The notes under the pieces: generated by a model
The model's input: only the letters and a program-made list of their open reading frames with translations
The model's database searches: none
Told to the model about the DNA's origin: nothing
Made by a program: the position numbers and the translations under genes
Shown here: positions 1-64,000 of the stretch, one piece after another
Position numbering within the stretch: the first letter of the stretch is position 1
Layout: every line of letters begins with the position of its first letter
DNA from: Terriglobales bacterium
Lineage (GTDB): Bacteria > Acidobacteriota > Terriglobia > Terriglobales > Acidobacteriaceae
Length of the DNA stretch: 64,000 nucleotides
Reading direction: 5' to 3'
NCBI GenBank assembly: GCA_025462725.1
Contig: JAOAPE010000003.1
Location: forward strand, 372,001 to 436,000

Positions 1-989
1 CAGACGATGGCGGCAAGACTTGGCACCAACCCGGAACACCGCCCGGCGCACCGCCACCCGAACCAGGCGCTATGCCAAAGGGCGAAAGCAACAAGTTCGT
101 TTATGACACATCTGCCGAGACCGGAAAACCGCTCACCACTCATCAGTTTTACGATGGCACCCAACATCCATGGGAGTTCAAGCGAGTCTGGCATCTGGAA
201 CCTTCGCTGACCGATCCGAGCGTTGTTTATGCGGGGATTGAAGATGCCGGGCTGTTTCGCTCGAATAACGGCGGAGAGAGCTGGCAAGAGCTTTCCGGAT
301 TGCGCGGCCACGGCACAGGTCCCCAATGGCAGCCGGGAGCGGGCGGACTGTGCTTGCATACGATCTTATTGGATCCGAAAAACCCACAACGGATATTCAT
401 AGCGATTTCTTCGGCGGGAGCATTTCGCACTGATGACGGCGGGAAAAGTTGGAAACCGATCAACCAAGGGCTGCGCTCGCAATACATTCCTGATCCGAAG
501 GCGGAGGTGGGACACTGCGTTCACCGGATCGCGATGCATCCTTCGAAGCCGAACACGTTGTTCATGCAGAAACATTGGGACGTGATGCGCAGCGATGATG
601 GCGGCGATCAATGGCGGGAAGTCAGCGGCGACCTGCCGACGGATTTTGGATTCGTAATTGACGTTCATGCGCATGAGCCGGAGACGATTTACGTTGTCCC
701 CATCAAGAGTGATTCGGAGCATTTTGTTCCGGATGGAAAGTTGCGCGTGTATAGAAGCAAGACCGGGGGAAACGAGTGGGAGGCGCTGACCAAAGGGCTG
801 CCGCAAAAAGATTGCTACGTGAATATCCTGCGCGATGCTATGGCAGTCGATTCCCTCGACAAGTGCGGCGTGTATTTCGGAACGACGGGCGGACAGGTAT
901 ACGCGTCGAATGATGCGGGCGACAGTTGGAATGCGATCGTCCGCGATCTGCCTGCGGTGCTTTCAGTCGAGGTGCAGACGCTGAAATGA
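1..989 (+). CDS. BNR/Asp-box repeat protein (sialidase/sortilin-like propeller), 5' partial
   Basis: The reading frame is open from the window edge (first full codon at base 3) to a TGA at 987-989, giving 328 visible residues; the start lies outside the window. At least six Asp-box motifs are visible ([44 protein letters not shown]), spaced as in a multi-bladed beta-propeller. Such proteins (BNR, VPS10/sortilin-like) are common in Acidobacteriota and are often annotated as exo-alpha-sialidase or glycosyl hydrolase, but the Asp box is structural and the catalytic Arg triad of true sialidases is not evident here. No membrane segment is seen in the visible part. The stop overlaps the start of the MoaD-like gene (ATGA), so the two are probably co-translated. 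Substrate unknown. Confidence 0.85.
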
Positions 990-1288
990 GTGCAATCAGG
1001 GTAGAGCTGCCGGCGCACCTGCGAAACTTGGCGAAGGTCGGCAGCGAGGTGCAGGTGGAAGTTGCGGGGCCAGTGACACAACGGTCCGTGATCGATGCGC
1101 TTGAAGCGAAGTATCCGATGCTGCACGGGACGATCCGCGATCATGTGACGAAAAAGCGCCGCGCGTTTATCAGGTTCTTCGCGTGCGGCGAGGATGTCTC
1201 GCATGATTCGCCGGATGCGGTGCTGCCGGATGCGATCGCGAACGCGAAGGAACCGTTGATGGTGATCGGCGCGGTTGCGGGCGGATGA
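986..1288 (+). CDS. MoaD/ThiS-family ubiquitin-like sulfur-carrier protein
   Basis: This 100-residue protein starts at the ATG at 986, inside the stop of the preceding BNR gene (ATGA overlap); longer versions from upstream codons would only overlap that gene further. Its size, beta-grasp-like pattern and C-terminal end AVAGG fit the MoaD/ThiS family, whose C-terminal Gly-Gly is adenylated and thiocarboxylated to deliver sulfur in molybdopterin or thiamine synthesis. No moaE, moeB, thiF or thiS partner lies next to it. The gene it is coupled to encodes a propeller protein, so it may not serve standard Moco synthesis. mobA, the only Moco gene in the window, is 50 kb away. Family assignment is good; the pathway is unknown. 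Confidence 0.8.
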
Positions 1289-1380
1289 GCATTGCAGAGT
1301 AACGTCAAGATGCGACGCGGCAACAGGCATGTTGCCGCGTGAAAAAGGCAGTGCATCGAAGCGGCGTAGGAGCCATTTCG

Positions 1381-2034
1381 ATGAAAACTTTCGCGAGTCT
1401 TGCAATCCTACTCACACTGACAATCTCTTCGTTCGCGCAAAGCAGCGACCGCGGATTCACCGTGCACGCCGGAGGTGGATACACGCCGCTTGTTGGCCCG
1501 CTCTCGAAACGGCTCGACAACGGATGGAACTTCCAGGTTGGCGGCGGTTACATGTTGACGCCGCACTTTGGACTGGTGGGCGACTATCAGTACAACCGGT
1601 TGGGAGTTCCGCAATCGGTGCTGACCGGCTTAGCGGTCCCGGATGGAAGCGCGTGGGTGCACTCGTTGACGTTCGGGCCAGAGATACGCTTTGCGCCGAA
1701 CGGTAAGGTCGATCCGTATTTTATCGGTGGGCTGGGGTGGTATCGGCGGACGGTGGAGTTCACGCAACCGACCTTGTCACCTGCAACCGGCTTCGATCCA
1801 TTCTTCGGATTCTTCTTCCCTACCATCTCCGGCGAACATTGTGCTCGGGTCAATCACTCGCGATGGATTCGGCGGCAACGCGGGCTTGGGGCTGGCGTTC
1901 CGGATTCGCGAGTCGCGGACGCGAGTGTTCGTGGAAGGCAGATATCATTTCGCGTCCCATTCTCGGAACGATACACAGATTGGTTCCGTTTACCGCGGGA
2001 GTGCGATGGTGAGACTAAGCTCTTGATTCGTTGA
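1381..2034 (+). CDS. Outer-membrane beta-barrel protein with an apparent frameshift in the C-terminal third
   Basis: Start chosen at the ATG at 1381, where a clear signal peptide begins (MKTFASLAILLTLTISSFAQ, cleavage near residue 20); an upstream start at 1339 would bury it. Residues 21-150 alternate Gly/aromatic strands typical of small OmpW/OprF-like barrels (HAGGGYTPL, WNFQVGGGYML, PYFIGGLGWY). After about base 1830 the frame turns into Arg/Cys-rich sequence, while frame 2 carries the expected barrel continuation (GFGGNAGLGLAFRI, RVFVEGRYHF) ending in a TGA at 2024-2026. A single-base indel near 1825-1850, natural or a sequencing error, would restore one barrel of about 215 residues ending at 2026. 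Function beyond an outer-membrane barrel is unknown. Confidence 0.65.
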   Translation: MKTFASLAILLTLTISSFAQSSDRGFTVHAGGGYTPLVGPLSKRLDNGWNFQVGGGYMLTPHFGLVGDYQYNRLGVPQSVLTGLAVPDGSAWVHSLTFGPEIRFAPNGKVDPYFIGGLGWYRRTVEFTQPTLSPATGFDPFFGFFFPTISGEHCARVNHSRWIRRQRGLGAGVPDSRVADASVRGRQISFRVPFSERYTDWFRLPRECDGETKLLIR

Positions 2035-2371
2035 ATCGCGCGTAGCTGATCCAGACCAACAGCGCGAAGCATATCAAGGGCACGGCCGCTTGTTGCGCTG
2101 GTTGATGAATGACCGTGGTGTAAACGGCGCCGACCATGATCACGCTGAGGCATGCCGCGCCGAGCGCCCTGACGCGCGAGACGAGAAGTGCGATGCCGCC
2201 GAGCACTTCACAGACTCCGATGAATGTGGAGAACCAGGCAGGAAAGCCGATCTTTACGAACTCGGCGCCCATTTCCGGGCGATGCAGAAGTTTCATTCCG
2301 CCAGCAAACAAGAAAAGAGCAGCGAGTAAAGCGCTGACAATCCAGAGTGCGATGTTCATTCCCTTTGACAT
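2015..2371 (-). CDS. DoxX-family membrane protein
   Basis: A 118-residue protein of about four hydrophobic segments (INAL-type first helix, FIGVCEVLGGIALLV, LSVIMVGAVYTTVI, LICFALLVWISY). The GVCEVLGG motif and the overall pattern match the DoxX/DoxD-like family, integral membrane proteins linked loosely to thiosulfate:quinone oxidoreductase or redox stress. The open frame extends much further upstream, but the ATG at 2371 is preceded by AAAGGAAA about 8 bases away and gives the usual DoxX length. It ends 11 bases into the 3' end of the frameshifted barrel gene (convergent) and lies 19 bases downstream of the VOC gene, so the two probably form an operon. Confidence 0.8.
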   Translation of the reverse strand: MSKGMNIALWIVSALLAALFLFAGGMKLLHRPEMGAEFVKIGFPAWFSTFIGVCEVLGGIALLVSRVRALGAACLSVIMVGAVYTTVIHQPAQQAAVPLICFALLVWISYARFNESRA

Positions 2372-2390
2372 CCGTTGATTTCCTTTCAGG

Positions 2391-2765
2391 CTAACTGGGT
2401 TGTTGGTAGATACCGAAGATATTTCCCGCGGGATCAGAAAATCTGGCGGTGATCTCCGGGGCATCCATGCCGATGGGCTGAGTAATCTTGCCGCCATGGG
2501 CGACGATTGATTCGAGCGTCGCGGAGGCGCTGTCCACCATGATGTAGATGAGCACGCTGGGATTGTCTGAGGGCTTGCGTCCGCGGATCCAGATGCCGCT
2601 GACTTGGCCAACGCCGTCGTCGAATGTCGTAGAACCGTCACCGCGAGTGCGAATATTCCAACCGAAGACGTCTTTGTAGAAGGCGGCGGAACTCGGGATG
2701 TCATTGGACGGGATCTCGATGTAGCAGATCTTGCCGTTTCCGTAGTCTGGTTGAGGTGTTGCCAT
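2391..2765 (-). CDS. VOC-family (glyoxalase/bleomycin-resistance-like) protein
   Basis: A 124-residue single VOC domain. It opens with ICYIEIPSNDIPSSAAFYKDVF, the beta-alpha-beta start typical of the fold, and ends with the usual FSDPAGNIFGIYQ, where the family often places a metal-ligand Glu/Gln. Members include glyoxalase I, extradiol dioxygenases and drug-binding proteins; the substrate cannot be told from sequence. I prefer the ATG at 2765, which starts just before the domain; the alternative start at 2840 adds 25 residues unlike the family. Neither start has a strong Shine-Dalgarno. It is followed closely by the DoxX gene, a common pairing of stress-type small proteins. Confidence 0.8.
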   Translation of the reverse strand: MATPQPDYGNGKICYIEIPSNDIPSSAAFYKDVFGWNIRTRGDGSTTFDDGVGQVSGIWIRGRKPSDNPSVLIYIMVDSASATLESIVAHGGKITQPIGMDAPEITARFSDPAGNIFGIYQQPS

Positions 2766-2822
2766 TGAGTGGAGAGAGTAAGCGTTTTTGAGGTGTTCGT
2801 CTAGTTCGAAAAGCGCGATATC

Positions 2823-2909
2823 TTGAACCACCAAGGACACGAAGAAGCAAGGATTCGAACAAATGCATAGATTTTTCGACTCCGCTGCGCTTCGCTCAGG
2901 ATGACAAGG
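2823..2909. repeat. Two dispersed intergenic motifs (TTGAACCAC... and TTCGACT...)
   Basis: The gap between the DUF72 and VOC genes holds two short motifs that recur in the window. TTGAACCAC-AGGACAC begins at 2823 and recurs at 21249-21270. The second, from 2875 (TTCGACTCCGCTGCGCTTCG, then CTCAGGATGACAA), recurs at 6778-6810 with a few changes. Both copies of each lie between genes. They look like low-copy interspersed repeats; I see no ORF or transposase associated with them. Confidence 0.6.
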
Positions 2910-2927
2910 GCCGGCTGCGCAAAATGG

Positions 2928-3659
2928 TCAGGCAGTTTTTTGATCTAAGGAGGAGGCGAGGGCGCGGCGAAGTTTTACTGCATTGAGTGCGCCTTCGGGA
3001 GTTTCTTCGTGCTTGAAATAAGTGTAGATCGGGGAGATTGAAGTGGACGTGAACTGGTGGGCGAGTTCGTTGATGCGTCTCCTGGGATAGCTCTCGCGGC
3101 GGAATCGGTAATAGGAGAAGTCGGCGGTGACGATGTCTGGGGTGGTGAGTTCGGCTTCGCCTTCAGTGACGCAGATCGCGGTGTTGTTGTCTTTGAGAAC
3201 GTTGTAGATGTTGTCGTCGAGCCACGTCGGGTTGCGGAATTCAACCGCGTATTGCGCGCCGGGAGGAAGTGTGGCGAGGAAGTCATTCAGGAGAGGCGCG
3301 TCGGCCTTCATGTTGTGCGGTAGCTGGATGAGGATGGCGCCAATCTTTTTGGCTGTCCAAAAGGGTTCGAGCGAGGCGAAGAAACTTTTGATGTTGGGCT
3401 CGACGTTGCGAAGGCGTCTGAAGTGAGTGATGGCCTGATGCATCTTGAAAGTGAAGAGGAAATCAGGCGGAGTGGTGACGAGCCAGGATTCGGCAGTGCT
3501 TGATTTTAATAAGCTGCGGAAGGTGAAATTGACTTCCACGCTGTTCAGTTGACTGGCGTAGTAGGCGAGGAAATCTTTGGTGCGGACTTCTTTAGGGTAG
3601 AAGTCGGGCTTCCATGAGGGGTAGGCCCATCCTGAGGTGCCGGTGTAAATCGCGCACAT
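2928..3659 (-). CDS. DUF72-family protein (YecE-like)
   Basis: A 243-residue protein starting YTGTSGWAYPSW, the diagnostic start of DUF72, a TIM-barrel-like family of unknown biochemical role. Further matches are FTFKMHQAITH (strand with conserved Lys), the QLPHNM segment, and AVEFRNPTWL in the middle. The first in-frame initiator is a TTG at 3662; the ATG at 3659 is one codon inside and is preferred. The protein has no signal peptide. DUF72 genes often lie near DNA-repair or helicase genes, and here the next gene upstream on the same strand is a LigD-type polymerase 75 bases away. That is a contextual hint only. Confidence 0.85.
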   Translation of the reverse strand: MCAIYTGTSGWAYPSWKPDFYPKEVRTKDFLAYYASQLNSVEVNFTFRSLLKSSTAESWLVTTPPDFLFTFKMHQAITHFRRLRNVEPNIKSFFASLEPFWTAKKIGAILIQLPHNMKADAPLLNDFLATLPPGAQYAVEFRNPTWLDDNIYNVLKDNNTAICVTEGEAELTTPDIVTADFSYYRFRRESYPRRRINELAHQFTSTSISPIYTYFKHEETPEGALNAVKLRRALASSLDQKTA

Positions 3660-3733
3660 CAAGTGATTCTACCGCGCAGGCTCGGAGGCGCGGAGGAAAG
3701 CTGATTCTTGGCTTCGCTTAAACTTACAACTTG

Positions 3734-4852
3734 TCATTTCACTTTTGCCTTCGAGCGTGCGGGTGCTCTGCGCGGTGACTTCGATGGAGCGCTCGCAGGG
3801 TCAGTGGAGGCGGAGGCTTCCGCGGCCGAGCGTTTTGGTTGGGAGTTGGGGCGTATGGCATCAGACTCGGGGCGTTTGGCTGGAGGCGAAGCTGTTTTGG
3901 GCGCGTAGTGCTGGTAGTGCTCGGCCAGTTCGGCGGGCATCGCTTTTGCTTTTGGAAGCTGCTGCCTGAGTGTAAGGACGGGGGCGAAAAGGTCATCGTG
4001 TTTGGCGAAGCGTTCGAGAACCTGGTCAGAGGTGAAGACGAGCAGATCGGGATCTTTTTTAGCCAAGCAGTGCTCTACCTCTTCCCACTTCACCGGTGTG
4101 GAGACTTTGGGTCGCTCTTTTGCCCGGAGTGAGTAAACGTTGACGGTTGTCTTGTGGTCGTCGTTCTGGCTCCAGTCGACGAATATTTTTCCGGTGCGCA
4201 GGGCTTTCTTCATGTCAGAGACGATGAGGTTGGGATGTCGGTCTTCGAGGACGCGGGCAACGGCGTGAGCAAACGGCTTCGTGACGTCGTACGTAACGGG
4301 CGTGTTAAGCGGCACGTAGATTTGCAATCCCTTGGAGCCGGAGGTCTTGGGGAAACATTCCAATCCGAAGCCTTCAAACATCTCGCGGAGCCAGAGGCCG
4401 ACTTGGCAGCAAAGGACGATGTCGGCGGGCGGGCCGGGGTCAAGATCAAAGACCAGCATTGTCGGTCGCATGACATCTTTGGCGAGCGAGAGCGATGTGT
4501 GGAGTTCGAGGTCGGCGAGATTCGCGGCCCATACTAAGGTGGGCAGATCCTGAATGAGGCAGTAATCCATGAACTCGTTGCGGCCTTCGCTCCACACGGG
4601 CGCGGTGTTGACCCATTCCGGGCGATGGCTGGGGCAAGATTTTTCGTAGAAGAACATGCCGTTCACGCCTTCGGGGTATCGCTTCATGGTTAGTGGGCGG
4701 TTCTTCAAGTGCGGAATCAATGCGGGAGCGATGCGCACGTAGTAGTCGATGACTTGTCCCTTGGTGAAGCCGGCCAGGGGATACATGATCTTGTCGAGGT
4801 TCGAAAGCTTGAGTTTGCGTCCGTTGATGTCGACCAGCGCAGCTTTGGCCAT
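3734..4852 (-). CDS. Stand-alone LigD-type primase-polymerase (NHEJ polymerase domain)
   Basis: A 372-residue protein matching the polymerase module of LigD (archaeo-eukaryotic primase fold), which fills gaps during Ku-dependent end joining. Visible marks are the N-terminal LSNLDKIMYP, FFYEKSCPSHRPEWV, the metal-binding VFDLDPG (DxD), SGSKGLQIYVPL, and VDWSQND with the third carboxylate. Where Pseudomonas LigD has His in KGLH this protein has Gln. The ligase and phosphoesterase modules are absent. The last 70 residues are a Pro/Ala/Lys/Arg-rich tail. The frame is open up to 5218, but the ATG at 4852 has GGAGGA 10 bases upstream and begins at the domain edge. No ku gene is in the window. It is divergent from the nucleotidyltransferase gene. 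Confidence 0.9.
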   Translation of the reverse strand: MAKAALVDINGRKLKLSNLDKIMYPLAGFTKGQVIDYYVRIAPALIPHLKNRPLTMKRYPEGVNGMFFYEKSCPSHRPEWVNTAPVWSEGRNEFMDYCLIQDLPTLVWAANLADLELHTSLSLAKDVMRPTMLVFDLDPGPPADIVLCCQVGLWLREMFEGFGLECFPKTSGSKGLQIYVPLNTPVTYDVTKPFAHAVARVLEDRHPNLIVSDMKKALRTGKIFVDWSQNDDHKTTVNVYSLRAKERPKVSTPVKWEEVEHCLAKKDPDLLVFTSDQVLERFAKHDDLFAPVLTLRQQLPKAKAMPAELAEHYQHYAPKTASPPAKRPESDAIRPNSQPKRSAAEASASTDPASAPSKSPRRAPARSKAKVK

Positions 4853-4862
4853 GACTCCGAGT

Positions 4863-4868
4863 TCCTCC
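4863..4868 (-). promoter_or_regulatory. Shine-Dalgarno that fixes the start of the LigD-type polymerase
   Basis: GGAGGA on the minus strand, ten bases before the ATG at 4852. It settles the start, because the same frame has no stop for another 366 bases upstream. Confidence 0.75.
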
Positions 4869-4982
4869 GCAATAGATTGGGATGCAAAATGAGGGCTGTG
4901 GATGGGATGGATTGCGCATCTTTCGCCTGAGTGTCCACAACGCTTGGCTCTGGATTTACATCCAATGACTGCCCGGTAAAAG

Positions 4983-5852
4983 ATGATGGAGAAGCGAACA
5001 GAAATCCGAAGGCGGGAAGACTCAACTAGGGTGTGCATCAGCAGTTCTACGCCGCCGCAATTCGCTCCAGACCAAGAGGGACTCTTCCGCAAAGCCCTGG
5101 AATTGATGATGCGGCACAACGTGCCGTTTGCTGTCTCGGGGGCATTTGCGCTGCATGAACACACGGGAATCTGGCGGGACACCAAAGACCTCGACCTATT
5201 TCTTCCGACCGCAGCCATGCAGCCCGCGCTAAAGCACTTTCAAGATGCGGGATTCGAGACGGAATTGCGCGATCCTATCTGGTTGGGAAAAGCGTGGCGC
5301 AATGGCTACTTCGTTGACCTGATCACGGGCATGAGCAATGCGGTGATCCAAGTGGATGAATCTTGGATCGAGCGATCGCAGCGTGCAGAAGTTTTGGGAA
5401 TCTCAACGAGGGTGCTGGCCGCGGAAGAGCTGATCGCGTCGAAAATCTTTGTGACCCGGCGCGAGAGGTTCGATGGCGCTGACGTGGCGCATGTAATCTA
5501 CGCGACCCGCGATACTTTGGATTGGAACCGGATATTCGAACTGATCGGCGATCACTGGGAGATGCTGCTGTGGTCGCTCATTTTCTATCGTTATATATAT
5601 CCGCGCAATGCAAATGACGTCCCGCGTCATGTTTGGCACTCGCTACTAGAAAAGTTCAAGCACAACCTGACGGATCCGAACCTGGACGCGCCGTTCCGGG
5701 GCACGCTGATCGACGAGAACATGTTTGCCATTGATGTCCACGAGTGGGGCATGGAAAACGAGATTGAGCGATACAGGAAAGAGCATCAAGAAGCCCACGG
5801 CACTTCCGTCGAAGATAAAGCTGACGCCTCTGCCGGAAAACCGGCGGCGTAG
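4983..5852 (+). CDS. Minimal nucleotidyltransferase-fold protein
   Basis: A 289-residue protein. VSGAFALHEHTG followed by KDLDLFL fits the hG[GS]...[DE]h[DE] signature of the DNA polymerase beta-type nucleotidyltransferase superfamily, with the acidic pair at DLD; a later helix (VLAAEELIASKIF) matches the C-terminal part of these enzymes. Families of this type include AbiEii-like toxins and stand-alone enzymes; no cognate AbiEi-like antitoxin is next to it. Starts at 4983 or 4986 are possible, and a GTG near 5029 would remove a poorly conserved 15-residue extension. It is followed after three bases by the metallophosphoesterase gene, so the two are probably one operon. Substrate unknown. Confidence 0.75.
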   Translation: MMEKRTEIRRREDSTRVCISSSTPPQFAPDQEGLFRKALELMMRHNVPFAVSGAFALHEHTGIWRDTKDLDLFLPTAAMQPALKHFQDAGFETELRDPIWLGKAWRNGYFVDLITGMSNAVIQVDESWIERSQRAEVLGISTRVLAAEELIASKIFVTRRERFDGADVAHVIYATRDTLDWNRIFELIGDHWEMLLWSLIFYRYIYPRNANDVPRHVWHSLLEKFKHNLTDPNLDAPFRGTLIDENMFAIDVHEWGMENEIERYRKEHQEAHGTSVEDKADASAGKPAA

Positions 5853-5855
5853 AGA

Positions 5856-6563
5856 ATGAGAATCGCCGCCACAGCCGACCTGCATTTCACTCCGCAAAGC
5901 TACGATCACATCCGGGAAGCGATGTCCAAGGTGCGTGATGAAGCTGACGTGCTCATCCTTGCGGGAGACCTGACCAATTTCGGCAAGGCTGATGAAATGC
6001 GGTCATTGCTGAATGCGCTGGTGCGGCTGCGGATTCCAATCATCGCCGTGCTCGGCAATCACGATTACGAAAGCAATGAAGAACAGCAGTTGATGCGGCT
6101 GATGGTGGACGAAGGAATCAAAGTCCTGGATGGCAGCAGCTACGAACGCGACGGAGTGGGATTCGCGGGAGTGAAGGGATTCTTCGGCGGATACGGACGC
6201 GGAGCGTTGACGGCGTTTGGCGAACCGGAAGTCAAAGCGTTTGTTCAAGCGGGTATCAATGAAGCGGTGAAGCTGGAAAAAGCGCTGGCGCAGTTGCGAA
6301 CGGAGAAGCGGATTGTGGTGACGCATTATTCGCCGATCAAGGACACGGTGGTGGGAGAGCCTGCGGAGATATATCCATATTTGGGAAGTTCACGGTTGTC
6401 AGAAGTGATTGATAGGTTCGGCGCGATGCTTGTGGTGCATGGGCATGCGCATCATGGGAGCCTCGAGGGAAAGACCACAGGGGGAATCCCGGTGTATAAC
6501 GTGGCGCTTCCGATATTGCAGTGTCAGCCGGAAGCGAAGGTTTATAGGGTGTTTGAGGTTTAA
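5856..6563 (+). CDS. Metallophosphoesterase (calcineurin-like)
   Basis: A 235-residue enzyme with the full set of calcineurin-like metal motifs in order: DLH at residues 8-10, GDLTN, GNHDY, THYSPIKD and HGHAHHG. It has no signal peptide, so it should act in the cytoplasm on a phosphomonoester or phosphodiester. The length and the compact core resemble single-domain Icc/YfcE-type enzymes. Its start lies three bases after the nucleotidyltransferase stop, suggesting translational coupling; a transferase-hydrolase pair might add and remove a nucleotidyl group, but that is speculation. The stop is followed at once by a heptamer repeat array. Confidence 0.88.
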   Translation: MRIAATADLHFTPQSYDHIREAMSKVRDEADVLILAGDLTNFGKADEMRSLLNALVRLRIPIIAVLGNHDYESNEEQQLMRLMVDEGIKVLDGSSYERDGVGFAGVKGFFGGYGRGALTAFGEPEVKAFVQAGINEAVKLEKALAQLRTEKRIVVTHYSPIKDTVVGEPAEIYPYLGSSRLSEVIDRFGAMLVVHGHAHHGSLEGKTTGGIPVYNVALPILQCQPEAKVYRVFEV

Positions 6564-6565
6564 AG

Positions 6566-6690
6566 GCAGTGGCAAGTGGTTAGTGGATAGTGGTCAGTAG
6601 TCAGTAGTCAGTAGTCAGTAGTCAGTAGTCAGTAGTCAGTAGTCAGTAGTCAGTAGTCAGTAGTCAGTAGTCAGTAGTCAGTAGTCAGTA
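6566..6690. repeat. Tandem heptanucleotide array, about 18 units
   Basis: Perfectly phased 7-base units run from three bases after the metallophosphoesterase stop. The first four are diverged (GCAGTGG, CAAGTGG, TTAGTGG, ATAGTGG); then TCAGTAG is repeated 13 times, with a final unit one base short. There are no spacers, so it is not a CRISPR array. The same unit occurs again at 29675-29695. The pattern of a clean core with decayed copies on one side suggests expansion by slippage. Confidence 0.95.
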
Positions 6691-6691
6691 C

Positions 6692-6733
6692 GCGGGGCTG
6701 AAGCCCCGCTTCTACCTGTTGCCGCTTCGCGGC
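6692..6733. repeat. Pair of GC-rich hairpins next to the heptamer array
   Basis: GCGGGGCTGAAGCCCCGC at 6692-6709 forms a strong hairpin, and GCCGCTTCGCGGC at 6721-6733 forms a second. Neither is followed by a T-run, so they do not look like standard intrinsic terminators. They resemble REP-type intergenic palindromes. Confidence 0.6.
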
Positions 6734-7076
6734 AGATTGAAGGGCTCATACGTCTGTCATGCAGAGTGTAGGGGGCCTTCGACTTCGCTGCGCTCCGCTC
6801 AGGATGACAAGTCGGAGTGGAGACGCCCGGTGAGGCGCTCTGGATGACAACCTGTCCTGCGCATCGCTTGCTAGGCATGTTCTAAGGGACTGAAACCTTT
6901 TCAGTTCCGGTTCGTCCAACGGATACGCCGTATTTCCTGAAGAATCATGCTTGCGGGTTTGACATGGCTGCGAGCGCAGGCGTAGGTTTTTAGGGAGTGC
7001 CGCGAGCAACATACGCGTTTAAGGGCCTGATAATCCTCACAAATCCTCATTTTTCGTTTCCCCCGGAGGTCACAGA

Positions 7077-8612
7077 ATGCGCGATGCGCGCTTTTCTCTT
7101 TCTAGCTTTTCCCTGCTGACAATCTTAGTTTTTGTTTGTTGTGTCGCGGCCAGTGCGCAGGACATTGCTTCGTTCGAGAAGCGAATCACGGTGAAGAAAC
7201 TGGACAACGGCTTGACGCTGATGGTGGTGGAGCGTCCTGAAGCGCCGGTGTTCTCGTTTTTCACGCACGTGAATGCGGGCTCTTCGCAAGACCCGCAGGG
7301 CGAAGCCGGGCTGGCGCATATGTTCGAGCACATGGCTTTCAAGGGCACAGACAAGATCGGGACGAAGAATTTTGCCGAAGAGCGAAAGGTGCTGGAAGAG
7401 ATTGAAGTGGCGTATCGGGCATATGACCTGGAACGCCGGAAAGAAAGCGGCTCTGATCCGAAGAAGGTGGCGGAATTAGAAAAGACTTGGAAGGACTTGG
7501 TCGCGAAGGCGCAAGAGTACGTGAACCTGAATGAGTTCGGTCAGATCATTGAGCGCAATGGTGGGGTTGGATTGAACGCCTTCACCAGCATGGACGAGAC
7601 GGGATACTTCTACTCAATGCCGGCGAATGATCTTGAGCTTTGGGCATATCTGGAGTCGGAGAGATTCGTTCATCCGGTGTTTCGCGAATTCTACAAAGAG
7701 CGTGACGTGGTGGTGGAAGAGCGCAGAATGCGGACTGATAGCCGTCCATTGGGAAGGCTGATTGAGCAGTTGCAGGCGGCGTCATACATGGCGCATCCGT
7801 ATAGGCGTGGAACGGTGGGTTTCTATTCTGAGATCACGGGTGTGACCGCATCCGATGCAGCGGCGTTTTACAAGATTTATTACGTTCCATCGAACATGAC
7901 CATCGCCGTAGTGGGCGACGTGAAAGCGTCGACCGCGATGCCGATGCTGGAGAAATATTTTTCCCAGCTTCCTAAGGCGCCTGCGCCGCCAGAGTTGCGC
8001 ACGGTGGAGCCGCCGCAGATCGGCGAGAAGAGGGTGACGCTGCGTGAAGCGAGCCAGCCTTGGTACATCGAGGCATACCACAGACCGAATTATCGCGATC
8101 CGGATGACGCGGTGTATGACGCGATATCAGACTTAGTTGCGAATGGCAGAACCAGCAGGCTTTATCGCGCGCTGGTGCGTGACCAGAAGATCGCGTTGTT
8201 TGCGGGTGGGCAAGGGGGATTCCCCGGGAATAAATATCCGAGCTTGTATTTGTTCTATGCAGTGCCGACGCAGGGGAAGACTCCGGAGATGCTGGCGGAG
8301 TCGATCCACAAGGAGATCGAAAAGCTGAAGACGACAGACGTGAGCGATGAAGAATTACAAATGGTAAAGACCCGCGCGAAGGCGGACCTGATCCGGGGAT
8401 TGGCTGACAACGAAGGCCTGGCACAACAGTTGGCAACGGCACAGGCGATGTATGGCGACTGGCGTGAATTGTTCCGGCAGGTGGATAGGATCGACAAGGT
8501 GACGAAGGGGGATATCCGCCGAGTGGCTGCGAAGACATTTGTGCCAAGCAACAGGACGGTAGGCGAGATCGAGAACGTGAAGCCAGCAGCTCCGGCGAAA
8601 GGGGGAGAATAA
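7077..8612 (+). CDS. M16-family zinc metallopeptidase (catalytic subunit)
   Basis: A 511-residue pitrilysin/insulinase-type peptidase. A signal peptide ends near residue 28 (CCVAASAQ), so it acts in the periplasm or outer membrane. The inverted zinc motif HMFEH is at residues 81-85, with a further acidic segment (VVVEERRMR) where the third zinc ligand is expected. The C-terminal half is the second, non-catalytic M16 lobe. An insertion of about 50 charged residues follows the active site. The next gene, three bases on, encodes an M16 homologue without the zinc motif; such active/inactive pairs form heterodimers in known M16B enzymes. Start ATG at 7077 is preceded by GGAGG. Confidence 0.92.
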   Translation: MRDARFSLSSFSLLTILVFVCCVAASAQDIASFEKRITVKKLDNGLTLMVVERPEAPVFSFFTHVNAGSSQDPQGEAGLAHMFEHMAFKGTDKIGTKNFAEERKVLEEIEVAYRAYDLERRKESGSDPKKVAELEKTWKDLVAKAQEYVNLNEFGQIIERNGGVGLNAFTSMDETGYFYSMPANDLELWAYLESERFVHPVFREFYKERDVVVEERRMRTDSRPLGRLIEQLQAASYMAHPYRRGTVGFYSEITGVTASDAAAFYKIYYVPSNMTIAVVGDVKASTAMPMLEKYFSQLPKAPAPPELRTVEPPQIGEKRVTLREASQPWYIEAYHRPNYRDPDDAVYDAISDLVANGRTSRLYRALVRDQKIALFAGGQGGFPGNKYPSLYLFYAVPTQGKTPEMLAESIHKEIEKLKTTDVSDEELQMVKTRAKADLIRGLADNEGLAQQLATAQAMYGDWRELFRQVDRIDKVTKGDIRRVAAKTFVPSNRTVGEIENVKPAAPAKGGE

Positions 8613-8614
8613 TC

Positions 8615-10798
8615 ATGCAAAGGAAAATCACTTCCCTTCTCTCATTGATGTTGTTGCTCCTCTGCTCATTAAGCGTGTTCGCGCAGGATTCGCGGGAAAA
8701 GCAACTTGAGCAATCGAAGCCGAAATTGCCGGAATTCAAGCCGCAGGAGCCGAAGCGTATCCAATTGGCGAACGGCATGGTCGTCTTCCTGCAGGAAGAC
8801 CATGAGCTGCCAATCATCGATGGGACGGCCAAAATCCGCGGAGGTTCGCGCGAAATACCTGCGGCAAAGGCGGGGATGATGGGGATCTACGGATCGGCAT
8901 GGCGAACGGGTGGCACGCCGACAAAAACAGGTGACCAATTCGACGACATGCTGGAAGCGCGCGCCGCGAAAGTGGAGACGGGTGGCGGGATCGACTCGAC
9001 AAACATCAGCTTGTCAACACTCAAGGGCGATTTCGACACAGTGTTCGACACCTTCGTTGATCTGCTGAAGAATCCTGAATTCAGGCAAGACAAGGTGGAT
9101 CTGGCGAAGCAGCAGATATCGACGGGAATTTCTCGTCGGAACGACGAAATGGACAGCATCGCGGGACGTGAAGCGGCGAAGCTGGGCTATGGCGCGGAGA
9201 ATCCGTATGCGCGTGTGCCGGAGTATTGGACGGTGGCGGCTGTGTCACGCCAGGACTTGATCGATTGGCACAAGAAGACGGTGCATCCGAACAACATCAT
9301 TCTGGGCCTTGTAGGCGATTTCGATTCCAAGGCGATGGAAGCGAAGCTGCGGAAGACGTTTGAATCTTGGCCAAAGGGCCCTGCGATTGTTCCGGCAAAA
9401 TTGGAATTCAAGCCCGCGGCGCCAGGAACATATTTTGTCGAGAAGGAAGACGTGAACCAGAGCACGATCGAGTTTGTGTCGCAGGGCATCCGACGGGACA
9501 GCCCAGATTATTATGCGACGCGCGTGATGAACGAAGTGTTCGGGGGAGGATTTTCGTCGCGGTTGTTCTCGAGTATCCGATCAAAGCAAGGATTGGCATA
9601 CTCGGTTGGCGGCGGTATTGGAGCGAGCTACGACCATCCGGGATTGTTTTCGCTGAGCATGGGCACGAAGAGTGGAACGACGGCGCAGGCGATCGATGCG
9701 CTCAATAACGAAGTCGCTACGTTGGTGAGGGATCCGGGAAGCGAAGCGGAGATACAGAAAGCGAAGGAAAACATTCTCAACTCGTTCATCTTCGAATTTG
9801 ATTCAAAGGAGAAGATTCTGGGCGAGCGGATGACGTATGAGTTCTACGGGTATCCGGCGGACTTTTTGGAGCGATTCCGCGCGGGCATAGAAAAGGTCAC
9901 ACCGGCTGATGTGGCAGCAGTTGTGAAGAAGTATGTTGATGGCCGGAAGTTCGCGGTGCTGGTGGTAGGCAAGTCGGCTGATTTCGATAGCGCGCTGACG
10001 AAATATGGCAAGGTGACTCCAATCGATATCACCATTCATGAGGAGCCGCCGAGTGCGGGAGGAAGCGCAAAAGCCAGTGGTGGCAGCGACGGCGCGGCGG
10101 TTGCCAGTGGCGCTGCAGCGACGGCCCCGACCGGTTCCAATGCTGAAGGCAAGGCGTTGATGTCAAAGGTAGTAGCGGCGATGGGCGGGATGCAGAAGCT
10201 GTCGGCGGTGAAGGCGATGTCGCAAAAGACAGCGCAGGTGCGACACACACCCCAAGGCGACTTGGAGCTGGAAACGGAATCGGTCGCGGTGTTCCCTGAC
10301 CAATTGCATACGGTGATGCATACGCCGATGGGTGAAATGAGCATGGTTGTGACTCCGCAATCGGCATTCATGGCGGGGGCGCAAGGCGTGCAAGATCTTC
10401 CTCCGACAATGAGAGATAACGCAATCAAAGATTTTAAGCGCGAGCCGGTGTATGTGGCGCAACATGCGGATGATCCGAAGTACAGCTTTACGGCTTCGGG
10501 CACGGAGAAAGTTGGAGACAAATCCGCGGCGGTGTTGGAAGTGAATGCGGATGGGAATCCCACACGTTGGCTGGTTGACAGCCAGACGGGACAAATCCTC
10601 AGAGCGAAGTTCAAGACGAGCGGACAGCAGGGCCCGGTGGAGCGCGAAATTGATTATTCGGATTATCGTCCGGCGGAAGGGCTGACGCTGCCATTTAAGC
10701 GGACTACGAAAGACAATGGCCAGCTTGCGGCAACGACCGAAGTGAAGGAGATCAAGTTGAATCCGGTGGTTGATCTAAAGGTGTTTGCCAAGCCGTAA
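8615..10798 (+). CDS. Inactive M16-family subunit with a C-terminal extension
   Basis: A 727-residue protein. The signal peptide (LLLLCSLSVFAQ) is followed by an M16 domain with the usual NGMVVFLQED start, but the HxxEH site is replaced (GMMGIYGSAW), so it cannot bind zinc in the usual way. The second M16 lobe has the expected GGGFSSRLFSSIRSKQGLAYSV. After residue 480 comes a Gly/Ala/Ser linker and then about 215 residues that look like a beta-rich periplasmic domain of outer-membrane lipoprotein-sorting type (pattern LETESVAVFPDQL...RWLVDSQTGQILRAKF...EIDYSDYR). It probably pairs with the catalytic subunit encoded just upstream. The fold of the extension is inference. Confidence 0.88.
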   Translation: MQRKITSLLSLMLLLLCSLSVFAQDSREKQLEQSKPKLPEFKPQEPKRIQLANGMVVFLQEDHELPIIDGTAKIRGGSREIPAAKAGMMGIYGSAWRTGGTPTKTGDQFDDMLEARAAKVETGGGIDSTNISLSTLKGDFDTVFDTFVDLLKNPEFRQDKVDLAKQQISTGISRRNDEMDSIAGREAAKLGYGAENPYARVPEYWTVAAVSRQDLIDWHKKTVHPNNIILGLVGDFDSKAMEAKLRKTFESWPKGPAIVPAKLEFKPAAPGTYFVEKEDVNQSTIEFVSQGIRRDSPDYYATRVMNEVFGGGFSSRLFSSIRSKQGLAYSVGGGIGASYDHPGLFSLSMGTKSGTTAQAIDALNNEVATLVRDPGSEAEIQKAKENILNSFIFEFDSKEKILGERMTYEFYGYPADFLERFRAGIEKVTPADVAAVVKKYVDGRKFAVLVVGKSADFDSALTKYGKVTPIDITIHEEPPSAGGSAKASGGSDGAAVASGAAATAPTGSNAEGKALMSKVVAAMGGMQKLSAVKAMSQKTAQVRHTPQGDLELETESVAVFPDQLHTVMHTPMGEMSMVVTPQSAFMAGAQGVQDLPPTMRDNAIKDFKREPVYVAQHADDPKYSFTASGTEKVGDKSAAVLEVNADGNPTRWLVDSQTGQILRAKFKTSGQQGPVEREIDYSDYRPAEGLTLPFKRTTKDNGQLAATTEVKEIKLNPVVDLKVFAKP

Positions 10799-10921
10799 AA
10801 ACCCCGTTTCACGTTTCTGTTTCACGAAAAGCAAAAGCTTTTAACCGCTGATCAAAGAAAGATCAAAGACGGATAAAGCTAAAACAAGGGCACGTTTCTA
10901 AACTTTATAGCAGCATTGAAA

Positions 10922-10951
10922 AGGCGCTCTGATTGGAGCGCCTCTTCTTTT
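10922..10951. terminator. Bidirectional intrinsic terminator
   Basis: AGGCGCTC-TGATTG-GAGCGCCT hairpin at 10922-10943, followed on the plus strand by TCTTCTTTT. On the minus strand it lies about 20 bases beyond the lipoprotein stop and is followed by TTTTC. It can end both the M16 operon and the convergent lipoprotein gene. Confidence 0.8.
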
Positions 10952-10964
10952 GCGAGCGTGCGAG

Positions 10965-11636
10965 TTACATTTCCAGTGTCAAAGGATGGGAGAGTTTGAA
11001 GGTCAGGCGTCGCTCTGCGGCGATGGTGACTTCCTTCTTCCCTGTCGCGTAGGCGGCGGTGGTTCCGGCACCGGCACCGGCGGCGCTTCCAATGAGCGCG
11101 CCTTTGGGTCCGCCAGCGAGCGCTCCGATAAGAGCGCCAGCACCGGCGCCTCCGCCGATCCAGGCGAGATTGCGCTTCTTATATGTTCCGCCAGCCATGA
11201 GAATGCTCGAGGTTTCGAGCGGCATCTGCTTGCCATTGATTGCAACTGAAGCGAGCGCGATGCGGAGGTATCCGGCATTGTGCAGACGTCCGGAATGACG
11301 GACGGCGACGACGCGTCCTTTGCCTTCTGCGCCGACCGGAGCGATAGTCTTGCCGTTCACGACGAGCGCTTCAGTGAGGACGAAATCAAAGTTGTCGCCG
11401 GGATTCGCCGCCGCGCTGGAGATGGAACTCTGCAAGCGGACAGAAATCGGCTCGCCAGCGGGAACGACGATGGGCTCGGCTTTTGGCATCAAGCGGCTGA
11501 GCAGTCCCTTTGATTCTTCCTTGGGCTGAACAGGCTGATTCTCAGGCGCTGCGGCCTGGGCGTTCTTTTCAATCGATGATCCGCAGCCGGTGAGGAGCGC
11601 TGCAGCGAGAGTAAGTATGGGCATGAACCTTTTCAT
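10965..11636 (-). CDS. Lipoprotein with VirB10/TrbI-like domain and glycine zipper
   Basis: A 223-residue protein with a lipoprotein signal (AAALLTGC, Cys at residue 18). After a polar linker comes a beta-rich segment of about 85 residues (VPAGEPISVRLQ...NPGDNFDF...VVNGKTI...GAEGKGRVV...INGKQMPL). It is followed by a glycine zipper (GGGAGAGALIGALAGG and repeats) and a final strand (RRLTFKLSHPLTL). The same order is seen in the BON lipoprotein at 53219-54331 and, with a longer Gly-rich part, in the protein at 15901-16926. The domain pattern resembles the VirB10/TrbI beta-barrel. A strong AAGGAG lies 8 bases before the ATG. Function unknown; envelope location likely. Confidence 0.75.
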   Translation of the reverse strand: MKRFMPILTLAAALLTGCGSSIEKNAQAAAPENQPVQPKEESKGLLSRLMPKAEPIVVPAGEPISVRLQSSISSAAANPGDNFDFVLTEALVVNGKTIAPVGAEGKGRVVAVRHSGRLHNAGYLRIALASVAINGKQMPLETSSILMAGGTYKKRNLAWIGGGAGAGALIGALAGGPKGALIGSAAGAGAGTTAAYATGKKEVTIAAERRLTFKLSHPLTLEM

Positions 11637-11857
11637 ATGTGGGCTCCTTTAGGAACTCACGTATGTAGGTGCAGGTGGAGTGCCAAAGAAGGCGCTTTGT
11701 TTTCAGTTTGTTGAGGCGCGCGGGTGTGTAGAAATTACAAAAGCGATTTCGACTTTCAAGTTTCAAGTGTCAAAAGTAAAGCAAAGGCCTGCCCTTTGAC
11801 TTGCTGCGCTTAAGTGAGGATTTGGTGTCGCGCCGCTGGGGCTTGTTTTGCAAACAG

Positions 11858-11882
11858 AAACCCCGCCGTTACTGGCGGGGTT
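11858..11882 (-). terminator. Intrinsic terminator of the BNR gene
   Basis: AACCCCGCC-GTTACT-GGCGGGGTT hairpin, read on the minus strand about 22 bases past the BNR stop and followed by TCTGTTT. Confidence 0.75.
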
Positions 11883-11904
11883 ATTTCGCGCCTCTGGCGC
11901 TTGA

Positions 11905-13956
11905 TCATTGCCGATTCGATGAACGAGAGTTTGAGGATGCGTTGCCACCAGATGATGTCACCGCAGTGGCGGCGGATGGTGCTGCGATCTCCGGTTGGGC
12001 GACGATGCCGTCGAAGGCTGTGGTGGCGAGGAATCGACCGCGGACGGAGCGAACGGAGCGAAGTGTCCAACCGGTGTCGAGGCGTTTCCAACTCTTGCCG
12101 AGGTCAGCGCTGGCGAAGATCTCGGTGGAAGTGTGGGAGATCGCAATCAGGCGCTGGTTTTCGGGATCGAACGCGAGAGATGCGAGTTGATTCACGGGCA
12201 ATCGGCGGAGGTGTTCCCAACTTGCTCCAGCATCAACGCTGCGATATGCGCCTTCGCGAGTGGCAAGAAATATGTCTGACGATCCGTCGGCTTCCGCGAG
12301 CGCAACATCAGCTATGCCGGTAATGTTTTCAGGAGGCGCGGTTGCGTGCCACGTCTCACCTGCGTCGGTTGAAACAAAAAGCGCGCGCCGAGTGATAGCG
12401 ACAGTGAGTTGGGGACTGGACTTCACTGTCAGGAAGTCGGAATGATTTTGAACGGGGCCGCCGTGCCAAGTGCGTCCTTCATCGCGGGTGACGAAGATGC
12501 CGGCGGAAGTTGCAGCAAACCATTTCTCCGGCGTGAACTCGACATCATTGACCCGCGCCGTGAGCTGCGACTTTTCTGTCTTGCGCATAATCACCGGCTT
12601 TGACTTCTTCGTGGCTGCGCGAGTAACCGTCTCGTAGATGTTGATGACGTTGTTGAGCGGCACCCATTGAGGCGTGGAGGCTTTGGTCGGTTGCCGGAAG
12701 GCCACGATTCCGTTGTTCGTCCCGGCGATGAGTTCACCCTTGGGCGATTGGCGAAGAGTGAAGACGTCGCGTCCATTGAGGCCTTCATTCATCTGCTGCC
12801 ATTTTGCTCCGCCATTGTGCGTGACGAAGATGCCGCCGAATTCCTTGTCATTGATAAGTCCGGCGTAGATGGTGGAACTGTCGTCGCGGTCAATGAGCAT
12901 GGATGCGACCTGACGGTGGGCGAATCCGCGATTGGCGACAACAAAGTGCTCGCCGGAATCAGTGCTGGCGAGGACTCCGCTGCGATCGGTGGCAATCATG
13001 ACGTGACTGTGATCTGCGGGATCGACGAGCACATCATTCACGATGATGTTGGCTCCAGTAATCCGCTTCCAGACAGCGCCAGAGTCGGTGGTCTTCCAAA
13101 GTCCTTCAGTAGTACCCGCGTAAACGATGTTGCGATTGACAGGATCCTGTTTCAGCACGCGGGTACGGCGAGCCGAGAACGGCATTCCCTGCACTTTGCG
13201 AAATGACGCGCCGGAAGAATCGCTCTTGTAAATCCCGGAGCAGGCGCTAACGTACATGGTGGACGGCAAGACGGGATCGATGATGATCGAGAAGACATCA
13301 GAGTCATCAATGATGCCGTTCTTCATGTTCTTCCAAGTTTGTCCGCCGTCGGTGGTCTTCCAGGGCAAGTGCCACGTGCCCGCGTAAATGATGTTCGAAT
13401 CGACCGGATCGATGGCGATGGATTGAATGTTGCGAATGTCAGGGTGGTTGGGCGGAGAGATCAAATCCCAGTGATCGCCACCATCGTTGCTGCGAAAGAC
13501 GCCGTCGAGCGCGCCGGCGACGAGGACATCGGGATTGGAAAGGGACATGGAGAATCCACGAATGGATTTTCCGTGCATGCCATTCAGGAATTTCCAATTG
13601 CGTCCACCGTCGGCGCTGCGGTAGATGTCGCCGCCATTACTTTCGACGCTCCATGCCGCGGCATAAACTATTCCGGCGCGGGTGGGGTGAAAGACAACGC
13701 GGTCGAGAACGTAGTCATTGTGATCGCCAAGTTTGGCGTATCGCGCCCAGTTCGCGCCGCCATCGGTCGATTGATAAATCTGTCCGGCACTGGTGCCAAG
13801 AAGAATGCGATTAGGAGAATGCGGATCGCGAGCAAGACTGCGGACATCCCCGCCGTCAGGGCCCAGCGGGGTGAATTGCTGGGCGGTTGCGGAGCATAAA
13901 AGAAACAGAAATGCGAATGCCAGAGATACGAGACGTTTTGTTTGTGCCCGGTTCAT
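11905..13956 (-). CDS. Secreted BNR/Asp-box repeat protein (sortilin/VPS10-like propeller)
   Basis: A 683-residue protein. The ATG at 13956 is chosen because AAGGTGG lies just upstream and a signal peptide follows directly (AFLFLLCSATAQQ). The mature part holds about ten Asp-box repeats of the S-x-D-x-G-x-x-W type (STDGGANW, SADGGRNW, SNDGGDHW, TTDGGQTW, STDAGETW, SVDAGASW), consistent with one or two large beta-propellers. Such proteins are widespread in Acidobacteriota; some relatives are glycosidases, many have no known activity. The last 40 residues are Ala/Ser/Asn-rich and probably unstructured. It stands alone between two terminators. It belongs to the same broad class as the partial gene at the left edge, but the two are not obvious duplicates. 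Confidence 0.87.
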   Translation of the reverse strand: MNRAQTKRLVSLAFAFLFLLCSATAQQFTPLGPDGGDVRSLARDPHSPNRILLGTSAGQIYQSTDGGANWARYAKLGDHNDYVLDRVVFHPTRAGIVYAAAWSVESNGGDIYRSADGGRNWKFLNGMHGKSIRGFSMSLSNPDVLVAGALDGVFRSNDGGDHWDLISPPNHPDIRNIQSIAIDPVDSNIIYAGTWHLPWKTTDGGQTWKNMKNGIIDDSDVFSIIIDPVLPSTMYVSACSGIYKSDSSGASFRKVQGMPFSARRTRVLKQDPVNRNIVYAGTTEGLWKTTDSGAVWKRITGANIIVNDVLVDPADHSHVMIATDRSGVLASTDSGEHFVVANRGFAHRQVASMLIDRDDSSTIYAGLINDKEFGGIFVTHNGGAKWQQMNEGLNGRDVFTLRQSPKGELIAGTNNGIVAFRQPTKASTPQWVPLNNVINIYETVTRAATKKSKPVIMRKTEKSQLTARVNDVEFTPEKWFAATSAGIFVTRDEGRTWHGGPVQNHSDFLTVKSSPQLTVAITRRALFVSTDAGETWHATAPPENITGIADVALAEADGSSDIFLATREGAYRSVDAGASWEHLRRLPVNQLASLAFDPENQRLIAISHTSTEIFASADLGKSWKRLDTGWTLRSVRSVRGRFLATTAFDGIVAQPEIAAPSAATAVTSSGGNASSNSRSSNRQ

Positions 13957-14157
13957 GTGTCCACCTTCTGGCCAGAAGAGAAAGTAAATCATGAGGGTAG
14001 TTGCAGACCATTCACAAGAAACCTTAGTGAGTCTGACTCCTCATTCGATGCAAGTTCGCTTGAGGAGAGAGTGCCTCAAGAGGGTTCTGGTACACAAGTT
14101 ACAAAAGGGCGTGGTCTAAAAACAGTTTGTATTTTCAAGTATCTAGTTTCAAAGACA

Positions 14158-14193
14158 AAGGCCGGCAGGGCAAAACACCCTACCGGCCTTTTT
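14158..14193. terminator. Intrinsic terminator after the OmpA-like gene
   Basis: A 13-base stem with one mismatch (AAGGCCGGCAGGG / CCCTACCGGCCTT, loop CAAAACA) lies 15 bases beyond the OmpA-like stop on the minus strand. It is flanked by T-rich sequence on both sides, so it could work in either direction. Confidence 0.8.
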
Positions 14194-14205
14194 CGTTATG
14201 AGTTG

Positions 14206-15762
14206 CTATTTCTTTGCTGCAGGCGCTTTTTTCGCAGCGGCTTTCTTCGGAGCTGCGTGTTTGGTGGCGGTGGGTTTCACTTTGTCGCTGACCACCGTAG
14301 TTCCCTCACCCTTGAAGGTGGCTCCTGAAGGCACCAACCAGATCTCTGTGTTCATGGCGGTACCGCTGCCAGAACGGACTTCGATGCGGCTGGCGTCGAT
14401 GCCCTTTTCAGAAACGAGGTAAGCCTTTGCGTTCACGGCGCGTTGTGCTGCAAGTTTCTTTGCGCCCGTTTCTTTCGCATCGGCGTTGCCAACGAGAACG
14501 GCTTTGGCATCTGCATCGCGCTGCAAGCGAAGAGCGACTTCATCGAGAATGGCCTTGGCGGCGTTGTCGACCCGCGGGCTGTTCTTCTTGAAAGCGATCT
14601 CATTGAGCTTGCTGGCTTCCGGCGCCGGTGGCGGCGGAGGTGGCGGAGGCGGAGCTTCGACAGTCACGCTAGTGGATGCTGAGGCGGACAGATTGCGGTC
14701 GTCCGTCACAGTTCCCTGCACGCTGATAGGGCCGGGTTGAGCGCCAGTGGTGTTCAAGGTTGCGGTGTTGCCGGTTCCGGAAACAGTTCCAGCGCTGGCA
14801 GTGTAGTTGTAGGTGAGGTTACGGCCGTCCGGGCTGTTGCCGTTGCAGGTGATCTGCGAGCTGCCGTTGGGCTGAACTGTTGTGGGATTCGCCGAGCAAG
14901 TGATTGTCGGCGGGCGCGGCTGCTTCACGGTGAAGCTGGCGGTGCAGTCGGCCATTCCCTTTTTGCCGTCGGTGACACTGGACTTCACAGCATAAGAACC
15001 GGGCTGCAAGCCTTTGGTGTCAATGTTGGCGGTGGCGCTGGTGCTGGAAACCTTTACGCCAGTACCGGTCCATGCATAAGCAAGAGTGCGCTTCGGATTG
15101 AAGTTGGAAGGAGTAGCTGTCGCGGTGACCGGCTCGCCTTCGAAAACTTCGGTGGGGTTCACGCTGCAAGCTGCGCTGGGAGGAACAGGAGGAGGCCCGA
15201 TGGTGCCGAACTTGAAGACAAGTCCGCCGGCAATCCTTGCACCCGCGAATTCAGACTTTATGACAGCGCCGCCAACACCGCCGTTGTATCGGCCGTATTG
15301 AAGGTCAGCCTGAATCAAGCGGATATCTACGCGCCGTGAGGCGCCTACATCAAGTCCGCCACCAAAGGTGAGTCCGATGTTGTAGTTGGTATTCAAATTC
15401 GGCGGCGAGAGCGCATACATGCCAACCAGAAAATGTGCGAAGGGCGAAATGTGCTCGGAGGGAAAACGCAAAGAAGGACCGATTTGCAAGGTCCCTAGCT
15501 GGGTGTTAGTGCCGAAATGCGCACCCGAATCGAGTGTGAGTCCCGCGTAGCGGTTAAGCCAGTACGTGGAAGCGACGGTGAATCCTTTTGGCAAGTTACT
15601 GATATTGGCGAAGCCATGGCTACCAGGATCGGCCCATGCGTATCCGGCAAAGATGTCGACCTTTGATGGCTGCTGTTCCTGAGCAACTGCGGACGTGGCG
15701 AAAAGAGCGAGGGCCAGAAGTCCCAAAACACAAACGAAGAGTTTCAAATTACGAAGTGACAT
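14206..15762 (-). CDS. OmpA-family outer-membrane protein with Ig-like repeats
   Basis: A 518-residue protein: signal peptide (residues 1-27, ATSAVAQ), an N-terminal eight-strand-like barrel (about 33-190, e.g. VDIFAGYAWADP, GLTFGGGLDVGASRRVDIRL), two PKD/Ig-like domains (CSVNPTEVFEGEPVTATA and CSANPTTVQPNGSSQITC), a Pro-rich hinge (PPPPPPPPP), then an OmpA/MotB-type peptidoglycan-binding domain (SPRVDNAAKAILDEVA, VGNADAKETGAKKLAAQRA) and a Lys/Ala-rich tail. The C-terminal domain probably ties the outer membrane to peptidoglycan. GGAGGAA lies before the ATG. It is flanked by terminators, so it is a single-gene unit. Confidence 0.88.
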   Translation of the reverse strand: MSLRNLKLFVCVLGLLALALFATSAVAQEQQPSKVDIFAGYAWADPGSHGFANISNLPKGFTVASTYWLNRYAGLTLDSGAHFGTNTQLGTLQIGPSLRFPSEHISPFAHFLVGMYALSPPNLNTNYNIGLTFGGGLDVGASRRVDIRLIQADLQYGRYNGGVGGAVIKSEFAGARIAGGLVFKFGTIGPPPVPPSAACSVNPTEVFEGEPVTATATPSNFNPKRTLAYAWTGTGVKVSSTSATANIDTKGLQPGSYAVKSSVTDGKKGMADCTASFTVKQPRPPTITCSANPTTVQPNGSSQITCNGNSPDGRNLTYNYTASAGTVSGTGNTATLNTTGAQPGPISVQGTVTDDRNLSASASTSVTVEAPPPPPPPPPAPEASKLNEIAFKKNSPRVDNAAKAILDEVALRLQRDADAKAVLVGNADAKETGAKKLAAQRAVNAKAYLVSEKGIDASRIEVRSGSGTAMNTEIWLVPSGATFKGEGTTVVSDKVKPTATKHAAPKKAAAKKAPAAKK

Positions 15763-15827
15763 GCGTGATTCCTCCGAAGCTGTGACGCAACTAGAGCAAA
15801 AACTCAGTGACGTTTAGAAATAAGAAT

Positions 15828-15856
15828 ACGGACGGCATAGAACTCTTGCCGTCCGT
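15828..15856 (-). terminator. Hairpin after the Gly/Ser-rich envelope gene
   Basis: ACGGACGGCA-TAGAACTCT-TGCCGTCCGT, a 10-base perfect stem located 45 bases past the stop on the minus strand and followed by ATTCTTATTTCT. The T-run is weak. Confidence 0.6.
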
Positions 15857-15900
15857 AGGATTGTACAGTAAATAGCTTAGAACAGTCTAAGCGGAATAGC

Positions 15901-16926
15901 TTACTGCTGTGTCTGTGCGGCTTGTCCCGTTACTTTCAAAACCATCTGGCTTCCGCTATCGAGGCGTACGTTCTTGCCTGCGGAAGTAATGACGGAACCA
16001 GCGGCATCGCCTGACGTAGCGTTGTCGAGTTTCAAGCCTTTCAAACCGACGACTCCGCTACTGGTGGAACTGAGAACACCAGTTGCGCCAGCGGCTGTGG
16101 AACCAACGCGGCCGGCTGCCCCCGTGGCGGCGCCGACTGTGTTGCCGGCATGTCCTGCAGTGCTGCCAACAGCATTTCCAGCGGTTCCGGCAACACCGCC
16201 TGCGGTGCTACCGACTGATCCTGCTGTGCCTGCAACGCCGCCTACGGTGGAACCTGCGCCGCCGAGCAATCCACCACCGCCTGCACTGCCGCCACCGGAA
16301 GCGCCAACGTTTCCTGCTCCGCTACCGGTGGCCATTGTGTCATCTCCCATGGAAGTTGCGGCTGCAACTGCCGGGGCGGCGAGCGCCTGAATGCCGGCTT
16401 GCATGGGGATGGACTGTCCGTTCTTCAAGATGGCCTTATCGAAGACGATGCCAAGAGCGGATTCAGATTCACCGTTGGCTTTGGCTTTCGCCTGGGTGAC
16501 GTGTCCGATCAACTTGGTGTTGCGCGGGATGATGACCTTGCCGTTTTGCACGACGTCCTGCGCTGTGCGGGCAGTAACCTCGTCGCCCTGTTTTGCTTTC
16601 TTGGAATCCACCCCTTTGTTAAGGACGGCGGGAATCGCAACGCCCGAAGGGATGCTGTCTGTCCCAAGGGAGGCGCTGGAATCGTTAGAGGCTGAGCCGG
16701 AGGTGCTGGCACCGGTGCTCTTGCCGGATTTGCCGCTTCGCGTCGCATTGGTGCTATTAGAGGCGTTGGCGGAATTGCTGGTGTTGGCCTTTGCTCCGCT
16801 CCTTGACGCGTCGACCGAGGTCTGCGATGAAGCAGAGCCCGAAGTCTGTGTGCTTGCCGATGTCTGCGCGGCTGCTGTCGCCAACAGCAGACTTGACGCA
16901 AGTAATCCTGAAACAACAATTTTCAT
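15901..16926 (-). CDS. Secreted Ser/Gly-rich protein with a VirB10/TrbI-like domain
   Basis: A 341-residue protein with a signal peptide (LLASSLLLATAAAQ) and a Ser/Thr/Asn-rich low-complexity stretch (about 22-90). A beta-rich domain (about 95-175) follows: GVAIPAVLNKGVDSKKAKQGDE, NGKVIIPRNTKLIGHV, ILKNGQSIPM. Then come about 120 residues of Gly/Ala/Ser repeats (VGGVAGTAGSVGSTAGGVAG) and a last strand (GKNVRLDSGSQMVLKV). The domain and the last strand align by eye with the proteins at 10965-11636 and 53219-54331. The IPAVL...GD...IPRNTKLIG pattern is what made me think of VirB10/TrbI. No type IV secretion genes are nearby. AGGAGGAA precedes the ATG. Function unknown; probably envelope or surface. 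Confidence 0.7.
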   Translation of the reverse strand: MKIVVSGLLASSLLLATAAAQTSASTQTSGSASSQTSVDASRSGAKANTSNSANASNSTNATRSGKSGKSTGASTSGSASNDSSASLGTDSIPSGVAIPAVLNKGVDSKKAKQGDEVTARTAQDVVQNGKVIIPRNTKLIGHVTQAKAKANGESESALGIVFDKAILKNGQSIPMQAGIQALAAPAVAAATSMGDDTMATGSGAGNVGASGGGSAGGGGLLGGAGSTVGGVAGTAGSVGSTAGGVAGTAGNAVGSTAGHAGNTVGAATGAAGRVGSTAAGATGVLSSTSSGVVGLKGLKLDNATSGDAAGSVITSAGKNVRLDSGSQMVLKVTGQAAQTQQ

Positions 16927-17199
16927 GTCGATTCCTCCTGAGAGATGCTTAGTTTCCTTTTTGATTTCTTGGACTGATTGGGGGACTTCACTAGCAACGT
17001 ATGATGCAAAAGCAGAGTTGCTGACTGCCTGAGGGTCTGGGCAAATTCAGTTACCAAAGGGCTAAGCCTGTAAAAATTACCAAGTAGAAGTGACTGAGGG
17101 TGCATAAGCAGCATCTTAGTTTTGGAGATTCTTTTACAGGTTCAAAGACTTCCCCGGCCCGGGCCCCCGCTAACACCCCCAGATGGAGAGCTTCCGCAT

Positions 17200-18600
17200 A
17201 TGACGCAGGAACGAGTACTGATCGTAGAAGATGAAGAAAATGAGCGCACTGGTTTGGCAGAGCTTGTGCATGCATGGGGCTATCGGACGGAGACCGCCAA
17301 AGATGGTTTGGAAGGCCTGGAGAAGGTGACTTCATGGTCGCCGGGCATCGTAGTGACGGATTTAAAAATGCCGCGGATGACAGGGCTTGAGTTGTTGGAG
17401 CGTATCGCGGACATGCCGGGGGCGATCGCGGTAATCCTGTTAACCGCCCAAGGGAGTATTGATACCGCTGTGGATGCGATGAAGCTGGGCGCGTATGACT
17501 TCCTGACAAAGCCGGTAGATCCGGCCCGGCTGAAAAACATTTTGACGAATGCCTCCAGACAGCGCGGGACGGAACGCGAACTCGAAGTCACCCGCAAACA
17601 ATTGCGCGGGACGGGAATTCTGGGGCCGCTGGTGGGGTCGTCGAAGAAGATGCAGGAGATCTTCAGCCTGACAGAGATGGTGGCGCCGAGTTCGGCGTCT
17701 GTCCTTATTACAGGCGAAAGCGGTACGGGCAAAGAGCTGGTGGCACGCACGATACATGATCTGAGTCCGCGTAAAGGCAAGCCGTTCATCGCGATCAACT
17801 GTTCGGCTATCCCGGAGACGCTGATTGAAAGCGAAATATTCGGACACGAGAAGGGCGCTTTTACCGGAGCGTTGGAACGGCGGGCGGGGTGTTTTGAGTT
17901 AGCGGAAGAAGGAACGTTGCTGCTGGATGAGATCGGCGAGATGCCAATCAACACCCAAGCCAAGCTGCTGCGCGTGCTCGAAGACCGCAAGCTGCGGAGG
18001 TTGGGAAGCAAGGTGGAGACGGAGATCAATGTCCGGGTGCTGGCGGCGACGAACAAGGTTCCGGAGCAGGCTGTTGCAGCCGGCGAGTTGCGGAATGATC
18101 TTTATTATCGGCTGAATGTGTTCAACATACATATGCCGCCGTTACGGGATCACCGCGAGGATGTTCCACAGTTGGCCGAGGCGCTATTGGCGGATATGAA
18201 TGCGAAGCACGGGCGCAAAGTGTCAGGGTTGAGCGACGCCGTCCTGCAGCAATTCATCACCTATGCCTGGCCGGGCAATGTGCGCGAGATGCGCAATACT
18301 CTGGAGAGAGCGGTAATCGTATGCACCGGACCGATGATCGAGCCAAAACATCTGCCTCCGAACTTTGGCAGCGGACTGCCGATGCATGTGGATTCGTCCG
18401 ACGACCCGAACGTGGTGCGATTGGGAGTGGGAACAACCGTTGGAGAGGCTGAGCGGCAGCTCATCATGAAAACGTTGGGGTCTACTCACAATAACAAGAC
18501 ACGGGCGGCCGAAATTTTGGGCATCAGCCTGAAGACCCTGCACAACAAGCTGAAGGAATATTCCGGGCAAAATGCGGAGTCAATGGCAGGGACGCAATAG
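17200..18600 (+). CDS. NtrC-type sigma54-dependent response regulator
   Basis: A 466-residue regulator: receiver domain (residues 1-120; VEDEE acidic pocket, phosphoacceptor D54 in VVTDLKMP, Lys in LTKPV), AAA+ sigma54-activation domain (about 145-380; Walker A GESGTGKE at 172-179, GAFTGA loop, Walker B GTLLLDEIGEMP), and a Fis-type helix-turn-helix at the end (NNKTRAAEILGISLKTLHNKL). The intact GAFTGA loop indicates it can contact sigma54. Start ATG at 17200 with GGAGAG upstream; a more distal ATG at 17122 adds 26 residues unlike the family. It is followed 44 bases later by a histidine kinase, which is its likely partner. I did not find a convincing -24/-12 promoter nearby. Confidence 0.93.
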   Translation: MTQERVLIVEDEENERTGLAELVHAWGYRTETAKDGLEGLEKVTSWSPGIVVTDLKMPRMTGLELLERIADMPGAIAVILLTAQGSIDTAVDAMKLGAYDFLTKPVDPARLKNILTNASRQRGTERELEVTRKQLRGTGILGPLVGSSKKMQEIFSLTEMVAPSSASVLITGESGTGKELVARTIHDLSPRKGKPFIAINCSAIPETLIESEIFGHEKGAFTGALERRAGCFELAEEGTLLLDEIGEMPINTQAKLLRVLEDRKLRRLGSKVETEINVRVLAATNKVPEQAVAAGELRNDLYYRLNVFNIHMPPLRDHREDVPQLAEALLADMNAKHGRKVSGLSDAVLQQFITYAWPGNVREMRNTLERAVIVCTGPMIEPKHLPPNFGSGLPMHVDSSDDPNVVRLGVGTTVGEAERQLIMKTLGSTHNNKTRAAEILGISLKTLHNKLKEYSGQNAESMAGTQ

Positions 18601-18644
18601 CAGCTTCTACTTTGAAATCGGGTTCACACTTCTAACTCTGCGCG

Positions 18645-20564
18645 ATGTTTCCCCTTAAGCTCAAGACGAAGCTGGTACTGGCGATCACCGGAATGGTGGT
18701 GGCGCTGGTTACTACGCTGTCATCGATCTACATCTCTCAGCTTATTAAGCAAAGAATCGATGAGGCTTACCAAAACGGCGAGTTCGTTGCGTCGGAGGTG
18801 TTCCAGTCAACGCGGGAAGCGCTAGAGAGCGATCTTTCAAACGGCAAGCTCGACCTGAGCGATCCGAAGGTGCTGCAAGCGGCGACGGAAGAAAGTCTGC
18901 AGACCGATGCCGGGCTTAATTCCCTGCTGCAATCCATAGTTGGATATTCGCCGACGATCTACGACGTGGCTGTTGCGGACGCGAGCGGAAAAGCGATCGT
19001 CCATAGCGATGGCAACATGACCGGGAACACGTTGCCGGCGCGCGAACATTTCCTGGACATACATGACGGCGGATTTTGGAAACAGGTCCGCATGGTGTAC
19101 GGCTCGCCGAAAGTCTATGACATGCAACTCCCGTTGCAGCGTGATGGACAACCGTTTGCATCGGTACGCGTGGGAATCTCAAGCGTGTTCCTGAAGGAAT
19201 CACTACAACCGAAATTGAACAGCGCGTTTCTGCTGTCGGGAATCGCAATCCTGTGCTCGGTTTTGCTGGCGGTGGGATTCTCGACGCTGGCGTTCCGTCC
19301 TCTGGCGGAGATCAGCAGGAAGCTGGATGAGATGAGCGCGGGTGCGGTGGTACCGCAAGCAGCGAATCCGGATGGCGCCAAAGGCCGCGACGAGTACGGC
19401 GTGGTGAACACGAAGATCGACCGCCTAGGCAAGCAGATGCGGGATGTGAAAGAGGTCTTCTCCGCGTTGAAGGAGAACCTGGACCAGATCATGTCGAACC
19501 TTCAGGACGGCGTGATGTTGTTCACGCGCGACGAAAAAGCCGTGCTGGTGAGTTCGTCGATCGAAACATTCCTGCATAAGTCGCGTGCGGAGTTGTTGGG
19601 AAAGACAGCGCACGAGATCTTCGACAATGATCCACGGATAGGACGAATCATCTTGGATGCGTTTGAACAGCATCAGCCGCTTGCGCAAGTGGAGGTGCTC
19701 GCTTCCGGAGCGGACAATGGAGGCAACGGAGCGCGAGTGCAATTAGGACTCGATTTCATCGAGGAAAATGGAGAACGCATTGGAGCGCTGCTCACGCTGC
19801 GGGATGCAGAGTCAGTGCATCGCATCGAGGATGAGCTGGAGTTGTCGCGTCGTTTGGCGGCGGTGGGACGGTTGACGTCGGGCGTAGCGCACGAGGTAAA
19901 AAATCCGATCAATGCAATCGTGGTGCACTTGGAAGTGCTGCGGCAGAAACTGAAGGACCTTGATCCGGATACGCGACGCCATATGGATGTTATAGGGACA
20001 GAGATTCGCAGGCTGGATCGGGTAGTGCAGACACTGGTGGATTTCACGCGTCCGATGGAATTGCGGCTGGTGGAAGTTGATTTGCGGCGGTTGCTCGAAG
20101 AGATCACGAACCTGGCGAGCCCTGATGCGGAGAAGCATGGGGTCCACGTGCTCCGAAATATTTCTGATGAGCCGCTTCCGGTGAAAATAGATTCCGACCT
20201 GGTGAAACAGGCGGTGCTCAATGTGATGATCAACGGCATGCAAGCGATGAGCCATGGCGGCAACCTGACAATTTCCGCGCAGCGCGTTGATGGAGAAGCG
20301 CAGGTAGAGATCACTGACCAGGGTGGCGGGATTCCGCATGACATACGCGAGAAGATATTTAACCTCTATTTCACTACGAAGAGTGGAGGCAGCGGCATCG
20401 GGCTTCCGATGACGTACCGTGTAATGCAATTACATAACGGAGCGATGGAGTTCGACAGCGTGGAAGGTGAAGGCACGACGTTTCGATTGCATTTCCCAAT
20501 CGCGGAGATCAGCCGCGAAGTGGTCACTGCGACATCGGCAACCAGTAGTACAGTGGAAAGATAG
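18645..20564 (+). CDS. Membrane sensor histidine kinase with PAS domain
   Basis: A 639-residue kinase: first membrane segment (about 8-30), periplasmic sensor region of about 150 residues, second membrane segment (FLLSGIAILCSVLLAVGFSTL), a HAMP-like linker, a PAS domain (about 285-395; MSNLQDGVMLFTRDEKAV), then HisKA with phospho-His416 in GVAHEVKNP. The HATPase domain has the N box (NVMINGMQAM), G1 (DQGGGI), F box (LYFTTK) and G2 (GSGIGLP). It belongs to the NtrB/AtoS type that pairs with NtrC-like regulators, matching the gene just upstream. Its stop TAG directly touches the ATG of the following lipoprotein gene. Confidence 0.92.
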   Translation: MFPLKLKTKLVLAITGMVVALVTTLSSIYISQLIKQRIDEAYQNGEFVASEVFQSTREALESDLSNGKLDLSDPKVLQAATEESLQTDAGLNSLLQSIVGYSPTIYDVAVADASGKAIVHSDGNMTGNTLPAREHFLDIHDGGFWKQVRMVYGSPKVYDMQLPLQRDGQPFASVRVGISSVFLKESLQPKLNSAFLLSGIAILCSVLLAVGFSTLAFRPLAEISRKLDEMSAGAVVPQAANPDGAKGRDEYGVVNTKIDRLGKQMRDVKEVFSALKENLDQIMSNLQDGVMLFTRDEKAVLVSSSIETFLHKSRAELLGKTAHEIFDNDPRIGRIILDAFEQHQPLAQVEVLASGADNGGNGARVQLGLDFIEENGERIGALLTLRDAESVHRIEDELELSRRLAAVGRLTSGVAHEVKNPINAIVVHLEVLRQKLKDLDPDTRRHMDVIGTEIRRLDRVVQTLVDFTRPMELRLVEVDLRRLLEEITNLASPDAEKHGVHVLRNISDEPLPVKIDSDLVKQAVLNVMINGMQAMSHGGNLTISAQRVDGEAQVEITDQGGGIPHDIREKIFNLYFTTKSGGSGIGLPMTYRVMQLHNGAMEFDSVEGEGTTFRLHFPIAEISREVVTATSATSSTVER

Positions 20565-21194
20565 ATGCTACTTCGGAAAAACAATCTGGCCTTTGGTGGT
20601 GCAATCTTCGCGATGGCGATGGCGTCCGGCTGTCACAAGCAACCGAAGCCGATGCCGATCGTGCCCGCGCCGACATTTCCGCTGAGCGCGATCATGCTCG
20701 AAATCCAGCCGTTGCCACCGCCGGGAGTGGCTGCTGCTCCGCCGCCTCCGCCGATCGTGGTTGCGAAAGTTCCAGCGCGAACGACGAGACCTCGACCGAA
20801 GCAGAGGGTTCCGGAACGAAGCGTAACGACGACGCCTGTAATCCCACCGACCAATGGCGGAAGTTCAACGCCGACTGTGACGCGAAGTTATCCGCCGCCG
20901 CGCATTACGGGACCAATCACAGGGGGCAGCGATTCAGCGGCGAATATCTATCCCGGGATGGCACATTCGGATGAATTGCATCATCGGCTGACGACGGCGC
21001 AGTTGGTGCAGTCGACGGAAGACAATGTGCGCTCGCTCACGCGAAAACTTACGCAGGATGACAAGTCTGTGCTGGAACAGATCAAGAGTTTTCTGGCGCA
21101 GTCGCGTTCGGCGACGGCGGAAAATGATCTAGTGCGCGCGCATAATCTGGCGCTGAAAGCGCATTTGTTGTCAGACGAATTGGCGAGGCCGTGA
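20565..21194 (+). CDS. Pro-rich putative lipoprotein, third gene of the kinase operon
   Basis: A 209-residue protein whose ATG immediately follows the kinase stop, so it is almost surely co-transcribed and perhaps coupled. The N-terminus has a hydrophobic stretch and MASGC at residues 19-23, an acceptable though not ideal lipobox. Residues 25-125 are Pro/Thr/Ala-rich (PPPGVAAAPPPPP) and probably extended. Residues 130-205 form a charged helical region (TTAQLVQSTEDNVRSLTRKL, DDKSVLEQIKSFLAQSR, AHNLALKAHLLSDELA). The layout suggests an envelope-anchored accessory of the two-component system, with a helical C-terminal part free to bind a partner. I do not recognise a named family. Confidence 0.7.
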   Translation: MLLRKNNLAFGGAIFAMAMASGCHKQPKPMPIVPAPTFPLSAIMLEIQPLPPPGVAAAPPPPPIVVAKVPARTTRPRPKQRVPERSVTTTPVIPPTNGGSSTPTVTRSYPPPRITGPITGGSDSAANIYPGMAHSDELHHRLTTAQLVQSTEDNVRSLTRKLTQDDKSVLEQIKSFLAQSRSATAENDLVRAHNLALKAHLLSDELARP

Positions 21195-21199
21195 GAAGC

Positions 21200-21233
21200 A
21201 GCTATAGCTCTCGGCTGTCGGCTCTAAGCTAAA
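21200..21233. repeat. Degenerate heptamer run (RGCTNTC type)
   Basis: Five bases after the lipoprotein stop: AGCTATA, GCTCTC, GGCTGTC, GGCTCTA, AGCTAAA. Four of the five units are seven bases long and share GCT. The same unit type occurs at 43311-43345. A copy of the TTGAACCAC-AGGACAC motif follows at 21249-21270. Confidence 0.55.
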
Positions 21234-21289
21234 GTCAAAAGCAGAATCTTGAACCACAGAGGACACAGAGTCCCACAGCGAGAATCAGG

Positions 21290-22243
21290 CTAAGCAGGTT
21301 CTGTCGATTTCTTCTTTTCTGGGAAGGCTAGTGACGCAACTATTGAGAGCGTCAGCAAGCCTCCGACCACGCCCAAAGCCACCACTGTTGGCATTTCATA
21401 ATGCAGCGATATCCCGAAGAGGGTTGCGCCTTCGTTCGAGAGCAGCATCTTTGAGCCGACGAAGACCAGGATGGCGGAGAGTCCGTAGTGCAAATAGTGG
21501 AAGAGTTCGAACATGCCGGAGAGCGCGAAGTATATGGCGCGGAGTCCTAGAATTGCGAAGACGTTCGACGTGTAGACGATGAATGGGTCACGCGAGATGG
21601 CGAGAACGGCGGGGATTGAATCGACGGCAAAGAGCAGGTCGGTTGTTTCGACGACTATAAGGACGGCCAATAGCGGAGTGGCGAAAGTGCGATGGTTCTT
21701 GCGCACGAGGAATTTTCCGCCTTCGTATTGGTCAGTGATGGGAACGAACTTTCGGAAGAGTTTGAGGATGGGGTTCTTTCCGGGATCGACTTCCGAGTCG
21801 TCTCCGAACGCTAGCTTCATGCCGCTGTAAATCAGAATTACGCCGAATATATAGATGATCCAGTGGAAGCGATTGATGAGGCTGACCCCGGCGAAGATAA
21901 AAATGAAGCGCATGATGAGCGCTCCGATGATTCCCCAGAAGAGCACGGTGTACTGGTGCCGTTGCGGAACCTTGAAGTAATTGAAGAGGACGAGGAAGAC
22001 AAAAAGATTGTCGACGCTTAAGGATTCTTCGATGAGGTATCCTGTGCCGAACTCTAACGCTTTCTGGTGGCCTTGCCAAAAATACACGAGAATGGCGAAG
22101 GCGATTGCGAGACTGATCCAGAAAAGGCTTCCGAGCACTGCCTTCTTGAAAGTCATTTCGCTCGAGCCCCGATGGAAGACCCCGAGGTCGAGGATGAGCA
22201 TGGCAGCAACGAAAACGTTGAAGAGTATCCAGAAGGTCAGCAT
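21290..22243 (-). CDS. TerC/Alx-family integral membrane protein
   Basis: A 317-residue protein with about nine hydrophobic segments. Diagnostic stretches are the conserved acidic EESLSVDNLFVF and VETTDLLFAVDSIPAVLAI, where the Asp/Glu residues lie within membrane helices, as in TerC and Alx. Members are linked to tellurite resistance and, more recently, to manganese export and metal loading of secreted enzymes. The gene lies 23 bases downstream of the symporter stop on the same strand, so the two are probably one transcript, and there is no room for the yybP-ykoY manganese riboswitch that often precedes this family. Whether it handles Mn here is inference. Confidence 0.9.
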   Translation of the reverse strand: MLTFWILFNVFVAAMLILDLGVFHRGSSEMTFKKAVLGSLFWISLAIAFAILVYFWQGHQKALEFGTGYLIEESLSVDNLFVFLVLFNYFKVPQRHQYTVLFWGIIGALIMRFIFIFAGVSLINRFHWIIYIFGVILIYSGMKLAFGDDSEVDPGKNPILKLFRKFVPITDQYEGGKFLVRKNHRTFATPLLAVLIVVETTDLLFAVDSIPAVLAISRDPFIVYTSNVFAILGLRAIYFALSGMFELFHYLHYGLSAILVFVGSKMLLSNEGATLFGISLHYEMPTVVALGVVGGLLTLSIVASLAFPEKKKSTEPA

Positions 22244-22266
22244 GCAGTAGTGGTAGTCAGGATGGA

Positions 22267-24123
22267 TTATACCGAGACAGTCGGTTCCTTCTCAGTTACC
22301 GGCGCTTCCTGTTCGGCGAAGTTGGCCCAGCCTCGGCGATTCAAATCCCAATAGATAAACCACCCGCAGAGGCCGCTAAGCGCGAGCAGCAGGACGGATT
22401 GCAGCGGGCGTCCGAAGATGAGATGTCCCAGGCCGAAGAGCGCACCGTAGATCATGCCGCATCCGGCAATCCAATCGGCAGTGGCCCAGACAAGGCTTTG
22501 GCTAGAGTGGCTGGGGACGAGTCCGGAAACCGGCTTCCAACCGATATCCGAGGGGCGGACTTTTTCGTAAAAAGATTTCAGCTTTTCCATCGGCTCTGGA
22601 GGAGTGACCAGCGTGACGACAATCCAGGAGATAGTTGTGAACGCGGTCGTGAGAATCATCAGCCAGGCGAAGCCGTGAGGATCAGAGCCGTCGAGCGTAC
22701 CGGCGGGGAGTTTGTTGTCAAAGCCTCGGATGATCTCCACAATGGGAGTTGCGGCGCGGGATTGTAGCAGGAGTGATGACACTCCGGCGGCGGTCATAGC
22801 TCCAATCTCAGACCATGCGTTGATACGCCACCAGAACCACCGGAGCATGAATACGAGTCCGGCACCGGCGCCTATGGACATAAGAAACTTCCATGCCCCT
22901 TCTATTGATTGCATGTAGAGCGCGGCAACGGCGGCAAGAGCTGTGACCAACACTGTTGCGATACGAGAGGCGGTGACGTAGTGACTTTCGGCGGCATCCT
23001 TCTTTATGAAGCGACGATAGAAATCATTGATCATGTAGCTGGCGCCGAGGTTGATGTGTGTCGCCATGGTGGACATGTAGGCGGCTGCGAATCCGGCGAG
23101 CATCAAGCCGCGGAGACTTGCGGGCAAGTGCGTGATCATGACCTGGATGTATCCGAGTTCGGGATCTTTCTGCGCCGGATAGAGGACGACTGCGACTAAA
23201 GCGGTGAGAATCCAGGGCCAAGGGCGAACTGCATAATGCGCGATGTTGAACCAAAGAGTTGCAGCCAGCGAATGTTTTTCGTTCTTGGCGGAGAAGATGC
23301 GTTGGGCGATGTATCCACCGCCACCCGGTTCCGCGCCGGGATACCAACTGGCCCACCAGTTCAAGCTGAGAAAAACAAGGAACATGATGAACCAACTGGA
23401 GGTCCAGTCTGGGACGAATGCGAGAGTGTTAGTCCCATTGCCGACAGCAGCGTCATGCAGCCTGAGTTTGGCTTCGAGAGCTCCTATGCCGCCGACAGCT
23501 TGCACGGCGAAAAATGCGAGTGCGATAACTACGCTCATTTTTAAAACGAATTGAATGACGTCTGTCCAAAGGACCGACCATAATCCGGAAGAGGTGGCGT
23601 AGACGAGAATGAATGCTGCAATCCCCAGTGTGATCTCGACGGCGTGGAGTTTGGAAATTCCTAAAGTGAGAATCAGGATCTTCACCATCGCGAGATTTAC
23701 CCATCCCATAATGATGGTGTTGACGGGAAGCGCGAGATATAGAGCGCGGAAGCCGCGGAGGAAGGCGGCGGGCTTGCCAGAATAGCGAAGCTCGGCGAGT
23801 TCCATGTCCGTCAGGACGCCGGCGCGCCGCCAAAGGCGCGCGAAGAAAAAAACCGTCAGCATTCCGCTAAGAGCGAAGCTCCACCAGAACCAGTTCCCTG
23901 CTACGCCGTATTTGTAAACAAGACCGGTGACGACGAGTGGTGTGTCCGCGCCGAAGGTGGTGGCGACCATGGATGTGCCGGCGAGCCACCATGGGACGCT
24001 GCGCCCGGAGATGAAAAATTCGCCGACGCTGCCGCTGGCCTTGCGGTAATAGTGGAATCCGATGGCAAGGTTTACTGCGAAGTAAACGGCGATGACGATC
24101 CAGTCAAGAGAGGTGAGCTGCAT
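22267..24123 (-). CDS. Sodium:solute symporter family transporter
   Basis: A 618-residue protein of 13 or more membrane helices. Family marks are VIAVYFAVNLAIGFHYYRK at the start, FFISGRSVPWWLAGTSMVATTFGADTPL (the conserved helix-1b region with GTSM), and LAGFAAAYMSTMATHINLGASYMINDFY in the middle. The SSS family imports sugars, amino acids or other solutes with sodium; the substrate cannot be told. I chose the ATG at 24123, directly before the first helix; the farther ATG at 24177 has no Shine-Dalgarno. TerC follows 23 bases downstream. Divergent from the Rieske gene, with about 150 bases of shared upstream sequence. Confidence 0.9.
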   Translation of the reverse strand: MQLTSLDWIVIAVYFAVNLAIGFHYYRKASGSVGEFFISGRSVPWWLAGTSMVATTFGADTPLVVTGLVYKYGVAGNWFWWSFALSGMLTVFFFARLWRRAGVLTDMELAELRYSGKPAAFLRGFRALYLALPVNTIIMGWVNLAMVKILILTLGISKLHAVEITLGIAAFILVYATSSGLWSVLWTDVIQFVLKMSVVIALAFFAVQAVGGIGALEAKLRLHDAAVGNGTNTLAFVPDWTSSWFIMFLVFLSLNWWASWYPGAEPGGGGYIAQRIFSAKNEKHSLAATLWFNIAHYAVRPWPWILTALVAVVLYPAQKDPELGYIQVMITHLPASLRGLMLAGFAAAYMSTMATHINLGASYMINDFYRRFIKKDAAESHYVTASRIATVLVTALAAVAALYMQSIEGAWKFLMSIGAGAGLVFMLRWFWWRINAWSEIGAMTAAGVSSLLLQSRAATPIVEIIRGFDNKLPAGTLDGSDPHGFAWLMILTTAFTTISWIVVTLVTPPEPMEKLKSFYEKVRPSDIGWKPVSGLVPSHSSQSLVWATADWIAGCGMIYGALFGLGHLIFGRPLQSVLLLALSGLCGWFIYWDLNRRGWANFAEQEAPVTEKEPTVSV

Positions 24124-24271
24124 GAGTGCGATGGCTCCGGATGTACTAACGATTCGCTGTTGGCTGCTTGGCGGCATTAGAACTCAAAGACGATTCGACT
24201 GGCAATGCAGAAATGGAAGCGTGCAACCGCCACTCACAATTTCCGGCTCTTATCCTTTATAGGAGTCACTC

Positions 24272-25081
24272 ATGCGTTCTAAGGTGAACATCAAGTCACA
24301 TCCGCTGCATCCGATGCTGGTTGCATTTCCAATCGCGCTTTGGACGGCGAGCCTCATCTGCGATCTGTTAGGGCTGGCATTGAAGAAGCCGGAGCTGTGG
24401 TCGGCGGGGTTCTACGCGGTGATAGGCGGATGCATAGGCGCGGTGTTCGCAGCAGTACCGGGCGCGATTGATTGGAAAACCGTGGTCCCCCCAAATTCGA
24501 GCGCGAAGTCGCGCGGGTTGATCCATGGATCGGTGAACACAGTGGTGCTAATCCTATTCATCATAGAGGCGGTGCGACGAGGAGATGCGGGCACGACACC
24601 GGACCGTGTTTCTCTTCTGTTGTCAGTGGTCGGCGTTGCAATGCTGGGATATTCGGGATGGCTGGGCGGAACCTTGGTCTATCGCAATCAGATTGGCGTG
24701 GACCACCGGTATGCGAATTCGGGCAGTTGGAAAGAGCGGACGCTCGATGATTGGAGCCGTCCTGTTTGCAATGTGGGTGAACTAGCGCAGGGGCAGATGA
24801 TGCTCGCCGTAATAAAAGGTGAGCGAGTGGCAATCGGGAAATGTCCGGAAGGGATTGTGGCGTTCAGCGACCATTGCACGCATAAAGGCGGACCGCTGAG
24901 CGATGGAGTGCTGATCGGGTGGGCGGTGCAGTGTCCCTGGCACGGTTCGCAGTTTGATGTACACACGGGGCGGGTGATCTCGGGGCCAGCCCAGAAGCAG
25001 ATCAAGACATACGCGGCGAGAGTGGAAAATGGCGAGGTGTATGTCTCGCCATTGTTCGAGGTAGAGCGCAAGAAAGCGTAG
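24272..25081 (+). CDS. DUF2231 membrane domain fused to a Rieske [2Fe-2S] domain
   Basis: A 269-residue protein in two parts. Residues 1-150 match DUF2231: four hydrophobic segments starting with SHPLHPMLVAFPIALW. Residues 160-265 form a Rieske ferredoxin domain with cluster ligands C202 and H204 (CTHKGG) and C221 and H224 (CPWHGSQFD). It lacks the disulfide Cys pair of bc1-type Rieske proteins, so it is of the ferredoxin type. The design suggests a membrane-bound electron carrier of unknown partner. It stands between divergent and convergent neighbours, so it is probably its own transcription unit. An AGGAG about 10 bases before the ATG supports the start. Confidence 0.9.
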   Translation: MRSKVNIKSHPLHPMLVAFPIALWTASLICDLLGLALKKPELWSAGFYAVIGGCIGAVFAAVPGAIDWKTVVPPNSSAKSRGLIHGSVNTVVLILFIIEAVRRGDAGTTPDRVSLLLSVVGVAMLGYSGWLGGTLVYRNQIGVDHRYANSGSWKERTLDDWSRPVCNVGELAQGQMMLAVIKGERVAIGKCPEGIVAFSDHCTHKGGPLSDGVLIGWAVQCPWHGSQFDVHTGRVISGPAQKQIKTYAARVENGEVYVSPLFEVERKKA

Positions 25082-25085
25082 CTGT

Positions 25086-25634
25086 TTATTTCCAGCCCAT
25101 GCGATCGCGCAAGCGGTTGATGTGGGCGACGTGATGCTGTCCGTGCCAGGCGTACATGGCGAGCGCGCGGTCTAGAGTTTGCGGGCCGAGTTCCGGATGC
25201 TTGAATTTTCGAGCGAAGTCGGCGGGAGCAAGCGACTTCAGAAGAATGACCCACTTCTGGTGGAGCAGTTCGAGCAGGGCCAGCGATGTTTCGACGGGAG
25301 TGTTGGGGATGTCGCCGAGCATTGCCCATTTATTTTCCATGTAGGGCTTGATCGTGGGCTCGTCTTCAGTCATCGCAAGTTTGAAACGGATGAATGCGTT
25401 CATGTGACTGTCAGGAACGTGATGCACGACCTGGCGGACGGTCCAACCCTCGGGGCGGTAGGGCGTGTCAATTTGCTGAGGCGAGAGTCCGTGGACGGCG
25501 GCGCGCAGTTTCGCGGGAGCCTGATCAATGTGGGCGATACACTTGGCGCGATCTTCCGCTGAAAGTTCGCCGGAAAAGCTGAACTTCCCTACTGGATATT
25601 TCAAGTCTTCTATTGAGGTGACCGGAGCTGTCAT
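25086..25634 (-). CDS. YfiT/BstA-type DinB-fold putative metal-dependent hydrolase
   Basis: A 182-residue protein starting with the family's typical LKYPVGKF and a helical bundle. Likely metal ligands are the His in VRQVVHHVPDSHMN and the pair in WHGQHHVAHI. In Bacillus, YfiT/BstA is a bacillithiol transferase; other DinB-fold members use other thiols, and Acidobacteriota are not shown here to make bacillithiol. The last gene of the Tat operon: its start (25634) overlaps the stop of the M28 peptidase by four bases. It ends four bases from the convergent Rieske gene. Confidence 0.88.
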   Translation of the reverse strand: MTAPVTSIEDLKYPVGKFSFSGELSAEDRAKCIAHIDQAPAKLRAAVHGLSPQQIDTPYRPEGWTVRQVVHHVPDSHMNAFIRFKLAMTEDEPTIKPYMENKWAMLGDIPNTPVETSLALLELLHQKWVILLKSLAPADFARKFKHPELGPQTLDRALAMYAWHGQHHVAHINRLRDRMGWK

Positions 25635-26623
25635 TGTTTTTTCTCCTTCGATGTTTCAACGCCGAGTAGCCGAACGGTTTCGAGAATCACATCGCCGACA
25701 ACTTGCAGGCTGTTTGGGCTGAGCTTGTCCACTGTGTCTTGAGGTGTGTGCCAGAAGACGTTGTTATAACCGTAATCGAAATCGATGATGTCGACGGAAG
25801 GCACACCAGCCGCGAGAAACGGCGTAGTGTCATCGCCGACCGGTTGTTGGCGATTATAAAAATAAGATTTGCGCGAGAGGTTTGTCGCGGCTTTGTAAAC
25901 TAGATCGCTGAGCCAAGGCGTGGAGGCGGTGTCGCGATCGATGTTGAGATCAGCGTCACCAATCATGTCGGCGAGGATGAAGGCTTTGATCCGCTTTGCG
26001 GTGCCGTCCTGCTTCCATTTTGCGGCTAGGTGACGGCTGCCGTAGACGCTGTCAGTGTCCGTCCATGTCTTGAACGCCTCTTCCCCATCAAAGAAAACCA
26101 GCCAGACTGCGGGGCCAGTGTGTCTGTGGGCGCGAAGTTGATCAGCGAGTTCGAGCAGTAGTCCGGTACTCGAAGCGCCGTCATTCGCGCCAACGAAATT
26201 CTTTACCGAAGAGAGAGTGTCATAGTGCGAGCCGATGACGATGACATCATTCGTTGTCCCAGGGAATTTCGCGATGAAGTTGGTCATCTCAAAATCGCCC
26301 ACGGGAGTGGTGGCCTTGAATTTGTCCTCTTCGAGATTGTCTGACTTCAGTTTGTCTCGAAGATACGCTTGCTGCTTGGCTTGGGCGGGAGTTCCGGGGG
26401 GCCGAGGTCCGAAGGCGACGAGTTCCCTCAAGTATTTCATGGCACGGGCAGAGTCTATGCGCCAAGGTTCAGTGGCAGCCGGAGCAACCGTATTTTGGGA
26501 GGGGGATTGTTGGGACGCGGATTGTTGCTTGGCAGATATCGGAAGATCGACACCAACACCGTTGCAACCAAGCGCGCCGATTCCGAGCAGGCCACCCAAA
26601 AGCAACTGACCTTGAAACCTCAT
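25631..26623 (-). CDS. M28-family zinc peptidase / glutaminyl cyclase-like lipoprotein
   Basis: A 330-residue protein with a lipoprotein signal (LLGIGALGC, Cys at residue 20) and a low-complexity Ser/Gln linker. The M28 fold follows: GSHYDTL, NFVGANDGASSTGLLLELA (metal Asp), FFDGEEAF (Glu base/ligand), ADMIGDADLNI and FWHTPQDTVDKLS (final His). This set and the length fit the glutaminyl-peptide cyclotransferase-like branch of M28, which forms N-terminal pyroglutamate; an aminopeptidase role cannot be excluded. It overlaps tatC and yfiT by four bases on each side, in an operon with the Tat translocon. Confidence 0.88.
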   Translation of the reverse strand: MRFQGQLLLGGLLGIGALGCNGVGVDLPISAKQQSASQQSPSQNTVAPAATEPWRIDSARAMKYLRELVAFGPRPPGTPAQAKQQAYLRDKLKSDNLEEDKFKATTPVGDFEMTNFIAKFPGTTNDVIVIGSHYDTLSSVKNFVGANDGASSTGLLLELADQLRAHRHTGPAVWLVFFDGEEAFKTWTDTDSVYGSRHLAAKWKQDGTAKRIKAFILADMIGDADLNIDRDTASTPWLSDLVYKAATNLSRKSYFYNRQQPVGDDTTPFLAAGVPSVDIIDFDYGYNNVFWHTPQDTVDKLSPNSLQVVGDVILETVRLLGVETSKEKKQ

Positions 26624-27411
26624 GCTGCCTTCTTTCTGTTTCTACGCTTTGGATGTACAAACCATGCTATCCCGATGCTGAAAAAGAAAAGTATGACCAT
26701 AGGCGCGGCGAAGATGCACATGTTGAGAATGTCAGTAGTGGGAGTGAGAATCGCCGCGAGGAAAAAGATGATGAGAATGGCGTAACGCGCGTTACGCCAG
26801 AGAAAGCCTGCGTCCACGATGCCGAAGAGCGCGAGGAAAAAGATGATGATGGGCAGTTCGAAGACGATGCCGAGTCCGAGGATGACCGCCAAAAAAAGGT
26901 CAGTGTATTCGGAGACGGTGATCATCGGCTGGAATTGTTTGCCTTGCTCGATGAGAAATGTCAGCGCTTCGGGAAAGACGAGTTTGTAGCCGAAGAATCC
27001 GCCGGCGAGAAAGAGGGCGACTGTCGAAAAGAGAAACGGGACTACGTACTTCTTTTCGTTGCGATATAGGCCGGGAGAGATGAACATCCAAACTTGATAA
27101 AGGACAAACGGCGAGGCGAGGAAGATTCCGGCAACGATGCCGGTCTTAATGAACAGTTCGAAGGGCTCGGTGGGGTTCAGGTACACGAGCTTCGTCGGCA
27201 TGTGGTTGGCTTCGAGCGCAGCAGTGACTGGGCGCTGGACGTATCCGTAAATAATCTCAGCGTAGTGCCAGCAAGCGAGGAATCCGATGCCGATGCCGAC
27301 GATGGACCAGATGATCCGGCGGCGAAGTTCCTCGAGGTGCTCGAGGAGAGACATGCCGGGGAGGTCCATGCGTGATTTAAGAGGATGGTCTTCCAAGAGC
27401 TGATCAGGCAT
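26620..27411 (-). CDS. tatC: Twin-arginine translocase subunit TatC
   Basis: A 263-residue inner-membrane protein with six hydrophobic segments. It has the TatC hallmarks SLLEHLEELRRRI at the N-terminus, the NPTEPFELFIKTG loop, the F/P-rich SPFVLYQVWMFISPGLYRNEKK and the late ELPIIIFF. TatC with TatB recognises twin-arginine signal peptides of folded substrates. The C-terminus ends with a basic tail (KRRNRKK). It overlaps the TatA/B gene by eight bases and the M28 gene by four, so the three are translated as a tight operon. Confidence 0.96.
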   Translation of the reverse strand: MPDQLLEDHPLKSRMDLPGMSLLEHLEELRRRIIWSIVGIGIGFLACWHYAEIIYGYVQRPVTAALEANHMPTKLVYLNPTEPFELFIKTGIVAGIFLASPFVLYQVWMFISPGLYRNEKKYVVPFLFSTVALFLAGGFFGYKLVFPEALTFLIEQGKQFQPMITVSEYTDLFLAVILGLGIVFELPIIIFFLALFGIVDAGFLWRNARYAILIIFFLAAILTPTTDILNMCIFAAPMVILFFFSIGIAWFVHPKRRNRKKAA

Positions 27412-27757
27412 TCGGTTCCTTGGAAATGTGGTCCGTTGGCACTGGCGGCCTCAGTTCGGGGGCTTCGCCCTGGTGCTCGCCGGAATTTGGTTCCAAGAAC
27501 GAGAACGGGTTTCTTGCGGTGCTGCCCTCCGGCGGCAAGATGCTCTGCTTCAGGTCGTCGAAATGGGCCTTGGTCTCGGCTTCGATCTCCAGGTTTCGGA
27601 CTTCTTCGTTCAACTGCGCTTGGAACTCGTTGCTGGCACGCTTGAATTCGGCGAGGATCCTGCCGATCTGCCGACCAATCTCAGGCAGCTTCTTAGGCCC
27701 GAAGAGGAGCAGGCCTAGAATGACCAAGAACGCCATTTCAGAGAATCCGAGATTCAT
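27404..27757 (-). CDS. Sec-independent translocase subunit TatA/TatB
   Basis: A 117-residue protein: one N-terminal membrane helix with GFSEMAFLVILGLLLFGPKKLPEIG across residues 3-27, the FGP hinge, then an amphipathic helix (GRQIGRILAEFKRASNEF) and an acidic, Pro-rich tail. The Glu in GFSE and the helix following the hinge lean towards TatB, but TatA and TatB are hard to separate here and no second copy is in the window. The frame is open up to 27847; I chose the ATG at 27757 because the family begins right before GFSE. First gene of tatA/B-tatC-M28-yfiT. Confidence 0.9.
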   Translation of the reverse strand: MNLGFSEMAFLVILGLLLFGPKKLPEIGRQIGRILAEFKRASNEFQAQLNEEVRNLEIEAETKAHFDDLKQSILPPEGSTARNPFSFLEPNSGEHQGEAPELRPPVPTDHISKEPNA

Positions 27758-28064
27758 AAGGAGAAGTGCCCAAGTGATGAATGAAACCCATTTTACAGGT
27801 TTTCGACTTGTAACAGAATTTTGGTGACCAATCGGCAGTTGGCTCATCTAACGCTTATGAGTTGAGGAAGAACCATCTTCAGCTTCGCAGCAGCAGAGCG
27901 CGATTCAGCATCAAAAAGAGTTCGGAGCGCGACGTTTTCGACTCCGGGAACTAAGGTTTGCAAGAGAAAGATGTGGCGTAAACGCGTGCTATACTTCGAG
28001 AAAGCAGCACAGGACGCGCCTCCGCAGCCGTTTCGAAATACGAACAAGCTTCTAAGGACAATCA
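27758..28064. other. Divergent intergenic region between the Tat operon and the S41 protease
   Basis: 307 bases with no supported gene. It must hold the promoters of both units. On the plus strand TATACT at 27990-27995 could be a -10 box for the protease, but no -35 hexamer is found at the right distance. AAGGACA lies before the protease ATG. No repeat or obvious RNA fold was seen. Confidence 0.5.
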
Positions 28065-29681
28065 ATGTCTAACAGCAATCCCCGCCGTGCAGTATTCCTT
28101 TTTGTCATCGTCATCATCGCTTCCGGATTCGCCGGAGCAGTCTTTGCGCAGCGCCCGACGGCAGCGTCCGGAAACAGCGACACGGAAATCCGAGAAAACC
28201 TGAAAACGTTCTCGCAAATCTACGACATCGTAGAGCAGAACTATGCGGAGACTGTGTCCGCGGATAAGGCGATCTACAACGGCGCGATCCCGGGAATGTT
28301 GCATGTGCTGGATCCGCACTCAAACTTCTTCGATCCGAAACAGTATTCGCAACTGCGCGAAGAACAGCGCGGCAAGTATTACGGCGTAGGCATGCAAGTT
28401 GGACCGCGCAACAACAAAGTGATCGTGATCGCGCCATTCGCGGGGACTCCGGCGTACCGCGCGGGCATCCGGCCGGGCGACGTGATCATTGCCGTTGACG
28501 GCAAACCGACCGACAACATGAACACCAGCGAAGTAGCCGACCTGTTGAAGGGACCTCGCAACACAAATGTGCGCATCACAATCCTGCGCGAGGGTTCTGA
28601 GAAGCCGTTGGACTTCAACGTTGTCCGAGATGAGATTCCTCGCTTCAGCGTTGACCTGCACTTTGAAATCAAGCCGGGTATCGGCTACATGCACGTCAAT
28701 GGTTTCCAGGAGACGACAGAACAGGAAGTCAGTCAGGCGCTGGAGGAATTCGGCGATTTGAAGGGGCTGATACTCGATCTGCGCCAGAATCCTGGTGGAG
28801 TGTTGAGCGAAGGAGTGGGAGTCGCCGACAAGTTCCTTAAGAAGGGTGCTGTCATCGTTTCGCACCATGGACGTTCTTCGGCTGAGAAGGTGTATCGCGC
28901 GACGAAGGGCAACGGCGGGAAGGAATATCCGCTGGTGGTGCTGGTGAATCGCGGATCGGCTTCGGCATCAGAGATTGTAGCGGGCGCTATCCAAGATCAT
29001 GACCGTGGGCTGATCGTTGGTGAAACCACATTCGGCAAGGGACTGGTGCAGACGGTCTATCCGCTGTCTGAGAACACCGGCTTGGCCCTGACAACCGCAA
29101 AGTACTACACGCCGAGTGGACGGTTGATCCAACGCGAGTACGAAGGCGTTTCGTTGTACGACTATTACTATAATCGTGACGATGAGAAGAACCCGCAAGC
29201 CGCGACGACTAATAAAGAAGTAAAGGTTACGGATAGCGGTCGAACGGTGTACGGCGGCGGCGGAATCACTCCGGATGAAAAAATCCCGACTCCGAAGCTG
29301 AACAAGTTCGAAACGAAGCTCTATCAGAAGTATGCTTTCTTCAACTTCTCAAAGCACTACCTCATGAATCACAAAGTGGATAAGAATTTTGCGGTCAACG
29401 ACGAAGTAATGCAGGAGTTCCGCAAATATCTTGAAGCGCAGAAGATCGACTACACGGAAGCGGACTTGACCGAAAACAACGACTGGTTGAAACCGAATAT
29501 CAAGAGCGAGATCTTCACCAGCGAGTTCGGACAGGAAGCCGGCCAACGCGCTTTGCGGGAAGCCGATCCACAGGTTGCCCGCGCGCTCGAGTTGTTGCCG
29601 GAAGCAAAAGCCCTGAATGATGGCGCTCGCAAGACGATCGCGGAGCGTAACGGAGCGCGAGTGGGAGCGAGTAACCAGTAG
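28065..29681 (+). CDS. S41-family C-terminal processing protease (CtpA-like)
   Basis: A 538-residue periplasmic protease: signal or anchor helix (about 9-28, ending GAVFAQ), a PDZ domain (about 110-185; GVGMQV...AGIRPGDVIIAVDGKP), then the S41 core with the catalytic dyad S300 (GSASASE) and K325 (TFGKGLVQ). The C-terminal 180 residues, rich in Lys/Glu, are longer than in typical CtpA. Such enzymes trim or degrade envelope proteins from their C-termini. AAGGACA precedes the ATG. Its TAG stop codon lies inside the first unit of a short heptamer repeat, so the present C-terminus may have been set by the repeat. A good terminator follows. Confidence 0.93.
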   Translation: MSNSNPRRAVFLFVIVIIASGFAGAVFAQRPTAASGNSDTEIRENLKTFSQIYDIVEQNYAETVSADKAIYNGAIPGMLHVLDPHSNFFDPKQYSQLREEQRGKYYGVGMQVGPRNNKVIVIAPFAGTPAYRAGIRPGDVIIAVDGKPTDNMNTSEVADLLKGPRNTNVRITILREGSEKPLDFNVVRDEIPRFSVDLHFEIKPGIGYMHVNGFQETTEQEVSQALEEFGDLKGLILDLRQNPGGVLSEGVGVADKFLKKGAVIVSHHGRSSAEKVYRATKGNGGKEYPLVVLVNRGSASASEIVAGAIQDHDRGLIVGETTFGKGLVQTVYPLSENTGLALTTAKYYTPSGRLIQREYEGVSLYDYYYNRDDEKNPQAATTNKEVKVTDSGRTVYGGGGITPDEKIPTPKLNKFETKLYQKYAFFNFSKHYLMNHKVDKNFAVNDEVMQEFRKYLEAQKIDYTEADLTENNDWLKPNIKSEIFTSEFGQEAGQRALREADPQVARALELLPEAKALNDGARKTIAERNGARVGASNQ

Positions 29682-29695
29682 TCAGTAGTCAGTAG
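29675..29695. repeat. Three-unit heptamer repeat over the S41 protease stop codon
   Basis: CCAGTAG, TCAGTAG, TCAGTAG in exact phase, the same unit as the large array at 6566-6690. The TAG of the first unit (29679-29681) is the stop codon of the protease gene. Confidence 0.85.
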
Positions 29696-29706
29696 CCAGG
29701 AAATCT

Positions 29707-29735
29707 AAGCCCCGCCATTGGCGGGGCTTTTTATT
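29707..29735 (+). terminator. Intrinsic terminator of the S41 protease gene
   Basis: AAGCCCCGCC-ATT-GGCGGGGCTT hairpin followed by TTTATTT. It lies 25 bases after the stop. Confidence 0.9.
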
Positions 29736-29748
29736 TCTACCCATTGCA

Positions 29749-29964
29749 CTATGCGCGGCCTTTGGCGCCAATCATCATCCCTGCGCCACCTAGAATGAGC
29801 ACGGCACTCAGCAGTGGTGGCAGCTTTTCATTGTGCTGTGTTTCGATACCGAGTGAGACGTCGCCGGCCTTGATGCCGTGTCGTTCGCGTTGGGGGAATG
29901 CGGCAAAGAGCGAGACTATCCCCAAGATCAGGACGATCAATCCGCCGATGAAAAGAGCTCTCAT
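29749..29964 (-). CDS. Small two-helix membrane protein of unknown function
   Basis: A 71-residue protein: membrane helix 1 (ALFIGGLIVLILGIVSLFAAF), a polar loop of about 25 residues (QRERHGIKAGDVSLGIETQ), and helix 2 (LLSAVLILGGAGMMIGA). The frame is open up to 30087, but the ATG at 29964 has GAGGAT upstream and starts at helix 1. I do not recognise a named family; similar short DUF-type inner-membrane proteins are common in soil bacteria. It points away from the SDR gene, so the two are divergent. Confidence 0.7.
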   Translation of the reverse strand: MRALFIGGLIVLILGIVSLFAAFPQRERHGIKAGDVSLGIETQHNEKLPPLLSAVLILGGAGMMIGAKGRA

Positions 29965-30085
29965 ATCAGAATCCTCAACAGTGTGATGCAAGCAGAGCTG
30001 GTTGAGGATGGGAATGATTCCGGGCGGGACAGCGTAGGTTCGGGGACGGGGCATCGAAACGGTATCAACCCGAAGGAGAACAATC

Positions 30086-31105
30086 ATGGATTGGAACGGC
30101 CGGAGAACAATTCAGGGTATTGCAGCGTTGCTAGCTGCAGTGGCGATACGAAAGGCGATAAGGCAATCGCGGCGCATGGAGTTTGACGGGAAAGTTGTGC
30201 TGATCACCGGAGGTTCCCGCGGGTTGGGGCTGGAATTGGCGCGCGAGTTCCTGAAGCAAGGAGCGAGGGTTGCGATCTGCGCGCGCGACGAAGATGAATT
30301 GAGGCGCGCCGATGAAGAGTTGTCGAGATTTGGAGAAGTGCTGGCGATAGTCTGCGACATCACCGACCCAGATGAAGTGGAACAGATGGCAGTTGGTATA
30401 CGAAATCATTTTGGAAGAATCGATGTGCTGGTGAATAACGCGGGAATCATTTCGGTTGGGCCGATCGAATCCATGAACGTCGAGGATTTCGATGAGGCGA
30501 TGCGAACGCATTTCTGGAGACCGCTACATTCCATCTTGGCGGTGTTGCCGGAGATGAAGGCGCAAGGGGGCGGGCGAATCGTGAATATCTCTTCCATCGG
30601 AGGAAAGATCAGCGTGCCGCACCTTGTCCCATATAGCGCGAGTAAGTTTGCCCTGGTGGGATTGAGCGAAGGTCTGCGGGCGGAGCTGAAGAAGGATGGC
30701 ATTTATGTTACGACCATCTGCCCGGGATTGATGCGAACGGGGAGTCCGCGCAATGCCGAGTTCAAGGGGCAGCATCGGCTGGAGTACGCGTGGTTTGCCA
30801 TCACCGATTCCCTGCCGATCATCAGCATGGATGTGCAACGAGCGGCGAAGAAGATCGTCAATGCGTGCCGTTTTGGTGTGGCGGAGGTCGTGCTATCCGC
30901 TCCGGCGAAGCTGGCAGCGAAGTTCCATGACATCTTTCCCGGAATCACGGCGGACCTGCTGGCATTTGAGAATCGTATGCTGCCGAAGGATGGTGGCATC
31001 GGCGACCGAAAGGCGAAGGGGTTCGAAAGCGAATCGGTGGTCATGCGGTCAAGAATCACTTCCATGACGAGAGCAGCAGAACGGCGGAATAACCAAATCG
31101 CATAA
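30086..31105 (+). CDS. Short-chain dehydrogenase/reductase with N-terminal hydrophobic extension
   Basis: A 339-residue protein. A 30-residue N-terminal extension with a hydrophobic stretch (GIAALLAAVAIRKAI) precedes a classical SDR: TGGSRGLG cofactor loop, NNAG, catalytic Ser in NISSIGG and the YSASK pair. The acidic residue after beta 2 seen in NAD-specific forms is replaced by ICARDEDEL, suggesting NADP preference. The C-terminal 90 residues extend past the standard fold, as in membrane-associated or lipid-type SDRs. AAGGAGAA lies close before the ATG at 30086; a start at the inner Met (GRRME...) would remove the extension. Substrate unknown. Confidence 0.87.
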   Translation: MDWNGRRTIQGIAALLAAVAIRKAIRQSRRMEFDGKVVLITGGSRGLGLELAREFLKQGARVAICARDEDELRRADEELSRFGEVLAIVCDITDPDEVEQMAVGIRNHFGRIDVLVNNAGIISVGPIESMNVEDFDEAMRTHFWRPLHSILAVLPEMKAQGGGRIVNISSIGGKISVPHLVPYSASKFALVGLSEGLRAELKKDGIYVTTICPGLMRTGSPRNAEFKGQHRLEYAWFAITDSLPIISMDVQRAAKKIVNACRFGVAEVVLSAPAKLAAKFHDIFPGITADLLAFENRMLPKDGGIGDRKAKGFESESVVMRSRITSMTRAAERRNNQIA

Positions 31106-31230
31106 ATTTCCATAAAACTTCCTTCCTGCGCGAGTGTTAGGGTAAGAAGAAGTTCCAGCCATGGACTGTTCCGTAGGCGACCAAGCGTCAGCGGCTCGCG
31201 TCTGGCAAATCACGAAACAAGGAGAATCGG

Positions 31231-31725
31231 ATGAAAGTTCTTCGTATCTCAGCGATTGCGCTGGGAGCAGTAATGTTGTCGCAAATGGCGGTGGCACAAG
31301 GCGCAGGCGGCGGTCAGCGTGGAGATGCGCCTCCTCCGGCGGGACAGAATCCTGGCGGCGGTGGAAGAGGTATGGGCGGACCTGGCGGCGGACGTATGGA
31401 TCCGGCGCAACGTGTCGAAAGACTGTCAAGCCAGCTCAACCTCACTGACGACCAGAAAACCAAAGCGAAGGCGATTTTCGACGACGAACAAAAGCAAATG
31501 GGTGAATTGCGCGGAAATGCTGACCTGACGCCGGAACAGAAGAGGGCGAAATCGGAAGAGATCCGCAATAAGAGCAATACGGACTTGCGAGCCACTCTTA
31601 CTGCGGACCAGCAAAAGAAGTTCGATGAGATGCAGCAGAAGATGAAAGAAAGAATGAATGGCGAGAAGCCGAAAGAAGGCGGATCGAAAGATGCGCCTCC
31701 TCCGCCACCACCTCCGGGAGAGTAA
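31231..31725 (+). CDS. Spy/CpxP-like periplasmic protein with LTxxQ motifs
   Basis: A 164-residue protein: signal peptide (ALGAVMLSQMAVAQ), a Gly/Pro-rich linker (about 24-55), then a helical domain with two LTxxQ-type repeats (LNLTDDQKTKAKAIF and ADLTPEQK, plus LTADQQKKFDEM), and a Pro-rich end (PPPPPPP). Proteins of this type (Spy, CpxP) are periplasmic chaperones or stress sensors, usually under Cpx or metal control; which role applies here is unknown. CAAGGAGA lies before the ATG. A strong terminator follows 22 bases after the stop, so the gene is a single unit. Confidence 0.85.
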   Translation: MKVLRISAIALGAVMLSQMAVAQGAGGGQRGDAPPPAGQNPGGGGRGMGGPGGGRMDPAQRVERLSSQLNLTDDQKTKAKAIFDDEQKQMGELRGNADLTPEQKRAKSEEIRNKSNTDLRATLTADQQKKFDEMQQKMKERMNGEKPKEGGSKDAPPPPPPPGE

Positions 31726-31747
31726 GTCCGGAGGTAACGCTTGATAG

Positions 31748-31775
31748 AAGCCGTCCTGAGAAGGGCGGCTTTTTT
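31748..31775 (+). terminator. Intrinsic terminator of the Spy-like gene
   Basis: AAGCCGTCCT-GAGA-AGGGCGGCTT hairpin (one G-T pair) followed by TTTTTGTT. Confidence 0.9.
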
Positions 31776-31869
31776 GTTATGTGGCCGGATTTTTTGGATG
31801 TTGAACTTGCAGGTATACTCGAAAAGCGAGCCGCATCGGCTCGATTCTGAATTCCTCAACGGCTACCCC

Positions 31870-31958
31870 GCCCGGGTGGCGAAACTGGCAGACGCACGGG
31901 ACTTAAAATCCCGGGCCCTGAAAGGGGCGTGACGGTTCGATTCCGTCCCCGGGCACCA
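31870..31958 (+). tRNA. tRNA-Leu (anticodon UAA)
   Basis: The acceptor stem GCCCGGG (31870-31876) pairs with CCCGGGC (31948-31954); discriminator A and an encoded CCA end at 31958. The anticodon loop CTTAAAA gives UAA at 31904-31906, flanked by the stem CGGGA/TCCCG. A long variable arm (GGCCCTGAAAGGGGC) and the T loop GTTCGATTC are present, as expected of a class II leucine tRNA. No integrase or att-like repeat is visible beside it. Confidence 0.97.
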
Positions 31959-32123
31959 AACCCTCTATTTGCCCTTTCGGCGCACGAAGTACCTCATTAC
32001 AGGTGACTTTAGTTATATTTCCAAGCATCCTTAGCTGCGGTAAAGTGTAGCTTCCCCCCGGAACAGTTCTTAACAGGTCAGCGCTCGAATCGCGCTAAAT
32101 CTCCATAAGAGAGCATCCCCACG

Positions 32124-34145
32124 TTGACGAGCGAGCAGCAGACAAAGCAAACGGCTGAGATGCGTCCAGAAAAGGCGCAAAATCCGCGCGCGATCGCAAT
32201 TCCCTTGTTTCTCGCGGCGTTGATCATCAGCGTGCCCTCCATCTTCCTGTATGCAATTCACTCAGTCCATTTTTCGATGGTCCTGAGAAATGACTTAATG
32301 GAAGGGCTTGTAGGCGCCTGCTCAACAATACTTTCCTGCCTTACATGCGCTTGGCTTTATTCCGAAACACAAAAGAACCCGCATCCGGGGATCATGTCCC
32401 TTTCCATCGGTTTTGCATTCTCCGCGATCTGCATCATGGTCGGATCGCTGGTCAAGACCGAGGAGATGCAGTTCCGATGGGCACTAGTAAACAGCTTGTG
32501 GGTGACAACATTCGCTGCTGTGACGGTGGGAATCATAGCCTGGACAAGGCTAAGGCGCGCATGGCGAACAATCTTGCAGCGCAGCAAGGCTGGCTTTTGG
32601 GCAATCGGATGTATTGCATTCTGCGGAGTTAGCGCCGCGGTATTAGCGCGCTCAGAGTCTTTTGCTGCGGATCCTGACCTACGATTCTGGGTGATCAGAT
32701 CCACCATTGCATTCTTGCTGCTCGGCTCAGGTTTTGTTGTTCGCTTGTATCTGCAAAAGCGCACTTCCATTGTTCTGTGTTTTGGGCTCGGGCTGTACCT
32801 CTTTGGGCTACGCACGATCTCGCAAATGTGGAGCATGCCCTTTCAACTTGAGTGGTGGTGCGGAAACCTACTTGAATTCGGCAGCTTGTTTCTAGTGGCA
32901 TACAGCATCGTAGAGGCGAGACGCTTACAGGACAGGCTGAAGCTGGTGGAAACACTGGCGTTCAGGACCCATGAATTGGAACGCTCGAACGCTGACTTAC
33001 AAAGTTCTGAAGACCAACTTCGCCAAGCTCAGAAAATGGAGGCCATTGGAAGATTGGCCGGCGGCATCGCACATGATTTCAACAATATCCTGACGATCAT
33101 TCATGGATTTTCCGATTTGATCCTGCACGAATTGGCAGAAGATGATCCGCGACGCAAGCATGCTGAGAGAATCTCAAATGCTGCCCGACAAGCCAGTTCG
33201 CTGACGTATCAGCTGCTGGCATTCAGTCGAAAGCAGTTGCTGACGCCGGTCACGCTTTCAGTCAACATGATCATTGTGGAATTGGGCCGCATGCTTCCGC
33301 GATTGCTTGGAGAAGATATCGAACTGACCATCATTAACCGCCCGGAAACTGGATGTGTCCGTGCTGACCGGGGACAGTTGGAGCAATTGATAATGAATCT
33401 CGCGGTGAATGCCCGGGATGCAATGCCAAAAGGCGGACAACTCACCATTGAGACTTCGAATGTAGTTCTGGATGATTCTTACGGAAAACAGCACCTGGCT
33501 GTGCTGCCGGGAACGTACGTCATGATCTCGGTCTCGGACACTGGTCTTGGGATTGATGCAGCGACACAGTTGCGAATCTTCGAGCCTTTTTTCACCACCA
33601 AAAAAGAAGGCGAAGGGACGGGGCTGGGACTGTCCACCGTTTATGGCATCGTAAAACAGAGTGGCGGAACGATCTGGGTTTACAGCGAACTTGGAAAAGG
33701 AACAACCTTCAAAGTATATCTGCCGCGCGCAGGAGATAGTCCGAGGCCCGAAGTGCCGGAACCGACCAAGAACCTATCCGGCAAGGAGACAGTCTTGCTG
33801 GTTGAGGACTCAGAGGATGTACGCAATCTGGCACGGATATCACTGACTGGGCAAGGATATGTGGTTCTGGAAGCGAAGAATGCTTTTGAGGCGATGCAAG
33901 TCTATCAATCCGCAAGAGAGCCTATCGATCTGCTGCTTACGGATATGGTGATGCCAGGCATCAGCGGGAGGGAGTTGGTGGACGAATTGCATAATTCCCG
34001 TCCGGAATTGAGGGTAGTCATGATGTCCGGCTACTCTGAAAAGGCCTTCGCCGATAGTATGCCGCTGCCAGAAATGACATCATTTCTACAAAAGCCTTTC
34101 ACCCGGGACTCACTCCTGGCCAAAGTTCGAGAGGCGCTCGCCTAG
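32124..34145 (+). CDS. Membrane hybrid histidine kinase with C-terminal receiver
   Basis: A 673-residue protein with about seven N-terminal membrane helices (residues 25-260) and no clear periplasmic sensor, followed by a coiled-coil linker (RLQDRLKLVETLAFRTHELE). HisKA has phospho-His317 in GGIAHDFNN; HATPase_c carries NLAVNARDAMP, DTGLGI, FFTTK and GTGLGL. A receiver domain has D607 in LLTDMVMP. Kinases of this layout often act on a separate regulator or a Hpt protein; none is nearby. The start is uncertain: TTG at 32124 is the longest form, and an ATG at 32160 is also possible; neither has a strong Shine-Dalgarno. Confidence 0.9.
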   Translation: MTSEQQTKQTAEMRPEKAQNPRAIAIPLFLAALIISVPSIFLYAIHSVHFSMVLRNDLMEGLVGACSTILSCLTCAWLYSETQKNPHPGIMSLSIGFAFSAICIMVGSLVKTEEMQFRWALVNSLWVTTFAAVTVGIIAWTRLRRAWRTILQRSKAGFWAIGCIAFCGVSAAVLARSESFAADPDLRFWVIRSTIAFLLLGSGFVVRLYLQKRTSIVLCFGLGLYLFGLRTISQMWSMPFQLEWWCGNLLEFGSLFLVAYSIVEARRLQDRLKLVETLAFRTHELERSNADLQSSEDQLRQAQKMEAIGRLAGGIAHDFNNILTIIHGFSDLILHELAEDDPRRKHAERISNAARQASSLTYQLLAFSRKQLLTPVTLSVNMIIVELGRMLPRLLGEDIELTIINRPETGCVRADRGQLEQLIMNLAVNARDAMPKGGQLTIETSNVVLDDSYGKQHLAVLPGTYVMISVSDTGLGIDAATQLRIFEPFFTTKKEGEGTGLGLSTVYGIVKQSGGTIWVYSELGKGTTFKVYLPRAGDSPRPEVPEPTKNLSGKETVLLVEDSEDVRNLARISLTGQGYVVLEAKNAFEAMQVYQSAREPIDLLLTDMVMPGISGRELVDELHNSRPELRVVMMSGYSEKAFADSMPLPEMTSFLQKPFTRDSLLAKVREALA

Positions 34146-34534
34146 CAGTAACAAAGGAACGAGTAGTATCCGGAATGCCTGACAGGAAGACTCATGTAAA
34201 TTCTTCTTGGATTTGGCAGCAAAAATGAAAGTGAAACTTCATCGGCATAGGCGTATCTATCTGTGATACATAGACTCATTTGTTCCAGATGCCAACCTGG
34301 TACTTACAATAATTCTGAAAGCAGTCGAAAGTTTTCTTGCTTTTTTAGCAAAAACGCCTTAGAATCAGTAGTTTTTACGGGCAGGTAAATCGAAGTAGAG
34401 GCCTTTCGAAGCGGTCTCAAGACGTCTGCGAAAGTAATTCGTTCAAGTTACCTGTTGTCGGGCTGAATCTTTGGGCAATTGCTGTGAATCTAAAAAAGTA
34501 ACTTATTTATTTAATAAGGCAGGATGAACTAAAT
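34146..34534. other. 389-base AT-rich leader region upstream of the 75-aa gene
   Basis: No ORF is supported. The region is notably richer in A/T than its neighbours, especially 34330-34375 and 34490-34530. It contains a nested set of inverted repeats at 34382-34454. AAGGCAGGATG occurs about 10-20 bases before the ATG at 34535. It may hold the promoter and a structured 5' leader or a small RNA. Confidence 0.5.
34382..34454 (+). ncRNA. Candidate structured leader or small RNA
   Basis: An outer pairing CAGGTAA (34382-34388) with TTACCTG (34448-34454) encloses an inner pairing CTTTCG (34403-34408) with CGAAAG (34429-34434). The loops are 14, 20 and 13 bases. Both pairings are perfect and properly nested. 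I do not recognise a known riboswitch or sRNA. By eye alone this may be chance, so confidence is low. Confidence 0.3.
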
Positions 34535-34762
34535 ATGGCAAAGCGGCGTGGAAATCCTAACTGGGGCAAGCCGGAGCCGATTGGCCCGGTAGTGCCGACC
34601 GTGACATCTTTCGAACAGGCCGTCAAAGAATACAAGCTGGCGCCTGATCAATACATCCGTTCCACACGACTGCGTGAGTGGGCGCGACGCAATAAGAACT
34701 CGAAGTACATTCCCGAGCCGCTATTGGAAGCTTGGGGATTCGAGATCGAGTCGACGCTGTAG
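34535..34762 (+). CDS. Small basic protein of unknown function, 75 residues
   Basis: The sequence opens MAKRRGNPNWGKPEP and continues with a compact helical part (TSFEQAVKEYKLAPDQYIRS, LREWARRNKNSKYIPEPLLEAWGFEIE). It is rich in Trp, Pro, Arg and Lys and has no signal peptide or membrane helix, so it is probably cytosolic and may bind nucleic acid. It has its own leader upstream and a perfect UUCG-loop terminator downstream, which marks it as an independent gene and supports it being real. I do not recognise a characterised family. Confidence 0.75.
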   Translation: MAKRRGNPNWGKPEPIGPVVPTVTSFEQAVKEYKLAPDQYIRSTRLREWARRNKNSKYIPEPLLEAWGFEIESTL

Positions 34763-34780
34763 GAAAAATCCGTTCTGACA

Positions 34781-34808
34781 AGAAGCCACCTTCGGGTGGC
34801 TTTTTTGT
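34781..34808 (+). terminator. Intrinsic terminator with UUCG tetraloop
   Basis: AAGCCACC-TTCG-GGTGGCTT followed by TTTTGTTG, located 20 bases after the stop of the 75-aa gene. Confidence 0.92.
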
Positions 34809-34915
34809 TGCACCCAACGATCCTCGATGACGGGCAGCTTGACTGTTTTCAAAGCAAACGTATGATGGCTGCAAGCAAATCTAAATTTAAAAGCGCTACT
34901 GGAGATAGGTCACTG

Positions 34916-35788
34916 ATGAAAGATGTCTTGAAATTTTGCAAGGGCGAATTTCCAGTTCGCGCACTCATCGCAATCGTATTCGTTTTTAATTGCTGTGCAG
35001 TCGCGCAAGACGCGCCAGCGGCTGCGGGCGCAGCGGCTGTCCAAACGCAGACTGCAACGCCGTCAACGGCGGCACCGAATGCGCCTAAGACCCTTGCCAA
35101 GCGAGATGAATGCGAGGAACCGGAGCCGGCCTTCAAGGGACTCGAGTACAACGGACCATTCAAGAAGCTTGCAGCTCATGTCGTGGGAAAGCCGGAGATA
35201 AGGACGGTGCAGCATCCGCGCTTTGAATCCGGCAAACGAATCTGCTCCCTGCCGGTAATGAAGAAGTTTCAACTATTTGCAAAGGACACTTTCGAACCGG
35301 TGACGTTCGTTGTCGCTGGATTCAACGCAGGGCTGGCACAAGCACAAAATGATGATCCGAAATTCGGGCAAGGCGCGGAGGGTTACGGCAGGCGTTTTGG
35401 GGCAGCGTTTGCGGACCAAGTGTCAGGCCAATTTTTTGGGACTTTCCTGTATCCCACAATACTGCACGAGGATCCCCGATATTATCGGCGGGGTGAAGGT
35501 TCGAACCGTAAGCGTCTCTTTCATGCCTTCAGTCACGCGTTCGTGACTCACAGCGATTCCGGCAAACACACCTTCAACTTCTCAGAATGGATGGGGGCGG
35601 CGAGCACTACAGCCTTGGGGAACCTTTATCATTCTGGAAACCGACGCGGATTTCAACCGGCAGCGAGAAGCACGGCCTACGCAGTCACCTATGACATCGG
35701 GTTCGACATACTGCGAGAATTCTGGCCGGAGTTGACTCAGCATTTGAAACTGCCGTTTGTCGTACATACGAATACTCCGAAGAAGTAG
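34916..35788 (+). CDS. Exported protein of unknown function
   Basis: A 290-residue protein. The frame opens with a GTG at 34796 inside the terminator, which cannot be the start; the ATG at 34916 has GGAGATAGG upstream and a signal peptide follows (LIAIVFVFNCCAVAQ). An Ala/Thr-rich linker leads to a domain of about 200 residues with conserved-looking features: FAKDTFEPVTFVVAGFNAG, FGQGAEGYGRRFGAAFADQ, YPTILHEDPRYYRRG, FSEWMGAASTTALGNLYH. This type is frequent in Acidobacteriota as a hypothetical protein. The GYGRR, HEDPRYY and HSGN stretches may form a membrane-associated or enzymatic core, but I cannot assign a function. Confidence 0.75.
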   Translation: MKDVLKFCKGEFPVRALIAIVFVFNCCAVAQDAPAAAGAAAVQTQTATPSTAAPNAPKTLAKRDECEEPEPAFKGLEYNGPFKKLAAHVVGKPEIRTVQHPRFESGKRICSLPVMKKFQLFAKDTFEPVTFVVAGFNAGLAQAQNDDPKFGQGAEGYGRRFGAAFADQVSGQFFGTFLYPTILHEDPRYYRRGEGSNRKRLFHAFSHAFVTHSDSGKHTFNFSEWMGAASTTALGNLYHSGNRRGFQPAARSTAYAVTYDIGFDILREFWPELTQHLKLPFVVHTNTPKK

Positions 35789-35821
35789 TCCGAAATCTCA
35801 CTTTCTGCCTGCGGCATCTGA

Positions 35822-36445
35822 ATGCAAGTGTCACTCTCAAGCCATGAGATCGTAGCGATGGTAATCGCGGCGAGTTTTGCTGCGGGGATAAACGTCTATG
35901 CCACGCTGGCAACATTGGGGCTTCTGGGGCGTTATGGAATCCTGCCTATCCCGCAGAATCTTCAAATCGTCGAAAACTGGTGGGTAATAGGCGCGGCAAT
36001 CGCGCTGTTTGTGATCGAGTTCTTCGCGGACAAGATTCCTGGCTTCGATCTGATCTGGAATGCACTGCAGACCTTTGTCCGGGTGCCTATTGCTGCCCTG
36101 CTCGGATATCAGGCGACTGCGCAACTCTCGCCGCAAGCGCAGTTGCTGAGCACTTTGGTTGCAGGCGGAGTTGCTCTTGCAGCGCACAGCGGGAAAATCG
36201 CCGTGCGCGCGGCGGTGACACCATCGCCGGAACCGTTGTCAAACATAGGGCTGAGCTTTGCCGAGGATGCGCTGGCAATCGGCCTGACATGGTTTGCAAC
36301 GACGCATCCGTATTGGGCGGCAGGCGCGGCTGCGGTGTTGCTGCTCATGATCGTGCTGGTATTGCGGTTTGTGGTGAGGGCTTTGCGAAAGTTGTTCAGC
36401 GGTGCCCGGCATCGGTTGGAAGAATTGGGAGAAGCTGCTTCCTGA
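35822..36445 (+). CDS. DUF4126-family membrane protein
   Basis: A 207-residue protein with about five hydrophobic segments. The start (IVAMVIAASFAAGINVYATLATLGLLGR), FFADKIPGFDLIWNALQTFVRVPIAALLGY and VAGGVALAAHSGKIAVRAAVTPSPEPLSN match DUF4126, whose role is unknown. The C-terminus is basic and cytosolic (RALRKLFSGARHRLEELG). It starts 33 bases after the exported protein and could be co-transcribed with it. The next gene, encoding a DUF47 protein, is 96 bases downstream and has its own Shine-Dalgarno. Confidence 0.85.
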   Translation: MQVSLSSHEIVAMVIAASFAAGINVYATLATLGLLGRYGILPIPQNLQIVENWWVIGAAIALFVIEFFADKIPGFDLIWNALQTFVRVPIAALLGYQATAQLSPQAQLLSTLVAGGVALAAHSGKIAVRAAVTPSPEPLSNIGLSFAEDALAIGLTWFATTHPYWAAGAAAVLLLMIVLVLRFVVRALRKLFSGARHRLEELGEAAS

Positions 36446-36541
36446 CGGATTGACCCTTGCGATGGCTGCATGCGATAGTAGCTTCGCCCTAGTACAATCG
36501 CGTCATCATACTCAATCAAAAGTAAAACAGGAGAACCACGC

Positions 36542-37156
36542 ATGGTTCGCTTAGTGCCGAGAGACACCAAGTTCTTCGACATGTTCGCAGAGATGGCCAC
36601 CAACATCACGGAAGGCGCGCATTTGTTGAAAGCCATCCTCGATGATTTTCAGAATGTTGAAGTACGCGTGCAACAGTTGAAAGACCTTGAACACCGGGGC
36701 GATGAGATGACGCACGCCATCCTGGTGAAGCTCAATTCAACTTTTATCACTCCTTTCGACCGGGAAGATATTCACGCTCTGGCTTCGGCGATGGATGACG
36801 TCCTCGACTTTGTGTACGCGGCAGGAGAGCGGTTGGTGATGTACAAGATCCCGGCTGCGCCGGCAGCAGCTTCGGAATTGGCATCCGTGATCATCCGACA
36901 GGCTGAACAGCTTGCGAAGGCGGTGTCTATGCTGGAGAAGCATGACAACGTGCTGGAAATCTGCGTGGAGATCAACCGACTGGAGAATGAAGCTGACCGG
37001 ATCGGACGCGCAGCACTGGCAGCATTGTTCGAACGCGAGAAAGACCCCATTGCTTTGATCAAGATCAAGGAATTGATCGAGGTCCTTGAGACTGCTACTG
37101 ACAAGGCAGAAGATGCGGCGAATGTGCTTGAATCTGTTGTGTTGAAGAGCGCCTAA
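36542..37156 (+). CDS. DUF47/PhoU-like protein, partner of the PiT transporter
   Basis: A 204-residue all-helical protein matching DUF47 (PhoU-related): FFDMFAEMATNITEGAHLL, LEHRGDEMTHAILVKLNSTFITPFDREDIH and AADRIG-type metal-binding repeats (EADRIGRAALAALF). Such proteins sit next to low-affinity PiT transporters and are thought to control them. The PiT gene follows 47 bases later. CAGGAGAA lies 7 bases before the ATG. TACAAT at 36493-36498 could be part of a promoter, but no -35 is apparent. Confidence 0.92.
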   Translation: MVRLVPRDTKFFDMFAEMATNITEGAHLLKAILDDFQNVEVRVQQLKDLEHRGDEMTHAILVKLNSTFITPFDREDIHALASAMDDVLDFVYAAGERLVMYKIPAAPAAASELASVIIRQAEQLAKAVSMLEKHDNVLEICVEINRLENEADRIGRAALAALFEREKDPIALIKIKELIEVLETATDKAEDAANVLESVVLKSA

Positions 37157-37203
37157 TACCGGCTACCCACACCCCATAAAGAGAAGAGAGAACAAGAAGC
37201 CCT

Positions 37204-38226
37204 GTGGAAACCGCAACGCTCCTAGTGGTCATTACGATAGTCGTCGCATTGATCTTCGACTTCATCAATGGCTTCCATGATGCAGCAAACAGTATTGCCA
37301 CTGTAGTCTCAACGCGCGTGTTGACTCCGCGTGTGGCCGTGATCTGGGCGGCAATCTTCAATTTCCTAGCCATCTTCATGGGAACGAAGGTTGCAAAGAC
37401 GATCGGCAGCGGAATCCTTGATCTCAATCACGTTACAAAATTTGTGATCCTGAGCGGGCTCATCGGGGCGATCGTCTGGAACCTGCTGACATGGTGGTGG
37501 GGACTGCCGACATCTTCGTCGCATGCCTTGATTGGCGGCCTGGCGGGAGCGGCGATCACGCGAGCGGGATTCAAAGTGATCATCTGGTCAGGATGGACGA
37601 AGACACTGGCCTTTATCGTGATTGCTCCGATGATGGGACTCGTGCTGGGACTGGCGATGATGGTGGCTGTCTCATGGATTTTTAAGGACAGCGCACCGCG
37701 GCAAGTGGATGGATGGTTCAGGAAATTGCAGCTGATGTCAGCGGCAGCCTACAGTCTGGGGCACGGCGGGAATGACGCTCAGAAGACCATGGGAATCATC
37801 GCAGGCGCACTCTACGCGGGACATTTCATTAACGAGACCGAACTCAAGGGGGATTGGGGCATTTATCACTGGCCCATCATCCTTTCAGCCCTGACGGCTA
37901 TATCGCTAGGAACGTATTTTGGAGGATGGCGAATCGTGCACACGATGGGAGCCAAGATCACAAAGCTGAGGCCCGTGGGCGGATTCTGCGCTGAAACCGC
38001 TGGCGCGTTCACATTGTTCTTGGCCACGCACTTTGGGATTCCTGTTAGTACGACTCACACGATCACAGGGGCGATCATCGGGGTGGGGGCGACGCATCGG
38101 ATGTCTGCGGTGCGATGGGGCGTGGCCGGGCGAATCGTATGGGCTTGGGTACTGACGATCCCTGCTTCGGCGCTAGTGGCATCAATCTGTTTTTGGATCG
38201 TCAGCCGATTCGTTCCGGGCGCGTGA
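37204..38226 (+). CDS. PiT-family inorganic phosphate transporter
   Basis: A 340-residue membrane protein with the two inverted PiT repeats: DFINGFHDAANSIATVVSTRVLTP near the start and HGGNDAQKTMGIIAGAL in the second half, plus the conserved GLPTSSSHALIGG and GIPVSTTHTITGAIIG. It moves phosphate (as metal phosphate) with a proton or sodium. The start is a GTG at 37204; the sequence upstream is purine-rich (AAGAGAAGAGAG) but not a clean Shine-Dalgarno. It pairs with the DUF47 gene upstream. It ends four bases from the convergent DUF486 gene. Confidence 0.95.
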   Translation: METATLLVVITIVVALIFDFINGFHDAANSIATVVSTRVLTPRVAVIWAAIFNFLAIFMGTKVAKTIGSGILDLNHVTKFVILSGLIGAIVWNLLTWWWGLPTSSSHALIGGLAGAAITRAGFKVIIWSGWTKTLAFIVIAPMMGLVLGLAMMVAVSWIFKDSAPRQVDGWFRKLQLMSAAAYSLGHGGNDAQKTMGIIAGALYAGHFINETELKGDWGIYHWPIILSALTAISLGTYFGGWRIVHTMGAKITKLRPVGGFCAETAGAFTLFLATHFGIPVSTTHTITGAIIGVGATHRMSAVRWGVAGRIVWAWVLTIPASALVASICFWIVSRFVPGA

Positions 38227-38230
38227 CATC

Positions 38231-38557
38231 TCACTTTTTGAAAATCACAAATACAGCGCCGACTATCATGGCGAATCCTACCGCGTAGTTCCAACGAAAT
38301 CCTTCCTTCAAATAGAAAACCGAAAACACTGAAAAGACCAACAGCGTGACGACTTCCTGAATGGTTTTGAGCTGCACGCCGGTAAACTCGCCGTATCCGT
38401 AGCGATTGGCGGGGACGGCGAGGCAGTATTCGAAGAATGCGATTCCCCAACTGCCTAGAATGACTTGCCAGAGCGGGAGTTCGCGGTGCTTGAGGTGTCC
38501 ATACCACGCGAAAGTCATGAAAATGTTGGAAAAGAGAAGCAGGATGATAGTTCGCAT
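38231..38557 (-). CDS. DMT-superfamily small membrane protein (DUF486)
   Basis: A 108-residue protein of four hydrophobic segments. The start (IILLLFSNIFMTFAWYGHLK) and the middle (AFFEYCLAVPANRYGYGEF, QLKTIQEVVTLLVFSVFSV) are diagnostic for DUF486, a one-domain family in the drug/metabolite transporter clan. Function unknown; relatives of this size work as dimers. It points toward the PiT gene and away from rimO. Confidence 0.92.
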   Translation of the reverse strand: MRTIILLLFSNIFMTFAWYGHLKHRELPLWQVILGSWGIAFFEYCLAVPANRYGYGEFTGVQLKTIQEVVTLLVFSVFSVFYLKEGFRWNYAVGFAMIVGAVFVIFKK

Positions 38558-38625
38558 TTAGTTCCCTTCTGAGCCGCAGGCTAAGGCCGTCCGCGTCAGC
38601 ATAGGATGATAAAATAAGGGCTTAC

Positions 38626-40200
38626 ATGCCAGTAGAAGAAACAACCGTATTAGAGCTGGATCCAGCGATTTCCCACGCAAAATCAGAGACTCTAGAAACC
38701 GCGAGGCCCACAAAGGTGGGATTCGTCAGCTTGGGCTGCCCCAAGAACCTGGTGGACAGCGAAGTCATGATGGGGCTGCTGGCGAACTCAGGCGCGCAAC
38801 TCACCCAATCTGCCGAGGACGCGGACGTCATCGTGGTGAATACTTGTTCATTCATCGACAGCGCTAAGCAGGAATCGGTCAATACCATCCTGGAGATGGC
38901 ACAGCACAAGATTGCGGCCGGCGGGAAGGCGCGGAAGTTGGTGGTTGCGGGATGCTTAGTGGAACGGTATCGCGACGAGATACAGAAGGACATTCCCGAA
39001 GTGGATGCGGTGGTTGGCACGGGAGAGTTGGAAGCAATCTTGGCAGCAAGCGGCATCACTGCCAGCGCACCGGTCGCGCAACCTGCTGATTCTCCGTTTG
39101 TGATTCTTGGCTCTTCAGCGTTGAACAAAGCGACTTCGGGAATGCTTCCGGCAATTACCTCGCGCTCGGAAGGCGATGCACGCGAGGCAGGTGGGCGGTT
39201 CTCACGCAATGAGTGGGACGGGGCGATTGCAGACTTACCGAACTACTTGATGTCAGAACATACGCCGCGCGTGCTGGCGACGGGCAAGTACTCGGCGTAT
39301 CTGAAGATCGCTGAGGGATGTGACCATCCTTGCAGCTTTTGCATTATTCCGCAGTTGCGTGGGAAGTTCCGGTCGCGGAGATTTGAATCCGTTGTGGCTG
39401 AAGCGGAGAACCTTGCAAAGAGTGGTGTGCGGGAGATTGTCCTTATTGGGCAGGACACAACGTGTTACGGCGAGGACTTAGGCCTGAAGGATGGCCTTGC
39501 GCTTTTGCTGGAGCGATTGGCGCAAATCGAGGAGCTGCGTTGGGTGCGGTTTTTATATGCGTATCCGAATAAGATCACGGGCAAGCTATTGGAGACGATC
39601 GCTTCGCATCCGAAGATCTGCTCCTACATTGACGTGCCGCTGCAGCATGCGTCGGCCTCTGTGCTGAAGCGGATGAAGCGCGGAGCGAGTGGCGACATTT
39701 TCCTGAAATCTATTGCGAAGATGAGAGAGACAATTCCGAACCTGACGCTAAGGACGTCTTTCATTGTGGGATTCCCCGGCGAAACGGAAGAAGATTTCGA
39801 GGCGCTTTGCGCGTTCGTGAAGGAAGCGAAGTTCGATTGGCTCGGCGTCTTTGGATATTCCGACGAAGAAGGATCGCAGTCACGGCATCTGGAAGACGGA
39901 ATCAAAGTAGCTCCGCGAGAAATTGAGCGTCGGCGGAAGCAGCTGATGAAAATCCAGCAAGGCATCAGCAAGAAACGGCGTGCGCAATTTGTAGGACGCG
40001 AGTTCGATCTCGTTGTGACTGGGCGATCGGAAGAGACAGACCTGCTTTGGGAAGGGCGCACGGAGATGCACGCGCCTGAGATCGATGGCAAGGTGTACGT
40101 CAACGACCTTGGCGACCTGGAAGAGTTGAAGGCGGGGCAGTTTGTCCGCTGTGAAATCACTGAAGCGCACGACTACGATTTGGTCGCGCGCATCATCTAA
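38626..40200 (+). CDS. rimO: Ribosomal protein S12 methylthiotransferase RimO
   Basis: A 524-residue radical-SAM enzyme that adds a methylthio group to an Asp of ribosomal protein S12. The N-terminal UPF0004 domain has the three cluster cysteines (SLGCPKNLVDSE, NTCSF, AGCL). The radical-SAM cluster motif is C232, C236, C239 (GCDHPCSFC), and a C-terminal TRAM domain ends the protein. SLGCPKN distinguishes it from MiaB. It is longer than the usual 430-450 residues because of a 20-residue N-terminal extension and an insertion of about 60 residues (150-210) between the two cluster domains. First gene of a long operon; TAAAAT at 38610-38615 may be its -10 box. Confidence 0.95.
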   Translation: MPVEETTVLELDPAISHAKSETLETARPTKVGFVSLGCPKNLVDSEVMMGLLANSGAQLTQSAEDADVIVVNTCSFIDSAKQESVNTILEMAQHKIAAGGKARKLVVAGCLVERYRDEIQKDIPEVDAVVGTGELEAILAASGITASAPVAQPADSPFVILGSSALNKATSGMLPAITSRSEGDAREAGGRFSRNEWDGAIADLPNYLMSEHTPRVLATGKYSAYLKIAEGCDHPCSFCIIPQLRGKFRSRRFESVVAEAENLAKSGVREIVLIGQDTTCYGEDLGLKDGLALLLERLAQIEELRWVRFLYAYPNKITGKLLETIASHPKICSYIDVPLQHASASVLKRMKRGASGDIFLKSIAKMRETIPNLTLRTSFIVGFPGETEEDFEALCAFVKEAKFDWLGVFGYSDEEGSQSRHLEDGIKVAPREIERRRKQLMKIQQGISKKRRAQFVGREFDLVVTGRSEETDLLWEGRTEMHAPEIDGKVYVNDLGDLEELKAGQFVRCEITEAHDYDLVARII

Positions 40201-40213
40201 TCTGCTAAAGACC

Positions 40214-40477
40214 ATGGCAAAGCGCATAAAAACTTTGCGGTGCCCGACATGCCGGACAATCGTGCAGGCTAAGGACGAGTACTACCCTTTTTGTACCGAT
40301 CGCTGCCGAATGATCGACTTGGGAAAATGGGCGAGCGGAGCTTACAAGATCTCAAGTCCCATACTGGACCCTGAGGTACTGGAAGGAATCTCCGACGGGC
40401 AGGTCAGGCAAACTGAGCAAAGCGATTCGCTGGCGGACGAGAACTGGGATGAGATGAAAAGAAAGCGTTCGTCCTGA
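40214..40477 (+). CDS. yacG: DNA gyrase inhibitor / zinc-binding protein YacG
   Basis: An 87-residue protein with four zinc cysteines in the order CPTC and FCTDRC, followed by MIDLGKWASGAY, exactly as in YacG. YacG binds gyrase B and blocks DNA binding. The usual length is about 65; here a charged 20-residue tail is added. Start ATG at 40214, 13 bases after rimO; an upstream start at 40142 would overlap rimO. The stop overlaps the pgpA start (TGATG). Confidence 0.88.
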   Translation: MAKRIKTLRCPTCRTIVQAKDEYYPFCTDRCRMIDLGKWASGAYKISSPILDPEVLEGISDGQVRQTEQSDSLADENWDEMKRKRSS

Positions 40478-40998
40478 TGCAATCGGCGACGGCGGGAACG
40501 ACCGAGGTCGTGCACACGAAGAAAACGCCCTGGGCGTGGACTGTGGGCACCTTCTTCGGTATGGGCTTGGTGGGCAAAGGCGGCGGCACGGTCGCTTCAG
40601 TCGCAACGATAGGCTTGTGGCTGGTTGTTGCCAAGCTTCCTCTCTCATTCACAAGCCTTACGGTCGCCACAGTTGCTGCTGCGGTTGCTGCTACTCTCAT
40701 CGGCATCCCTGCGGGAACAATCGTTGCCAAAGAGCTGGGCAAGAAAGATCCCTCACAAGTAGTAATTGATGAAGTGGCGGGGCAACTGATCGCCATGATC
40801 GCAATCCCGCTCAATTGGAAATACATTCTGGCTAGTCTTATACTTTTCAGAGCTTTCGATATTGTGAAGCCTCCGCCGGTGCGTCAGCTTGAGCGATTGC
40901 CTGCAGGCACAGGCATCATGATGGACGATGTTGCGGCGGGGCTGTACGCTTTGGGCATCGTTCAGCTCTTGTACCACTTCCAAGTGTTCGGATTATGA
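40477..40998 (+). CDS. pgpA: Phosphatidylglycerophosphatase A
   Basis: A 173-residue inner-membrane enzyme that makes phosphatidylglycerol from its phosphate. Family motifs are GLVGKGGGTVAS near the start, the acidic VIDEVAGQLIAM, and FDIVKPPPVRQLERLPAGTGIMMDDVAAG, which holds the catalytic residues. About four hydrophobic segments. The ATG overlaps the yacG stop, and its TGA overlaps the next ATG, so three genes are chained. With plsY and gpsA, the operon carries three steps of phospholipid synthesis. Confidence 0.93.
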   Translation: MQSATAGTTEVVHTKKTPWAWTVGTFFGMGLVGKGGGTVASVATIGLWLVVAKLPLSFTSLTVATVAAAVAATLIGIPAGTIVAKELGKKDPSQVVIDEVAGQLIAMIAIPLNWKYILASLILFRAFDIVKPPPVRQLERLPAGTGIMMDDVAAGLYALGIVQLLYHFQVFGL

Positions 40999-42050
40999 GT
41001 ATTTCGGAGCGCATTCTCGGCAAGAAGAACGTGAACGGGAAACCGCACATTGAAGATGTGGTTCCGTCCGCGGCGTTGCCGGGCGGCGAGGTGCGCATTG
41101 TGGGCTCTTCATTGAATCCGCCGGAGTTGAACCTGCCCGTGGTGCAGTTCGGCGAAGCGGAAGGCGCAGTGGTGATCGGCTCAGATAACTTTATTGTTGC
41201 CCGCGTGCCCGATGGTGCAAGTTCCGGATTTGTGACCGTGAAAACCGACGGTATCGAGAGCAATGGACATGAGGTCCGAGTGGCGGTACCGGTGGCGGAG
41301 AATTTGCATCCGGTGACGAACCCCGCGGTGGATGCAAACGGCAACATTTTTTCAACTTTCTCCGGCAGCCGCGGGCAGAAGGTTCCGGTTTCCATTTACA
41401 AGATCGACACCGACTACAACGTAAAGCCATTCCTCTCAGACCTGATGAATGCGACTGCAATCGTCTTCGATCACGAAGGACAGATGTATGTGACTTCGCG
41501 ATTCGATGGCACGGTGTATCGAGTGGCCCCCAACGGAACAATGGCGACGTACGCCGAGGGGATGGGTACGGCGACAGGAATGGCGTTTGATTCAGCGGGA
41601 AATCTTTATGTTGGCGACCGCAGTGGGACGATCTTCAAAATTAGCCGCAGCCGGGAAATTTTTGTTTTCGCTACACTGGAGCCGAGCGTGAGTGCGTATC
41701 ATCTGGCGTTCGGTCCGGATGGAAGTCTCTTTGTCACCGGTCCGACGACGTCGAGCTATGACGCGGTTTATCGAGTGGATCCGCATGGCGCAGTGAGTGA
41801 GTTCTATCGGGGGCTGGGGCGTCCGCAAGGGATGGCATTCGACATCAAGGGAAACCTCTATGTGGCGGCATCGCATGCTGGCAAGCGCGGCATCGTGAAG
41901 ATCACTCCGGAGAAACAGGCGTCACTGGCGCTGGCAGGACACGGAATCGTTGGGCTGGCATTCACTGCCGGCAAGGGCGCGGTCATTTCCACGACTAATG
42001 CGGTCCACTATCTTATGTGGGGCATAGAAGGAATGCCGCTCTTCGGCTAG
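40995..42050 (+). CDS. IPT/TIG domain plus six-bladed propeller (NHL/SMP-30-like) protein
   Basis: A 351-residue protein. Residues 18-95 look like an IPT/TIG Ig-like domain (HIEDVVPSAALPGGEVRIVGSSL). Residues 105-350 form a beta-propeller with NHL/SMP-30-like repeats (AVDANGNIFSTFSGS, VFDHEGQMYVTSRFDG, AFDSAGNLYVGDR, AFGPDGSLFVTG, AFDIKGNLYVAAS). It has no signal peptide, so it should be cytosolic unless exported by an unusual path. It sits between pgpA (four-base overlap) and cinA (14 bases away) in a housekeeping operon. The role is unknown; a binding or gluconolactonase-like activity is possible. Confidence 0.8.
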   Translation: MSISERILGKKNVNGKPHIEDVVPSAALPGGEVRIVGSSLNPPELNLPVVQFGEAEGAVVIGSDNFIVARVPDGASSGFVTVKTDGIESNGHEVRVAVPVAENLHPVTNPAVDANGNIFSTFSGSRGQKVPVSIYKIDTDYNVKPFLSDLMNATAIVFDHEGQMYVTSRFDGTVYRVAPNGTMATYAEGMGTATGMAFDSAGNLYVGDRSGTIFKISRSREIFVFATLEPSVSAYHLAFGPDGSLFVTGPTTSSYDAVYRVDPHGAVSEFYRGLGRPQGMAFDIKGNLYVAASHAGKRGIVKITPEKQASLALAGHGIVGLAFTAGKGAVISTTNAVHYLMWGIEGMPLFG

Positions 42051-42064
42051 TCCAACCGGAAAGA

Positions 42065-43309
42065 ATGATTGCTGAAATCATTGCCATTGGCTCGGAACTG
42101 CTCACCCCTTTCCGCCAAGACACCAATTCCCTTTTCCTCACAGAAAAACTAAATGAGTTGGGAGTAGAGGTCGCTTACAAGACTGTGGTCGGCGACGATC
42201 GCGACCATCTTGTCTCTGTGTCGCGCATTGCGCTCTCGCGGGTGGACATCGTCATCTTCATGGGCGGACTTGGCCCGACAGAAGATGACCTGACCCGGGA
42301 AGCAGTATCAGAATCGATGCGGCTGCCGCTGAAGCGAAATCCGGATCTGGTTGCGGAACTGTATGCCCGATTTGCGGCGCGTCGCATAAAGATGACGGAG
42401 AACAACGTCAAACAAGCGGACGTGATCACCGGAGCCGCAGTGCTGCGGAACAACAACGGAAGCGCGCCCGGGCAGTGGCTTGAAGGACAATACGAAGAGA
42501 AGCAGAAAATCGTCGTCCTGCTCCCTGGGCCTCCCGTGGAACTGAAGCCGATGTTTGCGGAACAGTGTATCGAGCGGTTGCGCGAGAGAGTTCCGCAGCA
42601 ATTCATTGCTACCCGAGTGTTGAAAGTGGCGCTGATGCCGGAGTCGGAGTGCGATGCGCGTGTGGCGCCCATCTACAAAGAGCACAATGCGGTGCAGACG
42701 ACAGTGTTGGCTGCGCCGGGCGATGTGCAGCTGCATTTAAAGGCACGCGCTGAGACACTTGAAGAGGCGCAGCAGTTGGTGGACGACCTCGCGGAGGAGC
42801 TTGAGGACGAACTCGACGAGCGAGTGTATTCGACTCGCGGCGAATCGCTGGAGCAGATTGTTGGATATTACCTGCAAATGCGTAGCGCGACGCTCGCCGT
42901 GGCTGAATCGTGCACGGGAGGGTTGCTGTCGCAGCGATTGACGTCAGTGCCGGGCAGCTCGCGATACTTTCTTGGGGGCGCGGTAGTCTACGCGAATGAC
43001 TTGAAGACGGCGTTTTCGGATGTGCCTCCGATGCTGATTGCAGAACATGGCGCAGTGAGCAAGGAAGTGGCGGTTGCGCTTGCAGAGGGTATCCGCAAAC
43101 GGTGTAAATCGAGTTTGGGAGTGGGAGTAACCGGGATCGCCGGGCCGGGCGGCGGGACACCGGAGAAGCCGGTTGGTTTGGTATACGTGGCAATTGCGGA
43201 TGGGAAAAAACCCGAGGTTATGAAGCGCAAGGTGCCCGGGGACAGAGAGCGAGTGCGGTTCTATGCATCGCAGATGGGCCTGGATATGGTGAGAAGGAAG
43301 CTGATTTGA
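42065..43309 (+). CDS. cinA: CinA-family protein (nicotinamide-nucleotide amidohydrolase)
   Basis: A 414-residue full-length CinA. The N-terminal MoaB/MogA-like domain (COG1058; IAIGSELLTPF, VVGDDRDH, FMGGLGPTEDDLTREA) is an ADP-ribose pyrophosphatase in studied members. The C-terminal CinA domain (about 255-414; AVAESCTGGLLSQRLTSVPGSS, GVTGIAGPGGGTPEKPVGLVYVA) is the NMN deamidase. The ATG at 42065 is chosen: GGAAAG lies just upstream, and the form from 42017 overlaps the previous gene. It recycles NMN; cinA is often co-transcribed with pgpA, as here. Confidence 0.95.
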   Translation: MIAEIIAIGSELLTPFRQDTNSLFLTEKLNELGVEVAYKTVVGDDRDHLVSVSRIALSRVDIVIFMGGLGPTEDDLTREAVSESMRLPLKRNPDLVAELYARFAARRIKMTENNVKQADVITGAAVLRNNNGSAPGQWLEGQYEEKQKIVVLLPGPPVELKPMFAEQCIERLRERVPQQFIATRVLKVALMPESECDARVAPIYKEHNAVQTTVLAAPGDVQLHLKARAETLEEAQQLVDDLAEELEDELDERVYSTRGESLEQIVGYYLQMRSATLAVAESCTGGLLSQRLTSVPGSSRYFLGGAVVYANDLKTAFSDVPPMLIAEHGAVSKEVAVALAEGIRKRCKSSLGVGVTGIAGPGGGTPEKPVGLVYVAIADGKKPEVMKRKVPGDRERVRFYASQMGLDMVRRKLI

Positions 43310-43310
43310 C

Positions 43311-43345
43311 AGCTGTCGGCTGTCAGCTATCGGCTGTCAGCTTGA
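43311..43345. repeat. Five-unit heptamer repeat after cinA
   Basis: AGCTGTC, GGCTGTC, AGCTATC, GGCTGTC, AGCTTGA in exact phase, beginning one base after the cinA stop. The unit differs from the TCAGTAG arrays but has the same period and the same placement on a gene end. Confidence 0.8.
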
Positions 43346-43378
43346 GGCCCTTACTGCATTCTGACGTGGTTTAGCGAA

Positions 43379-43863
43379 ATGAGATTGTTCGTTGGAATCG
43401 ATATCAGCGAGGAGATTCGGGCGCGGATTGCGGAGTATGTTGCGGGGTTGCAGCGGGAGTTTCCGTCTGATGAATCAAGTGCGAGCCATTCGAGATTTCG
43501 GTCGGCAAAGCAGGGTTCTTCACGCCGCGTACTCCACGAGTTTTCTGGGCGGGAGTTGAGGCTCCGGAGCAACTGCGCTTGCTCGCCAACAGTATTGATT
43601 CAGCGCTGGCTGAGTTGGGGATTCCGCGAGAGACGCACGAGTACACTCCGCATTTGACGCTGGCACGGGTGGGTTCGGGAAAACCACAAGGTGACAGACG
43701 GGACAGGAACAAGAGCACACTCCATGAGCTTAAGGCCAGAGTGGAATCTCAACCTCAACCTGAGTTCGGTACAATGCTTGCCAAAGAATTCCATCTGTAC
43801 CAGAGTGAGACTCTACCCGGGGGTCCTCGTTACACAAAGCTGGGTCGCTTCGAATTGAAATAA
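43379..43863 (+). pseudogene. thpR: RNA 2',3'-cyclic phosphodiesterase (ThpR/LigT) remnant
   Basis: The first part (MRLFVGIDISEEIRARIAEY, through base 43470) is the canonical start of ThpR. It then leaves frame. From about 43483 a different frame carries the family's middle and end: EPFEISVGKAGFFTPRTPRV, FWAGVEAPEQLRLLA, the second HxTx motif HLTLARVG and the end LPGGPRYTKLGRFEL. The stretch holding the first HxTx motif, normally some 45-50 residues, is missing. So there is both an internal deletion and a frameshift near 43470-43483. Without the first motif the enzyme cannot work. Upstream is the heptamer repeat; downstream is plsY. Confidence 0.8.
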
Positions 43864-43878
43864 TTACAATCTCATTGC

Positions 43879-44571
43879 ATGGCGAAGACCTACTTCATCG
43901 TCGCGACAATTGCCTATCTGCTCGGATCGATTCCGTTTGGATATATCCTCGTGCGCATTTTCATGAAGCAGGATATCCGTGCGACTGGAAGCGGAAACAT
44001 TGGCGCGACCAATGTGGCGAGATCGGGGGCCAAGGGATTAGCGATTGCGACGCTGCTGCTGGATGCCGCGAAGGGATTTGTCGCAGTTTTCTTGGCTGCT
44101 TCGCTCGCTCCAGCAAAGCCGTGGTTAACAGCTTACTGGCTGCTGGGAAATTCGAATTCTTCCGGGGTATACACTTTTTATTCACCTTCGAATCCCTTGA
44201 TACTTTCCGCCGGTCTTGCTGCATTTAGTGCCATTGTCGGGCATTGTTTTCCTGTTTGGCTGAAATTCAAAGGTGGTAAAGGTGTTGCGACGGGCGTAGG
44301 CGCTTTCGCCGCACTGGCACCCAAAGCGGTTATGGTGGCAATCGTTGTATTTGCGGTGCTGATGTTTCTGTCTCGTTACGTGTCACTTGCTTCGGTTGCG
44401 GCCTCAGCTGTTTTTCCAATGGCAACATTCTGGATGTACCCTGACATGAGATCTGCCGCTATGCTGACGCTTATTGTGGCTTCGTCCGCGCTGATCATAG
44501 TGAAGCACCATGAAAATATTCGTCGGTTGATGAACGGAACCGAGAGCCGCTTTGGAGCGAAGTCCGCATGA
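43879..44571 (+). CDS. plsY: Glycerol-3-phosphate acyltransferase PlsY
   Basis: A 230-residue inner-membrane enzyme that moves an acyl group from acyl phosphate to glycerol-3-phosphate. Motifs include YLLGSIPFGYI, the active-site SGNIGATNVAR, LDAAKG, GHCFPVWLKFKGGKGVATGVG and, at the end, IVKHHENIRRLMNG. It is about 25 residues longer than usual, due to a loop near residues 80-100 (WLLGNSNSSGVYTFYSP). TACAAT at 43865-43870 is only eight bases before the ATG; if it is a -10 box, the transcript would be almost leaderless. The stop overlaps the gpsA start (ATGA). Confidence 0.94.
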   Translation: MAKTYFIVATIAYLLGSIPFGYILVRIFMKQDIRATGSGNIGATNVARSGAKGLAIATLLLDAAKGFVAVFLAASLAPAKPWLTAYWLLGNSNSSGVYTFYSPSNPLILSAGLAAFSAIVGHCFPVWLKFKGGKGVATGVGAFAALAPKAVMVAIVVFAVLMFLSRYVSLASVAASAVFPMATFWMYPDMRSAAMLTLIVASSALIIVKHHENIRRLMNGTESRFGAKSA

Positions 44572-45578
44572 GCAAAATTGCCGTGATTGGCGCGGGAGCT
44601 TGGGGGACAGCACTTGCCATTGTGCTGGGGCGTACGGGCGCTAACGAAATAGAGCTGTGGGCTTTCGAGAAGGAAGTGTGCGAGAGCATTGTTGCGCGTC
44701 GCGTGAACGAGCCCTTCCTGGATGGATGTGTCATCCCAGAGACTGTGACTGTGACCAATAGCCTTATTGATGCAATCGCCGGAGCTCAGTTTGTGGTGAG
44801 CGTGATGCCTTCGCATCATTGTCGACAAATCTTTGAGAGCATTGCTCCTCAGTTAAAGCCGGAGATGATGTTTGTTAGTGCCACGAAAGGCATTGAGAAC
44901 GAAACATTCCTGCGGATGTCAGAGGTGATATCGGAAGTGGTGCGTGGAAAGGCGGGATTTACGCCCAGAATATCCGCCCTGAGTGGGCCGAGCTTTGCGC
45001 GTGAGGTTGCGAAGGGCGATCCGACAGCTATTACTGTCGCGAGCACAGACAGCGAACTGGCAGCGGCGGTGCAGCGCGAATTCAGCGATCCCAGTTTTCG
45101 CGTCTATCAGAACGATGACATTGCCGGAGTGGAGCTAGGCGGCGCACTGAAGAATGTTATCGCAATCGCTGCGGGAGTTTGCGATGGCCTAGAACTTGGA
45201 CACAACACTGCGGCGGCATTGATCACGCGTGGACTGGCGGAGATATCGCGCCTAGCCGTGAGTTGCGGGGCGAAGCAGAACACGATGGCTGGCTTGGCGG
45301 GACTCGGCGATCTGGTCTTGACTTGCACGGGGGGATTGTCGCGCAACCGGACGGTGGGCGTTGAACTGGGCAAGGGCCGCCGACTGAGCGACATCATCGC
45401 TGGCATGCATGGCATGGTAGCGGAGGGCGTGTTAACGACGAACGCTGCTGTGGGCCTGGCGAAGAAGATGAACTGCGATATGCCGATCACCACGCAGATG
45501 TATGCGATCCTGCATGATGGTAAGCCGCCGAAGGATGCGATCAGAGAGTTGATGACGCGTCCGGGCAAAGTGGAATAG
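44568..45578 (+). CDS. gpsA: Glycerol-3-phosphate dehydrogenase [NAD(P)+]
   Basis: A 336-residue enzyme that makes the glycerol-3-phosphate used by PlsY. The N-terminal Rossmann motif GAGAWGTALA, the SATKGIE and LSGPSFAREV segments, the catalytic Lys in GGALKNVIAIAAG and the C-terminal GLAGLGDLVLTCTGGLSRNRTVG are all present. It overlaps plsY by four bases, which fits the linked reactions. Followed by a 130-base gap with no terminator before the HD-GYP gene. Confidence 0.96.
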   Translation: MSKIAVIGAGAWGTALAIVLGRTGANEIELWAFEKEVCESIVARRVNEPFLDGCVIPETVTVTNSLIDAIAGAQFVVSVMPSHHCRQIFESIAPQLKPEMMFVSATKGIENETFLRMSEVISEVVRGKAGFTPRISALSGPSFAREVAKGDPTAITVASTDSELAAAVQREFSDPSFRVYQNDDIAGVELGGALKNVIAIAAGVCDGLELGHNTAAALITRGLAEISRLAVSCGAKQNTMAGLAGLGDLVLTCTGGLSRNRTVGVELGKGRRLSDIIAGMHGMVAEGVLTTNAAVGLAKKMNCDMPITTQMYAILHDGKPPKDAIRELMTRPGKVE

Positions 45579-45646
45579 GCTGCGATCCGGACGGGTGAAA
45601 CCCTTAATGCACTTAGAATCAAGCACTAAAGTAACGTTAGCGCGAA

Positions 45647-45683
45647 TTTAGCGGGATGTAATCCGGGCAAATCGAGGTACAAT
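45647..45683 (+). promoter_or_regulatory. Candidate promoter of the HD-GYP gene
   Basis: TTTAGCGGGATGTAAT (45647-45662) differs at two positions from TTTAGCGGGATACAAT before the PHP phosphatase gene. A second -10-like TACAAT lies at 45678-45683, 27 bases before the ATG. No standard -35 hexamer is seen. Confidence 0.35.
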
Positions 45684-45710
45684 CTTTCGCGTTAGTCTCC
45701 CACGAAACTT

Positions 45711-47522
45711 ATGGACCTGGGCAAGCTCGTACCGGCGCGCATACCGATCTTATATTCCATTCTTGCTGTGCTAATCCTTGTGGGAGTAGTGCCACTTTAT
45801 TGGTACGGCACGCAAGTGGTCGGCATCAATAAAGAGCGCCTCAAGACAAACGAAAAGCTCTTGCAGAACACGGTCACGCGCTCGCTGGCCGATGACATCA
45901 CCCAACGCCAGAACAATCTTCGCACCAGCCTCGACAATCTGTCGTCCGCAGTGCAAGTGGCCAGCGGAAACGATCTGAGCGGTGAGCACGTCAGTACGCC
46001 CGAACTCCGCGCATTGCTCGATAGCTTCGTTTCCAAATCAGACACACTCGCCTACGCGACTCTTTTGAATAGCGATGCTAAAGGCATAACGGCCGGGCGC
46101 ATGGGAGCGGACCCGTTCATGCAACGGGAACTGGAGCACGCATTCCAAGCGGCGCGCGAGATGCGCAGCTATAACGGACAACCGTTGTCAGTAGGATCAG
46201 GTAAGGACGCGCGCATCATCCGCCTGGTGAGTACGCCGATCATGGTGAACAACAATTTCATCGGAATGGTGGGCGCAGTAGTTGACCTGGGATATTTGAT
46301 CAAGCGACTACAAGACGCGAGCCAGGGTGGCTTGGAAGCGTACGTGGTGGACAGCCGCGGAAGACTCGTGGCGTCGGCAGGCAAAGAGTATGTGACCGGT
46401 CAGGACATGAGCAAGGTTGAACTGGTCAAGAACTTCGTAGAACAAGGTAACAGGACGCTTGCTGCTACGAATGAGTTCAACATTGTCGAGAACGGACGTA
46501 GCGTGCCAATGCTCGGCACCTGCAGCCCGGTGACAACGCTGGAATGGGGAGTGGTGGCGCAAAAGACCCAAGCCGATGCATACGCAAGCATCAGCGAAAT
46601 GCAGCGCAAGGCGCAATTGTTGGCGATCGGCGCTGTCCTGTTGAGCTTGTTCATCAGTTTTGTTGCGGCGCGCAGAATCACCACTCCACTACAAGTGCTC
46701 ACGGAAAGCAGCAGAGCGATTGCGCGCGGAGACTTCACGCAACGCGTTCATCTGAAGAGCCGCACGGAAATCGGTGAACTCGCGCAGACGTTTAATCACA
46801 TGTCCGACGATCTGGAGCGGTTTGTCTTCGACCTGAAGCGGGCTGCGGAAGAAAACCGGGCATTGTTCTTGAGTTCGATTCAGATGCTCGCCGGAGCGGT
46901 CGACGAAAAGGATCCCTACACTCGCGGCCATTCCGATCGCGTAACGCGCTATTCGGTCATCCTCGCGAAAGAGATGGGGCTGCTCACGGAGGAAGTCGAG
47001 AGAATCCGCATTGCCGCGCAGTTGCATGATGTGGGCAAGATCGGAATCGAAGACCGCATTCTGAAAAAACCGGGCGCGCTGACACCGGAAGAATTTGAAG
47101 TGATGAAGACGCACACGGTCAAGGGCGGAACGATTCTGCGTCCCGTTGAGATGCTTAAGGAGATGATCCCGGGCATTGAGCTTCATCATGAGTCGCTGGA
47201 TGGACGTGGGTATCCCTATGGGTTGAAGGGCGATGCCCTGCCGTTGATGCCGCGCATCATCATGGTGGCCGATACGTTCGATGCGATGACAACGAACCGT
47301 CCTTACCAGGCGGCTATGGATGCGGAGTACGTTGTGCGAATCATTAATTCGCTGGCGAACACGAAGTTTGATCCGCGAGTGGTAGCTGCCATCACATCGG
47401 TGTTCGAGCGCGGTGCGTTGCGACTTCATCGTGCGGGCGCGGTCTCAGAGGAACAGGCTTCTGCAGCAACTGCTACACCTGCTGTTGGCGCAAGTGGAGC
47501 AGCTGCAGGACCTGCATCGTAA
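45711..47522 (+). CDS. Membrane HAMP/HD-GYP c-di-GMP phosphodiesterase
   Basis: A 603-residue protein: membrane helix 1 (about 12-34), a Cache-like periplasmic sensor (about 40-300), helix 2 (LLAIGAVLLSLFISFVAA), HAMP (RRITTPLQVLTESSRAIARGDF), and an HD-GYP domain with H439-D440 (LHDVGKIGIEDRIL), HTVKGG, H492-H493 (HHESLDGRGYPYG) and DTFDAMTTNRPY. This full set predicts hydrolysis of cyclic di-GMP, controlled by an extracytoplasmic signal. The last 35 residues are Ala/Gly-rich. Separate promoter signals lie upstream. It is followed by ftsY after 80 bases. Confidence 0.93.
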   Translation: MDLGKLVPARIPILYSILAVLILVGVVPLYWYGTQVVGINKERLKTNEKLLQNTVTRSLADDITQRQNNLRTSLDNLSSAVQVASGNDLSGEHVSTPELRALLDSFVSKSDTLAYATLLNSDAKGITAGRMGADPFMQRELEHAFQAAREMRSYNGQPLSVGSGKDARIIRLVSTPIMVNNNFIGMVGAVVDLGYLIKRLQDASQGGLEAYVVDSRGRLVASAGKEYVTGQDMSKVELVKNFVEQGNRTLAATNEFNIVENGRSVPMLGTCSPVTTLEWGVVAQKTQADAYASISEMQRKAQLLAIGAVLLSLFISFVAARRITTPLQVLTESSRAIARGDFTQRVHLKSRTEIGELAQTFNHMSDDLERFVFDLKRAAEENRALFLSSIQMLAGAVDEKDPYTRGHSDRVTRYSVILAKEMGLLTEEVERIRIAAQLHDVGKIGIEDRILKKPGALTPEEFEVMKTHTVKGGTILRPVEMLKEMIPGIELHHESLDGRGYPYGLKGDALPLMPRIIMVADTFDAMTTNRPYQAAMDAEYVVRIINSLANTKFDPRVVAAITSVFERGALRLHRAGAVSEEQASAATATPAVGASGAAAGPAS

Positions 47523-47557
47523 GCTCGAGCTAATAACCAACCACAATTGCCTCCGAT

Positions 47558-47563
47558 ATAATC
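47558..47563 (+). promoter_or_regulatory. Possible -10 box of the ftsY-rib operon
   Basis: A perfect TATAAT 39 bases before the ftsY ATG. A matching TTGACA-like -35 element is not present at 16-18 bases upstream, so this is tentative. Confidence 0.35.
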
Positions 47564-47602
47564 ATGAGTTGCGCGTGAGAGCTAACGCGTGCCCTTAAAC
47601 TC

Positions 47603-48583
47603 ATGATCCAAACCTTATTCGGAAACCCATTCGGAAAACCGGAAGCCGACAAAGAAGAAGAAAAGAAGCCCGGCCTTTTTGACCGCATGAAACAGGCGGT
47701 CACGCGAACGCGTGAGAACCTGAGCGAGCGTATTGAAGAGATCGTCTCGATCGGCAAAGAAATCGACCGGGACACGCTGGATGAGCTAGAGGCTTCCCTG
47801 ATTTCCGCTGACTTGGGCGTGAATACCACCCACAAAATCTTGGAGTCGTTACGCGACCGTGCTGACCGAAAACAGATCAAAGACTCCGATGAATTGAAGC
47901 GACTGCTCAAGGAAGAGCTGCTGGCCATTCTGGCGCAGACTCCTGCGAAGGCAGCGAAGGCTCTGGATGGCGAGCCGGAAGTTGTGCTTGTCGTAGGCGT
48001 GAATGGCACGGGCAAGACGACGACTATCGGCAAACTGGCAAATGCGTTGCGTGCTGATGGAAAGTCGGTTCTGCTCTGCGCGGCGGACACTTTCCGGGCG
48101 GCAGCTATCGAGCAACTTGAGGTTTGGGGCAGTCGAACGGGCGTGGAAGTGATCAAGACGAAGCCGGGTGGGGATCCTTCAGCCGTGTTGTTTGACGCAC
48201 TAAGCGCCGCGAAGGCTCGCAAGACTGATTACGTGATTGTGGACACCGCAGGGCGGCTGCATACAAAAACTAGCCTGATGTCAGAGCTAGATAAGATGCG
48301 GCGAACGGCGCAGCGAATCTCTCCGGGCGCGCCACATGAAACGTTGTTGGTGATGGACGCTACGACCGGACAAAACGGATTGCAGCAAGCGCGGCAGTTC
48401 ACACAGGCGGCAGGAGTGACGGGAATTGTACTGACGAAGCTGGATGGGACAGCGAAGGGCGGAGTCGTTATCGCCATATCGCAAGAGCTTGGATTGCCGG
48501 TGCGCTACGTTGGAGTTGGCGAACAAATCGGCGACCTGTTGCCTTTCGATGCGCAAGCATTCGTCGACGGCCTTTTCGAGTAG
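47603..48583 (+). CDS. ftsY: Signal recognition particle receptor FtsY
   Basis: A 326-residue GTPase that docks SRP-ribosome complexes to the membrane. A short charged N-terminus (EADKEEEKKPGLFDRMKQAV), the helical N domain, then the G domain: GVNGTGKTTTIGKLA (G1, near residue 132), DTFRAAA, DTAGRLHT (G3), TKLDGTAKGG (G4) and GVGEQIGDLLPF at the end. It lacks the long acidic A domain of the E. coli protein, as in many bacteria. ribD follows nine bases later, so ftsY, ribD and ribE are likely one operon. Confidence 0.96.
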   Translation: MIQTLFGNPFGKPEADKEEEKKPGLFDRMKQAVTRTRENLSERIEEIVSIGKEIDRDTLDELEASLISADLGVNTTHKILESLRDRADRKQIKDSDELKRLLKEELLAILAQTPAKAAKALDGEPEVVLVVGVNGTGKTTTIGKLANALRADGKSVLLCAADTFRAAAIEQLEVWGSRTGVEVIKTKPGGDPSAVLFDALSAAKARKTDYVIVDTAGRLHTKTSLMSELDKMRRTAQRISPGAPHETLLVMDATTGQNGLQQARQFTQAAGVTGIVLTKLDGTAKGGVVIAISQELGLPVRYVGVGEQIGDLLPFDAQAFVDGLFE

Positions 48584-48586
48584 GAA
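48582..48586 (+). promoter_or_regulatory. Shine-Dalgarno supporting a TTG start for ribD
   Basis: AGGAA overlapping the ftsY TAG stop and six bases before TTG at 48593. No ATG or GTG is available at the expected N-terminus. Confidence 0.65.
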
Positions 48587-48592
48587 CTTTCA

Positions 48593-49861
48593 TTGTCAAA
48601 CAATCTCAATGCGACAGATGAGAAGCATCTTCGCCGGGCGCTGGAGTTGGCCCGCGAAGGAATGGGACTGGCTTCGCCTAATCCTTATGTTGGTGCTGTC
48701 GTGTGTGACGGCGCTGGCGAATTGGCCGGCACAGGCTTCCACACATACGAAGGCAAGAAGCACGCTGAAGTCACTGCGCTTGAAAAGGCTGGTGATCGCG
48801 CGCGTAGTGGGACTCTTTACCTGAACCTGGAACCGTGTTGTCACACAGGACGCACTGGGCCGTGCACGGATGCAGTGATTGCGTCGGGGGTGAAGCGAGT
48901 TGTTGCAGCTACGGGTGACCCGAATCCGCAGGTTGCTGGAAAAGGATTTGAAAAGCTTCGTACAGCAGGCATCGAAGTGACGATTGCTGATGGCGACTTG
49001 CGAGATGAGGCGCGAAAGCTGAACGAATCGTTTGCGAAATACATTCAGTTTTCCACTCCGCTCGTAACGCTTAAAGCTGGGATGACGTTGGATGGCAAGA
49101 TTGCGCCGCCTCCCGGAGAATCTGACAATCCTTCAGCGCTGGGCGCGAACACCGCAAGCGGTGGATGGATCACGAGCCAAGAGGCACGGGCGCACGTGCA
49201 GAAACTGCGTCACGAGTCCGACGCCATCATGGTGGGTGTGGGAACGGTCATTGCGGATGATCCGTTGCTGACGGACAGGACGGGAATGGCGCGAAGGCGT
49301 CCGCTGTTGCGGGTGATCATCGATTCTAGGCTCCGGCTTCCGTTGGAGTCGCGGTTGGCCAAGACGGCGAACAATGATTTGATCGTCTTCTGCGCGTTTG
49401 CGGAGGAGAAGCGAAAGCGGGAGTTGGAGTCACGCGGAATCGTTGTGGAACAGTTGCCGCTTTATCCGGAACAGGACCATTACGTTGTAGGCGGCAGGCC
49501 GATCAAGTCCGCGAGTGGACGTCCGGACATGAGGAACCTCGCGAAGCGGTTGGGCGAGCTAGAGATTACGAGTCTGCTCATTGAGGGTGGCGCACTAGTG
49601 AATTGGGCGGCGCTGGCTGCGGGCATCGTCGATAAGGTTTTCTTGTATTACGCTCCGAAGATACTGGCGGGCACGGGAGCTGTCCCATTCGCGAGTGGAG
49701 AGGGATTCAGGCACGTCAGTGAAGCGGCGCATGTCAAGTCGATCTCGCTGCACCGGTTCGGGGAAGATTTTGCGGTGGAAGGCTACTTAAAAGATCCATA
49801 CGAGCCGCGCGTCGAAGGCAGGACTACGAACGGGCCGTCCGTTGTGTACGAGGGCGTCTAG
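48593..49861 (+). CDS. ribD: Bifunctional riboflavin biosynthesis protein RibD
   Basis: A 422-residue enzyme. The N-terminal deaminase domain has zinc ligands H57 (HAEVTALEKA, with E59 as proton shuttle) and the PCCHTGRTGPC cysteines; the substrate loop ASPNPYVGAVV is intact. The C-terminal reductase domain has LKAGMTLDGKIA, HESDAIMVGVGTVIADDPLLT and LLIEGGALVN. It converts the GTP-derived pyrimidine to the ribitylamino form in two steps. It starts with TTG at 48593 and is followed directly by ribE, with no intervening base. There is an insertion of about 20 residues after the DGKIA motif (PPPGESDNPSALGANTAS). Confidence 0.95.
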   Translation: MSNNLNATDEKHLRRALELAREGMGLASPNPYVGAVVCDGAGELAGTGFHTYEGKKHAEVTALEKAGDRARSGTLYLNLEPCCHTGRTGPCTDAVIASGVKRVVAATGDPNPQVAGKGFEKLRTAGIEVTIADGDLRDEARKLNESFAKYIQFSTPLVTLKAGMTLDGKIAPPPGESDNPSALGANTASGGWITSQEARAHVQKLRHESDAIMVGVGTVIADDPLLTDRTGMARRRPLLRVIIDSRLRLPLESRLAKTANNDLIVFCAFAEEKRKRELESRGIVVEQLPLYPEQDHYVVGGRPIKSASGRPDMRNLAKRLGELEITSLLIEGGALVNWAALAAGIVDKVFLYYAPKILAGTGAVPFASGEGFRHVSEAAHVKSISLHRFGEDFAVEGYLKDPYEPRVEGRTTNGPSVVYEGV

Positions 49862-50503
49862 ATGTTTACGGGATTGATAGAGGAAACAGGAAAAATCGCC
49901 AGTGTGACCAACAAGAAAGTGACGCAGCGGATCGTCATCTCTGCGTCACAGGTCACGCGCGAGTTGAAGACCGGCGACAGCGTCGCTGTGAGCGGCGTCT
50001 GTCTAACTGCACTGGATATCACACCGACGTCGTTCACAGCAGACCTTGCCGCGGAGACTGTGGCACGCACTTCCCTATCTCGGCTCTCAGCGGGATCGCT
50101 AGTGAATTTGGAGTTGCCGACAAAAGCAGGTGGGAGACTTGGCGGACACGTGGTGCAGGGGCACGTGGATGGGGTGGGAAGGATCATTCGCTTGGGACAT
50201 GTTCCGGGCAGAGAAGATTGGGTACTTGAAGTTAAATTGCCGAATGGAATCGAGAAGTATGTTGCGGAGAAAGGGTCGATCTCAATCGAAGGGATTTCAC
50301 TCACCGTGGCTGGGATAAGTGCACGCAATGTCAGTGTCGCGATCATCCCGCACACCTACATCGCTACGAACCTGAGTTCGCTCAAGGTCGGTTACCCGGT
50401 GAATATAGAAGTGGACATCCTCGCAAAATATGCAGAGAGACTCGCGCAACATGCCGCTGGCGAACCGATCACGGTAGAACGGCTGATGCGAGAAGGATTC
50501 TGA
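49862..50503 (+). CDS. ribE: Riboflavin synthase alpha subunit
   Basis: A 213-residue enzyme made of two similar lumazine-binding barrels: MFTGLIEETGKI with VSGVCLTALDIT in the first, and GGHVVQGHVDGVG with SISIEGISLTVAGIS in the second. It converts 6,7-dimethyl-8-ribityllumazine to riboflavin. The ATG touches the ribD stop. No FMN riboswitch is seen upstream of the rib genes; transcription appears to come from ftsY. It ends exactly beside the convergent ABC ATPase gene, with no gap. Confidence 0.96.
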   Translation: MFTGLIEETGKIASVTNKKVTQRIVISASQVTRELKTGDSVAVSGVCLTALDITPTSFTADLAAETVARTSLSRLSAGSLVNLELPTKAGGRLGGHVVQGHVDGVGRIIRLGHVPGREDWVLEVKLPNGIEKYVAEKGSISIEGISLTVAGISARNVSVAIIPHTYIATNLSSLKVGYPVNIEVDILAKYAERLAQHAAGEPITVERLMREGF

Positions 50504-51316
50504 CTACGCCGGTGGAGGGCACGCGCCGGGCTGTCCACCTTCTCCGGGCAAGCGCAGAGTATCCAAATCCAAAAACTCCCTGATGATGGGATGGTCAGAC
50601 TGTTCCATCTCCGGCATCGTCCCAAAGAAGATCGCTTTGCCTTCATGCAGGAAGACGACACGGTCGGCAAGCTTCTGTGCGAATCGCATGTCATGCGTTA
50701 CGACGATGCTGGTGAGCTTCAACTGGTATTTCAGCTTCTGAATCAGATCTCCCAACTTGTTAGCCATGAGCGGATCGACCATCGTGGTGGGCTCGTCGTA
50801 AAGGATCGCTTCAGGCTGGGCTGCAAGGGCGCGCGCGATTGCTACTGAACGCTTCATGCCAGTGGAGAGGTCAGAGGGCAGAAGGTCGCGCATCGGTTTC
50901 ACGCCTACCATGTCCAGCAAACCATCGACCACCTGATATATCTGCACTTCGTCGAGATCGCGTCGTTCACGCAACGGAAAGGCCACGTTCTCACCAACAG
51001 AGAGCGAATCGAAGAGCGCGCCGTTCTGAAAGACCATCGTCACTTTTTTGCGGATACGTTCCATCTCAGCTTCGGAATAATCCGTAATGTCTTCATTGGC
51101 GACGGTGACATTGCCGGAATCGGGCTTTAAGAATCCCATGATGGTGTGCAGCGACACAGACTTGCCCACGCCGCTACGTCCGAGAATGCAGAGTGTTTCT
51201 GCCGGGTACACGAAGAAGCTGACGTGGTCGAGCACGTGGTTGTCGCCAAACGCCTTGGAGACATCCTTGAACTCGATGTAAGGGTGCTTCTCGCCATTGT
51301 TGTTGTGCTCAGTCAT
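50504..51316 (-). CDS. MlaF-like ABC transporter ATP-binding protein
   Basis: A 270-residue ATPase of the MlaF/TtgA2 group: Walker A GRSGVGKS, a Q loop in VFQNGALFDSLSVGENVAF, signature LSTGMKRSVAIARAL (S-T-G-M rather than SGGQ, as is usual in Mla-type ATPases), Walker B AILYDEPTT, and the H loop VVTHD. Mla systems move phospholipids between membranes together with MlaE permease and MlaD MCE proteins; neither is next to this gene. It has a four-base overlap with the mobA stop, so the two share a transcript. Confidence 0.9.
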   Translation of the reverse strand: MTEHNNNGEKHPYIEFKDVSKAFGDNHVLDHVSFFVYPAETLCILGRSGVGKSVSLHTIMGFLKPDSGNVTVANEDITDYSEAEMERIRKKVTMVFQNGALFDSLSVGENVAFPLRERRDLDEVQIYQVVDGLLDMVGVKPMRDLLPSDLSTGMKRSVAIARALAAQPEAILYDEPTTMVDPLMANKLGDLIQKLKYQLKLTSIVVTHDMRFAQKLADRVVFLHEGKAIFFGTMPEMEQSDHPIIREFLDLDTLRLPGEGGQPGACPPPA

Positions 51317-51930
51317 GAGTGTTTCTTAGCTGCGGCGGTTAAGGCTGCTCGTTTGACCGCACGTTCATAATCTTGCGGCGAGTTGATATTGTCAAACATT
51401 TCGGGATCGAAGCCCTGCAGTTTGACCTCCTCGGAAGTGAACTGTACTACCGAACTGTTGCCGGGAAATAAGGCGTCTATCTTGTAGTTCCCTGCTAGCA
51501 ATGCGTGCTCAGCAATCGGCAGGAACTCTTTCCGGTAGACAGCACACAGAGGTTGGAGTCCGGCATTGGTTTTGGGCACGGTCACCAGCGCAGAGTTTTT
51601 GCGCGATTCCGCCACCAGGTAGGAAAGGAAATCAGGGTGGAGGAAAGGGGTGTCCACTCCGAGTACGAGACTGAACTCGGTAACACTGCGTTTGAGCGCG
51701 GCGTGAATGCCGGCAAGCGGACCGCAGTCAGGGTACACGTCCTGGACGGTTCTTCCGTAAGCTGAAAACTTCTCTTTTGGTCCTACGATGAAGACGTCTG
51801 CAGCGATTGATTTGGCCTTGGTGATGGCGTGCTCAATCAACGTCTTTCCAGAAAGCGACAAAAAGGCCTTTTCAGACCCCATTCTGGAGCTCTTTCCGCC
51901 GGCAATGATGAAAGCGGTAACGTCTCGCAC
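51313..51930 (-). CDS. mobA: Molybdenum cofactor guanylyltransferase MobA
   Basis: A 205-residue nucleotidyltransferase: FIIAGGKSSRMGSEKAFLSL (GTP loop and Lys), DVYPDCGPLAGIHAAL, the metal Asp in LVLGVDTPFL and FDNINSPQDY near the end. It attaches GMP to the molybdenum cofactor for DMSO-reductase-type enzymes. The start is a GTG at 51930 with a weak AGAAG upstream. Its partner on the transcript is the MlaF-like ATPase, which has no obvious link to molybdenum. The divergent K+ channel gene lies 127 bases away. Confidence 0.92.
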   Translation of the reverse strand: MRDVTAFIIAGGKSSRMGSEKAFLSLSGKTLIEHAITKAKSIAADVFIVGPKEKFSAYGRTVQDVYPDCGPLAGIHAALKRSVTEFSLVLGVDTPFLHPDFLSYLVAESRKNSALVTVPKTNAGLQPLCAVYRKEFLPIAEHALLAGNYKIDALFPGNSSVVQFTSEEVKLQGFDPEMFDNINSPQDYERAVKRAALTAAAKKHS

Positions 51931-52057
51931 ACAAGACTTCTAACACAGTACAAGTTCGCTAGGGCCGGGAAAATAGAGATATCTAAGTTTTTGCATTGCG
52001 TGGTAACATTTTCGCGACTTTCCCCTCCAGAGAGACGAGAAGCCCAGCCAATTTCCT

Positions 52058-53122
52058 ATGGAACTACGACGGCGGATCATCCATGCAGCGTTACTGCTCG
52101 TGGTCTTAGTCTCACTAAGCATTTTTGGATATAGGTTACTGGGCGGGCCCTCAGTCACTTTCCTTCAAGCGCTTTACATGGCGGTGATCACGCTGGCCGG
52201 CGTGGGTTATGGCGAGATCATAGACACCAGCCAGCACCCGGCGCTGCGGATCTTCAATATTTTCGTGGTCTTGTTCGGGGTAATGATCACGGCGTACGTA
52301 TTCTCGTCTGTTACCGCTTTCCTGGTGGAAGGCGATTACTCTGACATGTTCCGGAGACGCAAGATGCTAAAGAAAATCAGTCAGCTAAAGAACCATTACA
52401 TAGTCTGCGGACTCGGGGATACGGGACGCCACGCGATTGCAGAACTGGAAAAAACCGCGATGCCCTATGTGGTCATTGAGGCCAACGAAGACAGCCTGAA
52501 GAAATTCATGGAGCATAACGGCGAGAAATATAAGGAGATGCTGTACATCATCGGAGACGCGACTGACGAGGAGATCTTGGAGCAAGCGGGGGTTTCTCGC
52601 GCCGTTGCTTTGCTCACCACGCTCAATCAGGACAAAGAAAATCTTGTGATCACGGTCATGGTGCGTCAGAAAAACCCGCAGATCAGGATCGTCTCACGAT
52701 GCACTGACCTGAAATTTTCAGAGCGCATTATGAAAGCGGGAGCGAACTCAGTGGTGTCGCCCAACCATATCGGCGGTATGCGGCTGGCGAGCGAAGTGCT
52801 GCGTCCCCACGTTGTGGGATTTCTCGACCTCATGTTGAAGGAGCAATCGCGAACCCTGAGAATCGAGGAAGTGATCATCCCAGATTCGTCGCCGTGGATC
52901 GGCAAGTCACTCGGATCGCTCGATCTTCGCAGCCGATACAACTTGCTTCCCATGGCGCTGAAGAATGCAGCGGAGACCACGCAAAAGCTTTGGGTGAATC
53001 CGCCGGACAATATCGGGCTTAAGACGGGCGTGATCATAATTGTGCTGGGAGACATTTCCGACATCAAACGGGCGCGCGAGGATTCCGCCAAAACGGCTGT
53101 GTTCTCTACCTCCAGAGGCTAG
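52058..53122 (+). CDS. Two-helix potassium channel with RCK (TrkA-N/TrkA-C) domains
   Basis: A 354-residue channel subunit like MthK: membrane helix 1 (ALLLVVLVSLSIFGYRLL), a pore loop (YMAVITLAGVGYGEI), helix 2 (FNIFVVLFGVMITAYVFSSVTAFLV), then a cytosolic RCK domain with the GLGDTGRHAIAEL nucleotide motif and a TrkA-C part near the end. The filter reads GVGYGE where TVGYGD is usual; GYG is kept, so K+ selectivity is plausible. Four subunits would form the pore. No Shine-Dalgarno is clear at the ATG. Ligand (Ca2+, NAD or ADP) unknown. Confidence 0.92.
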   Translation: MELRRRIIHAALLLVVLVSLSIFGYRLLGGPSVTFLQALYMAVITLAGVGYGEIIDTSQHPALRIFNIFVVLFGVMITAYVFSSVTAFLVEGDYSDMFRRRKMLKKISQLKNHYIVCGLGDTGRHAIAELEKTAMPYVVIEANEDSLKKFMEHNGEKYKEMLYIIGDATDEEILEQAGVSRAVALLTTLNQDKENLVITVMVRQKNPQIRIVSRCTDLKFSERIMKAGANSVVSPNHIGGMRLASEVLRPHVVGFLDLMLKEQSRTLRIEEVIIPDSSPWIGKSLGSLDLRSRYNLLPMALKNAAETTQKLWVNPPDNIGLKTGVIIIVLGDISDIKRAREDSAKTAVFSTSRG

Positions 53123-53218
53123 TTCGTCAATTTGTTTTCAACAGCTTAGCACCAGAGCAGCTCACATCTTCGAGCATGCATCTAACTCCATTCACATAGT
53201 TAATGGTAAGGAGCACTT

Positions 53219-54331
53219 ATGAAAAACATGAGTAGCAGTTCCCTTTTGGCGTTCCTTGTGGCGATTTCCTGCATGCTATCCGGGGGTTGCAACAAGAGTG
53301 CGAATGCACCAGCCCGCGCGGATGCGCAGGTGGCAACGGATGTCCAAGCCAAGATCAACTCGGACTCGAATGTGCCGACTAAGGCCATCACCGTAAACGC
53401 GAATAATGGCGTTGTGACACTGAGCGGAGCGGTGGGTTCAGAGATGGAGCGGCAAGCTGCTTCGAATGATGCTGCTCAAGTGGATGGCGTAAAGACTGTC
53501 GTGAACAACCTGACTGCGACCTCGGCTTCTAATATGCCCGCTTCAGATGCGATTGGCAGTTCAGCAGCGACGAATAATCAGGCGCCTAGCAGCAACCGCG
53601 AGCCGAGTTCAGCCATGCGTGCGAGCACAAGCAAAGGGAATCGAGTGCGGACAGCGCCGATGCATGCAGCACCCGCGGCTGCCGCCGCGAATTCCAGCGC
53701 GAACACATTGGCTGCGAATCGCGAACCATCAAGCGCGCTAGCTCCGGCAACCCCGGCAGTCACAACGATCAACGTTCCTTCGGGAACGTCGTTCAGCGTA
53801 CGGACGATTGATGCATTGTCATCGGAGAAGGCGCAAGCGGGAGACACATTCACGGCCACGCTGGATACTCCGATTGACGTTAATGGTCAGGTAGTGATCC
53901 CCGCGAACTCTGACGTGCAAGGAAAAGTTGTTGAGGCAAAGAATGCGAGCAAATTCACAGGATCGTCACAACTCACATTGGAATTGACGAAGGTATCGTT
54001 CAACGGGAAGTCGTACCGGATTAAAACAGACCAGTGGGCCCGCACCGGCACCGCGCGAGGCAAGAACACTGCCGCCAAAGTAGGCGGAGGCGCGGCGTTG
54101 GGAGCAATCATCGGCGGGATCGCGGGTGGCGGCAAGGGAGCGGCGATCGGAGCAGGAGTGGGCGCAGGCGCGGGTACGGGGGCACAGGCCATTACTCATG
54201 GCGAACAGATCGTGCTGAATCCGGAGACGTTGTTAACGTTTCAGTTGAAGAGTCCGGTCACGGTGACGCCGTCTTCTTCGATGCAGAATCCAAATCGCAA
54301 ACGTTTGGGCTCGGGCGACAGCAACCAGTAA
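53219..54331 (+). CDS. Lipoprotein with BON domain, VirB10/TrbI-like domain and glycine zipper
   Basis: A 370-residue protein. The hydrophobic N-terminus ends in CMLSGGC, a fair lipobox. Residues 38-100 form a BON domain (VQAKINSDSNVPTKAITVNA, NGVVTLSGAV, VNNLT), which binds membranes or phospholipid. A Ser/Ala/Asn-rich linker with a duplicated SNREPSSA/ANREPSSALA segment follows. Then come the shared beta domain (VPSGTSFSVRTIDAL, QAGDTFTA, NGQVVIPANSDVQGKVVEA), a glycine zipper (GGGAALGAIIGGIAGGGKG) and the last strand (LLTFQLKSPVTV). It is the longest of three such paralogues in the window. The ATG has AAGGAGC upstream. Confidence 0.8.
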   Translation: MKNMSSSSLLAFLVAISCMLSGGCNKSANAPARADAQVATDVQAKINSDSNVPTKAITVNANNGVVTLSGAVGSEMERQAASNDAAQVDGVKTVVNNLTATSASNMPASDAIGSSAATNNQAPSSNREPSSAMRASTSKGNRVRTAPMHAAPAAAAANSSANTLAANREPSSALAPATPAVTTINVPSGTSFSVRTIDALSSEKAQAGDTFTATLDTPIDVNGQVVIPANSDVQGKVVEAKNASKFTGSSQLTLELTKVSFNGKSYRIKTDQWARTGTARGKNTAAKVGGGAALGAIIGGIAGGGKGAAIGAGVGAGAGTGAQAITHGEQIVLNPETLLTFQLKSPVTVTPSSSMQNPNRKRLGSGDSNQ

Positions 54332-54349
54332 TCTTCGACTTTGCAAGAT

Positions 54350-54382
54350 GGGCGCAGAGAGAATCTGCGCCCTTTTTCTTTT
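54350..54382 (+). terminator. Intrinsic terminator of the BON lipoprotein gene
   Basis: GGGCGCAGA-GAGAA-TCTGCGCCC followed by TTTTTCTTTT, 18 bases after the stop. Confidence 0.93.
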
Positions 54383-54459
54383 GCGTAAACATCCAAGCCG
54401 CTGGAGTTGTGCTCCCAAGGAGGCTGGATGCTAGACTCGTTTGTTAATCACTGACGACT

Positions 54460-56787
54460 GTGCGAATCCTCACTCGATATACTTTGAAAGAAGTAGTGGC
54501 GCATGCTGCCCTAGGCGCGGCGCTGTTCACGTTCGTCATCTTCATGAAGAACCTGGGAGCGATCCTGGAGTTGATCGTCCGCAACAGCGCTCCCCTCCCC
54601 AGTGTTGCAGAGCTCTTCTTTCTCACCCTTCCGACGGCATTCACTTACACGCTTCCGATGTCTGTGCTGGTGGGCATCCTCATTGGCCTAAGCCGCTTAG
54701 CTGCGGACAGCGAAGTCACAGCGATGAGGGCGAGCGGCATCGGTGCAGGAACGTTTGTGAGCATGATCTCGATGTTTGCCGTCGGGGTGTGGCTGCTGGC
54801 GATTACGAACAGCGTGATCATTGCTCCGAGGTCTGCGGCGGCTTTGGTCAGATTGCAGGACTCGCTGAAGAATTCGCAAGCGTCCTTCGCCGTGCAGCCC
54901 CGAGTGTTTTACGAAAACTTCCCCAACTACGTTCTCTACGTCCAAGACGTGAAGTCGTCGGGTGAAGCTGCGGTGTGGAGCAATGTTTTTCTTGCGGACA
55001 TCCGAAATCCGTCTGCGCCGCGCATCACCATTGCCGAGCGAGCTACCGTGCTGAACGAAGAGCGAAACACGATACGGCTGCACTTGATCAACGGTTCGCA
55101 GCATGAGACATCACCGAGGTCGCCGGAGCAGTACAACATCAGCACGTTTACCGAAACGGACATTCCCATCCAACTGCCGACGGCGGATCCGCAAAAGCAG
55201 CGGGAGCCACCCGCGGCGGAGATGCTGACAACCGAACTGCTGCAGAAATCGAATGCTGGGGGCGCGGGTGCGGGACGGGACAGGTGGTACCTGACGGAAT
55301 TTCACCGTCGACTGGCACTGCCCACGGCGTGTCTCGTTTTGGCGCTGGTGGGAATCCCCTTGGGGCTATCGTCGAAGAAGGGCGGCAAGTCTACCGGCTT
55401 TGTGCTGACCATCGCGCTGGTTTTCGTTTACTACTTCATTCTGGCAGCGGGAGTGGCGATGTCACGTCAAGGCAAGGTGCCGCCTGCCCTAGGCGTATGG
55501 ATGGCGAACTTCGTTTTCGGCATTACCGGACTTGTTTTGCTGTGGCGCGTGGACCGGGCATCGTTGGAGGTGGGGACTCCTATTGCAACGGTCAAGGCGT
55601 GGATCGCTGCCAAACTGAATCCTGAAGAACCGATGCCGCGAGTCGAGCGGCGGGCGGCAATTCGAGTGCAACGAGCCTTTTCGAGTCCACGAAGGTTCCC
55701 GCTGATACTCGACAATTACATCCTTAGAACGTTCTTGTTGTATCTGGGACTGGTGCTGTCGTCCTTCATTGTGCTGACTCTGGTGTTCACGTTCTTTGAA
55801 CTGCTCGGCGACATCATTAAGAACCGCGTTCCGCTGATCACGGTCGCCGATTATCTGTTGAATGTGACTCCGTCGATGATCTACATCATGACGCCGCTCA
55901 GTGTGCTGATCGCGGTGCTGGTCACCTTTGGCTTGATGCAGAAGTCGAACGAACTCACGGCGATGAAGGCGACGGGCATCAGTATCTATCGTGCGATCAT
56001 TCCGGTGCTGGCGATTGCGGCGAGCGTTTCAATAGCTCTGTTTTTCTTCGACCAGTTCTACCTGCCTTACGCGAACACGCGGCAAGAGGCTATTCGGAAC
56101 AGCATTAAAGGCAAACCGGCACAGACTTCCTTGCGGCCCGACCGCAAATGGATATTCGGCGAGCAGAATGTTATCTACTACTACCAACATTTTGATCCGG
56201 ATGCGAACGAGTTCGCCAGTGTTTCCGCTTTCCAGTTTGACCCAGCGACTTTTTTTATTACGCACCGGGTCTACGCTACCCGCGCACATTGGGAAAACGA
56301 TCTTAAGAAGTGGGTGTTCGAGCAGGGTTGGACGCGGCATTTCAATGGCGATCAGGTGGACGACTACAAGCGCTTCGATGTGACCACCTTCAATCAATTT
56401 TCGGAGAACCCGAATTACTTCAAGAAGGAAGTTAAACAATCTTCCGAAATGAATTACACAGAACTGCAACAGTACATTCATGAGTTGCAGCAGAGTGGAT
56501 TCGACGTGATCCGCTTGCGAGTGCAGTTGCAAAAGAAGCTTGCCTATCCGCTGATCGCTTTGGTGATGGCGATACTAGCTGTTCCCTTTTCGCTTTCCGC
56601 CGGAAAGAGAGGAGCGCTTACAGGAATCGCAGTGGCACTGGGAATCGCGGTGATTTATTTAGTGACATCAAACTTTTTCGAAGCGCTAGGAAACGTAAAT
56701 CAGCTTCCTGCGGCGCTGGCAGCCTGGGCGCCGGACCTGCTGTTTGGGTTGGTCGGCGGATATCTCATTTTCAAAGTCCCCACATAG
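54460..56787 (+). CDS. Fused LptF-LptG lipopolysaccharide export permease
   Basis: A 775-residue protein made of two YjgP/YjgQ permease units in tandem. Unit 1 (about 1-375) starts MRILTRYTLKEVVAH and has its own beta-jellyroll (about 130-255) and C-terminal helices (PTACLVLALVGIPLGLSSKKGG). Unit 2 (about 405-775) starts FPLILDNYILRTFLLYLGLV, with jellyroll (RPDRKWIFGEQNVIYY) and the matching end (YPLIALVMAILAVPFSLSAGKRG). In most bacteria these are two genes whose products flank LptB2. The start is a GTG at 54460 with no evident Shine-Dalgarno. An ABC exporter follows 49 bases after the stop. Confidence 0.93.
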   Translation: MRILTRYTLKEVVAHAALGAALFTFVIFMKNLGAILELIVRNSAPLPSVAELFFLTLPTAFTYTLPMSVLVGILIGLSRLAADSEVTAMRASGIGAGTFVSMISMFAVGVWLLAITNSVIIAPRSAAALVRLQDSLKNSQASFAVQPRVFYENFPNYVLYVQDVKSSGEAAVWSNVFLADIRNPSAPRITIAERATVLNEERNTIRLHLINGSQHETSPRSPEQYNISTFTETDIPIQLPTADPQKQREPPAAEMLTTELLQKSNAGGAGAGRDRWYLTEFHRRLALPTACLVLALVGIPLGLSSKKGGKSTGFVLTIALVFVYYFILAAGVAMSRQGKVPPALGVWMANFVFGITGLVLLWRVDRASLEVGTPIATVKAWIAAKLNPEEPMPRVERRAAIRVQRAFSSPRRFPLILDNYILRTFLLYLGLVLSSFIVLTLVFTFFELLGDIIKNRVPLITVADYLLNVTPSMIYIMTPLSVLIAVLVTFGLMQKSNELTAMKATGISIYRAIIPVLAIAASVSIALFFFDQFYLPYANTRQEAIRNSIKGKPAQTSLRPDRKWIFGEQNVIYYYQHFDPDANEFASVSAFQFDPATFFITHRVYATRAHWENDLKKWVFEQGWTRHFNGDQVDDYKRFDVTTFNQFSENPNYFKKEVKQSSEMNYTELQQYIHELQQSGFDVIRLRVQLQKKLAYPLIALVMAILAVPFSLSAGKRGALTGIAVALGIAVIYLVTSNFFEALGNVNQLPAALAAWAPDLLFGLVGGYLIFKVPT

Positions 56788-56836
56788 GCAAACCAAACGC
56801 GCGTCTTCAGGTTTCCGATATCATCTAAATAGTTTC

Positions 56837-58633
56837 ATGCTGAAACGACTCAAGCCTCTTGCTCCATACCTGTGGAAGTATCGCCTGCCGTTATTTTTCG
56901 GCGGAGTGTGCGTGGTGCTCACGAACGGCATTTGGGTGCTGTTTGCGCGGGTACTGGGCCATGCAGTGGATGACCTCAACGGATCCGGAATTTCTCGACA
57001 GAAGCTCATCTACTATTCCGTCGCGGTGCTTGGGATCGCGCTGGCGAAGGGAATCTTTCAATTCCTGACGCGCTGGATCATGATCGGCGTTTCCAGAGAC
57101 ATTGAGTTTGATCTTCGCAACGATCTGTTCCGACACTTGGAATCGCTCTCCTACGATTATTTCCAACGCACGCGTATTGGCGACATCATGGCTCGCATGA
57201 CGAATGACTTGAACGCCGTGCGCATGTTGATCGGGCCAGCGATCATGTATTCGGCCAACACGCTGGTCTTCACTGCCGGCGCACTCGCAGTGATGTGGCG
57301 TATTAGCCCCAGGCTGACTGCATACGCGTTCCTTCCGCTCCCACTCGTTAGCGTGCTCATCCAATATTTTGGAAGGCGCATCCATGAGCGGTTTGAGCGT
57401 ATCCAGGCAATGTTCTCTGATATATCAGCTCGGGCACAGGAGAACTTTTCAGGTGCACGGGTTATTCGGGCGTATGTGCAAGAGAAAGCTGAGGCTGCTG
57501 CATTTGAAACAGCCAATCGCGAATACATTAAGCGCAGTCTCAAACTGGTGCAGTTGATGGGCATGTTGTGGCCGACGCTCACAACGCTCCTCGGTTTCGC
57601 CATTGTGCTGGTTCTGTGGCTTGGAGGGCGCGAAGTTATACAACACCGGATCTCGCCTGGAGATTTCGTCGCGTTTAATACATACATGGTCCAACTCACT
57701 TGGCCGATCATCGCGCTCGGGTGGGTAATCAATCTGTATCAGCGTGGAACGGCTTCGATGGCGCGCATCAATGAGATCATTGTCGAACGGCCGACCATCT
57801 TCGACGGGACAGTTGCGCCGGAACTGCGACAGAAAGAGTTAAACCTCCGCGGTGAGATTGAATTTCGAAATCTGGATTTCGGATTCGACCAAGCATCTCT
57901 TGGTTCATCTTCTGATGGCGGCGGTCGCAGTGTGCAGGTGTTGAAGCAGATAAACTTGAAAATCCCTGCTGGATCGAGTTTGGCGATTGTCGGGCCTACA
58001 GGCTCGGGCAAGACAACGCTAGTGAACCTGATTCCGCGCATCTATGACGCCCGCCATGGGAGCGTGCTGATCGATGGGCGCCCGATCACGGATTATCCCG
58101 TGGCGGCACTACGGCACAACATTGGATTTGTGCCACAAGAGACATTTCTTTTTAGCGATATCATCCGAGAGAACATCGCGTTTGGCGCCGAGGATGCGAC
58201 GGATGCTGACGTTCGCGCAGCAGCAGAAGGCGCGAGCATAGCCATTGATATTCAGGATTTTCCTGAAAGCTACAACACAATAGTAGGAGAGCGCGGAATC
58301 ACTCTTAGCGGCGGGCAGAAACAGCGAACTGCAATCGCTCGGGCCATCATTCGCAATCCGCGCATCCTGGTGCTCGATGATGCGCTGGCCAGCGTGGACA
58401 CGTATACGGAAGAGAAAATCCTAAATCACCTGCGCGAAGTGATGCAGGGAAGGACGACCATTTTAATCTCGCATCGAGTCTCTACGGTTAGGAATGCCGA
58501 CAAGATTGCGGTTTTGCATGATGGCGAAATCGTGGAGTATGGCACTCACGATGAGTTGATTCGGCGCGAGGGCTATTACACAGACCTCTACAACAAACAG
58601 TTGCTTGAGGAAGAACTCGCGCGCGTGGGCTAG
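56837..58633 (+). CDS. ABC exporter half-transporter (MsbA-like) with Asp in Walker B
   Basis: A 598-residue half-transporter: six membrane helices (residues 1-320), then the ATPase with Walker A GPTGSGKTTLV, Q loop GFVPQETFLFS, signature LSGGQKQR, Walker B ILVLDDALASVD and the H loop LISHRVST. The residue after the Walker B Asp is Asp rather than the catalytic Glu, as in the degenerate half of heterodimeric exporters; no second half is next to it. Start ATG at 56837, after the LptFG stop; a longer form from 56744 would overlap that gene. Its place after LptFG suggests export of lipid A or another lipid, though heterodimeric drug exporters look the same. Confidence 0.92.
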   Translation: MLKRLKPLAPYLWKYRLPLFFGGVCVVLTNGIWVLFARVLGHAVDDLNGSGISRQKLIYYSVAVLGIALAKGIFQFLTRWIMIGVSRDIEFDLRNDLFRHLESLSYDYFQRTRIGDIMARMTNDLNAVRMLIGPAIMYSANTLVFTAGALAVMWRISPRLTAYAFLPLPLVSVLIQYFGRRIHERFERIQAMFSDISARAQENFSGARVIRAYVQEKAEAAAFETANREYIKRSLKLVQLMGMLWPTLTTLLGFAIVLVLWLGGREVIQHRISPGDFVAFNTYMVQLTWPIIALGWVINLYQRGTASMARINEIIVERPTIFDGTVAPELRQKELNLRGEIEFRNLDFGFDQASLGSSSDGGGRSVQVLKQINLKIPAGSSLAIVGPTGSGKTTLVNLIPRIYDARHGSVLIDGRPITDYPVAALRHNIGFVPQETFLFSDIIRENIAFGAEDATDADVRAAAEGASIAIDIQDFPESYNTIVGERGITLSGGQKQRTAIARAIIRNPRILVLDDALASVDTYTEEKILNHLREVMQGRTTILISHRVSTVRNADKIAVLHDGEIVEYGTHDELIRREGYYTDLYNKQLLEEELARVG

Positions 58634-58648
58634 CGGGATAACTTTGCC

Positions 58649-58654
58649 AAGGAG
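58649..58654 (+). promoter_or_regulatory. Shine-Dalgarno fixing a TTG start
   Basis: AAGGAG six bases... before the TTG at 58660; it makes TTG the clear initiator of the methyltransferase, as no ATG exists in the first part of the frame. Confidence 0.75.
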
Positions 58655-58659
58655 CGGCA

Positions 58660-59355
58660 TTGAGACGTGTGGTTATTCCCGAGCTGTTGGATTCTGACCA
58701 GGGCTCTCCTGAAGAAGTGGCCAGTTCGCTTGCAGATTTGCAATGGCTGAATCGGTACTTCGGCGGACATGCAGCGACCACGTCTCTTCTTTCTCGTGTT
58801 GCACATAGGATAGGACTAAAAGAGATTGCGTTTCTGGACGTCGCTGGGGCGACCGGGGACGTTGCGTTCGCGGCGAGTGAGCGGCTGAAACGGCGTGGCA
58901 TTTCGATGCACATTTCCGTCGTAGACCGTTCTGCTAGCCATCTTCCAAGGTCGGCGCAACGGAATGGCTCAGCTGCATTCGTGGGAGATGCGCTGCAACT
59001 TCCTTTCGCGGATGCATCGTTTGACGTGGTTGGCAGTTCCCTATTTCTGCATCATCTCGAGCCGGAGCAAATCGTGAGCTTCCTAAATGAAGCGCTTCGC
59101 GTTACCCGCCACGCAGTAATCATTAATGATCTCAGACGTGATCCGATACATTTGCTGACTGCGTACGCAGGCGGCCTCATTTACCGCAGTCGCATCACGC
59201 GACATGATTCGGTTGCTTCGGTGAAGCGCGCGTATACGCCGGAAGAGCTCCGCCACATTCTTAATCAGACGGATGTGGGTGAGGTAGAGATAACCAATCA
59301 CTTTTTCTATCGAATGGGCATTGTCATTTGGCGAAAGTCTGGTGAACAGCGATGA
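58660..59355 (+). CDS. Class I SAM-dependent methyltransferase (UbiE-like)
   Basis: A 231-residue methyltransferase: N-terminal cap (LADLQWLNRYFGGH), SAM motif I as FLDVAGATGDVAF, acidic VVDRS after beta 2, GDALQLPFADASFDVVGSSLFLHHL (motif II/post) and EALRVTRHAVIINDL. It starts with TTG at 58660 behind a strong AAGGAG. It is coupled by ATGA overlap to an FAD oxidoreductase. The same pair, methyltransferase then geranylgeranyl-reductase-like FAD enzyme, often follows type III polyketide synthase genes in other bacteria; no such gene is in this window. Substrate unknown. Confidence 0.88.
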   Translation: MRRVVIPELLDSDQGSPEEVASSLADLQWLNRYFGGHAATTSLLSRVAHRIGLKEIAFLDVAGATGDVAFAASERLKRRGISMHISVVDRSASHLPRSAQRNGSAAFVGDALQLPFADASFDVVGSSLFLHHLEPEQIVSFLNEALRVTRHAVIINDLRRDPIHLLTAYAGGLIYRSRITRHDSVASVKRAYTPEELRHILNQTDVGEVEITNHFFYRMGIVIWRKSGEQR

Positions 59356-60431
59356 CCTATGACATGGTAGTCATTGGCGGAGGACCAGCAGGTTGTGCTG
59401 CTGCGATCACGGCAAAGCGCGCTGGCAGGAATGTTTTGCTGTTGGAAAGGGGCAAACTGCCACGGCAACGCGTGTGCGGCGAATTCGTGTCGTCAGAGGC
59501 ATTGCGATTGCTACGTGACCTGCTGGACAACTCACAAATATTGGATAGGGCTGTCGCTATTCCATCAGCTCGAATCTTCATGGACGAGAAAATCGTGGAG
59601 GCTGCAATATCGCCTGCTGCAAATAGTATTCCGCGATTCGAAATGGATTGGGTCTTGTGGCAAGCTGCGACAGATCTCGGGGTTGATTGTTGCCAGCAAT
59701 ATATCGTGCAGCGAATTGAAGGTGAGGGCCCGTTCACCTTACATGCGAATGACCAGAGCTTTGCTGTGCGATCCGTTGTGAATGCTAGTGGTAGGTGGTC
59801 AAACCTACGAAATGCTATGTCACCGCAGGTAAGCGGCCCGAAGTGGATCGGCATTAAAGCGCACTATGCCGAATCACAACCGGCGCAATCGGTGGACCTC
59901 TATTTCTTCCAAGGCGGATATTGCGGCGTGCAGCCGGTTAGCGAATCGGAAGTTAACGTCTGCGCGATGGTCAGGAGCGACATCGCATCCTCATTAGAGC
60001 AGGTTATCGCATGCGAACCGAATCTCCTGAAGCGCAGCGCCGGATGGAAGCTAGCGAGCGAGCCGGTGAGCACGTCGCCGTTGATCTTCCGCGAGCCAAC
60101 GCCTACGGAGGGAAACATCATTCTAGCGGGCGATGCGGCCGCGTTCATCGATCCCTTTGTTGGCGATGGAATATCAATGGCCTTGCACAGCGGCAGCATG
60201 GCTGCGCAGGCGCTGGAGAGCTTTTTGAGTGACGCTAGTACGCTCGAAGACGCCGCCGAGCATTATGGGCGGCAATACCAACAGAAACTCGTCCCAGCAT
60301 TCAGAAATGCGGAACGAGCACGACGAATGATATCAGCGCCTCGGCTGCTTCGACGTGCAGCACTGAGCATGATGAGTGTCGTTGGGCTGACAGAAACGTT
60401 GGTGAACAAGACGCGAGCGCGAATCGTTTAG
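59352..60431 (+). CDS. FAD-dependent oxidoreductase of the geranylgeranyl-reductase type
   Basis: A 359-residue flavoprotein: Rossmann FAD motif VIGGGPAGCAAAITAKRAG, LLERGKLPRQRVCGEFVS (the C-G-E segment typical of this group), ASGRWS and the second FAD motif IILAGDAAAFIDPFVGDGISMALHSG. Relatives hydrogenate isoprenoid chains or hydroxylate aromatic compounds. It overlaps the upstream methyltransferase by four bases, so the two probably modify the same product. Its TAG stop overlaps the TAA of the convergent methyltransferase at 60428-60431. Confidence 0.9.
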   Translation: MTYDMVVIGGGPAGCAAAITAKRAGRNVLLLERGKLPRQRVCGEFVSSEALRLLRDLLDNSQILDRAVAIPSARIFMDEKIVEAAISPAANSIPRFEMDWVLWQAATDLGVDCCQQYIVQRIEGEGPFTLHANDQSFAVRSVVNASGRWSNLRNAMSPQVSGPKWIGIKAHYAESQPAQSVDLYFFQGGYCGVQPVSESEVNVCAMVRSDIASSLEQVIACEPNLLKRSAGWKLASEPVSTSPLIFREPTPTEGNIILAGDAAAFIDPFVGDGISMALHSGSMAAQALESFLSDASTLEDAAEHYGRQYQQKLVPAFRNAERARRMISAPRLLRRAALSMMSVVGLTETLVNKTRARIV

Positions 60432-61093
60432 CGTACGACGAGAATCTCTCTTACATTGTCGCGGGCGAGGAAGAACTTGATGTTGGAGTAATCGCGAAAT
60501 AAGTTCTCGATGTGGCGATTATTGAATACGCGTTGGAGCCGGAATTGCGGCCCACGCTGCAAGTCAAGTGAATCCTTACCAGCGATGTGGTAGCGGTAAT
60601 ACGGCGCATCCGGACCAGCATCTTTTGTGTGGAAGAATGCGAGAAGCACTCCGCCGGGCTTCATCACACTGGAGATACGCTCGATCATGGCTTTGACAAG
60701 CGTTTCGTGCAGGTAATCTGGAATATCCCAGGCGAGAACTGCGTCAAATTGTTGTCCGTTGTACTTGAGATTGTCCGCGAGAAAGTTCTCGAGATTTACG
60801 CTGCTGGTTCCGTCTTCATTCTTGGCAACGAAACTCGGATCCATTGAAGCCAGCAGGACGTCTTCGTTGTAAACGCGATGTCCCAAGCCAGTGAGATGGG
60901 CGATATTTTGCGGTGAAGTGGGGCCGAGATCGAGAATGCAAAGACCTTCTTGTCCTGCAATGAGCTTGGTGAATTCGGCCAACCCGCTCGAGCGCCGATT
61001 GCCGCGCGGCTCAGCATGACCGTTTGCGATCTCGCCGTTGTGCGCGGCTTCGCCTCGAAACAACCTGAAGAAATTCTGTGTGACTGAAGCCAT
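60428..61093 (-). CDS. Class I SAM-dependent methyltransferase
   Basis: A 221-residue protein with a degenerate motif I (LCILDLGPTSPQNIAHLTGLG), then NEDVLLASMD, QFDAVLAWDIPDYLHETLV and KPGGVLLAFFHTK, the order of a Rossmann methyltransferase. Motif I reads DLGPTSPQ where DxGxGxG is usual, so binding may be altered. The end (RDYSNIKFFLARDNVREILVVR) is well defined. Start at the ATG at 61093; one codon earlier is a TTG. It lies 27 bases after the bactofilin gene, so they are likely co-transcribed; this pairing is worth noting because substrate is unknown. Confidence 0.8.
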   Translation of the reverse strand: MASVTQNFFRLFRGEAAHNGEIANGHAEPRGNRRSSGLAEFTKLIAGQEGLCILDLGPTSPQNIAHLTGLGHRVYNEDVLLASMDPSFVAKNEDGTSSVNLENFLADNLKYNGQQFDAVLAWDIPDYLHETLVKAMIERISSVMKPGGVLLAFFHTKDAGPDAPYYRYHIAGKDSLDLQRGPQFRLQRVFNNRHIENLFRDYSNIKFFLARDNVREILVVR

Positions 61094-61120
61094 CAAGAGC
61101 AGTTGCCGCCTTTGCCGTTG

Positions 61121-61708
61121 CTAGTACTTCTTTTCCTGAATAAGCGAAGCCTGTGGTGCGAATCCGGAATCGCTGGTGCTTGTTGACGATACCGATGCTG
61201 TTGCAGCGAATGCCTTCGGCGTTTCCTTCACGGCCGGGGCTGCGGGTTTCGCATCTTTCTTAATGTCTATCGCGCCCTTAAAGAATGCGCCATCCTCAAT
61301 AATGATTCGTTGGGTGGAGATGTCTCCCATCAATACTGCGGATCGTTTCAATTCAACGCGCTCGGTGCCATGAATGTTGCCATCCACTTTGCCGTGAACA
61401 ACAATATCGCGAGCTTTCACATTGGCGCGAACACGTCCGTGAGGTCCGATGGTGAGGCTGTGTTCCTGCAAATCGATGCTTCCCTCAACTTCACCGTCGA
61501 GATAAAGGTCTTCACTTCCGGAGAGTTCGCCTTTTACTAAAACTGATTTGCCGATGTGCGCCACGTCCGCGCGAAAATTTTCTCCCTGCTTGAACGGCTC
61601 CATGGAACGATTCTCCTTTTTGATCTCTGGTGGATTTATCGGTGATGACGCGGCTGCGGGCGATGGCGAAGGCGTCATCGGTCTTTCATCTTTGCTGGAT
61701 TTCCACAT
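61121..61708 (-). CDS. Bactofilin-family cytoskeletal protein
   Basis: A 195-residue protein with a central bactofilin (DUF583) domain at about 50-150. Repeating beta turns are visible: AHIGKSVLVKGELSGSEDLY, LDGEVEGSIDL, TIGPHGRVRANVKARDIVVH, GKVDGNIHGTERVEL and GDISTQRIIIEDGAFFKGAI. The flanking N-terminus (Pro/Ser-rich) and C-terminus (Ala/Ser/Thr-rich) are disordered, as usual. Bactofilins self-assemble into filaments that shape cells or place wall enzymes. The ATG at 61708 has GAGAGGAT upstream. A PHP-type phosphatase gene is divergent from it. Confidence 0.93.
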   Translation of the reverse strand: MWKSSKDERPMTPSPSPAAASSPINPPEIKKENRSMEPFKQGENFRADVAHIGKSVLVKGELSGSEDLYLDGEVEGSIDLQEHSLTIGPHGRVRANVKARDIVVHGKVDGNIHGTERVELKRSAVLMGDISTQRIIIEDGAFFKGAIDIKKDAKPAAPAVKETPKAFAATASVSSTSTSDSGFAPQASLIQEKKY

Positions 61709-61921
61709 AAATAAATCCTCTCACCTAGAGCATTTACAGTTTTTGGTATGTATCGGCACTTCAAAGGAAGAGTCGCAAACTGCGTAATGAGAACAGGTTA
61801 GCGTCAATATACTTAACCTGGGACAAACCTGCAATGAGGTTTTAGTATCAATTTGCGATTATTTTCCACAATTACCTACTTGCACAACATTTGGAGCATG
61901 AAGCACACCCTCAAGCTTCAC

Positions 61922-61937
61922 TTTAGCGGGATACAAT
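61922..61937 (+). promoter_or_regulatory. Candidate promoter of the PHP phosphatase gene
   Basis: TTTAGCGGGATACAAT. The -10-like TACAAT ends seven bases before the ATG at 61945, so a transcript from it would be leaderless or nearly so; no Shine-Dalgarno is present, which agrees. A 14/16 match occurs before the HD-GYP gene. Confidence 0.4.
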
Positions 61938-61944
61938 AGCGCGC

Positions 61945-62679
61945 ATGGTTGATATCCACTGCCACCTTCTGCCCAATGTTGACGATGGCGCAAAGAGTTG
62001 GGCGATGTCAGAGGAGATGTGCCGCGTTGCCGTGAAGGACGGCATCAAGCACATTGTTTGCACGCCACATGCAAACGACGATTTCAACTATGACCGCCCG
62101 AAACTGCAGGCAGAGCTGCAGCAGCTAAAGAGAATTGCAGGTGACAACCTGACTTTCAGCCTGGGATGCGATTTCCATTTCTCTTTTGAAAACGTTCAGC
62201 TTGCTATGCAAGATCCCGACAACTTCGTTATCAGCGGGACCGACTATCTCCTTGTGGAATTCAGTGATTATGCAATGTCGCCTGCCGTAGGAGAGGCATT
62301 AAAGAGGTTTTCGGCAATGGGGATTCGCCCTGTGATCACGCACCCGGAACGCAACATGATGATGCAACGATTTCCCGATCATGTGATCCGGTTTGCGGAA
62401 GAAAATTGCGTAATCCAAATCACCGCAAACTCGCTTACGGGACACTGGGGTGATGGTCCAAAGAAGATGGCGAAGTGGCTGCTGGATCATGATGCTGTGC
62501 ACGTTATTGCAAGCGATGCGCACGACCCTTCTTTTCGTCCTCCAGTATTGTCTAAAGCTCGGGACTTGGTGGCGGAGGCCTACGATGACGACCTCGCAAA
62601 CGCGCTTGTGAACGAAAATCCCGCGGCCATCGTCCGAGGACTTCCGCTTCCCTATTTTCCTGAGCCTTTGAAGAAATAA
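61945..62679 (+). CDS. PHP-type tyrosine-protein phosphatase (CpsB/YwqE-like)
   Basis: A 244-residue PHP-fold phosphatase: VDIHCHLLPNVDDGAKSW (metal His pair and DDG), CTPHAND, LGCDFHF, ITHPERN and ASDAHDP are the expected metal-binding stations of the CpsB/YwqE family. These enzymes dephosphorylate the tyrosine kinase that governs capsule or exopolysaccharide export; no such kinase or wzx/wzy gene is in the window, although they could lie beyond it. The start at 61945 lacks a Shine-Dalgarno. It is divergent from bactofilin. Confidence 0.93.
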   Translation: MVDIHCHLLPNVDDGAKSWAMSEEMCRVAVKDGIKHIVCTPHANDDFNYDRPKLQAELQQLKRIAGDNLTFSLGCDFHFSFENVQLAMQDPDNFVISGTDYLLVEFSDYAMSPAVGEALKRFSAMGIRPVITHPERNMMMQRFPDHVIRFAEENCVIQITANSLTGHWGDGPKKMAKWLLDHDAVHVIASDAHDPSFRPPVLSKARDLVAEAYDDDLANALVNENPAAIVRGLPLPYFPEPLKK

Positions 62680-62767
62680 CCCTCGGTTATTTGCGTTTCC
62701 AAAGCGGCGTGAATGAGATATAAGACTTGTTCTCACCCTAAATGTACAGAACCTATGGCCACCTCGC

Positions 62768-62773
62768 AGGAGA
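62768..62773 (+). promoter_or_regulatory. Shine-Dalgarno of the multi-PAS sensor gene
   Basis: AGGAGA, six bases before the ATG at 62780. It supports this start for a gene that runs past the window. Confidence 0.7.
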
Positions 62774-62779
62774 TCCCCG

Positions 62780-64000
62780 ATGGGCACTAAGCCCGAGCGC
62801 AAATTAGTTGCGAAGGTGAAGCGCAGTAAAAAGGTGGTTGAGGCTGCCGAGCGGCCTTTTGGCACGTCGCTGGAAGAGTTGCGAGATGCGATTGAAAATG
62901 CCAACGATCTGATCTACACCCACGATCTGCAAGGGAACTTCACCTACAGCAACGCCACAGGGGTAAGAATCTTCGGGTACAGCCGCGAAGAGACGCTGAC
63001 AATGAACATCCGCGATCTGCTGCCTCCAAGAGAGCTTGCGAAAGCGGTTGCAGCCACTAAGGCGAAAATTTCCGGTAAAGCTGTTGAGAATCCCTATCTT
63101 ATTTCAGTGAAGGCGAAGGATGGAAGCCTTATCCCTCTGGAACTGAACACGCGGCTCATTCACAAAAACGGCGTTCCGGTCGGTGTGCAAGGGATCGGTC
63201 GCGACATCAGCGAGCGAGTCAAACAACAATCTGAATTGCGGGCATCAGAAGAGCGCTTCCGGCAGTTGTTTGAGCGGAACATGGCAGGGGTTTTTCGATG
63301 CAGCCTGGATGGCAAGTTCATCGCCTGCAATGAATCGTTTGCGCACATCTTCGGTTACGACTCTCCTGAGGAATTATCCGGGCAGTCTTCATGGAAGCTT
63401 TCGATCGATGAATCCAGCCGTGAAGAATTTTTGCAAGAGCTTCGAGAGGCAAAGCAACTAACGAACATCGAAGCCCAGCTTCGGCGCAAGGACGGCAGCA
63501 TTATCTGGGTGCTGGAGAACGTGGCGCTTGTCCCTGCCACTGAAAGCGAACCTGAGACATATGAAGGTACGCTGATCGACATCACAGAACGAAAACACTC
63601 TGAAGCGCAGATGAAGGTGTCTGAGGAGCGGTATCGGCAACTCTTTCAGAGAAACCTAGCAGGTGTTTATGTCAGCACGGTGGCGGGAGAGTTGTTGGAT
63701 TGCAATGAATCCTTCGCGCACATCTATGGTTACGAATCCCGGCAGGAATTGTTAAAGCGCCCGGCGATAAATTTCTATTTCGACGAGGGAGACCGCGCAA
63801 CCTTCCTCAAAAAACTTCGCACTGCCACGGTGCTAACCAATGTGGAAACGCGGTGCAAACGCAAAGACGGGTCAGCCTTGTGGGTCTTGGAGAACGTGGC
63901 TTTGATATCCGGCAGCAACGGGAGTCCGGACACAATTCAGGGCACGCTTGTGGACATCACCGAGCGCAAATTTGCGGAAAAGGCACTGCTCGAAAGTGAG
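62780..64000 (+). CDS. Multi-PAS sensor protein, 3' partial
   Basis: 407 codons are open from the ATG at 62780 to the window edge. After a basic N-terminus (KPERKLVAKVKRSKK) there are three PAS domains at about residues 35-150, 155-275 and 285-400, each ending in the DITERK-type PAC motif (GRDISERV, LIDITERKHSEA, LVDITERKFAEKA). PAS 2 and 3 are close copies (ERFRQLFERNMAGV / ERYRQLFQRNLAGV; CNESFAHIFGY / CNESFAHIYGY), a recent duplication. No membrane segment is seen, so it is probably a cytosolic sensor. A histidine kinase or GGDEF output likely lies beyond 64000. Confidence 0.88.
   Translation, partial: MGTKPERKLVAKVKRSKKVVEAAERPFGTSLEELRDAIENANDLIYTHDLQGNFTYSNATGVRIFGYSREETLTMNIRDLLPPRELAKAVAATKAKISGKAVENPYLISVKAKDGSLIPLELNTRLIHKNGVPVGVQGIGRDISERVKQQSELRASEERFRQLFERNMAGVFRCSLDGKFIACNESFAHIFGYDSPEELSGQSSWKLSIDESSREEFLQELREAKQLTNIEAQLRRKDGSIIWVLENVALVPATESEPETYEGTLIDITERKHSEAQMKVSEERYRQLFQRNLAGVYVSTVAGELLDCNESFAHIYGYESRQELLKRPAINFYFDEGDRATFLKKLRTATVLTNVETRCKRKDGSALWVLENVALISGSNGSPDTIQGTLVDITERKFAEKALLESE

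Follow-up and report, generated by a model that had tools for sequence, protein, structure and literature searches.

In type IV secretion systems (T4SS), VirB10/TrbI proteins form a 14–17-fold ring in the outer membrane, and VirB10 is usually regarded as a dedicated part of these systems. A true VirB10 carries an N-terminal cytoplasmic segment and an inner-membrane helix, and is accompanied by its partners VirB9 and VirB4. Glycine-zipper lipoproteins of the YMGG/YiaD and Rick_17kDa types carry a zipper motif with GxxxG spacing and are not known to contain a VirB10-like beta domain. According to PMC6536674, the outer-membrane pore of VirB10 consists of two antenna helices, an insertion preceding the end of the C-terminal domain (CTD). 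Furthermore, four cyanobacterial TrbI-like proteins, inferred to be ancestral to their phylum, were treated as conjugation proteins in a 2011 study (PMC3141437); in their TrbI-like label and in being placed, in several copies, at the base of a phylum, they recall, by description, the family analysed below.

Herein, a 64,000-nucleotide stretch of DNA from a Terriglobales bacterium (the window) was analysed, in which three open reading frames (ORFs), designated A, B and C, encode proteins that combine a VirB10-CTD-like beta domain with a signal peptide or lipobox.

Layout and kinship of the three proteins

The ORF list places A, B and C at the coordinates given in an earlier note on this DNA, and the layout proposed there was largely borne out: a signal or lipobox, a variable N-terminal part, a shared beta domain, a glycine zipper and a final strand. 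Protein A (223 aa; 10965..11636, minus strand, as are all its features) opens with a signal peptide (residues 1–18; 11583..11636) whose LTGC motif we take to be a lipobox. After a short linker come the beta domain (residues 55–151; 11184..11474), a putative glycine-zipper hairpin that occupies the antenna position of VirB10 (residues 152–199; 11040..11183) and a final strand region packing back onto the beta domain (residues 204–222; 10971..11027). Protein B (341 aa; 15901..16926, likewise minus strand throughout) has a signal peptide, a Ser/Asn/Thr-rich low-complexity linker (residues 21–90; 16657..16866), the beta domain (residues 91–184; 16375..16656) and closing strands (residues 298–332; 15931..16035). 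The Gly-rich zipper claimed for all three proteins is canonical in A and C, whereas B has instead a long Gly/Ala/Ser/Thr-rich insert at the antenna position (residues 185–295; 16042..16374), which is common to its orthologues. Protein C (370 aa; 53219..54331, plus strand throughout) carries, by inspection, a lipobox-like LSGGC in its signal, followed by a BON domain (residues 35–100; 53321..53518; PF04972, E 3.2e-15), a linker and the beta domain (residues 184–274; 53768..54040), matched at E 1.9e-44 by a domain HMM of which C is itself a training row. Its glycine zipper (residues 282–324; 54062..54190) matches PF13441 at a sub-threshold E of 0.00054, and its final strand (residues 328–349; 54200..54265) was placed by alignment.

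The interval 10965–16926, given for A and B in the earlier note, spans unrelated genes, since a BNR/sortilin-like ORF (11905–13992) and an OmpA/PKD ORF (14206–15762), both non-members by Pfam, lie between A and B. As a side observation, the order OmpA/PKD, BNR/sortilin-like, A, an M16-type peptidase ORF (8615–10798) and a further ORF (7077–8612), spanning 7077–15762, is conserved in a Candidatus Angelobacter contig (L018) at 75–82% identity per gene.

By sequence comparison, the similarity among the three proteins exceeds chance, A and C being clear paralogues and B more distant. A and C share 36% identity over 183 aa (BLASTP, E 9e-14); C and B are matched at E 1e-7, and A and B at only E 0.002. 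B nevertheless belongs firmly in the family, because a profile of its orthologues aligns with the A/C family at E 1.4e-17 (hhalign), with a score of 118.0 against 17.8 for the best of 100 column shuffles. The common origin assumed in the earlier note is thus upheld by both the pairwise and the profile comparisons. The shared beta domain comprises about 95 residues with the alignment pattern IP.GT...V.L....SS..A..GD.F.A.L...V.VNGK.VIP.G....G.V. In the 17-row family alignment, zipper glycines account for seven of the nine invariant columns, and 25 of 31 members have the zipper motif. One way to read this motif is as a pair of largely uncharged segments, each about 19 residues long, with a loop between them that is often GGGKG; in canonical members, the best-scoring zipper 19-mers reach a hydropathy of about 1.3–1.8, a modest value.

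Homology to the VirB10/TrbI C-terminal domain

Searches of Pfam and NCBIfam left the shared domain of A, B and C unnamed: no more than a TrbI match below threshold came up for B, and zipper matches, likewise below threshold, for A and C. Residues 92–262 of B match TrbI (PF03743) at 19.3 bits, below the gathering score of 35; in the Pfam search, a TrbI match was not listed for A or C, and conjugative-transposon TraM (PF12508) was listed for none of the three. When the PDB was searched by sequence, the family profile matched no VirB10, and matches such as prion and flagellin chains were set aside as low-complexity; an antibody chain matched by B alone was taken as chance. Given these sub-threshold scores and the PDB sequence search without VirB10, the link to VirB10 is reached only via profile–profile and fold comparison.

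For the profile–profile comparison, the family profile was built from 27 of 31 rows, leaving out B (L004), L015, L016 and L034; the duplicate views L001, L002 and L017 had been skipped when the alignment was built, as had one truncated view of L014. The VirB10/TrbI C-terminal profile comprised 25 of 30 loci fetched from the same class, with L046, L048, L052, L057 and L064 dropped. In a single hhalign comparison, the two profiles matched with Prob 81.9 and E 1.1e-5, family columns 3–173 being collinear with TrbI columns 11–196 from the first through the last strand. The score of 40.7 exceeded that of the best of 100 column shuffles (19.3) and of the reversed alignment (12.1), and the beta domain alone scored 30.0 against the TrbI profile. 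A profile of B and 11 relatives gave Prob 95.9 and E 5.4e-9 across the beta domain, with a score of 65.3 and shuffles at or below 19.8. The resemblance to VirB10/TrbI, first suspected from the domain pattern, was therefore recovered by HMM–HMM comparison for the A/C type and for the B orthologues alike.

Predicted structures lead to the same domain. A was modelled with AlphaFold2 over residues 45–223 from a 17-row alignment (mean pLDDT 72.4); pLDDT is about 90 across most of the beta domain, 85–89 in the closing strands, which are collinear by hhalign with the TrbI C-terminal strand, and below 50 in the zipper. All 23 Foldseek matches in the PDB with E ≤9.1e-3 are VirB10-family CTDs, the next match having E 0.21; they comprise X. 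citri VirB10, CagY, TrwE, ComB10, pKM101 TraF, F TraB and DotG. For 14 VirB10-family entries, VIA-align gave Z 8.0–12.3 over 96–122 residues, after which Z fell to 3.7 for the following fold. The model of B (residues 85–341, 18 rows; mean pLDDT 62.8) is confident in the beta domain (77–97 by ten-residue block) and in the last strand; it is not independent of that of A, because its alignment is shared with A's family. Its closing strands were assigned at 214–218, 227–231 and 243–248 in model numbering, with pLDDT of 86–91 only over about the last 20 residues, and its insert, like the zipper of A, was modelled below 50. VIA-align again placed 14 VirB10-family entries first (Z 8.3–12.7, next fold Z 3.7), and Foldseek agreed, bearing in mind that the lists of both programs can miss families. 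For A and B alike, VirB10-family CTDs thus head the list and stand well clear of whatever fold follows; the fold models cover these two proteins, and C is included through its row in the alignments and its identity to A.

Altogether, homology of the shared domain to the VirB10/TrbI CTD is well supported. In its beta fold, in the order of its strands and in the C-terminal strand that closes the fold, the family matches the CTDs of VirB10, TrbI, TraF, TrwE, ComB10, CagY and DotG, and its putative membrane element is likewise placed before the last strand. At this point, where VirB10 has its antenna helices, the family has a glycine zipper or Gly-rich stretch inserted. The earlier note had spoken of a VirB10/TrbI outer-membrane barrel, a term that does not hold, as two antenna helices, and no beta barrel, form the VirB10 pore in the description given in PMC6536674. 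A second difference concerns the N-terminus, where A, B and C have, by inspection, a cleavable-type signal or lipobox in place of the cytoplasmic segment and inner-membrane helix of true VirB10.

Possible roles at the outer membrane

Given the export signal and the absent inner-membrane helix, the simplest reading is a ring domain in the periplasm that hairpins of the zipper would hold in the outer membrane. We favour, with a probability of roughly 0.6, the view that A, B and C represent a T4SS-independent exported envelope family with a core homologous to the VirB10 O-layer CTD, which most likely serves as an outer-membrane anchoring scaffold, while some paralogues may conduct. Under this reading, the signal peptide or lipobox would deliver the protein to the outer membrane, into which the zipper hairpin would insert. 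GxxxG packing between copies could then produce a homo-oligomeric ring, as the VirB10 antenna does, without VirB7/VirB9 or an inner-membrane anchor. Whether it is a BON domain, a low-complexity linker or a lectin-like or Sm-like domain, the variable N-terminal part might serve as the module that the paralogue in question holds at the inner face of the membrane.

The same homologous fold might also belong to monomeric or loosely associated outer-membrane lipoproteins, in which the zipper would act as a membrane stabiliser of the SlyB/YiaD type with no ring or pore, an explanation that we regard as possible, if doubtful. The zipper does resemble the Pfam Gly-zipper_YMGG/Omp families, with sub-threshold scores: against PF13441 and PF13488 (cut-offs 28.9 and 25 bits), A reaches 19.9 and 19.3 bits and C 20.0 and 11.2 bits. 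It also resembles that of an OmpA-family protein, as the PDB search with the family profile matched glycine-zipper stretches (6x65 and others, E 2.3e-5). Partner subunits encoded nearby were not found either: by eye, the surroundings of the source-genome paralogues are varied and show no conserved partner gene, and no shared envelope partner appeared near B orthologues in seven fetched regions. However, the PDB matches of weight are all ring-forming subunits, presumably so going by entry titles, and tightly packed helices, be it in a single chain or across chains, would fit the conserved GxxxG spacing.

Outer-membrane channels, in which the zipper hairpins would form a pore for solutes or proteins and paralogues would differ in substrate, appear unlikely. 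The many paralogues per genome would fit such a role, as would the pore-making antenna of VirB10 in the description of PMC6536674. Nevertheless, closely packed glycine-zipper helices need leave no lumen, transport genes were not seen alongside (by eye), and the N-terminal modules resemble binding domains. The preference for a scaffold over a channel is a matter of judgement.

A convergent small beta barrel with no homology to VirB10 might be suspected from the Pfam results for TrbI, and was rejected as highly improbable in view of the two profile–profile tests with shuffle controls and the drop in the fold search from Z 8 to 3.7.

Paralogues and distribution relative to secretion genes

The source genome (4.33 Mb, 91 contigs, completeness 100) was searched with a three-row alignment, which gave 15 matches at E ≤1 in 14 distinct ORFs, three of them within the window. 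A beta-domain HMM recovers all 14 at E ≤1.6e-5, its three training rows included. Their N-terminal parts differ: BON is present in C and L006, DUF3011 with repeats in L009 (Pfam), and, by eye, the relatives L025, L027, L019 and L028 have a stretch recalling the Sm-like fold. A 692-aa paralogue (L101:5786-7864) has several near-identical repeats ahead of DUF3011 and the VirB10-like domain; the Pfam names of the repeats are mixed and doubtful.

Some paralogues come closer to named secretion families. L010 reaches 24.2 bits against Pfam TrbI, which is sub-threshold, and L014:1498-2247 (minus strand) passes the Pfam cut-off for conjugative-transposon TraM (34 versus 25.1 bits), a protein that we take to be the Bacteroides counterpart of VirB10. 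Conjugative-transposon genes, in contrast, were not recognised by eye around L014. Among the side observations, L015 (L096:3138-4472) contains two tandem VirB10-like domains, the second stronger, without a canonical zipper, and reaches 32.1 bits for TrbI, just below the cut-off. Furthermore, L010, L014 and L011 lie within about 5.5 kb (L097:6142-11571), with the tandem-domain paralogue about 16 kb off; the genome with this loose cluster gave no VirB4 match. In four of the seven fetched B-orthologue regions (L086, L087, L089 and L090), though not in the window, the orthologue lies close to an ORF that by eye is DNA polymerase I-like.

Whereas true VirB10 has its VirB9 and VirB4 partners, the source genome, with its many paralogues, yielded no above-cut-off TrbI, no VirB9/CagX (PF03524) and no VirB4 (PF03135) match, Pfam models being able to miss divergent components. 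The statement that no type IV secretion genes are near, made for the window, thus extends genome-wide for VirB9, VirB4 and above-threshold TrbI. Across the class, a 17-row profile found the family in all 151 genomes drawn, with 1–19 matches each (median 8, mean 8.6), counted as profile matches as such, some few of which may owe their score chiefly to the zipper; in the weakest genome, the best match still has E 3.2e-17. VirB4 was matched in 31 of 151 genomes in a class draw of the same size (the same genomes as far as listed), which leaves about 120 of 151 class genomes with the family and without a VirB4 match. TrbI exceeded the cut-off in 68 of 200 class genomes, some of the matches being members of stand-alone size that pass it narrowly. 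In a phylum draw, the family was found in 97 of 149 genomes, 15 of which belong to the window's own taxonomic family; beyond the class, the figure is 82 of 134.

A tree built from 29 stand-alone rows and 25 rows from T4SS parts the two groups by one branch with support of 100/99; it is unrooted, leaves out L034 and L016, and draws its T4SS rows all from the window's class. Its inner order is unsure because of long branches and narrow sampling. Decay from type IV secretion loci, conceivable in a class where T4SS VirB10 homologues do occur, was rejected as the least probable explanation of all, since the family is multi-copy and intact with its own signal peptides in every sampled class genome, the tree separates it from the T4SS rows, and 120 of 151 genomes gave no VirB4 match.

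With a homologue in every class genome sampled, and most of these genomes without VirB4, the label "TrbI-like" cannot be read as conjugation. These results suggest that the ring part also exists widely on its own, as a structural unit of the cell envelope. The earlier note had supposed a family not yet described; the domain itself is known, whereas for its T4SS-free, zipper-bearing, multi-copy form no description was found in searches of the open-licence literature. A bolder and less probable reading is that Acidobacteriota universally possess multi-copy ring assemblies in the outer membrane, in which the VirB10 O-layer domain bears antennae made of glycine zippers and works apart from any secretion machine; the T4SS outer-membrane ring would then be a specialised descendant of a general module for building the envelope that predates it. 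The family is also relevant to how the T4SS core complex arose, and its small, tractable proteins lend themselves to work on outer-membrane entry by helices instead of beta barrels.

Relatives were also sought on mobile elements. None was present among 600 pattern matches in viral contigs, and none in phages at E 1e-3. Outside the phylum, partial relatives occur on Erythrobacter and Halioglobus plasmids, and a Persicobacter (Bacteroidota) plasmid record of 1.6 Mb encodes an unannotated complete member (L095:2749-3510) with lipobox, beta domain, zipper and final strand.
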